This document shows positions 1 through 50,825 of a stretch of DNA of 50,825 nucleotides, piece after piece (position 1 is the stretch's first letter; each line of letters begins with the position of its first letter). The stretch is from Gemmatimonadota bacterium. GTDB lineage: Bacteria; Gemmatimonadota; Gemmatimonadetes; Gemmatimonadales; Gemmatimonadaceae. The position numbers were made by a program, and so were the translations under genes. The notes beneath the pieces are model-generated. The model was not told where the DNA came from. It made no database searches and saw only the letters and a program-made list of their open reading frames with translations. The DNA lies in assembly GCA_003171215.1 (NCBI GenBank), contig PMYN01000080.1:9112-59936 (forward strand). The letters run 5' to 3'.

Positions 1-165
1 CGCGGCCTTCGTGCGTCCGCCGCGGAACGGTCCGATGTTTCGCCAGCGGAGCGCGACATGGCCGGGATCAAAGGTGGACTGCGCTGTGAGCGTGCCGGCG
101 AGTGGGAGCGCCGACGATGAAGCGACAAGGGCGAGGAGCAGGGCGAAGCGGCGGGGGACGGACAC
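1..165 (-). CDS. BNR/Asp-box sortilin-like protein, N-terminal part only
   Basis: Only the first 55 codons lie in the window; the gene runs off the left edge. The start is a GTG at 165 preceded by AGAGG about 9 bases upstream. The N-terminus is a Sec-type signal peptide (basic MSVPRR-like start, Leu/Ala-rich core, TAQS end). It is followed by WRNIGPFRGGR, the hallmark opening of the large secreted WD40/YVTN/BNR-like proteins often labelled glycosyl hydrolase or VPS10/sortilin. The protein at 10847-14008 has the matching opening, YRMIGPLRGGR. Family members form periplasmic or extracellular beta-propellers, and their substrate is unknown. Family assignment is good for so short a piece; function is not known. 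Confidence 0.8.
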   Translation of the reverse strand, partial: MSVPRRFALLLALVASSSALPLAGTLTAQSTFDPGHVALRWRNIGPFRGGRTKAA

Positions 166-230
166 GATGAGCCTCTGGCAGACGTGAACCCCCAATCTGC
201 ATTCGGCGCTCAACCAGAGTAAGTGAACGA

Positions 231-269
231 TGCCCGGCCTACTACCAACAACCAGCGACCAATCACCGA
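231..269. repeat. Intergenic repeat of the ATTGGTC-CTGGTT family, partial copy
   Basis: On the minus strand this segment reads ATTGGTCGCTGGTT followed by GTTGGT. It matches 13 of 14 bases of ATTGGTCCCTGGTT in the left arm of the large inverted repeat at 8655-8775. The repeat overlaps the stop codon of the membrane protein gene that ends at 263, so it supplies that protein's last residues. Only two copies are seen here, so the family is tentative. Confidence 0.4.
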
Positions 270-1768
270 TTACCCCCCGCACCAACTTCGACGTCGAACG
301 CCGCCGACCGAACCGCGCCCGAGCGCCTGAACTGCACCCACACCCGGTACCGCCCCGCTTTCGGAAACGCCCACGGAAACTCGAATTCACCAAGCATCGC
401 GCCTGCCATCACCGGCATCGTCCCGATCGACGGAGTCGTTCCCATCGGGTGAAGATGCACGTACACGCCGCCGTCGCTGCGCACCAGCACCGCGTGCGCC
501 GCCATCCCCATGTACGGCTCGACGGTGAGCGGCACGCCGCTCGCGTCGCGAAGCGTGAAATGCAGTCCGGCGTCGCCGCCAGCGACGTGCGCTCCGTTCG
601 CACCGTCCCAGGAGAGCGTCGAGCCGTCGTCGAAGCGCGACGGCGTCCTCACGCCGTTCCCCACGAAGATCGCATCGTCCGCATCGCTGGGCTTCCACGC
701 CATCGCCGGCGCTTCGCCGAGCGTCACCGACTGCACCATCGTCTCCGCGAATCCGTTTTCGTGCACGGCGTCGGCGAAGACGAAGTACTCGCCGGACGGA
801 AGAAAGGGCAGCGCCGCTTCGAACGTGAGCGAGTCGATCGCGACCGGATGCAGGTGCGCGAGCGCGCCGAGTCCGTCCTTCTTCACGAGAAAGAGGTGCA
901 GCAGCTTCCCGTGGTCCGGAATCAGCGGAATCCACGATCGCTGCGCCGCCGCAGCCGGATCGATCGCGAACCGCAGGATGCGCGTGTGCGGCTCGGTGCG
1001 ACCGGGCCGGGCCGTGCGGCCGCCACGGGCGCTCGTGTCGTCGCGCACCGTCACGTGCGCGACGGTGGGACGAAACACCGCGGCGGCATACGCGCGGTCC
1101 TCTACGATCCACCAGATGCGCCCGCCCGCGAGGATGATGACGATGATCGCGGCGCCGCTCCACCGCACGCGACGCGCGCGCCGGCGCACGTCGTCTCCCG
1201 GCGCCTCGCCGGGCGCCAGGGTCGCCTCTCCCGCGGCGGCGCCGATGATCGTCAGCATTCCCGCCACGAGAAACACGCCTACGGCCGCAAGCGCCACGGC
1301 CATCGAGCGGTTCATCGTGAGCACGCCCTGCGCGACGGCTGTGTACGGCACCGTGGCCGTGCCGCTTCCGTCGGCTCCGTCGACATGCACGATCACGGCA
1401 TAGGATCCCTGCCGCATCACCCAAAGCTGGAGTGTCCACAGGGTCGAGTCGCCGGGAACGCGCGCGGCGTCGTCGGCCGGTGGTGCGTTCTTCTCGTCGG
1501 CCCCCCACGACCGTGCCGTCGCCGTGACGCGCCGCACGCCGGCGCCGGTGACGCGCACGATGATCTCCGCGCGTGCCGGGATCACCGCCGGACTGCGGAT
1601 GATGACGCGCACGGGAAACGGTCCTGCTTTCCCTTCGAAGTACGCGTCGGGGCTTCCGACGTGCGCGGCGCAGATGATCGAGACCGCGAGTGCGCCGGAG
1701 ACGATCAGCGTGCGCCGCGTGACGCTGCCGGCGATCGTCGCCCGGCGGCGGATGCGGCCGGACCGCAT
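263..1768 (-). CDS. Membrane protein with two extracytoplasmic His-rich (HLHP) domains
   Basis: About 501 residues. I chose the ATG at 1768, not the upstream ATG at 1801, because it overlaps the stop of the preceding gene as TGATG, which implies translational coupling. Hydrophobic segments lie at roughly residues 20-36, 152-178 and 204-222. The region beyond residue 270 looks extracytoplasmic. It contains two copies of a similar unit: a Gly-containing turn, a His, LV, about 10-12 residues and then HLHP (305-308 and 438-441), each followed by beta-rich sequence ending in a G(E/R)Y(F/R)V-type strand. Such HxHP units occur in YtkA/CopC-like domains that handle metals, but I cannot name a close family. 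The partner gene 1768-2967 is certainly co-transcribed. A copper or other metal role is inference only. Confidence 0.6.
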   Translation of the reverse strand: MRSGRIRRRATIAGSVTRRTLIVSGALAVSIICAAHVGSPDAYFEGKAGPFPVRVIIRSPAVIPARAEIIVRVTGAGVRRVTATARSWGADEKNAPPADDAARVPGDSTLWTLQLWVMRQGSYAVIVHVDGADGSGTATVPYTAVAQGVLTMNRSMAVALAAVGVFLVAGMLTIIGAAAGEATLAPGEAPGDDVRRRARRVRWSGAAIIVIILAGGRIWWIVEDRAYAAAVFRPTVAHVTVRDDTSARGGRTARPGRTEPHTRILRFAIDPAAAAQRSWIPLIPDHGKLLHLFLVKKDGLGALAHLHPVAIDSLTFEAALPFLPSGEYFVFADAVHENGFAETMVQSVTLGEAPAMAWKPSDADDAIFVGNGVRTPSRFDDGSTLSWDGANGAHVAGGDAGLHFTLRDASGVPLTVEPYMGMAAHAVLVRSDGGVYVHLHPMGTTPSIGTMPVMAGAMLGEFEFPWAFPKAGRYRVWVQFRRSGAVRSAAFDVEVGAGGNR

Positions 1769-2967
1769 CAGCGCCTCACTCGCGACATCCAGCTGCCCCA
1801 CGCGAGCCCGATGCGACTCGCGATCGTTCCCGCCGCGGTGGCGATCACGAGACCGGGCACGATCGAAACGAACGGCGGATCATCGACGCCGGCACTGACG
1901 CGCTCGGTGGGCCAGAACCGGTGCTCCCACGGTCCCAGGCGCGTGGAGTACGGCCATTCATGGCCGTGAAAGAGCCAGTTGTGCGAATTGCCGTGCACCA
2001 TGAACGTCGCCATCGGCCACTGCACCGCGCAGAGCAGAACGACGAAGGTGGTGCCGAGCGCGAGCGAGAGGAGCCACGGATCGACGCCGGAGAGCCGCCG
2101 CCGCACGAGATCCATGCCGAACGCCGGTATGACGAGCAGGACCGGAAAATACGGCGGCCAGAGATACGTTCGCGGATTCCAGATCGGCGCGAGCCGTGGG
2201 ACGGCGCTCACGTGCGGAAGGATCTGTCCCATCGCGAGCCAGAGGAGCATGCACACGAGCGCCGCGGCCGTCGCGGGATATGTGAGCCGTCCGGCGCGCG
2301 AATACCCCGCGAGCAGGAGCGGAAAGACGCCCGCCCACACGACGTAGAACACCGGCGAGTGCTGCTCGTTGGGCCACGAGTACTCGATCGCCCCGCAGGC
2401 GAAGATGAACGCGACCACTCCGCCGGCGCACGCATAGAGCCATGCGTCGCGCACGGTGTCGCGCTCGGCGGACCGGTTCTGCGCCGACGCCGTCAGCGCG
2501 AGCGCACCGACGACGATGCCGAGCATCCCCCAGAACAGCACCATGTGCGGCGGGCTCACGATCTTCACGTCGAGCCCGTAAGCGTTGTGCCACCAGTCGT
2601 CGAACGGCGCCGAGGCAAGCATCGCGAACGTGCCCCAGATGGTGATCCACGCGCCGATCGGTCCCCGGAACCCCCAGAAGTGCACGCTCGCGGTGTCGTC
2701 GCCACGGCCGAACGTGGTTCGCAGCACCACGTAGCCACCGGCGAGGCCGGCGCAGATCGCGCTCAGGTATTCCAGCACGTGCGGTGGCGTCCAGATCGTG
2801 TCGCGTCCCACGGTCATGTGCCACGAGATGTCCCACAGCAGGCCGACGACGATCCCTGCCGCGCTCGCGACGATCGTCGCGATGAACCAGGTCGGGATTG
2901 CGGCCTGTGCGCGCGTCCCCGCGGCGGTCGGATCGTCCGCTGGCACCTGAGCGATGACGGCGTTCAT
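1768..2967 (-). CDS. Polytopic membrane protein with duplicated WH...PPH motif
   Basis: 399 residues with about ten hydrophobic stretches. Two segments repeat the pattern aromatic-Trp/Ser-His, 10-11 residues, Pro-Pro-His: SWH at 48-50 with PPH at 61-63, and WWH at 125-127 with PPH at 139-141. These four His could be metal or heme ligands at the membrane face. I do not recognise a named family. The gene ends inside the start of the next gene (TGATG at 1766-1770) and lies 41 bases after the acetamidase gene, so it belongs to the same minus-strand run. Its pairing with a protein carrying duplicated HLHP domains suggests one two-component membrane system of unknown substrate. Confidence 0.6.
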   Translation of the reverse strand: MNAVIAQVPADDPTAAGTRAQAAIPTWFIATIVASAAGIVVGLLWDISWHMTVGRDTIWTPPHVLEYLSAICAGLAGGYVVLRTTFGRGDDTASVHFWGFRGPIGAWITIWGTFAMLASAPFDDWWHNAYGLDVKIVSPPHMVLFWGMLGIVVGALALTASAQNRSAERDTVRDAWLYACAGGVVAFIFACGAIEYSWPNEQHSPVFYVVWAGVFPLLLAGYSRAGRLTYPATAAALVCMLLWLAMGQILPHVSAVPRLAPIWNPRTYLWPPYFPVLLVIPAFGMDLVRRRLSGVDPWLLSLALGTTFVVLLCAVQWPMATFMVHGNSHNWLFHGHEWPYSTRLGPWEHRFWPTERVSAGVDDPPFVSIVPGLVIATAAGTIASRIGLAWGSWMSRVRR

Positions 2968-3008
2968 GAATTCATCTTATCGCCGCGGTTCTTCTTTTGC
3001 CGTGCGCG

Positions 3009-4067
3009 CTACTTCGCGAAGATCCGCTTCGGGATCATCACGTGCACGCCGACCGGCCCGTCGACGAGCTGCGTGATGTCCACGTCGCAGGCCGTGCTGA
3101 CGAGCATGTACGCGTCGTCCTTGTTCATTCCCTTCATCGTGACGAGGAACTCGATGGCCTGACGCACCGCGATCTTGGTCGCGACGACCAGGTCCTTGTC
3201 TATGCCCATGGCAATCCAGTGCGCCGGCGTCTCGCCGCGCGGCCACGTGAGCTTGAGGTCCTTGCGCACGACCAGTTGAAAGCGTCCGACGAGTGATGTC
3301 TCGAGGGCCGTAATGTCCACCTCGCCGTTCCCCTGACCGGCGTGCCCGTCGCCGATCTCGAGCAGCGCGCCCTTCGTATGCACCGGAATGAAGAGCGTCG
3401 TGCCCGCGACGAGTTCCTTGTTGTCGAGGTTTCCCGCGTAAATGCCCGGTGGTGCGCTGGACACCTTTCCCATCGACGCCGGCGGCGCCACGCCGATCGA
3501 CCCGAAGAACGGATGCAGCGGGATGTCGATGCCGTCGGCGAAGTGCGCCAGCATCGTTTTCTTGTCGAGCGGGATGATCTTCGTCTTCGAGTACTGGTAG
3601 TCCTCGGGAATGAAGCCACTCGTACGGCCGAACGAGTTGTACGCGTACGGGATAGCGAGATCGATCTGCCTGATTCGCACCTCGAGCACGTCGCCGGAAT
3701 CCGCACCCTCCACGTATATCGGGCCGGTGAGGATGTGTCCGCCCGGTCCGTGCGTCTTGATCGAGTCGTAGACGGCGCGCAGCGCCGGCTCGACGTCCGC
3801 CGGCTTCACGCCGGCCGCCTCGAGGCGCGCTGGACTGGACGTGAGCAGCGTGCTCACCTCCACGAAATCGCCCGACCGAACGCGGAGCACGGGCGTCGCC
3901 GCCGCGTCGTAATATCCCCACGCGACGGTCTTCGGCGACGCCAGCAGCCGGTGCTGCACCTCGATCTTCCCATACACCGGTGCTTCGTTCGGAGCCGCGG
4001 CCGGAACCGACGCGCATGCCATCGCCGCGCACCCGGCGACGGAGAAACAAATCGGGGTGAGTTTCAT
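3009..4067 (-). CDS. Acetamidase/formamidase family protein, probably exported
   Basis: 352 residues, start ATG at 4067 overlapping the preceding stop as ATGA. The open frame continues further upstream, but that part is the shadow of the RDD gene. The sequence matches the acetamidase/formamidase (FmdA/AmdA) family throughout: PGGHILTGPIYVEGADSGD near residues 106-124, HPFFGSIGVAPP near 190, and GE(V/I)DITALE in the C-terminal half. Members hydrolyse formamide or short amides to ammonia and the acid. The N-terminus looks like a secretion signal with possible lipobox cysteines (GCAAMAC), so a periplasmic or lipid-anchored enzyme is likely. The classic enzymes are cytoplasmic. The substrate cannot be read from sequence. 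Confidence 0.88.
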   Translation of the reverse strand: MKLTPICFSVAGCAAMACASVPAAAPNEAPVYGKIEVQHRLLASPKTVAWGYYDAAATPVLRVRSGDFVEVSTLLTSSPARLEAAGVKPADVEPALRAVYDSIKTHGPGGHILTGPIYVEGADSGDVLEVRIRQIDLAIPYAYNSFGRTSGFIPEDYQYSKTKIIPLDKKTMLAHFADGIDIPLHPFFGSIGVAPPASMGKVSSAPPGIYAGNLDNKELVAGTTLFIPVHTKGALLEIGDGHAGQGNGEVDITALETSLVGRFQLVVRKDLKLTWPRGETPAHWIAMGIDKDLVVATKIAVRQAIEFLVTMKGMNKDDAYMLVSTACDVDITQLVDGPVGVHVMIPKRIFAK

Positions 4068-5038
4068 TTGCCGGTGCACGCCGCTGGCGTGAGTTCGAGG
4101 TCCGCGAGATAGATGGAGGCGGGCCCGCTCGGCCTCGACCCCGGATCGAAAGTCGCCATCAAGTCCAGCTCGGCCGCCCGGAAGGTGAGCGGCGCCGCGC
4201 GCGCAAGCGTGCACGCGAGCGACTTGCGAAGCTCCTCGGCTTCGTGCTCGGTCGTCGGCTTCGCGTGGATCGTGGCCATCGCCGACACGACCCACGCCGT
4301 GTCGGTCCCTTGCACTGCGAATCCCGGCGCGAGGATCAGCTTGCTCGCCTTCCTCGTGGCGAGCGCCACGGCCCGCGCCTTCATGAGTTCCACCGACCGC
4401 TGGCCAATTATGCGAGACCATGGATACACCCGGGCGAACCAGAGCGCGATCAGCACGCAGAGGAGCGCCATCCAGGCGTAGTGCGTGCGGCCGAACGATC
4501 CGGTTTCGGGAACGGCCCCCGTGTGCTCCCTCCGCACCACGAACGAGCCGGCCGCCAGGTCGTGGAGCGACTGATGGCTGACGCGGTTGGCGACGACGAA
4601 ATACGAATCGACGACCACCACGCACAGGATCGGCACGCAGATCGCGAACGCCGGGCCGGTCTGCAACGGAAGCCCGCGCTCGAATCCGATCGCGAGGAAC
4701 GCGAGCGGAAGCGCGATGCCGAGCGACATGAACCAGCGCACCGTCGCGGCCGACATGGGGAGCGGCTGCCCGAGCGCGTCGACCACGCGGATGCCGAGCA
4801 CGAACTTCCCGATCGAGTATCCGCCGCCGGCCCCGGTGTAGCTCGTGATGAAGTAGAACGACACGAATGCGGTGACTACGGCGTCACCCGCGCGCCCGGG
4901 CGCGTTCGCGAGCAGTCGCGAGATGATCAGCGACGGGATCGTGATGACGACGAGATCGAGCATGTTCGCGAGAAACCGCGCCCCGAGCGACGCGAACGCT
5001 CTCGGGCGTTCGACGGCGAGATCCCCGGCGCTCGTCAC
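4064..5038 (-). CDS. RDD family membrane protein
   Basis: 324 residues. The N-terminal half is a typical RDD domain: FASLGARFLANMLD with the early Arg and Asp, several membrane segments, and a SIGKFVLGIRVVD motif around residue 75-87. A fourth hydrophobic segment near 190-205 leads to a soluble C-terminal domain of about 120 residues that I do not recognise. RDD proteins are found as small transport-like membrane modules; some act as Na+/H+ antiporters, most are uncharacterised. The gene starts four bases after the DinB-like gene ends and overlaps the acetamidase gene by four bases, so all three are co-transcribed. Confidence 0.8.
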   Translation of the reverse strand: MTSAGDLAVERPRAFASLGARFLANMLDLVVITIPSLIISRLLANAPGRAGDAVVTAFVSFYFITSYTGAGGGYSIGKFVLGIRVVDALGQPLPMSAATVRWFMSLGIALPLAFLAIGFERGLPLQTGPAFAICVPILCVVVVDSYFVVANRVSHQSLHDLAAGSFVVRREHTGAVPETGSFGRTHYAWMALLCVLIALWFARVYPWSRIIGQRSVELMKARAVALATRKASKLILAPGFAVQGTDTAWVVSAMATIHAKPTTEHEAEELRKSLACTLARAAPLTFRAAELDLMATFDPGSRPSGPASIYLADLELTPAACTGK

Positions 5039-5042
5039 GCGA

Positions 5043-5501
5043 TCAGCTCCGCTCGCGGATGAAGAAGATGTAGTCCGTGGCCTGCGGCGCGCCGCCTTCG
5101 CCTCGCACGATGCGCGCCACTTGGCCGCGATGATACGAGCCGTGCAGCGCGACGTGCAACAGGATGTCTTCGACCGTGTTCACGAATTCGTCGCCCTTCG
5201 AGTTGCGGTAGCGTACCCGGCGCTCGAGCTCATTCGTTGAGAGTGTCTCTGCCAGGATTGCGAAGGCGGCGTGGTTCTTCGCGCCGAGCGCCGCGCACTG
5301 GTCGAGGTCGAGTGCGGGCCAGGCGGAGAACTCCGGTTCGCGCTCCTCGATTCGCGAGAGCCACACCTGCTCGGCGGCCAGCAGGTGCCCGTAGAGCCGG
5401 AGCGCATCGAGCGGCGCGGCGTGCATCGCGCGGAGGGCGTTCAGCGTGCGTGCGTCGGCCCACACCATATGGTCGTAGAGCCGCCGGATATGCGCCGTCA
5501 T
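5043..5501 (-). CDS. DinB-family four-helix bundle protein
   Basis: 152 residues. This is a DinB/YfiT-like domain: an early metal-ligand position at LYDHMVWAD (His 11), and a C-terminal HGSYHRGQ motif (HxxxH) in the last helix, the typical three-His metal site. Family members are predicted metal-dependent enzymes, some of them thiol (bacillithiol or mycothiol) transferases; the real substrate is usually unknown. AGGAG precedes the ATG at suitable spacing. It is the first gene of the minus-strand run that ends at 263. A second, divergent family member is encoded at 29113-29622. Confidence 0.85.
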   Translation of the reverse strand: MTAHIRRLYDHMVWADARTLNALRAMHAAPLDALRLYGHLLAAEQVWLSRIEEREPEFSAWPALDLDQCAALGAKNHAAFAILAETLSTNELERRVRYRNSKGDEFVNTVEDILLHVALHGSYHRGQVARIVRGEGGAPQATDYIFFIRERS

Positions 5502-5573
5502 GACGAGCGAATCTCCTGTGACAAGCTTTACCTATCGGGTCACGGCCAATCTCGCGCGCGCCGCGCGACCGCG

Positions 5574-7268
5574 CTACGCCCGGTCGCGCCGGACCACGAG
5601 CTTCTTCCCCTTGATCGATGTCGCGTTGAGCGCGGCGATCACGTGGTCCACGATGTCCTTCGGTACGAGCACCGTCGAATGACGTTCGGCGATCTGGATG
5701 GCCCCGATCGACTCCGGACTGAGCTTCGCCTCGTTGACGATCGCGCCGACGATGTCGCCGGGCCTGATCTTCAGCTTGCGCCCGCCGCCGATGTAAATGC
5801 CGGCCAGCTCGCCCGGGCGGCTGCGCGAACTCCCCGGCTTGGGCGGGCGCGAACGCTCGAGCGACGCGCGCGGGCCCGCGGAGCGCGCGCTCGATCCCGG
5901 GCGTTCCGCCGCCGAGGGAATCTCCGCTTCCTCTTTGTCGCCCGCCGGCGACTCCGCGCGCTTCACCGCGGCCGCCGCCACGTCCAGCACGCTGAATTCC
6001 TCCGCGAGCGACTCGACGATGGCGCGGAACGGGTCGAGCCCGCCCGCGATGATCGTCTCCCGCAGCGCGGCACGCGTCACCTCGAGGCGCCGCTCGCGCA
6101 GGTCGGCCACCGTGGGCACCGCCGCGATCTCGATCTTCTGCTTCGTGAGCAGCTCGATGTTGCGGAGCATGCGCTGTTCACGCGGTTCCGCGAAGGTGAT
6201 CGCCACACCGGCGCGCCCCGCGCGCCCCGTGCGCCCGATGCGATGCACGTACGACTCGGCAGCGACCGGCACGTCGTAGTTCACCACGTGCGACACATGC
6301 TGCACATCCAGGCCGCGCGCGGCGACGTCGGTCGCGATGAGCAGGTCGGTCTTGTTCGCGCGGAACTTCTTCATCACGCGATCGCGCTGCTCCTGGTTGA
6401 GACCGCCGTGCAGCGCCTCCGCGCGATACCCGTGCGCGTTGAGCGATTCCGTGAGCTCGTCAACCTCCGTGCGCGTGCGGCAGAAGACGATGGTCGAGAC
6501 GGGCTGTTCGACGTCGAGTACGCGGCTGAGCGCCGCCATCTTGTTCGCGCGGGCCACGATGTACGCCACCTGCCGCACCTTCGCGATCGTTCCCGCCGCC
6601 ACGGGCTCCCGCTCGATGCGAATGGTCGTGGGTTTGCGAAGGTGCTTCGCGGCGATCGCGGAGATGCGCGGGGGCAGCGTCGCCGAGAAGAGCGCGGTTT
6701 GCCGCTCGGGCGGCGTGGCGGAAAGAATCGCTTCGAGATCCTCGGCGAACCCCATGTCGAGCATTTCGTCGGCTTCGTCGAGCACGACCATCTTCACGGC
6801 CGCCAGGTGGAGCGTGCGACGGCGGATGTGGTCGAGCGCCCGGCCGGGCGTGGCCACGACGACGTCCACGCCGCGCTTGAGCGTGCGGATCTGGCCCTCC
6901 ATCGACGCGCCGCCGTAGATCGGCACGGCGATCACGCCCAGCGGCTTCCCGTACTTGTGGACCGCCTCGGCCACCTGCATCGCGAGCTCACGCGTCGGCA
7001 CGAGAACCAGCGCCGCGGTGCGTTCGCGCGTAGGAGCATCGGGGGTGACGAGATGCAGCAACGGCAGCGCGAACGCGGCGGTCTTTCCCGTTCCCGTGGC
7101 GGCCTGGGCGAGCACATCGTGCCCCTCGAGCAGCAGAGGAATGGCGGCGCGCTGGATGGGCGTCGGCTCTTCATATCCGAGCGTCGTGAGCGAGGCGAGG
7201 AGCCGTTCGTCGAGTCCGAGGGTCGAGAACCCGGCGGTAGATTGTGAGTTCTGAGTGCGTGGCGTCAT
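5574..7268 (-). CDS. deaD: DEAD-box ATP-dependent RNA helicase with C-terminal DbpA-type RNA-binding domain
   Basis: 564 residues from the ATG at 7268. The longer open frame upstream would run into the promoter region of the divergent FecR-like gene, so I rejected it. All helicase motifs are present: Q motif (FSTLGLDERLL, PTPIQ), motif I ATGTGKT at 57-63, PTREL, TPGR, DEAD at 164-167, SAT at 195-197, TIVFCRTR, ARGLD and HRIGRTGR. A Pro/Arg/Ser-rich linker leads to a DbpA-like RNA-binding domain over roughly the last 80 residues (GRKLKIRPGDIVGAI and following). This matches the DeaD/CsdA/CshA type, which unwinds RNA in ribosome assembly and mRNA decay, often at low temperature. The nearby csp-rpsU operon and desaturase fit that theme. 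Confidence 0.93.
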   Translation of the reverse strand: MTPRTQNSQSTAGFSTLGLDERLLASLTTLGYEEPTPIQRAAIPLLLEGHDVLAQAATGTGKTAAFALPLLHLVTPDAPTRERTAALVLVPTRELAMQVAEAVHKYGKPLGVIAVPIYGGASMEGQIRTLKRGVDVVVATPGRALDHIRRRTLHLAAVKMVVLDEADEMLDMGFAEDLEAILSATPPERQTALFSATLPPRISAIAAKHLRKPTTIRIEREPVAAGTIAKVRQVAYIVARANKMAALSRVLDVEQPVSTIVFCRTRTEVDELTESLNAHGYRAEALHGGLNQEQRDRVMKKFRANKTDLLIATDVAARGLDVQHVSHVVNYDVPVAAESYVHRIGRTGRAGRAGVAITFAEPREQRMLRNIELLTKQKIEIAAVPTVADLRERRLEVTRAALRETIIAGGLDPFRAIVESLAEEFSVLDVAAAAVKRAESPAGDKEEAEIPSAAERPGSSARSAGPRASLERSRPPKPGSSRSRPGELAGIYIGGGRKLKIRPGDIVGAIVNEAKLSPESIGAIQIAERHSTVLVPKDIVDHVIAALNATSIKGKKLVVRRDRA

Positions 7269-7369
7269 GCAGGAAACATACCCGATAAGCGTGGTGGGGC
7301 GCTGGCGTACGCCGTTCTCCCACCGCAATTTCGTGAAGTACCGATCCAACCTGTCGCCTGGAGACACCG

Positions 7370-8617
7370 ATGGCCCCCACCTTCCCGTCCGTCGATAACG
7401 CCACCTTGAAGGCACTTCGCAAGGGCGATTCGAGTGCCCTCGAACGCATCCACCGCGCCGCCTATGCCGCCGTCCTCGGCGAGGCCGGCCATCAGGGCGG
7501 CGACCCCAGTTTCGGGCCGCCCGTCGCCGAGCTCGCGATGCTCACGGTTTGGGAGGGTCGCGCGAACATCGAGAACGCCGAGGAGCTCGAGGACGCGATC
7601 CATGCCGCCGTACGCGGCGGCGTGACTCGCGAGCAGCGCCGGCGTGCGGCGCACAAGGACGGGGGAACACCGTCCGCCGCGGGCACGGTGGACTCGACCT
7701 GGGCGCACATCAAGGCCGAGATCGCCAAGATGCCGGCCACTCCGGGAGCCCGGAAGCACACGGAAGCCAAGCATCACGTCGAGAAAGTGGGTACCGACGG
7801 CGGGCGCGGTGTCATGATCGCGGTCGGCGTCCTGCTGATCGGCGCGGCGGCGGTCGGCGGCTGGTTCGTGCTGCAATCCGGTGCGCACGGCCAGGCCACC
7901 TCGTCGTACACCCTCCCCGACGCGAAGAACGTGACGGTGACGGTCGGCCAGCGCGGCAATCTTCCGCTCGGCCCCGGCGACACGGCCGCGATCGGCTCCG
8001 ACAGCAGGATCACGGTCGGCGGCGATTACGGAACCAAGGTGCGCGCGGTGAGAGTGGATGGGAGCGCCAACTTCCGCGTCGCGACGGGACCGCGTTTCGA
8101 GGTGAATGCGAAGGATGTGTCGATCGTCACGACGGGCGGATCGTTTGCGGTTCGCGCGTACAAGGACGATCCCGCGATCATCGTACGCGTGAAAGAGGGT
8201 GAGGTGAAGATCGATGCCGCGAAGGAATCGCGCACGGTCGCCGCGGGCAAGGCGATTTCGATCGCGAAAGACGGCACGATGTCGGAGCCGGCAACCGACG
8301 TGGTCGATCAGGCACTCGGCTGGACGGAGGGCAAGGTCGACTTCACGAACACGCCGCTGAAGGTCGTGATGGCCGAGATGGCGCGCTGGTACGATCTCCC
8401 CGTGACCACGAAGGACACGTCGCTGTACTCGCGGCCGGTCACGATGGCCGTGGCGCTCGACTCGAAGAAGGACGCGATTGCGGCGCTGGAGCAGAGCGCA
8501 TCGGTGAAGTTCACCTACGACAAGGATTCGAAGCCGGTGCTGCAGGACGCGCCGAAGAAGGCCGAGAAGCCGGCCAAGGCGGCCAAGCCGGCGCCCGCGA
8601 AGAAGAAGGGGAAATAG
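7370..8617 (+). CDS. FecR-domain membrane regulator with sigma-region-2-like N-terminus
   Basis: 415 residues. One membrane segment lies at about 148-168. Outside it is a FecR domain (about 195-290), then an STN/DUF4974-like domain (VDFTNTPLKVVMAEMARWY near 325-345), then a Lys/Ala/Pro-rich tail. In place of the usual short anti-sigma domain, the cytoplasmic N-terminus resembles ECF sigma region 2: L-x-ALRKGDSSALERIHRAAY at 13-32, a VWEGR segment at 60-64 and REQRRR at 87-92. FecR proteins control ECF sigma factors in signal relay from the cell surface. No sigma factor or TonB receptor gene adjoins it. The sigma resemblance is my reading and is unproven. The gene is divergent from the helicase. 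Confidence 0.75.
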   Translation: MAPTFPSVDNATLKALRKGDSSALERIHRAAYAAVLGEAGHQGGDPSFGPPVAELAMLTVWEGRANIENAEELEDAIHAAVRGGVTREQRRRAAHKDGGTPSAAGTVDSTWAHIKAEIAKMPATPGARKHTEAKHHVEKVGTDGGRGVMIAVGVLLIGAAAVGGWFVLQSGAHGQATSSYTLPDAKNVTVTVGQRGNLPLGPGDTAAIGSDSRITVGGDYGTKVRAVRVDGSANFRVATGPRFEVNAKDVSIVTTGGSFAVRAYKDDPAIIVRVKEGEVKIDAAKESRTVAAGKAISIAKDGTMSEPATDVVDQALGWTEGKVDFTNTPLKVVMAEMARWYDLPVTTKDTSLYSRPVTMAVALDSKKDAIAALEQSASVKFTYDKDSKPVLQDAPKKAEKPAKAAKPAPAKKKGK

Positions 8618-8654
8618 CCGCTTCTCGAGCTCGCGCAGGCAAGCTGGACCACGA

Positions 8655-8775
8655 GTAAACGGTTGTTGGTCATTGGTCCCTGGTTAACGAATTAGCCCTG
8701 ACCACGAGCGCCGTCGCGCGGCTCGGTGTCCGGGCTAATTTGTTAACAAACGACCAATGACCAACGACTGTTTAC
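8655..8775. repeat. Large imperfect inverted repeat between convergent genes
   Basis: Arms of 44 bases (8655-8698 and 8732-8775) match at 38 of 44 positions, with a 33-base centre that can itself pair (CACGAGC with GCTCGGTG). The 13 bases TTGGTCATTGGTC are identical in both arms. It fills the gap between the FecR-like gene and the desaturase gene, which point at each other, so it may act as a bidirectional transcription terminator. The ATTGGTC-CTGGTT word recurs at 231-269, which suggests a dispersed repeat family and not a plain terminator. Confidence 0.75.
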
Positions 8776-8801
8776 CCGCAGTATCAGGCAACCAAAAGGT
8801 C

Positions 8802-9845
8802 CTACCTTTTCGCCCGCCTGAGGTCCTTGAACCGAATCATGTGCCTCTGCTGCTCATCGTACAGCGTCAGCCCCAGCGCCCGAACACCCTTCCGGATCGT
8901 CATCACCGGCGCTTCGTGGAAGATCGGGTTCTCGTCGTGCGCCCGTTGCAGCATGTAGTTCGGAATGCGCGGCCCGAGATGGTGCACGTGATGCAGTCCG
9001 ATGCTCCCCGTGAACCACTGGAGCACCCTCGGCAACCGCAGGTATGAACTCCCCTGGACCGCAGCCGTCGCGTAGTCCCAGTTCTCGTGCGATTCCCAGT
9101 AGGCGTCCTCGAACTGGTGCTGCACGTAGAACAGCCACACGCCCGCCATCGTCGCGAGATAGTACGCCGGCAGGTAGATGACCAGCAGCGACTGCGCGCC
9201 CGCGGCGAGTATCAGCGTCGCGATGAGCCCGCCAATTGCCACGTTCGTCATCCACACGTTCCAAAGCTGCTTCGTGCCGGTCGCGATCCCGCGCGAGCGG
9301 AAGCGCTGCAGCACCATCATGTGCAGGGGGCCAAGTCCAAGCAGGACCGCCGGATTGCGGAACAGCCGGTAGCGGAACCGCCCCCATGTGTTGAGTGCGA
9401 GGTACTCGCGCACCGTGATCGTCGTGACGTCGCCGTTGCCGCGGCGGTCGAGGTCGCCCGACGAGGCGTGGTGCAGGGCATGCTCCCGCCGCCATTGCGC
9501 ATAGGGGGTCAGGGTGAGGACGCCGGTGATGAAGCCGACGGCATCATTGACCTTGGGCCAGGGCAGGAACGACCCGTGCGAGCAGTCATGCATGATGATG
9601 AACGTCCGGATGATGAACCCGGCGGCGGGCACGATCAGGACGATCGTCACCCACGGCGCCGTGTGGAGCATCCGGTGCATGGCCACGAGGGTCACCACCA
9701 GCAGGCCCAGCGTCGTCACCAATTGAAAGAGCGACCGGCCCACGTGCGATCCCTGATAGCGAGCGACTACTTTACGCCAGTCAGAGACACGGGACTCCGG
9801 CCGCCCCGGAACTTCGTCGTTCACCTTCTCCGGTTCAGCACTCAT
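8802..9845 (-). CDS. Membrane fatty acid desaturase
   Basis: 347 residues with the three His boxes of the membrane di-iron desaturases: HDCSH at 86-90, HALHH at 122-126 and HHVHH at 285-289, plus an extra VQHQFED His at 243. Two pairs of hydrophobic segments lie around 45-82 and 203-240. The spacing fits acyl-lipid desaturases of the omega-6/omega-3 (delta-12-like) group, which add double bonds to membrane lipid acyl chains using O2 and reduced ferredoxin or a similar donor. GGAG stands 6 bases before the ATG at 9845. It is divergent from the cold-shock operon, which suits a role in keeping membranes fluid in the cold. Exact regiospecificity cannot be told. Confidence 0.92.
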   Translation of the reverse strand: MSAEPEKVNDEVPGRPESRVSDWRKVVARYQGSHVGRSLFQLVTTLGLLVVTLVAMHRMLHTAPWVTIVLIVPAAGFIIRTFIIMHDCSHGSFLPWPKVNDAVGFITGVLTLTPYAQWRREHALHHASSGDLDRRGNGDVTTITVREYLALNTWGRFRYRLFRNPAVLLGLGPLHMMVLQRFRSRGIATGTKQLWNVWMTNVAIGGLIATLILAAGAQSLLVIYLPAYYLATMAGVWLFYVQHQFEDAYWESHENWDYATAAVQGSSYLRLPRVLQWFTGSIGLHHVHHLGPRIPNYMLQRAHDENPIFHEAPVMTIRKGVRALGLTLYDEQQRHMIRFKDLRRAKR

Positions 9846-9908
9846 AGTATTCTCCAGTTATCTCAATCTACCCCAAAGGTCGGAATTCGGACCGTCGGGG
9901 TGGGGAGG

Positions 9909-9937
9909 TTGCGCTAAGTGGAGGTATGCATTAGGCT
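9909..9937 (+). promoter_or_regulatory. Candidate sigma-70-type promoter of the cold-shock operon
   Basis: TTGCGC at 9909-9914 and TAGGCT at 9932-9937 are separated by 17 bases. Transcription would start near 9944, giving a leader of about 115 bases before the csp ATG. Match is moderate; no experimental support. Confidence 0.45.
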
Positions 9938-9983
9938 TCGATCAGGACAATTGCGCATTCGGCGCGCACGTCCGACTGACCAC

Positions 9984-10017
9984 AGGGCCCTGCTCTCGCG
10001 GTGGCCCTTTTGTTTTT
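9984..10017 (+). terminator. Terminator-like hairpin in the csp leader
   Basis: A GC stem AGGGCC/GGCCCT (9984-9989 with 10003-10008) is followed by TTTTGTTTTT (10008-10017). It lies between the candidate promoter and the csp gene, 43 bases before the ATG. It could be an attenuator or cold-sensitive leader structure, or the end of a short leader RNA. Hairpins with U-runs are common in leaders of cold-shock genes. Confidence 0.5.
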
Positions 10018-10060
10018 GTCAGGCACAGCCGACGGTCTAACACCAGTAAGGAGTAGCACA

Positions 10061-10273
10061 ATGCGTACGACAGGTACCGTGAAGTGGTTCAACGACGCGA
10101 AGGGCTTCGGATTCATCACGCCCGAAGACGGCGCGAAGGACTGCTTCGTCCATCATTCGGCCATTCAGGGCCAGGGTTTCAAGTCGCTTGCCGAAGGCGA
10201 GCGCGTTGAGTTCGACGTCGTTCAGGGCCAGAAGGGCCCGGCCGCGGAGAACGTCACCAAGCTCGGCTCGTAA
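10061..10273 (+). CDS. cspA: Cold-shock domain protein (CspA family)
   Basis: 70 residues, the normal family length. The start is the ATG at 10061, with AAGGAG at 10048-10053; the frame is open further upstream but has no support there. The sequence is a single OB-fold cold-shock domain with [11 protein letters not shown] (RNP1) and DCFVHHSAI (RNP2). Such proteins bind single-stranded RNA or DNA and melt RNA structures. It is followed after six bases by rpsU and then by a small conserved gene, forming one short operon that ends at the hairpin 10795-10826. Confidence 0.97.
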
Positions 10274-10279
10274 GTTCGA

Positions 10280-10471
10280 ATGATCGAAGTCAAGCTTGAC
10301 GAAGGCGACAAGATCGATTGGGCGCTCAAAGCCTTCAAGAAGAAGGTGATGAAGTCAGGGATCTTGCGTGAACTGCGGCGCAGACGGCACTACGTGAAGC
10401 CGAGCGAGGCTCGGCAGCTCAAGTCTGCTGCGGCTCGCCGGCGAGGAAAACCGAAGCGTCAGGCTCGATAG
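10280..10471 (+). CDS. rpsU: Ribosomal protein bS21
   Basis: 63 residues, matching bS21: an acidic start (MIEVKLDEGDKIDWALKAF), KKKVMKSGILRELRRRRHYVKPSEAR in the middle and a strongly basic tail. bS21 sits on the 30S platform near the 3' end of 16S rRNA and helps initiation. The gene is six bases after csp, so it probably shares its promoter and leader. No strong ribosome binding site is visible before its ATG, which fits reinitiation from the csp stop. Confidence 0.95.
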   Translation: MIEVKLDEGDKIDWALKAFKKKVMKSGILRELRRRRHYVKPSEARQLKSAAARRRGKPKRQAR

Positions 10472-10483
10472 CCAGGAGAGGCA

Positions 10484-10771
10484 ATGATCGGACCGTTCCA
10501 GTTCCAAGATGGTGAACGAGCATATGCGTGCACCGTCGAGGAACGACGGACGGCGCCGTTGGGAAAGTGGTGGTGGTTCGAGGTCAGCGGCGATGGGCAG
10601 CGGTATGCTCCCTTCGAAGCTGCGTCGAACGACACACAGACCTCGGTGAAGGCCCGCGTCATCGCTTTTTATAACGCCCGGCTTGAACGCCTCGCGCAAC
10701 CCGTCGTGCCCAGGCAACACTGGGCCCGCCGGGACAAACCGGCAGCTCCCGCTGCGCCCAAGGAAACGTAG
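10484..10771 (+). CDS. Small conserved protein downstream of rpsU, function unknown
   Basis: 95 residues, preceded by AGGAG eight bases before the ATG, and 12 bases after rpsU. The protein is soluble. It has FQDGERAYACTVEERRTAPLGKWWWFEVSGDGQRYAPFEA, which suggests a small beta-sheet domain, then a helix (KARVIAFYNARLERLA) and a Pro/Ala-rich tail. I do not recognise a named family. Its place as the last gene of the csp-rpsU operon suggests a role linked to translation or cold response, which is inference from position. Confidence 0.75.
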   Translation: MIGPFQFQDGERAYACTVEERRTAPLGKWWWFEVSGDGQRYAPFEAASNDTQTSVKARVIAFYNARLERLAQPVVPRQHWARRDKPAAPAAPKET

Positions 10772-10794
10772 GGCTTGGCGGATCTGAGAATCAG

Positions 10795-10826
10795 ACGGGC
10801 GCAGTCACTTCGGTGGCTGCGCCCGT
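10795..10826. terminator. UUCG-capped terminator hairpin
   Basis: A 14-base-pair stem (10795-10808 with 10813-10826, one G-U pair) is closed by the very stable loop TTCG (10809-10812). It lies between the convergent csp operon and the large BNR protein gene. On the plus strand it is followed by a weak T-containing stretch. It probably ends both transcripts. Confidence 0.8.
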
Positions 10827-10846
10827 TCGACTTAACTGCTGTTCAG

Positions 10847-13800
10847 CTACATAGCCGGTCCGATAATCCTGTCGAGCTCCTTCTTCTTGTTATCGAGGTC
10901 GACACGCAGAACCTTCAACCTCTCGACCGCATCCTTACCCGGCCTCTGATCCGCCCCGTTCGTCATCGAATACAGATAGGTGATGTGCGTCAGCAGCTTG
11001 GGCTCGCTGTAGCGGATCGGTGAGGTGATGATCTTCGCCGCGAGCTCGTTCAGCTTCGTGAGCTGATCGAGTTGCGCGCCCGTTGCGCCCTTCAGCTTCT
11101 GCTGCGCCGCCCGAAGGCGTGCGACGGTCTTGTTCGCGTCGCTCACGAGATCGCGAACGGCCATGTTGTGGTTGAACTGCGCCTTCAGGTCCTCGAGCGT
11201 GATGCCGTCTCGAAGAATGCGCGGATCCTCCACCACCGTGAGCGGCTGCGTCGTTCTAACAGCACCAGCCGTCAGCCTCACCGAGTAAAGCCCCGGAACG
11301 GCAGCCGGCCCATTGCCGCCCTCGACGCCCGCGCCGCTCATCGGCCCGGGATACCGCAGGTCCCACGTCATCCGGTGCATTCCCGGGTTCTTGTCGAGGC
11401 GCGCCTGGCCGCCGCGGCCTCCGCGCCCTCCGCCACCACCGCCTTCCTCGTCGGCAGGCGGCGCATCCTCCGCGGGCTGTCGCGCCGCGGCCACCGCCTC
11501 GCTCGAATACTTCCGCACCAACTTGCCCGCACCGTCCACGATCTCGAGCGTCAGGTCGTCCTTCACTCCCGGTGCGAGGTAATAGTCGACCTGCGCGCCC
11601 GGTGCGGGGTACTGGATCCCACCGCCGCGCCCCACGCCGCCCCCGCCGCCGCGACCGCTGCGCCCGCGCACCGCCTCCTGCGGCTTGTACAACGTCACCT
11701 GCGACGACGCCACCTTCTCGTTCAGCTCACGAAGGGCCGACACGTTGTCCATGATCCAGAACGCACGGCCCTGCGTGGAGAGCACCATGTCGTTGCGGCC
11801 GAACTTGATGTCGGTCACCGGCGTCGCCGGAAGATTCTGCTGGAACGGATGCCAATGCGCGCCGTTGTCGAATGAGATGTGCATGCCGAACTCGGTTCCC
11901 GCGTACAACAGCCCGGCGCGGACGGGATCCTCGCGCACCACGCGCACCGGCTCGTCCCTCGCGATGCCGTTGGTTCCGTCCGTCAGCTTCGTCCACGACT
12001 TGCCGTAATCGTCGGTCTTGTAGATGTACGGCGCGAAGTCGCCGCCAAGCAGGAACCGATAGTACGCGTAGTATGCGGTGCCCGGCCGGTGCGGACTCGG
12101 CTCGATGTTCTGCACGCGGCCGCCCGGCGGCATGTCCTTCGGCGTGATGTTCGTCCACGTCTTGCCGGCGTCACGCGTCACGTAGAACAGGCCGTCATTC
12201 GACCCGGTCCAGATGAGCCCGGGCGTGATCGGCGACTCGCGAATCGAGTAGACCACGCTGTACATCTCTTCGCCCGTCGCGTCGCGCGTGATCGGCGTGC
12301 CGCTCGCCTCCTGCGGCTCGCCCTTCGGGAACGCAGTGAGATCGGGACTGATGCGCTCCCACGTCACGCCCTCGTCGCGCGTGCGGTGCACGTACTGCGA
12401 GCCGTAGTACACGGTCGCCGCCTCGTGCGGCGAGACTTCCATCGGCGACACGCGCTGGAATCGATAGGTCATCGTGGCGCCGCCGTTTCCGTAGAGCGAC
12501 TCGGCGCCCACCCAGTACTGCCGCTCCTCGCCGCTCCTGATGTTCATGCGGCTGAACTGTCCCTTGCACGAACCGTAGACGATGTCGGGATTGGTGCGGT
12601 TCGGAATGATCGGGCCCGTTTCGCATCCCGGCCCGGTGCGCCACTCCTCGGCCTGGCCCGCGCCGAGCGGGAGCGACGGCACGATCAGCGTGGTGTTGTC
12701 CTGCTGCGCGCCGTACACGCGATACGGATACTGGTTGTCGAGCGCCACCTGGTAGATCTCCGCGGTCGGCTGGTTGTCCTGCGTGCTCCAGCTGCGACCT
12801 CCATCCAGCGACACATTCGCTCCTCCATCATTCGACTGGATCATGTAGTCCGAGTTCTTCGGGTTGATCCACATGTCGTGATGGTCGCCGTGCGGCGCTT
12901 GCGCGTTGCGGAACGTCTTGCCGCCGTCGGTGCTCTTGAACCACCCCTCGTTGCCGACGAAGACGACGTCGGCGTTGTTGGGATCGGCCTCGAGCGTGGT
13001 GTAGTAGAACGGGCGCGTCCAGATGTTCTGCGAGCCGTTGATGAGCGCCCAGGTCACGCCGGCGTCCTCGGAGCGATAGAGCCCGCCGCCGGGCTTCGCT
13101 TCGATGAGCGCGTAGATGCGGTTCGGCTGTGATGCGGGAATCGAGACGTTGCTCCGGCCGAACAGTCCGGTCGGCAGCCCGCCGCCGAGCTTCGTCCATG
13201 TGTCGCCGCCGTCGGTGCTCTTGTAGATGCCGCCCTCCATCGCCCCGCTGACGATCGTCCACGGCTTGCGCTGTCCGTGCCAGATCGAGGCGAAGATCAC
13301 GTTCGGGTTGCCGGGCTGCAGCTCGAGGTCGGCCGCGCCGCTGCTGTCGGAGACGTAGAGGATCTTCTTCCACGTCGCGCCGCCGTCGCTCGAGCGGAAC
13401 ACGCCGCGATCGACGTTGGGCGTGTACGGATTACCGAGTGCGGCGACGTAGACGAGGTTCGGGTTCGCGGGATGCACGCGGATCGTCGAGATCTGTCCGA
13501 CGTCCCTGAGGCCGCTGAACGCCCACGTCTTGCCCGCGTCGACCGACTTGAACATCCCCCGGCCGATCGAGACGTTGCTGCGGATCTTCGACGATCCTGT
13601 GCCCGCGTAGATCGTGTTCGGGTCGGACTGCGAGACTTCGATCGCGCCCATCGAGCCGACGGGAAGCTGGCCGTCGGAGATGTTGAGCCAGCTGTGCCCC
13701 GCGTCGGTGGTCTTCCAAATGCCGCCGCCCGCGGAGCCCATGTAATAGAGCTGCGGATTGGAGGCGACGCCGGTGACCGCGGTGACGCGGCCGCCGCGGA

Positions 13801-14008
13801 GCGGGCCGATCATGCGGTAGCGCAGCGCTGAATAGAGCGCGGGATCGTACGACGCGGCGAGCTGCATCGGGGCGCCGGCCGGTCGCTGAGCGGCTTTCGC
13901 CGGCGGTGCTGCCGGCGGGGATTTCGCGGACTGCGCGAACGCGCCGATCGGCATGGCGAACAACAGGGCGATCGTGAGCGCCGGGCGCCGGCTATTCGAG
14001 CGAAGCAT
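10847..14008 (-). CDS. Large secreted BNR/Asp-box (VPS10/sortilin-like) beta-propeller protein
   Basis: 1053 residues with a Sec signal peptide (about 1-25, ending FAQS) and the family opening YRMIGPLRGGRVTAV near residue 65. At least nine Asp-box motifs of the S/T-x-D-x-G-x-T/S-W/F type are spread over the first 650 residues, for example TTDAGHSWLN, STDGGDTWTK, SEDAGVTWAL and TRDAGKTWTN. This indicates two tandem multi-blade propellers. A Gly/Arg-rich low-complexity stretch near 770-785 and another near 850-870 separate them from a C-terminal domain with a helical end. Family members are abundant in Gemmatimonadota and Acidobacteriota and are often called glycosyl hydrolases without proof. 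The protein is probably periplasmic or secreted; the substrate is unknown. Confidence 0.9.
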   Translation of the reverse strand: MLRSNSRRPALTIALLFAMPIGAFAQSAKSPPAAPPAKAAQRPAGAPMQLAASYDPALYSALRYRMIGPLRGGRVTAVTGVASNPQLYYMGSAGGGIWKTTDAGHSWLNISDGQLPVGSMGAIEVSQSDPNTIYAGTGSSKIRSNVSIGRGMFKSVDAGKTWAFSGLRDVGQISTIRVHPANPNLVYVAALGNPYTPNVDRGVFRSSDGGATWKKILYVSDSSGAADLELQPGNPNVIFASIWHGQRKPWTIVSGAMEGGIYKSTDGGDTWTKLGGGLPTGLFGRSNVSIPASQPNRIYALIEAKPGGGLYRSEDAGVTWALINGSQNIWTRPFYYTTLEADPNNADVVFVGNEGWFKSTDGGKTFRNAQAPHGDHHDMWINPKNSDYMIQSNDGGANVSLDGGRSWSTQDNQPTAEIYQVALDNQYPYRVYGAQQDNTTLIVPSLPLGAGQAEEWRTGPGCETGPIIPNRTNPDIVYGSCKGQFSRMNIRSGEERQYWVGAESLYGNGGATMTYRFQRVSPMEVSPHEAATVYYGSQYVHRTRDEGVTWERISPDLTAFPKGEPQEASGTPITRDATGEEMYSVVYSIRESPITPGLIWTGSNDGLFYVTRDAGKTWTNITPKDMPPGGRVQNIEPSPHRPGTAYYAYYRFLLGGDFAPYIYKTDDYGKSWTKLTDGTNGIARDEPVRVVREDPVRAGLLYAGTEFGMHISFDNGAHWHPFQQNLPATPVTDIKFGRNDMVLSTQGRAFWIMDNVSALRELNEKVASSQVTLYKPQEAVRGRSGRGGGGGVGRGGGIQYPAPGAQVDYYLAPGVKDDLTLEIVDGAGKLVRKYSSEAVAAARQPAEDAPPADEEGGGGGGRGGRGGQARLDKNPGMHRMTWDLRYPGPMSGAGVEGGNGPAAVPGLYSVRLTAGAVRTTQPLTVVEDPRILRDGITLEDLKAQFNHNMAVRDLVSDANKTVARLRAAQQKLKGATGAQLDQLTKLNELAAKIITSPIRYSEPKLLTHITYLYSMTNGADQRPGKDAVERLKVLRVDLDNKKKELDRIIGPAM

Positions 14009-14022
14009 GTTGTCTCCTGTGA

Positions 14023-14106
14023 GCGGTACTTCGGGCGGTACTTCGGGCGGTACTTCGGGCGGTACTTCGGGCGGTACTTCGGGCGGTACTTCGGGCGGTA
14101 CTTCCT
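14023..14106. repeat. 12-base tandem repeat, seven units
   Basis: GCGGTACTTCGG is repeated six times exactly from 14023, with a seventh, imperfect unit ending near 14104. The array lies in the 131-base gap between the divergent BNR protein and amidohydrolase genes, beside both presumed promoters. The unit length is a multiple of three and close to one DNA turn, so copy-number change would shift spacing by whole turns. Confidence 0.95.
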
Positions 14107-14133
14107 TGAAGTTATCAACGCGGGGCGTATGCT
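14106..14133 (+). promoter_or_regulatory. Candidate promoter giving a leaderless amidohydrolase mRNA
   Basis: TTGAAG at 14106-14111 and TATGCT at 14128-14133 are 16 bases apart. The -10 ends only six bases before the ATG at 14140, so the transcript would begin at or next to the start codon. No Shine-Dalgarno sequence is visible. Confidence 0.5.
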
Positions 14134-14139
14134 AAGCGA

Positions 14140-15429
14140 ATGAGAATGCCCTCACGAGCCATTACGCTTGTCATCGGCCTTTCATTGACGGCGTGCTCGC
14201 AGCGTCCGGTTGATCCGGCGCTCGAGCGGTACATCGCCTCCATCAAGGCGGTGGACGATCACGCGCATCCTATGCTGCAACTCCCTCCGGGTGCGAAGCC
14301 CGACACTGAATACGACGCCCTTCCGCTCGACGCGCTTCCGCCGATGACGCTTCCGGCGCGGCTCCGCGCCGATCATCCGGACTGGATCGCCGCGCAGCGC
14401 GCGGTGAAGGAGCGCGGCGCGAAGAATCCGGCGGAGGCGCTCGACTTCGCCGGCATCGCCATCATGCTCTCGAATCGCGTTGCGATGGGTCCGGGCCTCG
14501 CACCGCCGCGGTTCCTCTGGGTTCCGTTCGCCGATGCGCTGATGCTCCCGCTCGACGGACGGCTAGAATCGGCGCGCACCCCCGACACGCGATCGCTGTA
14601 CGCGCTCGAGACGAAGCTGCTGCACCGGTACATGAACGACCTCGGCGTCGCGAAGCTGCCCGCGTCGCTCGATGATTATGTGAAGACCGTCGTAACACCG
14701 ACGCTCGAGAGGCAGAAGAAGGGCGGTGCGGTCGCCGTGAAGTTCGAGGCCGCGTACCTCCGCGCGCTCGACTTCGACGATCCCGATCCGAATCTCGCGC
14801 GGCTGGTCTACTCGCGATTCGCGGCGGGCGGCACGCCGGGCCGGGCCGAATATAAGACGCTCCAGGACTACCTGTTCCGGGTGATCGCGCGCGAGGCCGG
14901 CCGCCTCGGACTCTCCGTGCACATCCACTCCACCGACGTCGCCGGAAGCTTCTACTCCGCGCGCGGAGCCGATCCCGCGCTGCTCGAGAGTGCGCTCAAC
15001 GACTCGACGCTGCGCGCGACGAAATTCGTGATCATCCACGGCGGCTGGCCGCTCACCACGCACACGCTCTCGCTGTTCGCGAAGGGGAACGTGTACGCAG
15101 ACATCTCGATGGCGGGCATGATCGCCGAGCCGCGCCAGCTCGCGAGCACACTGCGCGTGTGGCTATACGAATATCCCGACCGCGTTCTCTTCGGGACGGA
15201 CGCCTTTGACGGCGGCAAGGACCAGTCATGGGAGGCGGGTGCCTGGCTCGCCGCGAACTCGGCGCGCCATGCGCTCGGGCTCGCGCTAACGGGGATGTTG
15301 CGCGACGGGGTGATCACGCACGAGCGGGCCGAGCAGCTCGCGCGAATGGTCATGCAAGGGAATGCGCTGGAGCTCTACGGCTTGGGCCGGGCGGGGGCGG
15401 TGAGAGACGTCGAAGTCATCGTGCCGTAA
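14140..15429 (+). CDS. Amidohydrolase-family lipoprotein
   Basis: 429 residues. The N-terminus is a lipoprotein signal (LVIGLSLTAC, lipobox Cys near residue 20). The rest fits the amidohydrolase-2 TIM-barrel group: DDHAHP near 41-46 for the first HxH metal pair, HIHSTD in the middle, HGGWPL as a later His position, and FGTDAF near 355 for the catalytic Asp. These enzymes are metal-dependent hydrolases or decarboxylases; the substrate is not clear. The ATG at 14140 is used because the candidate promoter places it at the 5' end of the mRNA; an ATG at 14146 is the alternative. Its last 55 bases overlap the convergent transglycosylase gene. Confidence 0.82.
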   Translation: MRMPSRAITLVIGLSLTACSQRPVDPALERYIASIKAVDDHAHPMLQLPPGAKPDTEYDALPLDALPPMTLPARLRADHPDWIAAQRAVKERGAKNPAEALDFAGIAIMLSNRVAMGPGLAPPRFLWVPFADALMLPLDGRLESARTPDTRSLYALETKLLHRYMNDLGVAKLPASLDDYVKTVVTPTLERQKKGGAVAVKFEAAYLRALDFDDPDPNLARLVYSRFAAGGTPGRAEYKTLQDYLFRVIAREAGRLGLSVHIHSTDVAGSFYSARGADPALLESALNDSTLRATKFVIIHGGWPLTTHTLSLFAKGNVYADISMAGMIAEPRQLASTLRVWLYEYPDRVLFGTDAFDGGKDQSWEAGAWLAANSARHALGLALTGMLRDGVITHERAEQLARMVMQGNALELYGLGRAGAVRDVEVIVP

Positions 15430-16055
15430 TTCTCGCCGATCTTCTTCACATAGCCGAGCGTTTCACGGTACCGCCACCGCGGCACTTCTGGCGCGACGAG
15501 CTCGATGTTCGGCCAGCGCAGTTCGTCGAGCTGCTTCGCGCGAGCGGCGGCCGTCGCGCGCGAGATGGTGCCCTCACCGGCGTTGTAGCTGCCGAACATG
15601 AATCTCGTCCGGTCGGAATCCGGGCCCACGGGCTCCCACAGCCGCCAGAGATAGCGGTCGTGCATGATGCCTGCGGCGATGTTCCACTCGGGGTCGTCGA
15701 TCGACTGGAACTCCGGACGCTTCGACTGGATCTCCTGAAACGTCGACGGCATGAGCTGCATCACGCCGCGCGCGCCGACGTAGCTGCGCGCCTTCGCGTT
15801 GAGTTCGCTCTCGGCCATGCCCTGCGCCTTGAAGTACTGCCAGTCGAATCCGATGCCGAAGTAGCGCTTGGTGTACTTGCGGAAGATCGCGTCGTAGCGG
15901 GTCTGGTCGTGCCGCGCGTTGCGCGCGGCGGTGGCGCGGTCGAGCGTGCTCATGGGCGGCGGCGCCACGGGTGGGAGCGAGATCCGGTCTGCGGTCGCCG
16001 GCTGCTGCGCGCCGGCCGTCGCCACGAAGAACGCGCACGCCAGAACCCGCTTCAT
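15375..16055 (-). CDS. Lytic transglycosylase (SLT domain), secreted
   Basis: 226 residues with a short signal peptide (MKRVLACAFFVATAGAQQ). The catalytic domain shows the family motifs: GMAESELNAKA with the catalytic Glu (ESELN), GARGVMQLMPST, and FMFGSYNAGEGTI with the YNAG motif. Such enzymes cut the MurNAc-GlcNAc bond in peptidoglycan, leaving 1,6-anhydro ends. The order matches the C-terminal domain of MltF, but the solute-binding half of MltF is absent. It is the last gene of a minus-strand run after the M1 peptidase and DUF350 genes (10-base gap). Its 3' end overlaps the amidohydrolase gene by 55 bases tail to tail. Confidence 0.92.
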   Translation of the reverse strand: MKRVLACAFFVATAGAQQPATADRISLPPVAPPPMSTLDRATAARNARHDQTRYDAIFRKYTKRYFGIGFDWQYFKAQGMAESELNAKARSYVGARGVMQLMPSTFQEIQSKRPEFQSIDDPEWNIAAGIMHDRYLWRLWEPVGPDSDRTRFMFGSYNAGEGTISRATAAARAKQLDELRWPNIELVAPEVPRWRYRETLGYVKKIGENYGTMTSTSLTAPARPKP

Positions 16056-16065
16056 TGGTGGATCC

Positions 16066-16269
16066 CTAGTTCAGCGCGCGGCCGACGATCATCCCGATCG
16101 CGACGAAGATCGCGCCCAGGAAGATCGCTACGGCGATGTTTCCCTTCTTGAGCTCGTCGTGGAAGTCGACCTGCGGCGTGAGGATGTCGATCACGCGATA
16201 GGTGGCGTACATGAGGACCACGCCGAGGATGGCGTAGATGAAGTTCATCGCGATGATGGGCAGCTGCAT
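16066..16269 (-). CDS. DUF350-family small membrane protein
   Basis: 67 residues with two membrane helices (about 5-27 and 45-63) separated by a loop with TPQVDFHDELKKGN. This loop, with its Asp/Glu/Lys/Gly-Asn and the NIAVAIFLGAIF start of helix two, is the DUF350 signature. AAGGAG stands before the ATG at 16269. Longer DUF350 proteins have several copies of this unit; a single unit probably oligomerises. Function is unknown. It lies 38 bases after the M1 peptidase and 10 bases before the transglycosylase, so the three are likely co-transcribed. Confidence 0.85.
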   Translation of the reverse strand: MQLPIIAMNFIYAILGVVLMYATYRVIDILTPQVDFHDELKKGNIAVAIFLGAIFVAIGMIVGRALN

Positions 16270-16307
16270 CGGGTCTCCTTGGAATTTCGCCGGTTGCCTG
16301 CCCGAAC

Positions 16308-17966
16308 TTACGGCTTGGCCCGGCTTGCCGTCACATAGAACGCCGGGTCCACGCGTAATTCGGTGGTGTCGCTCATCGTCGACGGCACGGTCTGCCACGC
16401 TGTGGTGGGACGAAGGAGGGTATAGTTGCCGTCGCTGCCGAGTCCCACCCGGACCGGCATGTCGAACCCGGGAACCACGTTGGTCCAATGATGTGAGAAC
16501 GTCTTCCCTTCGGTCCGGTACTCCAGCATCGGGATCATCGTCGTCTCCTGATACTGCGTGAAGATCCTGGAGAGATCGACGCCCGTTCCGGTGTTGATGA
16601 AGTCCCGGATCTCTTTCGCGGTCACTGTCTGGTGCCAGAACGTCGAGTTGAGTCCCCGGAGCGTGCTCAACCAGCGCGCGTCGTTGTCGACGACCGCGCG
16701 GATGGTCATCAGCATGTTCGAACCTTTGTAGTACCGGTCCTGCGATCTCGGAGTGTCGTTGACGCCGTACGTGCCGATGATCGGCGAGTCGTTCTTGATA
16801 TTGTTGCGCACCCCGACCAGATATCGCTGGCCGGCCGCCTGATCCTTCACGCATTCGAGATAGAGCGCCTCGGCGTACATGCCGAAGCTCTCGTGGATCC
16901 ACATGTCGGCGTGATCCTTGGCACTGATGTTGTTGCCCCACCACTCGTGGGCGCTCTCGTGCACGATGATGTAGTCCCAGCTCATTCCCTCCCCGGTGCC
17001 CGAGAGGTCGCGGCCGATGTAGCCCGGCAGGTACTTGTTGCCGTAGGCGATGCCGCTCTGATGTTCCATGCCGAGGTACGGCGCCTCGATCAGCTTGTAG
17101 CCGTCGGCATACCAAGGGTACGGACCGAACCAATGCTCGAAGCAGGCGAGCATCGTCTTCACCTGCGGCATCAGCGCCGTGGCGAGGGGCTGATGCAGGG
17201 CGAGGGGCCAGAACTCGATGGTGAGGGGCCCGTTGACGCCATTGTAGGTATCGCGGACCGGCACGTAGCTCGCGGTCGCGTTGATTTCGACGTCGTAGCT
17301 GTTGATCGGGTTGGCCACGAACCATTCGAAAGTCGTCGTGCCATCGCCGTTGTGCGTGGTGGAGCGCAATCTGCCGTTGGAGACGTCGATCAACGGATCG
17401 GGGACGGTGATCGCGATGCGCTGGCTGTCCGGTTCATCCGCCGGGATGTCCTTCAAGGGCCACCAGGTGCTGCCGCCGGTGCCTTCGTTGGAAGTGGCGA
17501 TCCACGGTGCACCGGTGGTGTCGGTGTTCCAGTGGAAGGGGCCGCCGCCTCGCTGCGCGGGTCCGGCCTGCGGATGATACGCGCCGTGGTAGTAGACCCA
17601 GACGGTGTTGTGGTCGCCTGTCTGTTGAGGTGCCGTGAGCGTCACGAAGAACGCGTTGCCGTCCCGCCGGTAGGCGAGGTGCGTCCCGGCTTGCGTCATG
17701 CTGTCGACTTCGAGCGGCCGCTGCAGGTCGATCTGCATCACGCTGGCCGGCCGCAGCACGCGGTAGGTGATCCCGTTCGATCCGCGGATGCTGCTATCTG
17801 TTGGACTTACGCTCACGTGTAAGTCATAGAAGGTCGCGTCCCACCACGCGCGCTCGGGGGTATTCGAACCGCGGAGCGTGTCGGCGTGGGTGAAGACGCG
17901 GGCCTGCGCGGCGAGTCCGAAGACGGGGCAGGCGACGAGCGAGACGACGAGCGCGAGACGGCGCAT
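16308..17966 (-). CDS. M1-family zinc metallopeptidase, secreted
   Basis: 552 residues from the ATG at 17966; the frame is open further upstream, but a signal peptide (MRRLALVVSLVACPVFGLAAQA) begins here and the upstream part overlaps the divergent gene. The zinc site is HESAH at 336-340 with Glu 359, a perfect HEXXH-X18-E. The exopeptidase motif region reads LGMEHQSG, a variant of the GAMEN-type motif. A final Tyr/catalytic region is suggested near YYKGSNML. M1 enzymes remove N-terminal residues from peptides; this one is periplasmic or secreted. The N-terminal domain is the usual beta-saddle, and the length is short for the family because there is no large C-terminal helical domain. Confidence 0.93.
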   Translation of the reverse strand: MRRLALVVSLVACPVFGLAAQARVFTHADTLRGSNTPERAWWDATFYDLHVSVSPTDSSIRGSNGITYRVLRPASVMQIDLQRPLEVDSMTQAGTHLAYRRDGNAFFVTLTAPQQTGDHNTVWVYYHGAYHPQAGPAQRGGGPFHWNTDTTGAPWIATSNEGTGGSTWWPLKDIPADEPDSQRIAITVPDPLIDVSNGRLRSTTHNGDGTTTFEWFVANPINSYDVEINATASYVPVRDTYNGVNGPLTIEFWPLALHQPLATALMPQVKTMLACFEHWFGPYPWYADGYKLIEAPYLGMEHQSGIAYGNKYLPGYIGRDLSGTGEGMSWDYIIVHESAHEWWGNNISAKDHADMWIHESFGMYAEALYLECVKDQAAGQRYLVGVRNNIKNDSPIIGTYGVNDTPRSQDRYYKGSNMLMTIRAVVDNDARWLSTLRGLNSTFWHQTVTAKEIRDFINTGTGVDLSRIFTQYQETTMIPMLEYRTEGKTFSHHWTNVVPGFDMPVRVGLGSDGNYTLLRPTTAWQTVPSTMSDTTELRVDPAFYVTASRAKP

Positions 17967-18072
17967 GATGACCCCGGTGACGAAGTGATGGGCGCCTCCA
18001 ACATAGCTCGTGCCCGGCACGCCCGGCACGCGGCTCTTCCAACTGCGAGCGCCGCCCGACATCGTTGATCGC

Positions 18073-19092
18073 ATGAAAGACCTCGAAACGCTGCTGCTTT
18101 CCGGCCACGACGTGCGCGCGCTCCTGCCGATGAACGAGTGCATCGGCGTGATGGAGGGCGCGCTCCGGAGCGTGACCGACGGATCGAGCGTGCTTCCGTT
18201 GCGCACGGTCATGCGGCTCGACGGCACCCCGAACGCGTTCGCGGCGATGCCGGCGGTGGTGGGGAAGGGCGCCGGCGCGTCGCTCGGCGCGAAGATCATC
18301 ACGGTCTTTCCCGGCAACGATGCCACTCCCTACGACTCCCACATCGGCGTCGTGCTCCTCTTCGACACCGAGCATGGGAAGCTGCTGGCGATCGCGGATG
18401 CGTCGTCGATCACGGCGATCCGGACGTCAGCGATCTCGGGGCTCGCGACGCGGCTGCTCGCGCGTGAAGACGCGAAGGAACTCGCCATCCTCGGTGCGGG
18501 CGTGCTGGCGATGCCGCATCTCGAGGCGGTGCGCTGCGTGCGCGGCCTCAAGCGCGTGCGGGTATGGAGCAGGTCGGGGGACCGTGCAAAGGAGTTCGCG
18601 GCGCGCGCCCGCAAGCAGTTCGATGTGGAGATCGTCGTGTCGGGCACGGCGCGCGAGGCGGTCGAGGGCGCGGACGTGATCTGCACGATCACCGCGGCGC
18701 GCACGCCGGTGCTCGAGGGCGCGTGGCTCTCGCCGGGCGCGCACGTGAACGCGGTGGGCGCGTCGTTGCCGAACGCGCGCGAGCTCGACACCGCCGCCGT
18801 CGTGCGTTCGCGCCTGTTCGTGGATCGCCGCGAGTCCACGATGGCCGAGGCCGGCGATTTTCTCATTCCGCGCAGCGAACGCGCCATCACCGACGCTCAC
18901 ATCCTCGGCGAGCTCGGCGACCTTCTCGCCGGGAGCGTGAAGGGGCGTACGAACCGCGACGACATCACGCTCTTCAAGTCGCTCGGCCTCGCGGTGGAGG
19001 ATGTCGCCGCTCTGCGATACATCCACGGCCAAGCCATTGCTGCCGGCGTCGGTACCCGCGTCGCGCTCGGCGGACTGCGCGAAGCCCAGTGA
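18073..19092 (+). CDS. Ornithine cyclodeaminase/mu-crystallin family protein
   Basis: 339 residues. The Rossmann segment ELAILGAGVLAMPHLEAVRCVRGLKRVRVWSRS (about residues 136-168) and the substrate-site stretch SSITAIRTSAISGLATRLLAR (about 110-130) define the OCD/mu-crystallin/alanine dehydrogenase-like family. The usual GAGVQA is GAGVLA here. Family members use NAD(P) with amino or imino acids: ornithine cyclodeaminase, alanine dehydrogenase or ketimine reductase. Which one cannot be told. The start is the ATG at 18073; it is divergent from the M1 peptidase gene. The stop overlaps the next start as TGATG. Confidence 0.88.
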   Translation: MKDLETLLLSGHDVRALLPMNECIGVMEGALRSVTDGSSVLPLRTVMRLDGTPNAFAAMPAVVGKGAGASLGAKIITVFPGNDATPYDSHIGVVLLFDTEHGKLLAIADASSITAIRTSAISGLATRLLAREDAKELAILGAGVLAMPHLEAVRCVRGLKRVRVWSRSGDRAKEFAARARKQFDVEIVVSGTAREAVEGADVICTITAARTPVLEGAWLSPGAHVNAVGASLPNARELDTAAVVRSRLFVDRRESTMAEAGDFLIPRSERAITDAHILGELGDLLAGSVKGRTNRDDITLFKSLGLAVEDVAALRYIHGQAIAAGVGTRVALGGLREAQ

Positions 19093-19598
19093 TGCCCTTC
19101 GATCGCCAGCCACATCTGAAGGGCGCGCTCGTCGAGCTCAGGCCGCTGGTCGCGGGCGATTACGCCGAGCTCAGCGCCGCGTCCTCGGATCCGCTCATCT
19201 GGGAGCAGCACCCCGCCAAGGACCGATACAAGGAGGAAGTGTTCAAGGAATTCTTTGCCGACGCCCTGGCATCCGGAGGAGGTTTGATCGCGCTGGATGC
19301 AAAGGATGGCATGGTCATAGGGACGTCACGATTTCACGGATACGATGTGGTCCGGAGCGAAGTCGAAATCGGCTGGACGTTTCTTGTCAGGTCGCATTGG
19401 GGTGGCCGCTACAATGGCGAGATGAAAGCGCTGATGCTGCAGCACGCGTTCCAGTTCGTGCGCAGCGTGGTCTTCATCATCGGGCTGAACAATCTGCGCT
19501 CGCAAAAGGCGGTGGAGAAGATCGGCGGCGTGCGGGTCGCCAACAGGACGACCGAGAACGGCCGGGAAAGTGCGGCTTATGTGATCGCTCGTCCCTGA
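19092..19598 (+). CDS. GNAT-family N-acetyltransferase (RimJ/RimL type)
   Basis: 168 residues beginning at the ATG that shares a base with the preceding stop (TGATG). The fold is GNAT: V(E)LRPLVAGDYAEL at the start, EIGWTFLVRSHWGGRYNGEMKALML as the acetyl-CoA-binding loop and helix, and GLNNLRSQKAVEKIGGVR near the end, as in ribosomal-protein acetyltransferases and their relatives. The substrate may be an amino acid, small amine or protein. Translational coupling to the cyclodeaminase-like gene suggests a linked metabolite, which is inference. Confidence 0.88.
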   Translation: MPFDRQPHLKGALVELRPLVAGDYAELSAASSDPLIWEQHPAKDRYKEEVFKEFFADALASGGGLIALDAKDGMVIGTSRFHGYDVVRSEVEIGWTFLVRSHWGGRYNGEMKALMLQHAFQFVRSVVFIIGLNNLRSQKAVEKIGGVRVANRTTENGRESAAYVIARP

Positions 19599-19665
19599 CG
19601 GCTGTCCCCGCGCGCTGCCGACGGCTTATCGGACCGGATGGCCGGCTCGTTCCCAGCGGGATCGG

Positions 19666-20256
19666 TTAGTCGAGTTTCACGACCGTCGCGTTGTGGAACA
19701 GCTGGTTCTCGCCGATGATGAACGCGCCGATCGGGAAGCCGCCCTCGTGCGTGAAGATGAGTCTGACGCCGCTGGCGTCGGCGGGAAGGTCGAACCTTCG
19801 CTCGACGTCGATCGACTCTCCCGGCCCGACTCGCGAGTCGAGCGGCACCGTCGCCGATGCGGGATCGGCGTGGAATTTTCGCCCCCGGGAATCGACAAGG
19901 TAGACCGCCGCGTAGTTCTCGCCTTGCGTGATGCGTTTCGCGCGGCTCGAGATGCGCAGTTTCACGCTCCACGACTGGCCGGAGCCGGTCGTGGTCGGCT
20001 TCGCATCCGCGGCGCTGATGCACCAGTCGTCGAAGCACATGGTCTCGCCCACCTGATGGACCGGAGGCGTGGAGAAGAACGCCACGAGCAGGACAGCCGC
20101 GAAATACGCGCCGGCGCCGATGGCGAGACGGCGGAGGATCCGCAGCGCGCGCGGGCGCTGGCCCCGCAGTGCCGCCACCGCCGCCATGAGGAGCGCGGCG
20201 ACGGTGGCCAGGAAGAGCAGGAGGAACAGCGGTTCGAAGATCGTCGTCATCGGCAT
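19666..20256 (-). CDS. Small membrane-anchored protein with extracytoplasmic beta domain
   Basis: 196 residues. Two hydrophobic helices (about 7-30 and 43-63) are followed by an extracytoplasmic domain with GETMCFDDWCISAADA, SWSVKLRISSRAKR and RFDLPADASGVRLIFTH. The layout resembles the DUF4352-type immunoglobulin-like domain, but I am not certain. Two Cys close together (CFDDWC) could pair. The start may be the ATG at 20256 or the ATG at 20250; a perfect palindrome lies directly before 20256 and would cover the usual ribosome-binding position. Confidence 0.6.
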   Translation of the reverse strand: MPMTTIFEPLFLLLFLATVAALLMAAVAALRGQRPRALRILRRLAIGAGAYFAAVLLVAFFSTPPVHQVGETMCFDDWCISAADAKPTTTGSGQSWSVKLRISSRAKRITQGENYAAVYLVDSRGRKFHADPASATVPLDSRVGPGESIDVERRFDLPADASGVRLIFTHEGGFPIGAFIIGENQLFHNATVVKLD

Positions 20257-20279
20257 AGTACTTTATATTGTAAAGTACT
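20257..20279. promoter_or_regulatory. Perfect 9+9 palindrome, probable operator
   Basis: AGTACTTTA and its exact complement TAAAGTACT flank a five-base centre. The AT-rich block is striking in this GC-rich DNA and abuts the start codon of the gene on its left. It looks like the binding site of a dimeric repressor, with -10-like TATA sequence inside. Confidence 0.7.
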
Positions 20280-20312
20280 CGTCGACCGGCGTCAAGCGAC
20301 GAGCGCCGGCGG

Positions 20313-20675
20313 CTACTCGCCCCAGATCGCGAGTTCGTTTCCCGCCGGATCGGTGAAGTGGAAGCGCCGCCCGCCCGGGAACGAGAAGATCGGCTTCACG
20401 ATCCTGCCGCCCGCCTTCTCGACGCGCGCCTGCGCCTCCTCGAGCCTGCTCGCGTAGAGGATGACCAGCGGCGCGCCGCTCTTCGAGGTTTCCCCCGAGG
20501 CAATTCCGCCGGAAACGTTTGCATGCTCGAACGCCGCGTAGTCGGGACCCCAGTCCTGAAACGACCAGCCGAATGCGTCGCTGTAGAATTTCTTCGAGCT
20601 CGCGACGGCGTTCACGTGGAGCTCGATGTAGTCGATGCTGAAATCCGGCCGCTGCGGTTTCTTCTCCTCGCTCAT
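20313..20675 (-). CDS. VOC (glyoxalase/bleomycin-resistance fold) protein
   Basis: 120 residues from the ATG at 20675; the frame is open further upstream into low-complexity DNA, and I did not extend it. The protein is one VOC module of two beta-alpha-beta-beta-beta units: IDYIELHVNAVASSKKFYSDAFGWSFQDWGPDYAAF, then APLVILYASRLEEAQARVEKAGGRI, ending FHFTDPAGNELAIWGE with the Asp-Pro-x-Gly-Asn and Glu positions of the metal-binding fold. This resembles YdcJ/YaeR-like or PhnB-like small proteins. The reaction is unknown. Confidence 0.85.
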   Translation of the reverse strand: MSEEKKPQRPDFSIDYIELHVNAVASSKKFYSDAFGWSFQDWGPDYAAFEHANVSGGIASGETSKSGAPLVILYASRLEEAQARVEKAGGRIVKPIFSFPGGRRFHFTDPAGNELAIWGE

Positions 20676-20710
20676 GTTCGTCTCGCTCGTGAAGTGTGGT
20701 GTGTAGTAAT

Positions 20711-20744
20711 CTGTCGCCTGCCTTCTGCCTTCTGCCATCTGTCA
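20711..20744. repeat. Low-complexity CTGCCTT repeat between the VOC and dnaE2 genes
   Basis: CTGTCGCCTGCC is followed by TTCTGCC, TTCTGCC and ATCTGTCAG. The pattern is close to the CCGTCTGCC words of the repeat family seen in and around dnaE2 and imuB. It touches the dnaE2 stop codon, which lies in its last bases. Confidence 0.45.
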
Positions 20745-23700
20745 GTAGAAATCGTGACTGCGCGCGTGCTCCGCCCCCGCGCCCGACCCGAGCGCGACGA
20801 ACTCCTCCGCCTTCAGGTTCACCACCGTCTGCTCGATCTGCAGCACGCCGCGCACGAGCAGCAGCGGCGTGCGCGAAATGAGCGGCGCCTGCTTCTCGAA
20901 TCGCTGCGGCGTGATGACGACGTTCAGCATTCCCGTTTCATCCTCCAGCGTGAGGAACACGAATCCCTTCGCCGTGCCCGGGCGCTGCCGACAGATCACG
21001 AGTCCCGCCGCCGCGATGCGCGCGCCGTCCTTCTGTTTCGTGGCCTCGTGCGCGGTGAGCACGCCGTTCGGCAGGAGGAGTGCGCGCAGGTGGCGCATGG
21101 GATGGCCGTTCAACGAAAGGCCGGTCATCCGGTAATCCGCTTCGGTCATTTCCGGAGCGGAGAGCGGCGGCAGTCCCGCCGGAATCTTCGTTTCCGGAAA
21201 AAGTGCGAGCGGACCCGCGTCGCCGCGCACGCACTCGAGCACGCGCCACAGCGCCACGCGCCGCCGCCGCGCCGGCGGTTCGTCCGCCACGAACGCGTCG
21301 AACGCACCGGACTCGGCCATGAAGCGCAGCGCGCGTCGATCCAGCTGAGAGCGGTGCACCACGTCGCGAATCGACGTGAATGGACCGTCACTCAGCGCGC
21401 GCTCGATCTTGCCGCGCGCGTTGGAGCCGAGCCCGCGAATCGAGCGGAGGCCGAGTCGCACGAGCGGCGGTGTTCGTGGCGCGCTTCGTGCCGCGCTCTG
21501 TGGCGTGCTCTGCGGCGCGTTGCATACCTTGGATCGCTCGCCGTCCGATGCCGCGTCACGATGCACGGCGATCACGCCATCGTGCGGCACGACCACCGTG
21601 CCGTCCGCGCACTCGAGGGTGTGATCCCACGCCGACCGCGTCACGTCCACCGGCAGCACGCGCACGCCGTGCCGCTTGGCGTCCTCCACGAGCGTGCCCG
21701 CGGAGTAGAATCCCATCGGCTGCGCGTTGAGCATCGCGGCGAGGAACTCGGGCGCGTAGTAATGCCGGAGGTACGCGCTCGCATACACGATCAGCGCGAA
21801 GCTCGCCGCGTGCGACTCGGGGAAGCCGTAATCGGCAAACCCGTTTATCTGGTTGAAGATCCTCGTCGCCACTTCGTTCGAGATTCCGTTCGCGAGCATG
21901 CCGTCGAGCATTCGCTGGCGGATGCCTTCCATCTTCTCGCGGCTGCGCTTGTGGCCCATCGCCTTGCGCAGGAGATCCGCCTCGCCCGGCGTGAAGTTGG
22001 CCGCGACGATCGCGACCTGCATCCCCTGTTCCTGGAAGAGCGGAACGCCGAGCGTGCGCTTGAGCACCGGCTCGAGCATCGGGTGCGGATAGGTGACGGG
22101 CTCCTCGCCATTCTTGCGGCGCAGGTATGGATGGACCATCTCGCCCTGGATCGGGCCCGGGCGGATGAGCGCGACTTCCACCACGAGGTCGTAAAAACAG
22201 CGCGGCTTGAGGCGGGGCAGGGTGTTCATCTGCGCGCGGCTCTCCACCTGGAACACGCCGACCGTATCCGCCCGGCAGAGGTCGTCGTACACGGCTTGAT
22301 CCTTGAAATCGAGCTGGCCGAGGTCGATCGACACGCCGCGCGTGGCGCGGATGTATTTCAGACAATCCTGCACGGCGGTGAGCATGCCGAGCCCGAGCAG
22401 GTCGATCTTCACGAGCCCGACGGGATCGAGATCGTCCTTCTCCCATTGAATGACGGTGCGCTCGTCCATGGAGGCGGGCTCGATCGGGACGACCGTGGAG
22501 AGCGGCTCCTTGGTGAGCACGAATCCGCCGACATGAATGCCGCGATGCCGCGGCGCCTCGTGCAATCCATGCACGATCTCGGCCAGCCTGATCACGCGCG
22601 GGTCTTTGGGGTCGAGCCCGGCACGCGTGAGGAGTGAGTCGGCTTGCTGTTCGGGGGCTGGGGCGGTCGGGTGTGCCATGCCTCCATTTCCGCGACCCTC
22701 TCGGACCGCTGCGCGGTCCTGCGGCCGGGTCTCGGAAATGGAGGCATGGCCCGCCCTCCCTTGTGCGGGCATCGTGGCGGTGGACGTGCTGCTCTCCTTT
22801 GCTTTCATCCACTCGGCGCGAGACTTGGCTCGCTCTTCGCGCATGCGATTCACGGCGTGCGTGCCTTTCATCATGTCCATCCCGAGCACGTCCGCGATTC
22901 GTCGCGCTTCCAGGTCTTTGGAGTATCCCGCCGGCCCGTTCGCATCCGCCCGCTCCGGCGCAAAGGGATCGGCTTCCGGCTTCCGGCTTCCGGCTTCCGG
23001 CTCTGCGCGCAGCGCAGCGGCCGTCGCCTTCGCCGAGAAACGATCGCTGAACATCGCCAGCGCGCCGGCTTGCTCGGGCGAAAAGCCGAGCACGCGCGCC
23101 GCGTCGCGCACGGCGCTTCGCCCACGCCAGGTGATGTGCTCGCAGACCATCGCGGCGTGTTCGCGGCCGTAGCGTTCGTACACGTACTGCAGGACGCGTT
23201 CGCGGTCGCGGTGCGCGAAATCGATGTCGATGTCGGGGGCTTCCTTGCGTTCTTCACTCAGGAATCGCTCGAACAGCAGCTCGAGCTTGATCGGATCCAC
23301 CGCGGTGATGCCCAGCACGTAGCACACAGCGCTGTTGGCGGCGGAGCCGCGGCCCTGGCAGAGGACGCCGTCACGGCGCGCGAAGCGGACGATGTCCCAG
23401 ACGATCAGGAAATAGCCGGCGAGCCCGAGTTTGCCGATCAGGGTGAGTTCGTGCGTGAGTTGCGCGTCGTGTTTCGCGGTGCGCCGCCATCCCCAGCGTT
23501 CGCGCGCGCCCTGTTCCACCAACTGCGCGAGATAGTCGTCCTCGCTCACGCCGTCGGGGAGCGGAAAGCTCGGCAGCGTGGGCTTGAGATCGGCGAGACG
23601 AAAGGTGCAGCGCTCGGCCACCGCGAGCGTCGCGCGCAAACCCTCCTCGCGGCCCTGCCAGCGCCGCGCCATCTGCGCCGCGCCCTTGAGATACCACTCG

Positions 23701-24503
23701 CCGTTGGGACGGAGCCGCGTGCCCATTTCATCGAGGGTCGCGCCGTGTTTCAGCGCGCAGAGCACGTCGTGCGCGAGCCGCCCCGCGGGATCGGCGTAGC
23801 GCACGTCGTTCGCGACAACCCACGGAATGCCGAGCGCGTGCGCGATCTCGATCAGCGCCGTCGTCGTCGCGCGCTCCTCGGGCAGCGAGTGGTCCCAGCA
23901 CTCGATGGCGACCCGGCGGTCGAACATGTCGATGAGCGCCGCCGTCGCCTCGCACGCCGCATCGTGCTCGCCGCGGGCCGCGAGCTGCGCCACCCACCCG
24001 CGCGGCGAGCCGGTGAGCGCGAAGAGGCCGTTGGTGTGGCGGGCGAGAGTGTCCAACGACACGCGCGGTACTCCACGCGGATGATCGAGCCGCGCTCTGG
24101 TTATGAGCGTGCTCAGATTGCCGTAACCCTCGCGATTTTCTGCGAGTAAAACTATTTGAGAGTGATTGGACGGCAGACGGCGGACGGCGGACGGCGGCTG
24201 GGAGGGCAGACGGCGGATGGCAGCATGCAACTGCCGGCTGTCGTCCGCCGTCCCAGCCGCCGTCCGCCGTCCGCCGTCTGTCGTCTGCTCAATCGTCAGT
24301 TCAACCCCAATGATCCCCTTCAGTCCCGCCGTGGCCGCAGCGGTCGAGAATCGCACCGCGCCGCCGAGGTCGTCGCGGTCGGTGAGGGCCAGCGCCGGCA
24401 TTCCCAATCGCACGGCGCGCGCGACCAACTGCTCGGGGTGCGCGGCGCCGTCGAGCAGGGAGAAGGTGGAGTGGCAGTGCAGTTCAGCGTACATTCGCCC
24501 CAT
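20742..24503 (-). CDS. dnaE2: Error-prone DNA polymerase III alpha subunit DnaE2, enlarged by repeat insertions
   Basis: 1253 residues from the ATG at 24503 (24494 is an alternative; both give MYAELHCHSTFSLLDGA, the PHP-domain start). Typical DnaE2 is roughly 1000-1100 residues. The catalytic PDIDIDF is intact near 421-427, and the HVGGFVLT-type and HARSHDFY-type ends of DnaE2 are present. DnaE2 is the translesion polymerase of the SOS mutasome, working with ImuA and ImuB. The extra length is repeat-derived: residues about 73-113 (element at 24169-24287), about 500-511 (seven-base tandem repeat) and about 565-620 (palindrome at 22675-22750 and flanks). All keep the frame. The start codon shares the CATG at 24501-24504 with the start of the opposite-strand dipeptidase gene. 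Confidence 0.95.
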   Translation of the reverse strand: MGRMYAELHCHSTFSLLDGAAHPEQLVARAVRLGMPALALTDRDDLGGAVRFSTAAATAGLKGIIGVELTIEQTTDGGRRTAAGTADDSRQLHAAIRRLPSQPPSAVRRLPSNHSQIVLLAENREGYGNLSTLITRARLDHPRGVPRVSLDTLARHTNGLFALTGSPRGWVAQLAARGEHDAACEATAALIDMFDRRVAIECWDHSLPEERATTTALIEIAHALGIPWVVANDVRYADPAGRLAHDVLCALKHGATLDEMGTRLRPNGEWYLKGAAQMARRWQGREEGLRATLAVAERCTFRLADLKPTLPSFPLPDGVSEDDYLAQLVEQGARERWGWRRTAKHDAQLTHELTLIGKLGLAGYFLIVWDIVRFARRDGVLCQGRGSAANSAVCYVLGITAVDPIKLELLFERFLSEERKEAPDIDIDFAHRDRERVLQYVYERYGREHAAMVCEHITWRGRSAVRDAARVLGFSPEQAGALAMFSDRFSAKATAAALRAEPEAGSRKPEADPFAPERADANGPAGYSKDLEARRIADVLGMDMMKGTHAVNRMREERAKSRAEWMKAKESSTSTATMPAQGRAGHASISETRPQDRAAVREGRGNGGMAHPTAPAPEQQADSLLTRAGLDPKDPRVIRLAEIVHGLHEAPRHRGIHVGGFVLTKEPLSTVVPIEPASMDERTVIQWEKDDLDPVGLVKIDLLGLGMLTAVQDCLKYIRATRGVSIDLGQLDFKDQAVYDDLCRADTVGVFQVESRAQMNTLPRLKPRCFYDLVVEVALIRPGPIQGEMVHPYLRRKNGEEPVTYPHPMLEPVLKRTLGVPLFQEQGMQVAIVAANFTPGEADLLRKAMGHKRSREKMEGIRQRMLDGMLANGISNEVATRIFNQINGFADYGFPESHAASFALIVYASAYLRHYYAPEFLAAMLNAQPMGFYSAGTLVEDAKRHGVRVLPVDVTRSAWDHTLECADGTVVVPHDGVIAVHRDAASDGERSKVCNAPQSTPQSAARSAPRTPPLVRLGLRSIRGLGSNARGKIERALSDGPFTSIRDVVHRSQLDRRALRFMAESGAFDAFVADEPPARRRRVALWRVLECVRGDAGPLALFPETKIPAGLPPLSAPEMTEADYRMTGLSLNGHPMRHLRALLLPNGVLTAHEATKQKDGARIAAAGLVICRQRPGTAKGFVFLTLEDETGMLNVVITPQRFEKQAPLISRTPLLLVRGVLQIEQTVVNLKAEEFVALGSGAGAEHARSHDFY
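22675..22750. repeat. Nested palindrome inside dnaE2
   Basis: The arms 22675-22698 and 22727-22750 match at 23 of 24 bases (GCCATGCCTCCATTTCCG core). Inside is a second stem, GGACCGC/GCGGTCC. It lies in frame in dnaE2 and encodes part of a segment of about 50 residues that I do not expect in DnaE2, between the catalytic palm/fingers region and the HVGGFVLT motif. Confidence 0.9.
22971..23003. repeat. Seven-base tandem repeat inside dnaE2
   Basis: GGCTTCC occurs four times in a row, with a partial fifth. Read on the coding strand it gives the peptide EPEAGSRKPEA. Slippage by one unit would shift the frame of dnaE2; three units would not. Confidence 0.9.
24169..24287. repeat. CCGTCTG-family element, copy A, inside dnaE2
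   Basis: A 119-base imperfect inverted repeat. The left arm is built of GACGGCAGACGGCGGACGG-like words, ends near CTGGGA and continues; the right arm is the complement built of CCGTC words. The first 33 bases of its left arm are nearly identical to those of copy B at 25755. In dnaE2 it encodes about residues 73-113, between IIGVELTIEQ and IVLLAENREGYGNL, which normally nearly adjoin. Confidence 0.92.
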
Positions 24504-25755
24504 GCCCAAACCAACCGTCATCCGCCGTCCGCCGTCCAAACTGCCGTCTGCCGTCTGCCTTCCGCCGTCCGCACCGCCGGTTTCCCGACGCGATGCGCTC
24601 GCGACGATCGCTGCGGGCGCGTTGGCTATCGCCATTGCGCCGGCGGTGCTGCGAAACAGGTATCGAATCTTCGCAGCGTCGCCCGTCGAGTACTCCGCGC
24701 GCGCCGTGCGCCTCGTCGAGCGCACCGTCGTCATCGACATGCTCAACCAGTTCCGCTTTGCCGATTACGCCGAACATCCGCCCAAGAGCGAACTCTGGCT
24801 GCGCGCGCCGCGGTCGTTCACGACGGCGGACTTCCAGCAGTACCGCACCTCGGGCATTCGCGTCTTCGCGCTCGGGCAGAGCGCGGCCAGCTATGAATCG
24901 GGCGTCCGCTTCTACGCCGACTGGAACGGCTTCATCGCCGGCTATACCGACTGGTTCACGCGCATCGAGAGCGCGGGCGACTTCGAGCGGCTGAAGAAAT
25001 CGAACAAGGTGGGGATCATGCTCACCTTCCAGAACTCCGATCATTTCCGCACGCCGGACGACGTCAACACCTTCCACACGCTCGGCCAGCGTCTCTCGCA
25101 GCTCACCTACAACGCCACGAACAAGCTCGGCTCGGGTTTTCTCGCCGATACCGACGTGGGGCTCACCCCCTTCGGCGCCGAGATCGTCGCGCGCATGAAC
25201 GCGGTGGGGATGGCCGTCGATCTCTCGCACTGCGGCGACCGCACCACGCTCGACGGAATCGCCGCGACGAAAAAGCCCGCGCTCTTCTCGCACGCGGCCT
25301 GCCGCGCGCTCGTGCCGGGGCACATGCGCTGCAAGACGGACGAGATGATCACCAGCATGGCGAAGACCGGCGGCGTGATGGGGATCCCGATGATCCGCTT
25401 CATGATCAAGATCGACGAGCCCGTCACGCAGGAGCACGTGCTCGATCATTTCGATCACGTCGCGAAGCTCGTGGGCGTCGAGCACGTGGGTGTCGGCGGC
25501 GATCTCGATCTCGTCGGCAACCCGAACCCGGTGAATGCCCCCGACGGCGGTGGCAGGCCCACCAACCAGCACAACTTCGACCGCTACCGCCTCCACGAGG
25601 ACACCGACGGCCGCATCACGATTCGCGGGCTCGATCATCCGAAGAGGATCTATGATCTGACCGAGGGGTTGATCCGAAGGAAATACAGTGATGCGGATAT
25701 CCAATTGATTCTGGGGGGCAATTGGATTCGTGCGCTTAAGGAGATCTGGATTTAG
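24502..25755 (+). CDS. Tat-signal M19-family (membrane dipeptidase-like) protein with altered metal site
   Basis: 417 residues from the ATG at 24502. Residues about 6-26 come from repeat copy D; the twin-arginine signal follows (SRRDALATIAAGALAIAIAPA, about 29-49). The body fits peptidase M19: VGIMLTFQNSDHF, AVGMAVDLSHCGDRTT, FSHAACRAL and EHVGVGGDLD keep the His, His and Asp positions of the later zinc ligands. The first HxD ligand pair of classic enzymes is replaced (VVIDMLNQF), and the bridging Glu position reads Gln in TFQNS. So the usual two-zinc site is probably not formed. The gene lies against the direction of its neighbours, between dnaE2 and imuB. Its start is in the same CATG as the dnaE2 start, with no clear ribosome binding site. 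Confidence 0.85.
   Translation: MPKPTVIRRPPSKLPSAVCLPPSAPPVSRRDALATIAAGALAIAIAPAVLRNRYRIFAASPVEYSARAVRLVERTVVIDMLNQFRFADYAEHPPKSELWLRAPRSFTTADFQQYRTSGIRVFALGQSAASYESGVRFYADWNGFIAGYTDWFTRIESAGDFERLKKSNKVGIMLTFQNSDHFRTPDDVNTFHTLGQRLSQLTYNATNKLGSGFLADTDVGLTPFGAEIVARMNAVGMAVDLSHCGDRTTLDGIAATKKPALFSHAACRALVPGHMRCKTDEMITSMAKTGGVMGIPMIRFMIKIDEPVTQEHVLDHFDHVAKLVGVEHVGVGGDLDLVGNPNPVNAPDGGGRPTNQHNFDRYRLHEDTDGRITIRGLDHPKRIYDLTEGLIRRKYSDADIQLILGGNWIRALKEIWI
24515..24573. repeat. CCGTCTG-family element, copy D, at the dipeptidase N-terminus
   Basis: About 59 bases of CCGTC/CCGTCTG words without an opposing arm. It shares GTCCAAACTG with copy C in imuB. It is coding sequence for residues about 5-26 of the dipeptidase (Pro/Ser/Arg-rich) and is also the immediate upstream region of dnaE2 on the other strand. 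Confidence 0.9.
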
Positions 25756-25867
25756 ACGGCAGACGGCGGACGGCGGACGGCGGCTGGGACGACAGACGGC
25801 GGACGACAGCAACTGCCGTCTGCCCTCCGTTGTCCCAGCTGTCGTCCGCCGTCCGCCGTCTGCCGTC
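25755..25867. repeat. CCGTCTG-family element, copy B, between dipeptidase and imuB
   Basis: A 113-base imperfect inverted repeat that begins on the last base of the dipeptidase stop codon and ends seven bases before the imuB stop. Its arms share a 25-base exact match at the outer ends and a CTGGGAC core word. It could act as a bidirectional terminator for the two convergent genes. Confidence 0.92.
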
Positions 25868-25873
25868 CGCCCC

Positions 25874-27511
25874 TCAGTCATACCACCCCTGAAGGCGCCA
25901 GCCGCCTGTATCGCGGTACAAAAGAAAATCGCGCGCCAGTTCGTCACTCTCACATCTCCAGTATTCCCGCGCATAAGAATCCTTCCACCAATCCCCCGAC
26001 AGCCGCTCCGGCCCGCGTGCGCACGTGATCACCACGCGCCGTCCGCGCCACCAGAGAATGCGCGGCATGCCGCGCGGCGCGTCGACATCGACTTGTTCGG
26101 GCGTGTCGAGCAAACGTGAACTGACCGCCGTCTGCTGTCCGTTGTCCAAACTGTCGTCCGCCGTCTGTCGTCTGCCGTCCGCCAAGCTGCCGTCCGCCGT
26201 CTGCCGTCTGTCGTCCGTCACTTCCACCCACGCGCCACACTTTTCCGGCCGGTATTCATCGCACGCGATTGGCCTCACCACGCTCCCCGCGCCGAGCGTT
26301 GCACGTAACCGTTCAAAGGCGGCGTCAGCCGCGGCGGGATCTCTCCACGCAGCGGCGAGCAGGTCGCCCTGCTCGGCGCCGAGCGGTGCGGTGGCGGTGA
26401 CGGTCACGGTGACGGCGCTCACGGGCGCGGTGAGCGTCCACTGGTCGAGCATCGCGCGGCAGCGTTCGAAGAGCGGCGCGACGCGCGCGACCGGTTTTGC
26501 CGGCCGCACTTCGCGCGTGACGGTGTGCACCAATTCTCCCCTCACTCGTTGCCCGTCGCTGCTGACGGTGCCGGCGGGAATCGCGCTGCGCGCGTCGTCG
26601 AGCGTGAGCGTGATGGCGATGGCGGCCGCGGCGCGTCCGTCGTGCACGAGCGCGTCCACGAGCTGGCCGAGCGCGGCGCGGACGATGAAGAGCACCGGTT
26701 CCATCGTTGCGGCGCTCATCGCGAGCTCGGTGCTCACGAAGCGCGCGGCGTCGGTGCGCGCGAGCACGGGGCGGCGCGGGTCGTCGCCGTTGGCGAGTCG
26801 CCAGCTCTCGAGTCCTTCGGCGCCCCAGCGGCGCTCGACCTCGCCGGGGTCGAGTGCGGCGAGTGCGCCGGCGGTGCGCAGGCCGAGTGAGACGAGCGAT
26901 TCGCGGAACTCTTCGTCCATGGAAACGAGCGAGAGCGGTGCGCACGCGAGGTATGCGGCGCAGCCGCCGGGCGGCACGATGCGCGGCTGATTGTTTGATG
27001 AGGAGTCGCGATTGCCGGACCAGGTTGCCGTGCGCGCGGCGACGCACGAGTCGGCGACGCCGACGCGCGCATTCGGATGCCACGCGTTCGCGAGTGCGAG
27101 CAGCGTGCGCGCGAGCAAAGGCTCGCCGCCCATGGTTTCGAATCCGCCGGCGCCGATCCACCAGGTGCCGGGCGTGTCGTGCATCGGGCTCACCTGCGGG
27201 CTCGCGGAGAGGAACGCGGCGGAGGCGCGCGCGAGCTCGCGGGCGATCACCGTGTCATTCCACGCGAGCACTTCGAGCGCGGCGCATCGCGACTTGGCTT
27301 CGGGCACCGACATCCCCGTGCGGACGTGCATCTTCGCCGCGGCCGAGGTCACCGCGCGGAGCACCGGCCGTTTCCCGTGTACCAGCGCGATCGGCAGCGT
27401 GTCCCAGTGGGGCCCCAAGTGGGGCGATGCGCTGCGTCCTGACCACACCGCGCCTATCGGGAACCTCGGAATTCGTACGCACGCGACGCGCCACTTCGAT
27501 GTCACGGTCAA
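25874..27511 (-). CDS. imuB: ImuB, catalytically inactive Y-family polymerase-like mutasome subunit
   Basis: 545 residues. The N-terminal fold is Y-family (RVACVRIPRFPIGAVW, VTSAAAKMHVRTGMSVPEAKSRCAALEVL, LGLRTAGALAALDP), but the catalytic DxD at the first strand is absent (CVRIPRF), as is normal for ImuB. The C-terminal part (PARRAEQG-like, then RGMPRILWWRGRRVVITCARGPERLSGDWW, ARDFLLYRDTGGWRLQGWYD) is the ImuB tail. ImuB bridges the sliding clamp, ImuA and DnaE2 in SOS mutagenesis. Residues about 431-463 are encoded by repeat copy C and are Arg/Asp/Thr/Ser-rich. The gene starts within the imuA frame (257-base overlap). An opposite-strand gene separates it from dnaE2, which usually follows directly. 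Confidence 0.93.
   Translation of the reverse strand: MTVTSKWRVACVRIPRFPIGAVWSGRSASPHLGPHWDTLPIALVHGKRPVLRAVTSAAAKMHVRTGMSVPEAKSRCAALEVLAWNDTVIARELARASAAFLSASPQVSPMHDTPGTWWIGAGGFETMGGEPLLARTLLALANAWHPNARVGVADSCVAARTATWSGNRDSSSNNQPRIVPPGGCAAYLACAPLSLVSMDEEFRESLVSLGLRTAGALAALDPGEVERRWGAEGLESWRLANGDDPRRPVLARTDAARFVSTELAMSAATMEPVLFIVRAALGQLVDALVHDGRAAAAIAITLTLDDARSAIPAGTVSSDGQRVRGELVHTVTREVRPAKPVARVAPLFERCRAMLDQWTLTAPVSAVTVTVTATAPLGAEQGDLLAAAWRDPAAADAAFERLRATLGAGSVVRPIACDEYRPEKCGAWVEVTDDRRQTADGSLADGRRQTADDSLDNGQQTAVSSRLLDTPEQVDVDAPRGMPRILWWRGRRVVITCARGPERLSGDWWKDSYAREYWRCESDELARDFLLYRDTGGWRLQGWYD
26125..26219. repeat. CCGTCTG-family element, copy C, inside imuB
   Basis: About 95 bases of CCGTCTG/CCGTCCG words, all in one orientation, with no opposing arm. 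It shares GTCCAAACTG with copy D. It lies in frame and adds about 32 residues to ImuB between CGAWVEVTDD and LLDTPEQVDVD. Confidence 0.92.
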
Positions 27512-28184
27512 CTTCTCCCAGGGAAAAAACTTTCACGGTTTGGTATGGAGCGCCCTTCTCGATCACGACGGTGACGCTGCGCGCGCTGGTGGCCGGCGCG
27601 TCGTCTTCTTTTTTCGGGAACGTTCTTCGTCGTGTGACGGCGGCTGGCTTCGTCTCTTTTGCGACGCGCAATCGCAACGAGCCGGCGAGCTCGGAAGTTT
27701 TGGAGTCGTCGCCGAGCACGAGGAGCGCGGCGTCGGATTCGCGTGCGAGTCGGGTGAGGCGGACGGCGACGGCGCGCGTGAGCATCGGCGCGCCGTCGAG
27801 GACGACGAGCGAGAACGCGCCGCTGCGCAGGAGGACGTCGGCGCACCATGCGCCGCGCGTGGGGTTGTCGGGGCGCACGACCCAGAGCCCGTCCTGGTTT
27901 CCGTTCGCGCTGACGTGCGCCCAGTCGCGCGGTGCGAGCGTGCGGGTGGCGTCGATGTACGCGACCGCGCCGCCGTCCTTCACGGTGCGTTCCGCGATCC
28001 GGCGGACGAGCGTGGTTTTACCGGAGCCCGGGAGTCCGACGAGCTCGGTGAGGCGGCCGCGGGGGAGGCCGTGGTTGGGGAGCGCGGCATCGAGTGCGGC
28101 AACGCCGGTAGTGAGGCCGGGGGTGCCCGGGCTCGTGCCGGCGATGATTTCGGAGAGGTGCTGGCGGAGCAGTGCCAGTGACAT
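27255..28184 (-). CDS. imuA: ImuA, RecA-like mutasome ATPase
   Basis: 309 residues. RecA-like core: TGVAALDAALPNHGLPRGRLTELVGLPGSGKTT, with the Walker A GLPGSGKT near 50-57, AYIDATRTLAP, and LVVLDGAPML as Walker B. ImuA cooperates with ImuB and DnaE2 and modulates RecA in SOS mutagenesis. From about residue 225 the frame runs on for 85 residues over the start of imuB. That tail is Arg-rich and looks like out-of-frame DNA, so the native stop may have been lost or the overlap may be real. The leader consists of a GATGCGGG repeat, and the promoter carries a LexA-like direct repeat (28268-28282). Confidence 0.88.
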   Translation of the reverse strand: MSLALLRQHLSEIIAGTSPGTPGLTTGVAALDAALPNHGLPRGRLTELVGLPGSGKTTLVRRIAERTVKDGGAVAYIDATRTLAPRDWAHVSANGNQDGLWVVRPDNPTRGAWCADVLLRSGAFSLVVLDGAPMLTRAVAVRLTRLARESDAALLVLGDDSKTSELAGSLRLRVAKETKPAAVTRRRTFPKKEDDAPATSARSVTVVIEKGAPYQTVKVFSLGEVDRDIEVARRVRTNSEVPDRRGVVRTQRIAPLGAPLGHAADRAGTRETAGAPRGDLGRGEDARPHGDVGARSQVAMRRARSARVE

Positions 28185-28189
28185 AGGGC

Positions 28190-28251
28190 GATGCGGGATG
28201 CGGGATTTCGACCCGATGCGGAGTGCGGAAGAGGAATGCGGGGCGAAATCC
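28190..28251. repeat. GATGCGGG-family repeat filling the imuA leader
   Basis: Bases 28190-28219 match 49369-49398 at 29 of 30 positions. GGATTTCG (28203-28210) can pair with CGAAATCC (28244-28251), placing a hairpin at the very 5' end of the predicted imuA mRNA. Confidence 0.9.
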
Positions 28252-28259
28252 GATGTCTT

Positions 28260-28287
28260 TATATACCGAACAAATACCGAAGCGCAA
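28260..28287 (-). promoter_or_regulatory. imuA promoter with LexA-like direct repeat
   Basis: On the minus strand, TTGCGC (28287-28282) and TATATA (28265-28260) are 16 bases apart. The spacer holds GAAC-N7-GAAG (28268-28282, plus-strand reading), one base from the GAAC-N7-GAAC (GTTC-N7-GTTC) box of alphaproteobacterial LexA. A repressor here would block RNA polymerase. Transcription would start near 28253, about 69 bases before the ATG. Confidence 0.6.
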
Positions 28288-28456
28288 GGGCGTAAGGAAT
28301 TGGCACTCCTCGACAGTTAGGAGCCGTGGTTGGCGTGGAGCGACGGTCTTCCTAAAAGAGCGAGAATGTCTATAAAAACGGACACGTCTTCATGAATACT
28401 CGAACTTGCCACCCGAACTCGAATGCTCGCGTTCCCTGGTCGCCGTTTTCAGTGTG

Positions 28457-28717
28457 TTAGCGCCGGTACACCTCACGTCGATTCCCGATCCGCACCACGG
28501 TCACGATCAGGTCCGAATCGACGATTTCATAGAGGATCCGGTAGTTGCCCTGCCGCACGCGGTACTTGTCTTCTCCGCTGAGCTTCTCGGCGCCAACCGG
28601 TCGCGGGTTCTCGGTGAGGGTCCAGATCTTCGCGACCATTCGCCGGCGATCCTTCGTCGGCACACGCTCGAGCTCCTTGGCGGCCGACTTGGTCATCAGG
28701 ACGCTATAGCTTGCCAC
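28457..28717 (-). CDS. RelE/ParE-family toxin
   Basis: 86 residues, the normal size of a RelE toxin: YSVLMTKSAAKELERVPTKDRRRMVAKIWTLTENPRP, then GAEKLSGEDKYRVRQGNYRILYEIVDSDLIVTVVRIGNRREVYRR. The ending with the RxGxYRxxY-type strand and HR/NRREVY matches ribosome-dependent mRNA interferases. Basic residues of the active face (Lys, Arg in the YRVRQGNYRI strand and the C-terminal NRREVYRR) are kept. The start overlaps the antitoxin gene by 14 bases, the usual antitoxin-first order. Confidence 0.93.
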   Translation of the reverse strand: MASYSVLMTKSAAKELERVPTKDRRRMVAKIWTLTENPRPVGAEKLSGEDKYRVRQGNYRILYEIVDSDLIVTVVRIGNRREVYRR

Positions 28718-28934
28718 GCTTCTTCAGATCGCGGACGACAGACTCGAACTTCAGGCGGGGCTCGTTGGCGCGCTCGTGGAACGCGGCCAGATCGTCCGCA
28801 TCTTCCGCGAGACTGCGCCGCACGGCCGCGTTCACGAGTGCGGAAATACTCGCGTCAGTCTCGGCGGACTTGAGGCGCAGGGCGCGGTGCAGCGGCGCCT
28901 CGAGATAGACGGTGGCGCGTTTGGTGGTTGGCAT
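28704..28934 (-). CDS. Ribbon-helix-helix antitoxin
   Basis: 76 residues. The N-terminus KRATVYLEAPLHRALRLKSAETDASISALVNAAVRRSL is a ribbon-helix-helix (CopG/Arc-type) DNA-binding domain; the rest (FHERANEPRLKFESVVRDLKKRGKL) should wrap the toxin. It binds and neutralises the RelE toxin and represses the operon. A palindrome at 28943-28962 directly upstream is the likely operator. No mobile-element signs flank the pair. Confidence 0.9.
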   Translation of the reverse strand: MPTTKRATVYLEAPLHRALRLKSAETDASISALVNAAVRRSLAEDADDLAAFHERANEPRLKFESVVRDLKKRGKL

Positions 28935-28942
28935 GCCTTCAG

Positions 28943-28962
28943 TATAGCGTCGTGACGTTATA
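28943..28962 (-). promoter_or_regulatory. Operator/promoter of the toxin-antitoxin pair
   Basis: TATAGCGTC and GACGTTATA flank two bases, matching at 8 of 9 positions. The left arm overlaps TATACT (minus strand, 28946-28941), a good -10 hexamer about seven bases before the antitoxin start. This is the arrangement expected for RHH autorepression and implies a very short leader. Confidence 0.7.
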
Positions 28963-29112
28963 GCATCAAATGGTCACGGTTGCGCGGCTGACGTCATCCC
29001 TGAATAGTCAGGCAACGCAAAACGAGAGTCTGGCCGGAGGCGAAAACGGGACCCAGGCTCTCACTGCGCCGTGCGCAAGCCCTCGTGGAGAACGACGACG
29101 GGAGATCCCCCG

Positions 29113-29622
29113 TCACGCATTGCCGGCACGCGCAATGCGTGTCGTCACCGAAAGCTGTCCCACATGACGCATCGCGTGCTCCGCCCCGTGCACGAGGCAG
29201 CCGATGACGGTCGAAGGGAGCTGCGTCCGCCCCACGCCCCGAAAATCGCCGAGCGTCGCGACGTCGATCGTGCGGAGCTCGGCCACGGCGGCCTCGACCC
29301 GTGCGTTCAGCGCATCGAGTACCGTCGCGACGTCGGCGGCGGAGAGTGGCTCGCCTTCCGCGCGAAGCGCCGCGAACTGATCGGCACTCAACGCGCCGCC
29401 GCGGGCGTACGTGAAGAGGCGATCGATGACTCCCGTGATGTGCCGCACGTGAAACGCCGCCGATGCCACGCCGGCGGGCCGGGCATTCCACTCGGGCTGC
29501 GTCAGGTTCTCGACGAGTTCGCCGACGCTTTCGCGAACCTGGAGGAGGATGTGCGCCACCGGTTGCAGGACGGCGGGGATGCCGTCCACGGGACCTCGCT
29601 GCCACCACTCGGTATTCGCCAT
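29113..29622 (-). CDS. DinB-family protein, second copy
   Basis: 169 residues. A DinB-like four-helix bundle: AAFHVRHITGVIDRLFTYARG contains the first His ligand, and GCLVHGAEHAMRHVGQLSV holds the HxxxHxxxH end of the last helix. It differs clearly from the family member at 5043-5501 and resembles the group with ARPAG(V/A)ASAAFHVRHI. Predicted metal-dependent transferase or hydrolase. It is six bases downstream of the lipoprotein gene 29629-30111, so the two are probably co-transcribed. Confidence 0.85.
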   Translation of the reverse strand: MANTEWWQRGPVDGIPAVLQPVAHILLQVRESVGELVENLTQPEWNARPAGVASAAFHVRHITGVIDRLFTYARGGALSADQFAALRAEGEPLSAADVATVLDALNARVEAAVAELRTIDVATLGDFRGVGRTQLPSTVIGCLVHGAEHAMRHVGQLSVTTRIARAGNA

Positions 29623-29628
29623 GGTTGC

Positions 29629-30111
29629 CTAGTCTTTACCGTTGTCCAGGATTCCGAACTCCGCGACTCCACCGTCGTCTGACATAACCAGCCAGATCCT
29701 CGATCCGACGTGCGCCTCGAACAATGCGCGTCCCTCGTGAAGCGGTCGCTCGCCACCGTCGGTCAGGCTCAGGTATATCGTCCCGTCGCGAATGCGAAGC
29801 GTGCCGTCCAAAGCCGGGTGACCGCGTGCTCCTCTAACCCGAAAGTCACGAACGTCGAACTGTCGAGCAACACTCCTCCCGACGACCTGCACCTCGAGAC
29901 CGGCGAGTTTGTAGAAGCGGACGCTACTCGAGATGAGCTCCGTTCTCCCTGTCGAGCCGTCGAGGAACACGTGAATCCCGGGCTCGCTCCCCTCGATGAC
30001 GACGACACCACGCAGTGTGTCGGGCCCAAAGCCTGAGGAAAGATTGCTCGAGCGCGAACGAGGTTGACACGCCGCGAAGACGGCCACGCCAAGCGCCAGC
30101 GCGATCCTCAC
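29629..30111 (-). CDS. Putative lipoprotein of unknown function
   Basis: 160 residues from a GTG at 30111 that overlaps the preceding stop as GTGA. A longer frame exists upstream but lies inside the previous gene. The start gives a lipoprotein signal, MRIALALGVAVFAAC, with Cys near residue 15. The mature part is a small beta-rich domain (LRGVVVIEGSEPGIHVFLDGS, LAGLEVQVVGR, LRIRDGTIYLSLTDGGERPL, FGILDNGKD) that may be an OB- or SHOCT-free beta barrel; I do not recognise it. Its coupling to the metallopeptidase lipoprotein suggests a shared surface role. Confidence 0.65.
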   Translation of the reverse strand: MRIALALGVAVFAACQPRSRSSNLSSGFGPDTLRGVVVIEGSEPGIHVFLDGSTGRTELISSSVRFYKLAGLEVQVVGRSVARQFDVRDFRVRGARGHPALDGTLRIRDGTIYLSLTDGGERPLHEGRALFEAHVGSRIWLVMSDDGGVAEFGILDNGKD

Positions 30112-32951
30112 CGAGTTCTCGATATCGCGATTCGTAGAGTCGAAGACGCACTTCCGATCCCACCATATCCCACGAGTCCGATCGTCTGCCCGCCGGACGT
30201 CGTGCCCGAAATCTGATAGAGATCGAAGCCGCCCCCGACCACACGAGAGTTGTCGTGCGTGAACGATGAATTCGTGAACGTCCACGCCAGGAACGAAGGG
30301 ACTGGAGCGAACGACGACGGGAAATCGGACGCCATCCCCGCGTAGATGTTCGGCGTGTTCCAGGTCGGGAATTGCAGGTCGCTGTTCGCCAGGAAGGTGG
30401 AGTTGTCATCCCAGACCTGAGACAAGGACCAGAGACCGTACATCTCATCCGCACCGTGTCCAGCGAGAGCGGCAAGCGTCGTAAGTCCGGTCGTCTGTGC
30501 CTGCGTGATGCCTCGCAGGAACACAGCCTCACCCGCACCATACCGATCGAGAGCCCAACGCACGAATGACCAGGTCTCCGCGTAGAAACGGAAATCGGAG
30601 TCGTTCACCCTTCCGAACATCGAGTAGCTGCTCGGCGCCGACAGCACCTGCCATAGCGTCGAGTAATGATTGAACATGCCGTATGGCGCACCAGAGCACG
30701 CCGGCGTCGAGGGCCGTACGTCGCAAAAAAGGGTGTTGGCGTATGTCGCGTCTCCCTTCCACGACGAGTGGTAGATGTTGTTCCGAAGCCACATCTCCTC
30801 GGCCATGCGCGCCATCCCCTCTTCCAGCCAGGATTCCTCGAAACTCGGTGCATTGTTGATCAGTCGGGCGCCGAAGGACGCGATGTGCTTTACCTCGTGC
30901 ACGACCGTCGTACGCATCGTTCGCATCCACTCGCCCGGAGTGTCGGCCGAGAAGCCGGTGCCGGCGACGGTCGGAACGACGCCATAGAAGAGTTCGCCAA
31001 AATTGCTGATCGTATTGGACGTAGTATCACGCTGGAGGAAATCACAGGATGTGACGAACCCTGCAAGCCCGGTTGGAATGCGCGGCGTGAACACCATGGA
31101 GAGATGTTGGTCCGCGTCGGTGAACGCATCCGTCGCCAACGGGTCACCGAAATACGTCGAGTCGCTGTGATACATTGTCGCATCGAATTCCTGGCCCATC
31201 TGCACGAAGTAGCTGTCCATAGTCCCCGCAAGCGGTGCTGCGGCATCCTCGTACACAAGTGACTTGCTGCCGGCGTACACGAGCCGCGCCGTGATCTCGA
31301 TGAAAGAGGTGCAGTTTCCACCACCGTTCACCGAAACGGTAAATTGGTTGACTCGAAATTTCCTCGTACTGCCGACGGACGGAATCACGGTTCTCGATGG
31401 CGAGGACGGAAGCCGGTTTCGGACGGCCGCACCGACGGCCATCCTCGCCCGGAAAGCATTTCGCGCAGCGGGATACAGAGCCTCGTTGGCCGCCATCACC
31501 CGCGCGTGTGCACTCTCGCTGAATTTCGGAATAGCGGAGACGGTCGGCGACGAACCGAACGACGGGGCCTGAGCTCTCATCGCGCTGAACACGCTGCTCA
31601 ACCGCGCGCGCGTCGCGGCCGCCCCGGCGACGCTCGCAGTGTCGCCCCGCAGCCGGAACGGAAACGTCGCGGTGGGCGACTGGGCGATACTGAACAGAGT
31701 CAGCGTGTAGCCCGACGTGCCGGAAGGCAGCTCGGTGCAGTAGAGGTCTGCTGCGGAAGTCAGGACGAGCGATCCGCCAACCGCCAGAGTCTTGAGCGCG
31801 CCGACTCTCAGGCTCGAGGTTCCCTGCGCGGAGGAGCCGAGTGCGGTCACCTTCACGGTCGTTTGATGGATCGGCCGGCATGGCAGCTGCAACGGAACGG
31901 CGAAGGTGAGCTGACTGGCTGTCGCAATGAACACGGTCGCGGCAACACCTTCGATTGTGATTGCGTTCGCGGAAGCGGTTGGCGAGAAACCACTGCCGTT
32001 GACCGTCGCCACGATGCCGGGAGTCAGGAGCGCCGGCGTGATGGAACTCACGGCGATTGCAGACGCGGCCACTGTGATGGCCGCGGTACCCGTCTTCCCT
32101 TCGCTGGTCGCCGTAATCGTCGCGCTCCCGACGGCGACCGCCGTCAACAGTCCGCTCGACGATACAGAAACCTTCGTCAGGTCGGACGTCGTCCACACGG
32201 TCACTCGACCGGTCAGGACGTTACCGCCCGCGTCGCGCAACGTCGCCGTGAGTTGCTGCGTGCCTCCGACGCCCATGTTGTCGACTGCCGGCGCAACGGC
32301 AACGGTCGCCACCGGCGGAAGAGAGACGGTGATCACCGCCGACCCCTTCTTGCCTTCGCTTGTCGCGGTTATCGTGGCGCTTCCAGCTGCGATGGCGGTC
32401 GCGAGTCCCGCACCGCTCACCGTGACCTTCGTCGAGTCCGACGTGCTCCACGTGACAACACGACCCGTGAGGACATTGTTGTTGGCATCGAACGTCGTCG
32501 CCGAAAGTTGCTGAGTGGCACCGATGGCGAGTGTCTGGCCGGCGGGCGCGACCGTGACGCTCGACACCGGAATCGGAATGACGGTGACGAGTTGCAGGCC
32601 CTGCTTTCCACCAGACAAGCCGACGATCTGCGCCTGGCCGGGAGCGATGCCACTCACCAGACCGTTCGCGCTCACCGTCGCGACACCGGTGGAATTGGAT
32701 GACCACACAACGGCACCGAGCGCAATGGACGCATCGTTCTGATCGAGGCCCGACGCACTCGCATTGGAAGTCTGCCCGACTTGGATCGTCGCGAGCGAGA
32801 GCGAAATCGTCACAGTGCTGAGAACCGGCGTCGGCACGGTCGGCGTCGAGTCCTTGCTTCCACCGCCGCTGCACGCGCCAAGAAGAATTCCGAGCACGAC
32901 GAGCCTGCGCGAGGACTGACCGAGAGGTATCGCGGAAGTTGCAGACGTCAT
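30108..32951 (-). CDS. BIG2/IPT-domain lipoprotein with a zinc metallopeptidase domain
   Basis: 947 residues from the ATG at 32951, with GAGGTG just upstream. A lipobox (LGILLGAC, Cys about 27) anchors the protein. Three BIG2-type immunoglobulin-like repeats follow (about 45-290), with the recurring GGTQQLTAT/ATITATSEGK motifs, then an IPT/TIG domain (about 295-385). The C-terminal half holds HEVKH at 685-689, with downstream FEESWLEEGMARMAEEMWL, as in gluzincin-type peptidases. BIG2 domains usually serve as spacers or adhesion modules. The protein is a surface-anchored peptidase candidate; the substrate is unknown. The stop overlaps the next gene's GTG start. Confidence 0.85.
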   Translation of the reverse strand: MTSATSAIPLGQSSRRLVVLGILLGACSGGGSKDSTPTVPTPVLSTVTISLSLATIQVGQTSNASASGLDQNDASIALGAVVWSSNSTGVATVSANGLVSGIAPGQAQIVGLSGGKQGLQLVTVIPIPVSSVTVAPAGQTLAIGATQQLSATTFDANNNVLTGRVVTWSTSDSTKVTVSGAGLATAIAAGSATITATSEGKKGSAVITVSLPPVATVAVAPAVDNMGVGGTQQLTATLRDAGGNVLTGRVTVWTTSDLTKVSVSSSGLLTAVAVGSATITATSEGKTGTAAITVAASAIAVSSITPALLTPGIVATVNGSGFSPTASANAITIEGVAATVFIATASQLTFAVPLQLPCRPIHQTTVKVTALGSSAQGTSSLRVGALKTLAVGGSLVLTSAADLYCTELPSGTSGYTLTLFSIAQSPTATFPFRLRGDTASVAGAAATRARLSSVFSAMRAQAPSFGSSPTVSAIPKFSESAHARVMAANEALYPAARNAFRARMAVGAAVRNRLPSSPSRTVIPSVGSTRKFRVNQFTVSVNGGGNCTSFIEITARLVYAGSKSLVYEDAAAPLAGTMDSYFVQMGQEFDATMYHSDSTYFGDPLATDAFTDADQHLSMVFTPRIPTGLAGFVTSCDFLQRDTTSNTISNFGELFYGVVPTVAGTGFSADTPGEWMRTMRTTVVHEVKHIASFGARLINNAPSFEESWLEEGMARMAEEMWLRNNIYHSSWKGDATYANTLFCDVRPSTPACSGAPYGMFNHYSTLWQVLSAPSSYSMFGRVNDSDFRFYAETWSFVRWALDRYGAGEAVFLRGITQAQTTGLTTLAALAGHGADEMYGLWSLSQVWDDNSTFLANSDLQFPTWNTPNIYAGMASDFPSSFAPVPSFLAWTFTNSSFTHDNSRVVGGGFDLYQISGTTSGGQTIGLVGYGGIGSASSTLRIAISRTR

Positions 32952-33106
32952 TCGGCACCTCTGTACCGTCGAGGAATCCTTCTCGGTGCACGCGATATAC
33001 TCGACGCACAAAGGGGCGCGTCCCGTCCTGGAGCTGCCCCTGTCTTCCGAACCTACCGTGATCGGCTCAGTTCGCCAGCGTGCCGAACGTAATCAGGCCA
33101 CGCAAC

Positions 33107-33394
33107 TCAAGGCGCCTTGGCCGCCGTCGCGCTGCCGGAAACGTGTTCCTTGAGCACCAGATACACGAGCGGCGCTCCACCGATCGGGCGTATCACGTGC
33201 GGCACTCCCGCGGGGATTCTCACCACCACTCCCGGCGCGAGCTCGAGCGTCGTCGGCCTCCGCGTGCCGTTCGGGCTCGCTCGCATCCCGCTGAGCGTTG
33301 ATGATGTACTGTGCGCGGCCATCGAGCGATTTCGGCAGGATCGCGCCGCGCGAATCGGCAGCCATGTAGTTGAGTATGGTTTGATGTTCATCAC
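33107..33394 (-). pseudogene. Broken cupin-domain gene
   Basis: The downstream half in one frame reads LELAPGVVVRIPAGVPHVIRPIGGAPLVYLVLKEH, a clear second cupin motif with the PAGVPH His. The upstream half makes sense only in another frame (GAILPKSLDGRAQYIINAQRDASEPERHAEADD). The first metal-binding motif of the cupin (GxxxxHxH and Glu) is not found in any frame. So the gene has lost its frame and probably its centre. It sits between the metallopeptidase and ADOP genes. Confidence 0.65.
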
Positions 33395-36052
33395 CTAGTC
33401 GACCCTCAGTGCGATCATGGGATCGACGCGCGTGGCGCGGCGCGCCGGGAGATAGCTCGCGATAAGCACGACGCTCGTGAGCAGCAACGCCGAGCCAACA
33501 AAGACCACTGGGTCGGTCGGACTCGTTCCGTACAACATCGCGCGGATCGCCTTCGAGAGTGCGAACGCGCCGGCCAGCCCGAACACGATTCCAACGGCGG
33601 CGAGCGAAAGTCCGCGTCGCGTGACGAGCAGCAAGACGCTTTTCGGTTCAGCTCCGAGCGCCATGCGAATTCCTATCTCGCGGGTTCGCTGCGCAACCGA
33701 GTACGCCACGAGGCCGTGGATGCCGAGCGTCGCGAGCAGGAGCGCGACGGCGGCAAACGCAACCAGCGCGCGCGTCGTCACCTTCTCCTCGGCCAGTTGC
33801 CGGTCGATTCCCATCTTCTGCGCGGTGCCGTACATCGCGCGAAGGAGCGGCTTTCCCTGCAGCGAATTGAGTTCGCGGCGCAGCGCCGGGAGCGTCACCT
33901 CCGGATCACTCGCTGTTCGCACGAGAAACTGTGTCCCGAAGCCGGCCTTTGCGCCGGTCGGCCTCATCAAAGTCATCGGCGGCGGTCCAAGCACCCGCCC
34001 GAATCGTGGATTCCCCGCGACGCCGACCACAGTAACCATCAGTGGTTCCACCTTTACAGTGTCGCCCCTGCGTCTCATCGGGGGCGGAACGACTACCTGC
34101 TTGCCCAGTGGATCCTGCCCAGGCCAGAAGAGTTTCGCCGCAGAGCTGCTGACGAGCGCAACCGGTGCGGCCGACGCGTAGTCGGCATCGGTAAAATCCC
34201 GCCCGAGGATGATCGGAATCCGGAGATTCCTGAGGAATCCCGGGCTGATTGCGACATCTTGATGATCAAAGATGGTCTTGCCGGCTTTCCCGGGTGCGCC
34301 CGTGGGATAGAATCCGTCGTTGCCGAAAAACTCGAATTCGGAGACCGACGCCACTCCGGGAATTCGACCAAGCTGGAACAGCACGTCCTCGCGGAACTGA
34401 ACCGATCTCCCTCCCGCGGGTCGCTGCAGCATCGGAAACCAGATGACGTTCTTGGGATCGAAACCGAATCCCTGCTTCTCGAGCCGCAACAGTTCCTTGC
34501 CGAGAACACCGGCCCCGGTGAGCAGCGTCAGCGCCGCGCCTACTTGCGCCACGAGAAGCGCACCCTGCACCCTGGTGCGCGCACGCCCCGCCGACGCCTT
34601 CGGCGATTCGCTTCGCTCGGCCGTGCCGCCTGCGCGAACCAATGAGAGAACGGGAATGAAACCGGTGCCGAGCGCGACGATCGTCGTGAGCGCCAGCGCG
34701 AAAGCGAGCACGCGCCAGTCGAGCACCGGCACGATGCCGTAGTCTCTGAGCGCTCCGACCGAGCCCGCGAGCCCGATCCCCCAGCGTGCGAGTGCCACTC
34801 CGATCGTTCCACCCATGAGCGCGATGCATCCGCCCTCGACGATCAGTTGCTGGGCCAGGCGCGCGCGAGATGCGCCGAGCGCGCTGCGCACGACCATCTC
34901 GTGATCGCGTGAGGCCGATCGCGCGAGAAGAAGATTTCCGACGTTGATCATCGCGATGATCAGCACGAAGAACACCACGGCCAGTCGAACGGCGCGTCCT
35001 TCGGCGCTGTCGATCGTGAAGAAATCCCCCGACGATCTCTCCCGAAGCGATTCTCGCAATCCCGTGGCACGAACTCCGGGAGGCTGGCTCGAGCCGGCGG
35101 GCGGGGGGATGTTTCGTGTGACCGCGCGCAGTTCCGCGACCGCGGCGTCAACGGTCTTGCCCTCGGCAAGCCGAGCCAGGACGATTCCCCAAGTGTCCGA
35201 CCCCGATCGGTTCGCCGTCCAGCCGTTCACGGCGGCCGGGTAGTCCACCTGCTCGGGCATCACGCCGATGACGGTGTACGTCTCGTGTGGTGCCGCCGGC
35301 GCATCCGATGTGTCGAGTTCCATCCGCTGGCCGATCACGCGTCGATCCGATCCGAAACGGTCGTGCCACAGCGTATAGGACAGTACTATCACTCCGGGCG
35401 CATCGGGATTCGTATCGCTCGGCGCGATCGTGCGGCCGATGATTGGCGTCGCGCCGAGCATCGCGAAGAAATCGGGCCCGACGGTGGGAACTACGAGAAG
35501 CTCCGTTTCATCATCGTGCAACCAGAGCAGCTCGTTGCGGCCCACTCGCGACATCGCGCTGAATGCGTGCCCGGCACTCATCCAGATCGCGGTTGTCGCG
35601 GCCGGCGCGGGACTCGCGTTGACCGTCTCCGGCCCACTTGGATTCGGTCTACTGGCGATCGTTTGCTCGATCACGAACAACCGATCCGCATGCGGATACG
35701 GCAGCCCCCGAATGTCCGCCGCGTCCACAACTGCGTACATCGTCACTGTCGCCCCGATGCCGATCGCGAGCGACAGCGTCGCAACGGCCGTAAATCCGCG
35801 CGCTTCGCGCAGTTTCCGAAAGGCGTACCGAAAATCGAGCATCATCGACTCGAGCCACACCCATCCCCACATCTCGCGCGTCGTCGCGCGCACCACCTCA
35901 CGATTCCCGAACTCGCGCCTCGCGGCAGCAGTCGCCTTCTCGATCGACTCTCCCCGCGCCACGCGCTCCTGAATCGCCATCGCCAGATGGCTCTCCATCT
36001 CCTCGGCGAGCTCGTCCTCGCGCCGCTCGAACTTCCACCAGGGGAGTTTCAT
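33395..36052 (-). CDS. ADOP-type orphan ABC permease (MacB/FtsX-like)
   Basis: 885 residues from the ATG at 36052, overlapping the padR stop as ATGA. Order: an N-terminal prefix (WWKFERREDELAEEMESHLAMAIQERVARGES, about 5-65) typical of the ADOP permeases; a first membrane helix near 88-108; a MacB periplasmic core (about 110-330); three helices with an FtsX domain (NVGNLLLARSASRDHEMVVRSALGASRARL); a second periplasmic core; and three last helices with QRTREIGIRMALGA. There is no ATP-binding partner gene. ADOP permeases are known mainly from Acidobacteriota and related phyla and pair with PadR regulators, as here. The substrate is unknown; MacB-type mechanotransmission is likely. Confidence 0.92.
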   Translation of the reverse strand: MKLPWWKFERREDELAEEMESHLAMAIQERVARGESIEKATAAARREFGNREVVRATTREMWGWVWLESMMLDFRYAFRKLREARGFTAVATLSLAIGIGATVTMYAVVDAADIRGLPYPHADRLFVIEQTIASRPNPSGPETVNASPAPAATTAIWMSAGHAFSAMSRVGRNELLWLHDDETELLVVPTVGPDFFAMLGATPIIGRTIAPSDTNPDAPGVIVLSYTLWHDRFGSDRRVIGQRMELDTSDAPAAPHETYTVIGVMPEQVDYPAAVNGWTANRSGSDTWGIVLARLAEGKTVDAAVAELRAVTRNIPPPAGSSQPPGVRATGLRESLRERSSGDFFTIDSAEGRAVRLAVVFFVLIIAMINVGNLLLARSASRDHEMVVRSALGASRARLAQQLIVEGGCIALMGGTIGVALARWGIGLAGSVGALRDYGIVPVLDWRVLAFALALTTIVALGTGFIPVLSLVRAGGTAERSESPKASAGRARTRVQGALLVAQVGAALTLLTGAGVLGKELLRLEKQGFGFDPKNVIWFPMLQRPAGGRSVQFREDVLFQLGRIPGVASVSEFEFFGNDGFYPTGAPGKAGKTIFDHQDVAISPGFLRNLRIPIILGRDFTDADYASAAPVALVSSSAAKLFWPGQDPLGKQVVVPPPMRRRGDTVKVEPLMVTVVGVAGNPRFGRVLGPPPMTLMRPTGAKAGFGTQFLVRTASDPEVTLPALRRELNSLQGKPLLRAMYGTAQKMGIDRQLAEEKVTTRALVAFAAVALLLATLGIHGLVAYSVAQRTREIGIRMALGAEPKSVLLLVTRRGLSLAAVGIVFGLAGAFALSKAIRAMLYGTSPTDPVVFVGSALLLTSVVLIASYLPARRATRVDPMIALRVD

Positions 36053-36414
36053 CTGTCGCTCTCCCCCACCGGCGGCTTCGCCATGCTCGCGATCGCGTCC
36101 GAAAACTTCGCAAACCACGATTGCTCCGCCGCGAGCTGCTTCTTGCCCGCGGGCGTCAACCGATAAACGCGAACACGCTGATTGTTCTCCGACACCTCCC
36201 AGTCGGCGGCGATGAACTTCTTCCGCTCCAGCCGGTGCAGGGCGGGGTACAACGACCCCGTCTCCACCTGCAGCGCCTGCTGCGAGTTCGCCTGGATCAT
36301 CCGCGCGATGCCGTAGCCGTGCTGCGGGCCCCAGCGCAGGGTCTGGAGGACGAGGAGATCGAGAGTGCCCTGCAGCATCTCGATGCGGTTCTGGTGCGCG
36401 GGCTTCTTGGGCAT
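36049..36414 (-). CDS. PadR-family transcriptional regulator (ADOP-linked)
   Basis: 121 residues from the ATG at 36414; a GTG at 36426 is the alternative. Winged-helix PadR: MLQGTLDLLVLQTLRWGPQHGYGIARMIQ, then TGSLYPALHRLERKKFIAADWEVSENNQRVRVYRLTPAGKKQL. Its stop overlaps the permease start, the standard PadR-ADOP arrangement. PadR proteins repress their own operon and let go on binding a small hydrophobic ligand. The two-part inverted repeat upstream (36428-36475) is the likely operator. Confidence 0.95.
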   Translation of the reverse strand: MPKKPAHQNRIEMLQGTLDLLVLQTLRWGPQHGYGIARMIQANSQQALQVETGSLYPALHRLERKKFIAADWEVSENNQRVRVYRLTPAGKKQLAAEQSWFAKFSDAIASMAKPPVGESDR

Positions 36415-36427
36415 GGCCGGACACACG

Positions 36428-36487
36428 GAGGGTGTAGAGAGCCTACAGGCTTGGCTGTAGTCTGCCTACACCCTCGTGGACTGTCAA
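36428..36487 (-). promoter_or_regulatory. PadR promoter/operator region
   Basis: TTGACA (36487-36482) is a perfect -35. Downstream is a nested inverted repeat: GAGGGTGTAG (36428-36437) with CTACACCCTC (36466-36475), and CTACAG (36443-36448) with CTGTAG (36455-36460). GTGTAG/CTACAC arms suit a dimeric PadR regulator acting on its own promoter. Confidence 0.7.
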
Positions 36488-36554
36488 GTCATCGCGGTCT
36501 CGCTGGCCTGAAGGATGCCCTCCACGGAACCGGCGCGACCCGCGATCACGCGCC

Positions 36555-37247
36555 TCAGTGAATCAGCCGGTAGCGAACGGTGACCGAGGTGTTGATCGCG
36601 ATTTCCGGCGGCATGGTCTGCTGCGTGAACCGGTTGTCGAAGCTGAGCGTGTTCTGCCCCTGAAAGCCGGGGTTGCCGCCGCTCGTCGACACGTCGACGA
36701 GCGCCCCAAGGTGCGCTCCCAGCGCTTGGGCGATCGCTTCCGCATCCATCCTGGCCGAAGCAAGCGCCTCGGCGATCCGCGCGCGTCGCGCGGAGTCCGC
36801 AACCGACGACTCGAACGTGAGTGCCGAACTGCTCGCTGCACCAGCGCTCAACGCCGTCGCGACGACGTTCGCGACCTCCGCCGGACGGATGAGCTGCACG
36901 CGAATGACCGAGCGCGCGATGTTGGACGCAGGCGAGGCGACACCGGGAAACCCGTTCGGAAGTGGCGTTGCACCCACCGCATAGGCGATCGGCGCATCAA
37001 CCTCCAGGCGGGAACCAAATCCCTTGAGCGCCGCCGAGACCGCCTTCAACTTCGTCTCCACTCTGGCGACCGCATCGGGCGCCGTCTCCGCGGTTCCCTC
37101 GACGACGACGTACAACGACGCTCGATCGGCAAGGATGCGGGAATTTCGCGAGGCGGTAACCGTAATGACGCTGTCGCGAAAGGCTTGAACGACCTGCGCC
37201 TGCATCGACAGCGGAACCAGCGTGAGGACGAGCAGTCTTAGGCGCAT
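36555..37247 (-). CDS. SIMPL-domain (DUF541) periplasmic protein
   Basis: 230 residues. The start at 37247 gives a signal peptide (MRLRLLVLTLVPLSMQAQ); ATGs at 37274 and 37313 are less likely. The body has the SIMPL pattern: ITVTASRNSRILADRASLYVVVEGTAETAPDAVARVETKLKAVSAALKGFG, R(V)QLIRPAEVANVVATALSAGA, FESSVADSARRARIAEALASARMDAEAIAQALG, and the closing INTSVTVRYRL strand. SIMPL proteins (for example YggE) reduce oxidative stress or act as periplasmic chaperone-like factors; details are poorly known. The gene is divergent from tldD across 222 bases in which I see no clear feature. Confidence 0.88.
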   Translation of the reverse strand: MRLRLLVLTLVPLSMQAQVVQAFRDSVITVTASRNSRILADRASLYVVVEGTAETAPDAVARVETKLKAVSAALKGFGSRLEVDAPIAYAVGATPLPNGFPGVASPASNIARSVIRVQLIRPAEVANVVATALSAGAASSSALTFESSVADSARRARIAEALASARMDAEAIAQALGAHLGALVDVSTSGGNPGFQGQNTLSFDNRFTQQTMPPEIAINTSVTVRYRLIH

Positions 37248-37469
37248 GGCAACCTGAAATGGGAGGGAGTTCATCAACGCTCGCGGCGCATCCAAGACTG
37301 TGTGCAACAGCAACAGAAGTCAAAGAGCCCTCGACCAAATCACGCCACCCGCTAAACGGCACCACGCGTAGCCGCGCATCGCGTCGAATGCCATGTTTGT
37401 CGGCGACGCCGGGGCACCCGCACGCCTCCGCTTGAAAGCGCGTCGCCCCTTTCCCGTGGATGAGGTCGC

Positions 37470-39200
37470 ATGATGCTTCACCGCCCGCTCGCACTCACGT
37501 CACTGCTCCTCTTGTTCGCCGCGGACAGTGCCGCGCCACGCAACGAGTCGATCGCGGGCGAACACGCGTCGACGGCTCGAGCCGCATCCCCAGTGCTCAC
37601 CGCGATGCAACTGGAGCTCGCGCGCTCGATGACGACATTGAAGACAGGCCCGCTCCCTACCTACTTCCTGAGCTACGAGATCACCGAGCGGCACTCCGTC
37701 TCGGTGCAAGGCGCCTTCGGCACGCTCAACTCGAGCAACGAGTCGCGAAACCGGTCGCTCGGCGTCGACCTTCGCGTGGGCTCGAGCCGCTTCGACAACA
37801 CGCATCCGATACGCGGCGGCATGCCGTCGTTCGACTTCTCCGATACGTTCTCCTCGGCGCCGGTGCCGATCGAGGATGATGCGACCGCGATCCGCCGTGT
37901 CCTCTGGCATCAGACCAACAGCAAGTACAAGCAGGCGGTGGAGAAGTACACACGCGCCAAGGCGAACACGCAAACCCGGGTCGCCGCGGAAGATTCGTCG
38001 GCGGATTTCTCGCCCGAACCTGCCGTGACCGCGACGGAGGCGCCCGCGAACATCGCCATCGACCGCCGACTGTGGGAGCAGAAGATCCGAAAGTACACTG
38101 CTCCGTTCGCGCGCGAGGGAGACATCTACGACGGCGATGCCAGCTTCTCGGCCGAAGGCGACACGCGCTGGTACGTGAACAGCGACGGCTCCGCGCTGCA
38201 GACCACGTCGGTCTACTATCGCCTCTTCATCTCGGCGTCGTCGAAAGCCACCGACGGCATGGTGCTGCCGCGATACGAGTCGTTCACGGCGACCACGCCG
38301 GGCGGGCTTCCGGACGACGCCGCAGTGCTCAAGGCCGTCGATCGCATGATCGTCGACCTGCACGCCTTGAAGAACGCACCGGTGATCGAAGCATCCACGG
38401 CGCCGGCCATTCTCTCGGGTCGCTCCAGCGGCGTGTTCTTCCACGAGGTGTTCGGCCACCGCGTGGAAGGACACCGGCAGAAGGACGAGAAGGAAGGGCA
38501 GACGTTCAAGCGGAAGGTCGGCGAAAGCGTCCTGCCGGCTACGTTCTCCGTCTACTTCGATCCCACGCAGCGTCGCCTGGGCAACGTCGAGCTCGCGGGC
38601 TACTACGCGTACGACGATGAGGGCGTGAAGGCATCGCGGATCAACGTCGTGGAGAACGGTGTGTTCAAGCGCTTCCTGATGTCGCGCTCACCCATCGAGG
38701 GGTTCGACCACTCGAACGGCCATGGCCGCAACCAGCCGGGATTCACTCCGGTGGCGCGGCAGTCGAACCTCGTGGTCACCTCGTCGGCACCGGTGCCGCA
38801 CGATTCGCTCAAGAAGCTGTTGATCGGCCTGATCAAGGAACAGCACAAACCGTACGGCCTCATCTTCGACGACATCGAGGGCGGCTTCACGCTCACGCAA
38901 CGCACGATCCCGAACGCATTCAACGTGCTGCCGATCATGGTCTACCGTGTGTTCCCCGATGGCAGGGAAGAGCTCGTGCGCGGCGTCGACTTCGTCGGCA
39001 CGCCGCTCACCGTGTTCAGCCGCATCGTTGCCGCGGACAACGACACGCGCGTGTTCAACGGCGTGTGCGGCGCCGAGTCCGGATGGGTGCCCGTGTCGGC
39101 GTCATCGCCGGCAATCCTGATCTCGCAGGTCGAGGTGCAACGCAAGGAGAAGTCGCAGGAACAGCCGCCCATCCTGCCGGTGCCGAGGGTGCAGCCATGA
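37470..39200 (+). CDS. tldD: TldD-like metallopeptidase, exported
   Basis: 576 residues with a signal peptide (MMLHRPLALTSLLLLFAADSAA). The zinc motif is HEVFGH at 325-330 (HExxxH), followed by RVEGHRQKDE, and the C-terminal domain has the family pattern (VENGVFKRFLMSRSPIEGF, GHGRNQPGFTPVARQSNLVV, EGGFTLTQRT, RVFPDGREELVRGVDFVGTPL). TldD with TldE forms a heterodimeric protease that trims unfolded or modified peptides in the cytoplasm (microcin B17, CcdA). Here both subunits appear to be sent across the inner membrane, an unusual place. Its stop overlaps the tldE-like start as ATGA, so the subunits are made together. Confidence 0.92.
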   Translation: MMLHRPLALTSLLLLFAADSAAPRNESIAGEHASTARAASPVLTAMQLELARSMTTLKTGPLPTYFLSYEITERHSVSVQGAFGTLNSSNESRNRSLGVDLRVGSSRFDNTHPIRGGMPSFDFSDTFSSAPVPIEDDATAIRRVLWHQTNSKYKQAVEKYTRAKANTQTRVAAEDSSADFSPEPAVTATEAPANIAIDRRLWEQKIRKYTAPFAREGDIYDGDASFSAEGDTRWYVNSDGSALQTTSVYYRLFISASSKATDGMVLPRYESFTATTPGGLPDDAAVLKAVDRMIVDLHALKNAPVIEASTAPAILSGRSSGVFFHEVFGHRVEGHRQKDEKEGQTFKRKVGESVLPATFSVYFDPTQRRLGNVELAGYYAYDDEGVKASRINVVENGVFKRFLMSRSPIEGFDHSNGHGRNQPGFTPVARQSNLVVTSSAPVPHDSLKKLLIGLIKEQHKPYGLIFDDIEGGFTLTQRTIPNAFNVLPIMVYRVFPDGREELVRGVDFVGTPLTVFSRIVAADNDTRVFNGVCGAESGWVPVSASSPAILISQVEVQRKEKSQEQPPILPVPRVQP

Positions 39201-41011
39201 CCCGTGCACGGATGAACGGCCTGTGCGTGGCCGGAGCCGGCCTGCTCTGGTGCATCGCAGTGAGCACGCCCGCACAGGCGCAGGGCCAGCCTCGTGACGA
39301 CGTGGTCGCCCGCGCCACGCGCGACGAGATGGCACGCACGATGACGGACCTGCGGATCGAGAAGGCGGACCGCCCCTATTTCGTCGCCTATACCGTAACG
39401 GAACACGAGGCGTCCAGCGCGTCGGCCAGCTACGGCAGTCTGGTCGGCTCGCATCAGGGCCGCGGCCGGACGCTCTCGGTGGAGGTGCGCGTCGGCGACT
39501 ACGCGTTCGACAACACGAACTTCTTCAGCATGTCCGCCCTGACGGCCGCCGGCATGCGCACGTTCATCGGCATGACCGAACTGCCGCTCGACGACGACTA
39601 CCTGGAGATCCGCCGCCAGATCTGGCTCGCCACCGATGCGGCCTACAAGGCGGCAGTCGAGGCCGTGGCGGGAAAGCGAGCCGCGCTGCTGAATCACTCG
39701 CGAGCTGATTCACTTCCGGATTTCGGGAAGGAGGAGGTCACGCACACGACGGACGAGCTGCGCCCCGCGGCGTTCGATGTCGCCGCCGGCGAAGCGCTGG
39801 TACGCGATCTCTCCAGGGCCGGCGTCTCGCCGAGCGTGTACTCGTCCAGCGTTTCGCTGAGCGCCGGCAACACGCGCACGTATTACGTGAACAGCGAGGG
39901 CACGACGTTCGTTCGGTCGCGGCCGATGGTCAGGCTGGCAGCGACCGCTTCGACACAGGCCGCGGACGGCATGCCGCTCAGCAACGCGTTCAGGATCTCG
40001 GCGAGGTCGGTGGACGCGTTGCCCGGCCGTGAGCAGCTTGTCGCGCGGATCCGTGGGCTTTACGCGACGCTCGACACGATCCGCAACGCAGCCGTGATGG
40101 ATCGCTACAACGGCCCGGTGTTGTTCGAGGGACGTGCGGCCGCGGAGCTGTTCAGCGAGCAGTTCGCGCCCGCGCTCGTCGCGACCCGAAAGGCCGTATC
40201 GAACAATCCGGCGATGGAACAGATGGCAGCGATGTTCGGGCCCTCGGCACAGCGCTCCGGCGCGTCGCTCGCTGAGAAGCTCGGCGCGCGCGTGCTGCCG
40301 TCGTTCCTGAGCGTGGTGGACGATCCCACGATCGCCGAGCACGGACCGTTCGCGATGTTCGGCGGCTACACGGTCGACGATCAGGGCGTGCGGTCGCATC
40401 CGACACGCGTGATCGAGAGCGGCATCCTGAAGACGTTTCTCTCGAGCCGCACGCCGGTCGCCGGTGTTGCGCGGAGCACGGGGAATTTTCGCGGTGGCAC
40501 GGTCTCGCCGAGCAACATGATCGTCGAGGCGGCCAACGGAGAGAGCGATGCCGCGTTGCGGGAGCGCCTGCTCGCGCTGGCGAAGGCTCGCAGTTTGCCG
40601 TTCGCGATCGTCATTCGCGCGCTCGGTGAGGGCGGCGGAGCGGGCGACCCGGCGAGCATGGTGCAGGAGATGATATCCGCCGCCTCGGGTCGCGGCGCCG
40701 CGAAGGGAAGGAACGTCCTCGGTGCGTACAAGCTGTACGCCGACGGTCATGAGGAGTGCGTGCGCGGCGCGCAGCTCGTGGGCATGGGAGTCGACTCGTT
40801 CAAGGACATCGTCGCGGCGTCCGCTTCGACGGCGGTGGTGCACGGATCGTCCGCGACGGGTTTCAGCGCACTCATCCTCTCCGCCGAAGGTGGAGCTTCC
40901 CTCTCGTCGTTCGTCGTGCCCTCGCTGTTGTTCGAAGACCTGACGATCACGAAGCGTCCGGACGAGCTTCCCAAGCCGCCGATCAGCGCTCCCCCCGCGG
41001 CGCCGCGGTAG
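39197..41011 (+). CDS. TldE/PmbA-like partner subunit without zinc motif, exported
   Basis: 604 residues from the ATG at 39197 with a signal peptide (LCVAGAGLLWCIAVSTPAQAQ). It shares the TldD/PmbA fold with the upstream protein (MARTMTDLRIEKADRPYFVAYTVTEHE, YYVNSEGTTFVRSRPMVRLAATASTQAADGMPLS, ESGILKTFLSSRTPVAGV, YKLYADGHEECVRGAQLVGMGVDSFKDIVAAS). Where TldD has HEVFGH, this protein has FSEQFAP, so it cannot bind zinc in that way. That matches TldE, the non-catalytic half that shapes the peptide chamber. ATGA coupling to tldD supports a heterodimer. Confidence 0.9.
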   Translation: MTRARMNGLCVAGAGLLWCIAVSTPAQAQGQPRDDVVARATRDEMARTMTDLRIEKADRPYFVAYTVTEHEASSASASYGSLVGSHQGRGRTLSVEVRVGDYAFDNTNFFSMSALTAAGMRTFIGMTELPLDDDYLEIRRQIWLATDAAYKAAVEAVAGKRAALLNHSRADSLPDFGKEEVTHTTDELRPAAFDVAAGEALVRDLSRAGVSPSVYSSSVSLSAGNTRTYYVNSEGTTFVRSRPMVRLAATASTQAADGMPLSNAFRISARSVDALPGREQLVARIRGLYATLDTIRNAAVMDRYNGPVLFEGRAAAELFSEQFAPALVATRKAVSNNPAMEQMAAMFGPSAQRSGASLAEKLGARVLPSFLSVVDDPTIAEHGPFAMFGGYTVDDQGVRSHPTRVIESGILKTFLSSRTPVAGVARSTGNFRGGTVSPSNMIVEAANGESDAALRERLLALAKARSLPFAIVIRALGEGGGAGDPASMVQEMISAASGRGAAKGRNVLGAYKLYADGHEECVRGAQLVGMGVDSFKDIVAASASTAVVHGSSATGFSALILSAEGGASLSSFVVPSLLFEDLTITKRPDELPKPPISAPPAAPR

Positions 41012-41076
41012 CGATCGGAGCGTCGCAGCGACTCACAGCTAATCGCAATCGGTTCCGCGTTACTCCTGGAGTCCCC

Positions 41077-42495
41077 ATGCCAAATGCCATGATGCGCACG
41101 CCTCCCGCTCTGCTGCTGGCTTTACTCGTCGTCCCGCTGGTATCCCCGCGCGTCGCACACGCGCAGCAGGCGTTTCCAGCGGACTCGACGGTCCTCTCGA
41201 TCATCAAGCAGCGCGTCGAAGAAAAGCGCAGCGCCGGAATCGTCGTCGGCATCCTGGAGCCTGACGGCCGCACGCGCATCGTCGCGTTCGGCGATCCCGG
41301 ACCGGGCCAGCCGCCGCTGGACGGGAACACGGTATTCGAGATCGGCTCGATCTCGAAGGTGTTCACGGCCACGGTGCTTGCAGAACTGGTCAAGGAAGGG
41401 AAGGTGAAGCTCGAGGATCCGGTGCAGAAGTACCTGCCCTCGAGCGTTCACCTGCCGACGCGAAGCGAGAAGCAGATGACGCTGGGCAACCTCTCGGAGC
41501 AGAACTCGGGGCTTCCCCGGATGCCCACGAACTTTCATCCGGCAGACGCGGCGAATCCGTACGCGGACTATTCCGTGCAGCAGATGTACGACTTCGTCTC
41601 CGGCTATCAGCTCACGCGCGATCCCGGCGCGCTGTTCGAGTACTCGAATCTCGGGGTAGGCCTGCTCGGCCACGCGCTCTCGCTCTCCACCGGACAATCG
41701 TACGAACAGATGGAACGCAAGCGCGTGTGGGAGCCGCTCAAGATGACGAACACGGCGATCACCCTCACGCCCTGGATGAAGCAGCACCTCGCACTCGGTC
41801 ACGGCGACAAGGGCGAAGTGGTGTCGAATTGGGACCTGCCGACGTTCGCGGGCGCCGGCGCCATCCGCTCGACCACGGTGGACATGCTCAAGTTCGCCGC
41901 GGCGAATCTGCATCCGGAGCGCGGCAAGCTTGAGGAGGCGATGGCATTCGCGCACGAGGCGCGCGCGTCGGCGGGAGGTCCGAACACGTCGATCGGCCTG
42001 AACTGGATCATTCAGCACACCGGCACGAACACGATCGTCTGGCACAACGGCGGGACAGGCGGCTACCGGACATTTCTCGGGCTCGATCCCTCGAGCAAGA
42101 CCGCAGTCGTCGTCATGACGAATTCCGGCGGCGCGGGCGCGGACGACATCGGAATGCATCTCCTGAATCCGGCGATTCCGCTGACGCCCAAGCCGGTGCC
42201 GCCCAAGCAGCGCACGGCGATCGAGCTCCCGGCCGAGGTGCTGGCGCGCTACGTGGGCGTGTATCAGCTCGCTCCGCAGTTCGCGCTCACGATCACCCTG
42301 AACAACGGCGCGCTCTACGCTCAGGCGACCGGCCAGGGGATGATACGGCTCTGGCCCGAGACGGAAGTGGATTTCTTCATGAAGGAGGTCGACGCGCAGG
42401 TCACGTTCGTCCGCGACGCGCAGGGAGTGGTGACGCAGCTCGTCCTGCACCAGAACGGACAGAACATGCCGGCGAAGAAGACGACGGCGCCATAG
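41077..42495 (+). CDS. Serine hydrolase of the class C beta-lactamase/PBP fold, secreted
   Basis: 472 residues. The start ATG at 41077 has GGAG upstream and gives a signal peptide (ending RVAHAQ). Catalytic motifs are SISK (91-94, SxxK), YSN (189-191, YxN) and HNGGTGG (323-329, the KTG-equivalent HxG). A C-terminal beta domain of about 110 residues (EVLARYVGVYQLAPQFALTITLNNGALYAQATGQGMIRLWPE) is the DUF3471-like lipocalin-type tail common to the esterase/peptidase branch. So an esterase, D-aminopeptidase or low-molecular-mass PBP is likelier than a true beta-lactamase. It is 65 bases after the TldE-like gene and may be read through from it. Confidence 0.92.
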   Translation: MPNAMMRTPPALLLALLVVPLVSPRVAHAQQAFPADSTVLSIIKQRVEEKRSAGIVVGILEPDGRTRIVAFGDPGPGQPPLDGNTVFEIGSISKVFTATVLAELVKEGKVKLEDPVQKYLPSSVHLPTRSEKQMTLGNLSEQNSGLPRMPTNFHPADAANPYADYSVQQMYDFVSGYQLTRDPGALFEYSNLGVGLLGHALSLSTGQSYEQMERKRVWEPLKMTNTAITLTPWMKQHLALGHGDKGEVVSNWDLPTFAGAGAIRSTTVDMLKFAAANLHPERGKLEEAMAFAHEARASAGGPNTSIGLNWIIQHTGTNTIVWHNGGTGGYRTFLGLDPSSKTAVVVMTNSGGAGADDIGMHLLNPAIPLTPKPVPPKQRTAIELPAEVLARYVGVYQLAPQFALTITLNNGALYAQATGQGMIRLWPETEVDFFMKEVDAQVTFVRDAQGVVTQLVLHQNGQNMPAKKTTAP

Positions 42496-42513
42496 GCCCT
42501 GGGTTCCGGGTTC

Positions 42514-42570
42514 TTGACGGCGAAGCCTGCCGTCCCTATACATAGACGTGACAAGTAAGCGGAGTCTATG
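42514..42570 (+). promoter_or_regulatory. Promoter and candidate operator of the second PadR gene
   Basis: TTGACG (42514-42519) and TATACA (42537-42542) are 17 bases apart, a strong sigma-70-type promoter. CATAGAC (42541-42547) and GTCTATG (42564-42570) form an inverted repeat that overlaps the -10 and reaches the ribosome-binding region, fitting PadR autorepression. Confidence 0.75.
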
Positions 42571-42571
42571 C

Positions 42572-42910
42572 ATGGAAGTCGGCCGCTCGGAACTGATCTC
42601 GGGAACGCTCGACCTGCTCATCCTCAAGACGCTCTCCATGGGCGTGCTCCACGGCTACGGTATCGCCCAGCACATCCAGAAGCTGTCGAGCGACGCGCTG
42701 CGCGTGGAGGAGGGCTCGCTCTACCCCGCGCTGCAGCGCATGCAGGCCAAGGGGTTTGTTTCCTCGGAGTGGAAGCGCTCGCCCACCGGGCGCCAGGCCC
42801 GCTATTACAAGCTCACGGCGGTCGGACGCCGCCAGCTCGGTCTCCAGGAATCGAGCTTCCTCGACTCCGTCGCCGCCATCAAGCGGGTCCTGCGGCAGTC
42901 TGAATCATGA
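42572..42910 (+). CDS. PadR-family transcriptional regulator (ADOP-linked)
   Basis: 112 residues from the ATG at 42572, with GGAG eight bases upstream. A GTG at 42548 is in frame but lies inside the promoter/operator region, so I rejected it. Winged-helix PadR: ELISGTLDLLILKTLSMGVLHGYGIAQHIQKLSSDALRVEEGSLYPALQRMQAKGFVSSEWKRSPTGRQARYYKLTAVGRRQL. It should repress its own promoter through the CATAGAC/GTCTATG repeat. Its stop overlaps the permease start as ATGA. It differs in sequence from the PadR at 36049-36414, and the operators differ too, so the two modules probably answer different signals. Confidence 0.95.
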   Translation: MEVGRSELISGTLDLLILKTLSMGVLHGYGIAQHIQKLSSDALRVEEGSLYPALQRMQAKGFVSSEWKRSPTGRQARYYKLTAVGRRQLGLQESSFLDSVAAIKRVLRQSES

Positions 42911-45534
42911 GGCTCGCCGAGATCTGGCGCCGGCTGCGCTTCTGGAACCGGCGCGACGCACTGGACCGCGAGCTTTCCGCGGAGCTCGGCGAGCATCTCG
43001 AACTCCTCGTCCGCGACGCCGAGCAGCTCGGCCTCTCGCACGACGCCGCAATCGCCGCCGCACGGCGCCAGCTTGGCAACACCACCCGCATTCGCGAGGA
43101 AAGCCGCGACAGCTGGGGATTCCGCACGATCGAGTCCGTGCTGCAGGACCTTCGCCACGCGCTGCGCGCACTGCGTCGCGCACCGGGTTTCACCATCGCC
43201 GTCGTCATCACGCTTGGGCTGGGCCTGGGCGCCACCACCGCGATCTTCAGCATCGTGAACGGCGTGCTCCTCCGTCCGCTTCCGTTTCCTCATGAAGACC
43301 GCCTCATCACGCTCTGCGAGCAGTACCCCGGAGCGCCCAACGACTGGTGCAGCGTTTCGCCGCCGAATGTCGAGGACATCGCCGCGCGGTCGCGCTCTAT
43401 AGAAGCGATCGGCATCGGGCGCGGATGGTCCGCCCACCTCACGACGCCGGACGGCGCGCAGCCGGTGCAGGCCGGCATCGCCTCGCCCGGACTCTTCGAC
43501 GCGCTCGGCGTCGGCGTCGTGCGCGGGCGGCTCATCACCAAGGCCGATCTCCTTGGCCGCGAGAGCGACGTCGCCCTCCTCACCTGGGAGATGTGGCAGG
43601 CGAAGTTCAGCGGAGACACCGGCATCGTGGGGCGCATCATCTCGCTCGACAACCACCCGGTGCGCATCGTGGGAATTCTCGAGCCGGGGTTCCACGTTCC
43701 GCGATTCGAGCACATCGAGCTCTGGCGCCCGCTGCACGTGGACCCGCGCGACGAACAGAACCGCGACTGGCGCGGCTTCGTGGCCTATGGCCGCCTGAAG
43801 CCCGGCGTGTCGCTGGCGCAGGCGCGCGCGGACCTGGCCACCATCGCCGCAGCGCTCCGGCGCGAGCACTTCGCCACGACGCGCGGCTGGGACCTGTCCG
43901 TGCTTTCGCTCCGCGACCTCGTGGTGGGCAACGTTCGCCCGCTTCTCGTCCTCTTCCTCGCCGCCGTCGCGGTGGTGCTGCTCATCGCGTGCGCGAATGT
44001 GAGCAACCTGCTGCTCGCGCGCGGCGCGGTACGTGGCCGGGAGATGGCGGCCCGGTCCGCGCTCGGCGCCAGTCGCGGCCGCATCGTGCGTTCGCTTCTC
44101 GTGGAGAGCTTGGTGCTCGCCGGCGCCGGCGCGGCGGTTGGCATCGCGATCGCGTTCGGCGCCGTGAGAGCCTTTCGTGCCCTCGCGCCCGCGGGCACCC
44201 CGCGCGTCGAAAATGTCGCGGTCGACGCGCGCGTGTTCGCCTTCGCCGCGGCGCTCGCCGTGCTCACCGCGCTGATCGTGGGCCTCGTGCCCGCCCTGCG
44301 CGCGGCGCGCGTGGATCTCGCTCAGGCTCTTCGCGAGGGCGGACGATCCGGCCCGGCGCGCCGAAGCCGGCTCGGCTCGGTCCTCGTCTCCGCCGAGTTG
44401 GCGATGGCCGTGCTGCTCCTGGCCGGCGCGGTCACCTTCATGAAGAACTTCGCCGCCTTCACCGCGTGGAAACCGGGATTCGAGAGGGAGCACCTCGCAT
44501 TGTTCTCCCTCTCTCCACCCATGGCGAACTACAACTCGCCGGCGAAAATTGCCGCGCTCTGGGACCGGGTCGAGAGCCAGCTCGGCGCCATTCCGGGCGT
44601 CGCGGCCGTCGGCACCGCGTCGGCCGGCCCACTCTTCGGCGGGCGCGAGACGTGGGAGATGGAGTTGCAGGGACGACCGCCGGAGGACAAGGCCTCGGTG
44701 CGCTGGTTCGACGTGAGCCCGGGTTTCTTCCACGCACTCGGCGTCGCGCTCCTCAAGGGACGCGCGCTCGATGCGCACGACGTCGACGGCTCCCCGCTCG
44801 TGTGCCTCGTGAATCAGGCGCTCGTGCGCCGTTACTGGCCGGGACTCGACCCGATCGGCAGGACCATCGTCTTTCCGGTCGGCAAGGAGCGCGCGACCTT
44901 CACCGTGGTCGGCGTCGTCGCGGACGTTCCGTTGCTCTCGCCCGGAGTGGCGGTGGAACCGGAGATGTACTGGTCCAACCGGCAGAACCCGCGCCCCTTC
45001 ACCTGGGTCGTCGTGCGCACGACGGCCGCGCCGGCCTCGCTCGCGACGGAGATTCGCGCCCGCGTGAAGGAAGTCGACGGCGACATCGGCATCAGCGCCG
45101 TGAGCACGATGCCCGAGCTGCTCGGCCGCGAGCTGAACACGCCACGGTTCGAAATGATCCTGCTGCAGAGTTTCGGCCTGATCGCACTCGCGCTCGCCGC
45201 CATCGGCACGTATGGGCTGCTCGCGTATCTCGTCACGCTGCGGCGGCGCGAGATCGGCATCCGCCTGGCCATCGGGGCGCAGCGTGCCCAGATCGTTTCC
45301 GGCGTCCTTGCCCGCGGGCTCGGCCTCGCGGGAACAGGAATCGCGGCGGGGCTGGTAGCGTTCCTCGTGCTCGGGCGCTGGGTCGCGGCGCTCGCGCCGG
45401 GCGTGTCCATGCACGATCCACTCACGCTTTCGGCCACCGCACTGGTGCTGATCGTGGTCGCGACGGTCGCTTGCGCCGTGCCGGCCCTGCGGGCGGGCCA
45501 GGTTGACCCGGCACTCGCCTTCGGCGCCGACTGA
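42907..45534 (+). CDS. ADOP-type orphan ABC permease (MacB/FtsX-like)
   Basis: 875 residues. N-terminal ADOP prefix (WRRLRFWNRRDALDRELSAELGEHLELLVRDAEQLGLSHDAAIAAARRQLGN, about 7-60), then a helix near 95-115 (FTIAVVITLGLGLGATTAIFSIVNGVLLRPLPF), a MacB periplasmic core, an FtsX block (ACANVSNLLLARGAVRGREMAARSALGASRGRIVRSLLVESLVLA), a second core and a final FtsX block (LRRREIGIRLAIGAQRAQIVSGVLARG). No ATPase gene is nearby, as usual for ADOP. It is a paralogue of 33395-36052, on the opposite strand. The pair with padR is translationally coupled. Confidence 0.93.
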   Translation: MRLAEIWRRLRFWNRRDALDRELSAELGEHLELLVRDAEQLGLSHDAAIAAARRQLGNTTRIREESRDSWGFRTIESVLQDLRHALRALRRAPGFTIAVVITLGLGLGATTAIFSIVNGVLLRPLPFPHEDRLITLCEQYPGAPNDWCSVSPPNVEDIAARSRSIEAIGIGRGWSAHLTTPDGAQPVQAGIASPGLFDALGVGVVRGRLITKADLLGRESDVALLTWEMWQAKFSGDTGIVGRIISLDNHPVRIVGILEPGFHVPRFEHIELWRPLHVDPRDEQNRDWRGFVAYGRLKPGVSLAQARADLATIAAALRREHFATTRGWDLSVLSLRDLVVGNVRPLLVLFLAAVAVVLLIACANVSNLLLARGAVRGREMAARSALGASRGRIVRSLLVESLVLAGAGAAVGIAIAFGAVRAFRALAPAGTPRVENVAVDARVFAFAAALAVLTALIVGLVPALRAARVDLAQALREGGRSGPARRSRLGSVLVSAELAMAVLLLAGAVTFMKNFAAFTAWKPGFEREHLALFSLSPPMANYNSPAKIAALWDRVESQLGAIPGVAAVGTASAGPLFGGRETWEMELQGRPPEDKASVRWFDVSPGFFHALGVALLKGRALDAHDVDGSPLVCLVNQALVRRYWPGLDPIGRTIVFPVGKERATFTVVGVVADVPLLSPGVAVEPEMYWSNRQNPRPFTWVVVRTTAAPASLATEIRARVKEVDGDIGISAVSTMPELLGRELNTPRFEMILLQSFGLIALALAAIGTYGLLAYLVTLRRREIGIRLAIGAQRAQIVSGVLARGLGLAGTGIAAGLVAFLVLGRWVAALAPGVSMHDPLTLSATALVLIVVATVACAVPALRAGQVDPALAFGAD

Positions 45535-45586
45535 GGGCTGGCTCGACCGAGTGCAAGCCGGCGGCGCATGCGCCATCTTCCATCAC

Positions 45587-47155
45587 ATGCGCCGCCTCCG
45601 CACCGCACCGAAAATCCTGCTCCCCGCCGTCATCATCGGCATCGCGGCGTTCTGGGGCGTGATCGAGCTGACGGAGCCGCCGGGGCCCGGTCTCGATCCC
45701 GACGCGCTCGCGTACCTCGGCGCCGGCAGCTCGCTCGCGCACGGACACGGACTGCGCGTGCCGTCGTCCGAATGGGCGAACAGCGACACCACCGCGCCGC
45801 TCGTGCATTTTCCGCCGGGATTCCCGGCGGCGATCTCGCTCGGCGTGCTGGCCGGTGCAACGCCGGTGAACGCGGCGCGGCTGGTCGAAGCCGCGGCGGC
45901 GGCCGTTACCGCCGTGTCGGTCGTGCTCGCGGCGAGCACGGCGGGCGGAGTGCTGGCCGCGCTCGCGGTGTTCGGCATCGCCGCGTTCACGCCCGCGTTC
46001 GTGGTCGTGCATGCCGGCGTGCTCAGCGAGCCGCTCTTCCTCGCACTGCTCGCGCTGTTCACGTGGCAGCTGTCGCGCGAGCGGCGCGGCAAAGAGATGA
46101 AGCGCACGCTCGTGCTCGGCGCCATCGCCGCCGCGGCGACGCTCGTGCGTTACGCGGGCGTGTCACTCGTGGTCGCGGTGGTGTTCGAGGCCTGGTGGAA
46201 CGCGGACGGCTCGCGGAGCGCCACATTGCGCCAACGCGCGCGCCGCGCGTTCGTCGCGGCAGAGCTGCCTGTGATCGTGCTCGCCACCTGGGTGATCACG
46301 CGCCCGCACAGCGACGGCGCCGAGAAGATCCGCGAAGTGGGACTCTACACGAGCGGGCTCGGCGACACTTTTGTCGGCGGCCTGCACACCGCCGCACGCT
46401 GGCTCGCGCCCGGAGTGAACTCGGTTGGCGCGAGCACGATGGCCGCGATCGCCGTGTTCGCGGCGATGCTGGCGCTGGTGCTGCGCACGATCCTCGCGGC
46501 GCGCCGTGGAACGGTGCCCGCGACCGAGATTCGCCTGTACCGCGCGACGGCCATCGTCCTGTTCAGTTACGCGGCCGTCTTGATCGCGTCGCGCCTGGTC
46601 GCCGATCCCGGAATCCCGCTCGACGACCGGATTCTCGCGCCGGTCTTCCTCCTCATGGCGCTCCGGATCGGCGTCGCGCTCGCGGCGTTCTGGCGCGACT
46701 CGCTGCTCGCGCATCGCGGGATCGTCCTGCTCACGGTTGGAATATCCGCGAGCTGGATCTGGGGATCGGAGGAAGTGAGCGCGGGATTGGTGAACGACTT
46801 CCGCGCGGACGGGGGTGACCTCGCGGCACACGAATGGACCGCTTCGCCGCTGGTCGCGTGGGCGGCGCACGCACCTCCGGGCACGCCACTGTACTCCAAC
46901 TGGCCCGCCGCGATCTGGTTCCACACCGCCCGTGCGACGCATGAAATGCCCTCGGATCTCGACGAGAGCACGGTGACCGAGTTCCGGGCGAAGATCGAGC
47001 GCGAGCACGGCGCGATTCTGTCGTTCAGGGCGCACGCCGTGGACTTCGCTCCGCCGGATTCGCTGGCCGCGCTCGCGGGGCTCGTAGCGGTGGAGCGCTG
47101 GCCGGACGGGACCATCTGGCGTGCACCGGCCGACACGGTAAGACTTCATCCATGA
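45587..47155 (+). CDS. Polytopic membrane protein resembling GT-C glycosyltransferases
   Basis: 522 residues from the ATG at 45587; the frame is open upstream over the end of the permease gene. About ten to eleven membrane segments are followed by a soluble C-terminal part (from about 420). The first loop reads PGPGLDPDALAYLGAGSSLAHGHG, with DPD and the pattern of the first extracytoplasmic loop of ArnT/PMT-type (GT39-like) transferases, which use lipid-linked sugars. The match is to the general plan, not to a named enzyme. The stop overlaps the XdhC-like start as ATGA. Confidence 0.7.
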   Translation: MRRLRTAPKILLPAVIIGIAAFWGVIELTEPPGPGLDPDALAYLGAGSSLAHGHGLRVPSSEWANSDTTAPLVHFPPGFPAAISLGVLAGATPVNAARLVEAAAAAVTAVSVVLAASTAGGVLAALAVFGIAAFTPAFVVVHAGVLSEPLFLALLALFTWQLSRERRGKEMKRTLVLGAIAAAATLVRYAGVSLVVAVVFEAWWNADGSRSATLRQRARRAFVAAELPVIVLATWVITRPHSDGAEKIREVGLYTSGLGDTFVGGLHTAARWLAPGVNSVGASTMAAIAVFAAMLALVLRTILAARRGTVPATEIRLYRATAIVLFSYAAVLIASRLVADPGIPLDDRILAPVFLLMALRIGVALAAFWRDSLLAHRGIVLLTVGISASWIWGSEEVSAGLVNDFRADGGDLAAHEWTASPLVAWAAHAPPGTPLYSNWPAAIWFHTARATHEMPSDLDESTVTEFRAKIEREHGAILSFRAHAVDFAPPDSLAALAGLVAVERWPDGTIWRAPADTVRLHP

Positions 47156-48243
47156 GCCTTTCCGAGATCCTCGCCGAGTGCGCGCGCATCGCCGCCGGTT
47201 CGTCGGGCGCGGGGGCGGGCGCGCTCGCGTCGGTGGCGAAGCGTCACGGTTCTCTTCCCATGAGCGCGACGGCGAAGATGCTCGTGACGGCGGGCGGCGC
47301 GCGCATCGGCACGGTGGGCGGAGGCTGTCTCGAGGCGGAAATCATCGAGCGAGCGCATGATGTGTTGCAGAGTCGCGTGCCCGCGTTGTCGTCGCACTCG
47401 CTCAACGCGGAACTCGCGGGCGACTACGGCCTCACGTGCGGCGGCACGGCGGAGCTGTTCATCGAGCCGGTGTTCGGCGACGAGCGGCTCGCTGCTGTCT
47501 ATGCGGAAGCGTCCGCGCTGATGGCGCGGGGTGAGCGCGCGCTGATGGCGACGGGGATCGATTGGAGCGATGGCGTGGTGAAGGCGATTGTGAGTTCGGA
47601 CGAGTTCATCGGAGCGGACAACGCGCTCGTGCGCTCCGCAATCAGGGAATTCGATGCGGCCAGCGAGCTGCCGAGCCTGGAGAACGGCGTGCTCGTCGAG
47701 CCGATTTCGGGGAAGCCGCGGCTCGTGGTGTTCGGCGCGGGGCACGTGGGCGCGCGAGTGGCCGAAGCTGCGGCGTTCGCGGGATGGCGGGTTACGGTGG
47801 CCGACGATCGTGCGGATTTCGCCGATGCGCGGCGGCTGCCGTTCGCGGATTCCGTGATACTCTGCGATTTCCACGACGTGCTCGGCGCGGCGCAGCTCGA
47901 CGCGGAGACGTATGTCGTGATCGCGACGCGCGGGCATCAGCACGATGTGGTGCTCGCGGGACAGCTGGTGCCGTGGCCGCTGCGCTACCTCGGCATGCTC
48001 GGAAGCCGGCGCAAGGTGGCGCTGACGGAGAAAGTGCTGCGCGAGTGGGGAGTCGCCGACGAGGCGATCGGGAAGGTGCACGCGCCGGTTGGGCTTCCGA
48101 TCGGGGCCGATACGCCGGAAGAAATCGCGGTGAGCGTGGTCGCGGAAATGATTTCAGTCAGGCGGGCGGGGACGCGCCGGCGGGGCGGCGCGGAAATACA
48201 TGCAAGTGGAGCGCACGGCGGTGACACCGCCAAGGAGCACTAA
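47152..48243 (+). CDS. XdhC/CoxI-family protein
   Basis: 363 residues. The N-terminal XdhC_CoxI domain has ATAKMLVTAGGARIGTVGGGCLEAE near 40-63. The C-terminal Rossmann domain has PRLVVFGAGHVGARVAEAAAFAGWRVTVADDR (about 189-220), TYVVIATRGHQHD and RYLGMLGSRRK. XdhC proteins bind and sulfurate molybdenum cofactor for xanthine dehydrogenase-type enzymes, but no such enzyme is encoded in the window. ATGA overlap with the preceding gene and TAATG overlap with the next gene place it in the middle of a coupled three-gene unit. The Arg-rich C-terminal tail after about 335 looks non-conserved. Confidence 0.9.
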   Translation: MSLSEILAECARIAAGSSGAGAGALASVAKRHGSLPMSATAKMLVTAGGARIGTVGGGCLEAEIIERAHDVLQSRVPALSSHSLNAELAGDYGLTCGGTAELFIEPVFGDERLAAVYAEASALMARGERALMATGIDWSDGVVKAIVSSDEFIGADNALVRSAIREFDAASELPSLENGVLVEPISGKPRLVVFGAGHVGARVAEAAAFAGWRVTVADDRADFADARRLPFADSVILCDFHDVLGAAQLDAETYVVIATRGHQHDVVLAGQLVPWPLRYLGMLGSRRKVALTEKVLREWGVADEAIGKVHAPVGLPIGADTPEEIAVSVVAEMISVRRAGTRRRGGAEIHASGAHGGDTAKEH

Positions 48244-48542
48244 TGCCACCGGTGCCGAAGTTGTCTGATATTGAGATCCAGCGCGAGCTCGGAACGCTGG
48301 CCGGCTGGACACGGAAGGGCGATTCGCTGGTGAAGACGTTCTCGTTCCCGGCGTTCATGGCAGGAATCGGATTCGTCGATCGCGTCGCGGTGGCGGCCGA
48401 GAAGATGGACCATCACCCCGACCTGGATATCCGTTACACCAAGATCGCGGTGACGCTGTCGACGCACTCGGCCGGGGGGATCACCGGCAACGACGTCGCG
48501 TTGGCTCGCGAGATGGAGAAGATCGCGGTGCAGGGATCTTAA
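48243..48542 (+). CDS. phhB: Pterin-4a-carbinolamine dehydratase (PCD/DCoH family)
   Basis: 99 residues, the full family length. The active-site motif is EKMDHHPDLDIRYTKIAVTLSTHSAGGIT: the HH-PD pair and the later His of the THS..G motif. It dehydrates 4a-hydroxytetrahydrobiopterin made by aromatic amino acid hydroxylases; in bacteria without those, family members are linked to molybdopterin or folate enzymes. Its TAATG overlap with the XdhC-family gene fits the second view, a molybdopterin-related role. The gene ends at a strong hairpin terminator three bases downstream. Confidence 0.93.
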   Translation: MPPVPKLSDIEIQRELGTLAGWTRKGDSLVKTFSFPAFMAGIGFVDRVAVAAEKMDHHPDLDIRYTKIAVTLSTHSAGGITGNDVALAREMEKIAVQGS

Positions 48543-48544
48543 TA

Positions 48545-48580
48545 AACAGCTTTGCCACGGAAATCCGCGGCAAAGCTGTT
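48545..48580. terminator. Bidirectional hairpin terminator
   Basis: AACAGCTTTGCC (48545-48556) pairs perfectly with GGCAAAGCTGTT (48569-48580), with three more inner pairs and an AAAT loop. It fills the 42-base gap between the convergent dehydratase and Bax-inhibitor-like genes. Confidence 0.85.
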
Positions 48581-48584
48581 GCGG

Positions 48585-49271
48585 TCAGTTCTTTCGACCC
48601 CCGCTCAGCAACGAGAGGATGAACAGGAACATGTTGAGCAGGTCGAGATAGATGCTCACGGCCGCGATCACGTAGTCATCGGGCCCGTACAGGTTCCGCA
48701 TCCGCCACGTGTCGAACACGAGCAGCCCGCTGAAGAGCAGGACGCCGACCGCGGCGATCCACGTGTAGCCCGCCTCGCTTCCGGAGATCCGCATGAGCAG
48801 GCTTGCCACGATCAGCACGACCAAGCCGACGACGAGGAAGCCTCTCCACGCACTGAAGTCGCGGCGGCTCAGGAACGAGTACATCGTGAGCGTTCCGAAC
48901 GCCGTGAACGTGAGCAGCCCGGCCTGCGACGAAATTCCCGGGCTGTGCTGCTCGGCGAAGGCGATGAACGGCGCGACGTAGAGCCCCATCGCGAAGGTGA
49001 ACAGGAACACGAATCCGATGTTCTGCGGAAACGAGGCGCGGGCTCTCTGCGCGAGCATGAGCGGGATGAACGCGCAAATGAAGGTGATTATCGGATGCTG
49101 GCTCACCGCCTGCATCATCGCCGGCTGCGTCATTGCGAACGCGACGGCTCCGACGGTGACCAGTATGCTCGCGAAAACAAGCGAGTACGTCCGCCGGATG
49201 AGCGTCGCGCGCTCTTCTCCGGTGCGGACGATCGTTCCCTGTTGTGGTATTGCGTATCTCGAAAAACCCAT
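48585..49271 (-). CDS. Bax inhibitor-1/YccA-family membrane protein
   Basis: 228 residues from the ATG at 49271, with GGAG upstream. Seven membrane segments are visible. The family motifs are present: NIGFVFLFTFAMGLYVAPFIAF near the third and fourth helices, QAGLLTFTAFGTLTMYSFLSRRDFS, and a closing region LLVFDTWRMRNLYGPDDYVIAAVSIYLDLLNMFLFILSLLSG with the conserved Asp pair (FDT, YLD). BI-1/YccA proteins act as pH-gated calcium leak channels or as modulators of FtsH. This is an ordinary full-length member. Confidence 0.95.
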   Translation of the reverse strand: MGFSRYAIPQQGTIVRTGEERATLIRRTYSLVFASILVTVGAVAFAMTQPAMMQAVSQHPIITFICAFIPLMLAQRARASFPQNIGFVFLFTFAMGLYVAPFIAFAEQHSPGISSQAGLLTFTAFGTLTMYSFLSRRDFSAWRGFLVVGLVVLIVASLLMRISGSEAGYTWIAAVGVLLFSGLLVFDTWRMRNLYGPDDYVIAAVSIYLDLLNMFLFILSLLSGGRKN

Positions 49272-49368
49272 CCATGGCGCTCCGTGAAAGACTCTCAATT
49301 ATAACCCGGTCGAGCGGAAACGTTCTAAGGCAGGGGTGAGAGGCGAGAGAGATGGGAGTGGGGAGATG

Positions 49369-49543
49369 GATGCGGGATGCGGAATTTCGACCCGATGCAG
49401 GATGCGGGGTTGGGATGCAGGAAGCGGGAAAGCGCGGATGCGAAATGCGGATACTACCCGAGCAGTGCCCGAATCTCGCATTCCTACCGCATTTCGCATC
49501 CTGCCTTTCCCGCACTCCGGATCCCAACCCCGCATCCCGCATC
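49369..49543. repeat. GATGCGGG-family hairpin repeat
   Basis: The first 30 bases match the imuA leader repeat (28190-28219) at 29 positions. After this comes a very long hairpin: arms of about 58 bases (49394-49451 and 49486-49543), mostly complementary and built of GGATGCGG words, around a 34-base loop. It fills most of the gap between the Bax-inhibitor gene (upstream, same strand) and the DUF4097-type gene. Confidence 0.92.
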
Positions 49544-49552
49544 TCGGTCGTT

Positions 49553-50431
49553 CTACGGCGCCGCGACCGTCCCATTCGCGTTGAGCTTGTGCAGCGCCGC
49601 CGATCCCGTCACCGTGCCGATCTCCACCTTGCGGCCGCCGGTGCCCAATGCGGCCGAGAACTCCTTGTCTTCTCCCTTCAAGGCGGCGCTCGCGAAGTCG
49701 CTCGTGAGGCTGCCGAGCACGGTCGTCATGTGCACCATGCCGTCGAACTTCTCCGGCAGGTACGCGCTCACCGAGCCGTTCACCGACTTCGCGCGCACCG
49801 GACCGTCCGGGCCGAGCGTCGTCATCCGGACGTCCACGTCGCCGTTCATGGTCTCGGCGTCCACCGGTCCCACCGACGTCGCGACCTTGATCGTGCCGTT
49901 CATCGTTCGCGCCATCACGGGAGCCGTGGCCGCCACGCCGACCGAGCCGTTCATCGTGTATGCGTCGACTTTCACGCCGGTCGGCACGTACACGGTGAAC
50001 GCGACGCTCGCGTCCGTGTTGTGCCCTCGCAGCTTGCTCGCCAAGCCGCTGTTCGCCGAATGGTAGTAGCCGGCGGCGGCGCATGTCCCGCCTTGCCACA
50101 GCGCACAGATCGTCGGGCCGTTCGCGCCGTTTACGGTCTCGAACTTGACGTCGCGCTTGGGATCGCCGCGCTTCCACCGCACCTCGGCGGTCACGCGAAC
50201 GTTTCCGTCGGTGGAGGGCTTCACCTCCACGGAACCGTTCGCGTTCCGCACGTACACGGTGGCGGGCGCGCTCACCGGCGCGTTCCAGGCGAATGCCGCC
50301 GGATCGACCTGCTCGGGGCCGCTGGAACTGACGATGCAAGCGCCGGCCGAAAGTGCGCCGACGGCCAGAAGGCCGAACGCGGTGACGCGCGCGGCCTTCC
50401 GTGTATTCGAAGCTGTCGTGACTGCGGGCAT
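49553..50431 (-). CDS. DUF4097-type lipoprotein with repeated VNG/MNG beta-helix turns
   Basis: 292 residues from the ATG at 50431; GGAGG stands eight bases upstream. The signal has a lipobox-like end (ALSAGAC). The rest is a series of short beta turns with TMNGSV, TMNGTI, TMNGDV, SVNGSV and TVTGSA about every 20 residues, the mark of the DUF4097/DUF2807 putative adhesin fold (right-handed beta helix). Such proteins often accompany anti-sigma or stress regulators; their role is unknown. A second member lies directly upstream on the same strand (50469 onward), so the two form a pair. Confidence 0.85.
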   Translation of the reverse strand: MPAVTTASNTRKAARVTAFGLLAVGALSAGACIVSSSGPEQVDPAAFAWNAPVSAPATVYVRNANGSVEVKPSTDGNVRVTAEVRWKRGDPKRDVKFETVNGANGPTICALWQGGTCAAAGYYHSANSGLASKLRGHNTDASVAFTVYVPTGVKVDAYTMNGSVGVAATAPVMARTMNGTIKVATSVGPVDAETMNGDVDVRMTTLGPDGPVRAKSVNGSVSAYLPEKFDGMVHMTTVLGSLTSDFASAALKGEDKEFSAALGTGGRKVEIGTVTGSAALHKLNANGTVAAP

Positions 50432-50468
50432 GAGTGTTCCTCCGTTACCCAAGCCCTACGAGACTATC

Positions 50469-50825
50469 TCACGAGAGTTTCCGCAAACGGATGCTGCCGT
50501 TGACGGTCGAGAGCCGCAGCGTGGGGCCGCCCTTTCCGAGCGTCGCGTGCAGGCGGCGCGGGCTGAACGAGCCCTCCACCGTCAGCGGGAAATCGCTGGA
50601 GAGGCGGCCGTTCACGGTGTGCATCTCCACGTCCGCGTTCACCGATGCGGGAAGCGAGACCGTGATGGTCCCGTTCACCGTGCTGAACTCGGTGTGATCG
50701 CCGTCGAGCCTCGCGGAGCTCACCATGACGTCGCCGTTGGTCGTGTGCGCCGTCACCGAGCCGCCGGTCGAGCGTGCGTCGATGCTTCCGTTCACCGTGT
50801 GCGCGACGACGTTCGAGGTCGCGCC
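50469..50825 (-). CDS. DUF4097-type protein, C-terminal part only
   Basis: 119 codons are in the window; the 5' end lies beyond the right edge. The visible part has the same turn repeat as its neighbour: HTVNGSIDARSTGG, HTTNGDVMVSS, STVNGTITVSL, HTVNGRLSSDF, STVNGSIRLRK. It ends with TAG-free TGA at 50469. The gap to the next gene is 37 bases, so they are probably co-transcribed and arose by duplication. Confidence 0.85.
   Translation of the reverse strand, partial: GATSNVVAHTVNGSIDARSTGGSVTAHTTNGDVMVSSARLDGDHTEFSTVNGTITVSLPASVNADVEMHTVNGRLSSDFPLTVEGSFSPRRLHATLGKGGPTLRLSTVNGSIRLRKLS

Follow-up and report, generated by a model that had tools for sequence, protein, structure and literature searches.

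Why four copies of one short repeat should lie within about 2 kb of a bacterial mutasome locus, partly inside its genes, and whether they arrived there together, is the question raised by a stretch of Gemmatimonadota DNA of 50,825 nt, called the window below (G000:C7:9112-59936). The genome under study, G000, is 4.14 Mb in 162 contigs, and the locus comprises imuA-imuB, a peptidase M19 gene and dnaE2. The dnaE2 ORF (20742..24503, minus strand) is intact and encodes PHP, DNA_pol3_alpha, finger, HHH_6 and OB domains. The neighboring genes encode a membrane dipeptidase of peptidase family M19 with a Tat-like signal (SRRDAL; 24502..25755, plus strand), ImuB of the IMS family (25874..27511, minus strand) and an ImuA-like RecA-fold protein (27255..28184, minus strand), the 3' part of the last gene overlapping the 5' part of the listed imuB ORF. 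Against G002, the nearest sampled relative (about 85% identical), dN/dS was 0.065 for dnaE2 and 0.13 for imuB, and it ranged from 0.06 to 0.18 across the comparisons made, indicating purifying selection. Repeats were surveyed in 698 kb of G000, 555 kb of G002 and 160 kb of G096 as a control; most of the genomes compared are MAG assemblies, and the census used gene calls from a simple purpose-made gene caller. A search of the window at Rfam gathering scores matched no family, and a search of the literature on repeats in dnaE2/imuB or in Gemmatimonadota returned nothing relevant. Two further repeats were observed in the window, a GATGCGG-like heptamer array directly upstream of the imuA gene (28184-28260, partly common to G002) and a 12-nt tandem repeat, GGTACTTCGGGC, in several near-perfect copies (14011-14112).

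All four copies, A to D, that the initial annotation reported are present where it placed them, and each is an array of the 7-nt word CCGTCYG. Its distinction of two hairpins from two single-arm forms was also borne out. Copy A (24160..24294, unstranded) is a heptamer hairpin inserted in frame into dnaE2, in a PHP-domain loop of variable length (site 1), with arms at 24160-24223 and 24231-24294 that are 83% complementary around a 7-nt loop. Copy B (25755..25867, unstranded) has arms at 25755-25809 and 25813-25867, 87% complementary with a 3-nt loop, and fills the interval from the stop codon of the M19 gene, whose TAG ends at 25755, to that of the convergent imuB, which ends at 25874. Copy C (26125..26219, minus strand) is a single-arm array in frame near the imuB C-terminus. 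Copy D (24515..24573, plus strand) is a single-arm array that adds 20 codons in frame ahead of the SRRDAL (Tat) motif. Three copies had been described as coding and in frame, which holds for A, C and D once one gene placement is corrected, D lying just outside dnaE2, where the M19 gene encodes its Tat signal. Copy A was BLASTed against plasmids and gave no match.

Comparison with relatives separated the copies in time. The A and D sites lack the CCGTCYG repeat in relatives: at the A site the arrays consist of GGTCCTC in G002 and of GCGTGCA in G012, and at the D site G002 has no array. The position of copy B is taken in G002 by a (GCTTCCG)n array, and the counterpart of copy C is a shorter member of its family. 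The G000 sequence exceeds that of G002 by 90 nt at A, by 60 at D and by 36 at C, each divisible by 3, the last being a difference between species. Because the G002 sites hold other words, no array or a shorter copy, the copies differ in age and do not represent one invasion; judged from these alignments, copy C was in place before the split from G002, and A and D came after it. The simultaneous invasion of three genes proposed earlier is therefore not supported, and B is intergenic. Copies A and B match each other best (score 78; next 57), and GTCCAAACTG, already recognized as common to C and D, was found nowhere else among the 183 loci compared; short-range copying has therefore occurred, and A and B are local copies of each other.

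The repeat was correctly suspected to be a dispersed family. The G000 genome has 164 occurrences of CCGTCYGCCGTCYG; each of 17 congeners has between 0 and 24, and G029, which belongs to a different genus, has 146. Within the phylum, three consecutive units were found in 16 genomes out of 295, spread over 6 of 118 genera. In the 698 kb sample, TRF detected 111 arrays of period 7, as against 10 with period 6 and 3 with period 8, and the period-7 arrays merged into 81 elements. Their words in G000 are ACGGCRG, AAGCCGG, AAYGACC, GATGCGG/ATCCCGC, AAGATGG, ACTCCCC/ACTCGCC and AAGACCG; the leading words in G002 are AAGACCG and AAGCCGG. The arms of the hairpins are heptamer arrays of 30-60 nt. With 41 elements of the CCGTCYG word in the sample, 0.12 would be expected per 2.05 kb, and simple arithmetic, uncorrected for the prior look at this locus, gives P ~ 8e-6 for at least four in a preset window. 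An explanation of the copies as ordinary low-complexity protein segments or as an assembly artefact has in its favor the MAG origin of the sequence and the low-complexity look of the encoded peptides; its chance of being correct is negligible, and it was rejected, since the coding segments vary among congeners, other assemblies have the same loci with other words, and the same words have hundreds of further occurrences across the genome.

Most copies elsewhere in the genome lie between genes and against stop codons, which speaks against the mutasome-specific element implied before. Although coding sequence makes up 92% of the sample, 70 of the 81 elements are intergenic or at a gene edge. A stop codon lies within -3 to +6 nt of 23 of the 52 noncoding elements with two neighbors, where random placement in the same gap predicts 6.8; this is significant in G000, and the smaller G002 set gave 7 of 14 with 5.1 expected, which is not significant. 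Copy B, which fills a gap enclosed by a convergent pair of stop codons, is a typical placement. Several arrays of G096 sit upstream of a start codon and are not coding. Outside the window, a different word stands at the same position in G002 for the elements at C18:36740, 45019 and 56783. A gap-by-gap test of positional conservation against G002 was not significant with 23 usable gaps, and word exchange is therefore given as individual cases. At G000:C18:36740-36840 and G002:C47:5578-5712 the stop-to-stop gaps are filled by hairpins unrelated in sequence, and the former is one of some elements that contain a stem and T run resembling an intrinsic terminator.

Two more insertions, overlooked in the initial annotation, lie in the same dnaE2 at site 2. 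One is a pure (GCTTCCG)4.7 heptamer array, in frame (22968..23000, minus strand), 100% identical over its 4.7 units, with a GGTCTTC array as its counterpart in G002. The other, palindrome 2 (22669..22756, unstranded), is an in-frame hairpin unrelated to the heptamer family. When the best loci from 118 genomes of the family were analysed with TRF and mapped onto one DnaE2 protein (G006), heptamer arrays were found at residues ~71-77, 468-481 and 839-860 (G006 numbering). At least 13 species, drawn from several genera, carry them, in every case with the reading frame kept open. The words, which include AGATGGT, AGATGGC, GATGGCG, GAGACGG, GGATGGC and CCGTCTG, differ among species and tend to match between sites within one genome. 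Arrays are also present in the imuB of G096, G177 and G226. In alignment with Thermus Pol III alpha the three DnaE2 sites are gapped or unaligned, and they are thus natural linkers of variable length.

A unit of 7 nt is not divisible by 3, and pure dnaE2 arrays exist, at 22968-23000 and in G096 (AGACGGG x4.4); the gain or loss of one unit might thus shift the frame of dnaE2 or imuB and switch mutagenesis, as in a contingency locus. Such phase variation is very improbable, as the frame was open in every array-bearing dnaE2 examined, and the arms are mostly degenerate, which lowers slippage. Apart from these, the dnaE2 matches in G235:C54 and G322:C148 each contain one in-frame TAG, which may mark a disrupted allele or an assembly error.

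Palindrome 2 has a conserved core of 30 nt, CTCTCGGACCGC..GCGGTCCTGCGGCCG, and arms that are specific to each copy yet complementary. The core pattern gave 29 copies in 15 of the 148 genomes searched; 26 are in dnaE2, imuB or imuA loci and the other three in G013, and in G000 the copy at 22669-22756 is the single match. Besides the window, the family was noted at loci L243, L245, L250, L263, L264 and L269, and its copies often form inverted pairs ~200 bp apart. The pair at L264 (G013:C137:3248 and 3448) lies outside the mutasome, upstream of another gene for an M19-type dipeptidase, the family to which the window's gene between imuB and dnaE2 belongs. In sister species of genus g13, the same DnaE2 sites hold palindrome 2 in some and heptamer hairpins in others.

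These pairs, the copying of A and B as whole hairpins that share a left boundary, and the patchy occurrence of the heptamer units in the phylum would also be expected of a palindromic element that is mobilized in trans by a dedicated enzyme (REPIN/RAYT- or MITE-like) and inserts preferentially near stop codons and existing hairpins. We regard this as improbable, because Y1_Tnp (PF01797, the RAYT domain and the sole transposase class searched) had no match in G000 or 17 congeners, and a target duplication was not found; at the repeat-free D site of G002 none is clear, the flanks being too diverged.

The impression that the mutasome locus is unusual was confirmed with a sequence-independent cut-off for strong hairpins (at least 20 of 24 paired; the stricter 19/22 cut-off missed copy A). 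The coding DNA of G000 contained 3 such hairpins in 545 kb, 2 of them in dnaE2, and that of G002 none in 444 kb, while dnaE2 of ~40 genomes contained 27 in 141 kb, mostly in genera g1, g13 and g35. The densities are 19 per 100 kb for dnaE2 and 0.3 for the coding DNA of the two genomes, a ~60-fold difference, drawn from species that are not independent of one another. In dnaE1 of twelve genomes 2 hairpins were found in 35.6 kb, at about the same place in G000 (GCTTCCG; L280, C17, 249-319) and G002 (GACCGAA; L281, C207, 4071-4132); the replicative polymerase is thus not immune, and the preference for dnaE2 is strong and not exclusive. The other ten genomes have no hairpin in dnaE1 and 25 in all in dnaE2. 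At site 1, the hairpins of four g13 species are of equal length and different words, with folding energies of -55 to -60 kcal/mol, and 9 of their 32 pairs are altered on both sides, a count that fits selection or arm-to-arm copying alike.

The main rival explanation is selection for hairpins in the mutasome mRNA. Stems in the dnaE2 and imuB mRNA might slow ribosomes or shorten the message and so cap the level of the mutagenic polymerase; a palindrome of any kind would then suffice, whichever its orientation, making the families interchangeable. The exchange of heptamer hairpins and palindrome 2 in sister species, the pairing maintained despite changes of word, the contrast between dnaE2 and dnaE1 in the ten genomes and the near restriction of palindrome 2 to mutasome loci all agree with such selection. 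Against it, G006, G015 and G177 have no hairpin at the DnaE2 sites, G002 there and copies C and D have single arms only, a heptamer hairpin is also present in dnaE1 of G000 and G002, and every insert lies at a generic variable loop. Selection of this kind is unlikely overall. In its wider form, Gemmatimonadaceae mutasome genes would require or attract hairpins, with any available palindrome family placed in frame at the three DnaE2 sites and later replaced by another, acting as a sequence-independent brake on the mutagenic polymerase, a proposal that we hold as doubtful. In this connection, E. coli REP elements near stop codons can influence translation (PMC12306157).

Among known systems, the closest are the heptameric STRR/SSR repeats of cyanobacteria, of Xanthomonas and Nostoc and of Beggiatoaceae, which are degenerate 7-nt units, dispersed, mainly intergenic and often adjacent to stop codons. 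The Xanthomonas GGGAATC and Nostoc GGGGAYT heptamers are mostly intergenic, near or overlapping stop codons (PMC4692102), and for the TAACTGA repeats of Beggiatoaceae the mechanism is not evident (PMC4679880). Copies A to D are part of a genome-wide palindromic set of degenerate 7-nt tandem words of this same kind: period 7 is over-represented against 6 and 8, and the elements are mainly intergenic and dispersed. Like STRR/SSR, they are patchy over phyla and have no known mover, and inverted pairs occur in Xanthomonas. The AAYGACC word is probably the TTGGTCA word of cyanobacterial STRRs. The present set differs in its many words per genome and many long hairpins, in the swapping of words at fixed positions in sister species and in the in-frame copies in polymerase genes.

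The Rickettsia palindromic elements (RPE), to which the repeats had been likened, are palindromes of ~100-150 bp inserted in frame in genes, a description that also fits copy A. The likeness extends to the outcome, palindromes in frame at tolerated places of protein genes, and to nothing beyond it; the heptamer-array unit, the mostly intergenic location and the turnover of words set the present repeats apart by description, no sequence relation being claimed. A heptamer structure is not known in RPE. With REP, BIME and REPIN elements and their RAYT (PMC2817692, PMC3116915, PMC3733652) the repeats share palindromes near gene ends, inverted pairs and a patchy high copy number, but they differ in heptamer-periodic arms, intragenic copies and the absence of Y1_Tnp from the genome and genus. 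MITEs (PMC10969869) are likewise short, non-coding, dispersed inverted repeats, whereas here neither a target duplication nor a parent transposon was found.

Taken together, we consider it probable that the copies are STRR-type heptamer palindromes, grown by slippage and fold-back copying and filtered by selection into permissive loops. Under this model, arrays would lengthen or shorten by 7 nt through replication slippage. Hairpins would arise, and their arms stay matched, as one arm is copied into the other by fold-back (template switching). A whole hairpin may occasionally be copied to a new, often nearby place, as from A to B, by a route that would need no RAYT/IS200-type transposase. Selection would then retain copies between genes, typically hard against stop codons, and within genes only where whole codons are added at a tolerant loop. 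DnaE2 has three such places and recurs as a host in several genera of the family, loop tolerance being the presumed cause of the preference. Loop tolerance accounts for the positions inside DnaE2, but not by itself for the preference for dnaE2 or the confinement of palindrome 2; both may be explained in two ways, by local spread after a single arrival or by selection for mRNA hairpins.

Heptamer repeats have been noted for decades in scattered bacteria without a mover or function. The same positions filled with different words in sister species are natural replicates, in which repeat growth, replacement and selection can be directly measured. Unrelated in-frame palindromes are concentrated in genes that govern the induced mutation rate, which poses a testable question on how mutagenesis is controlled.
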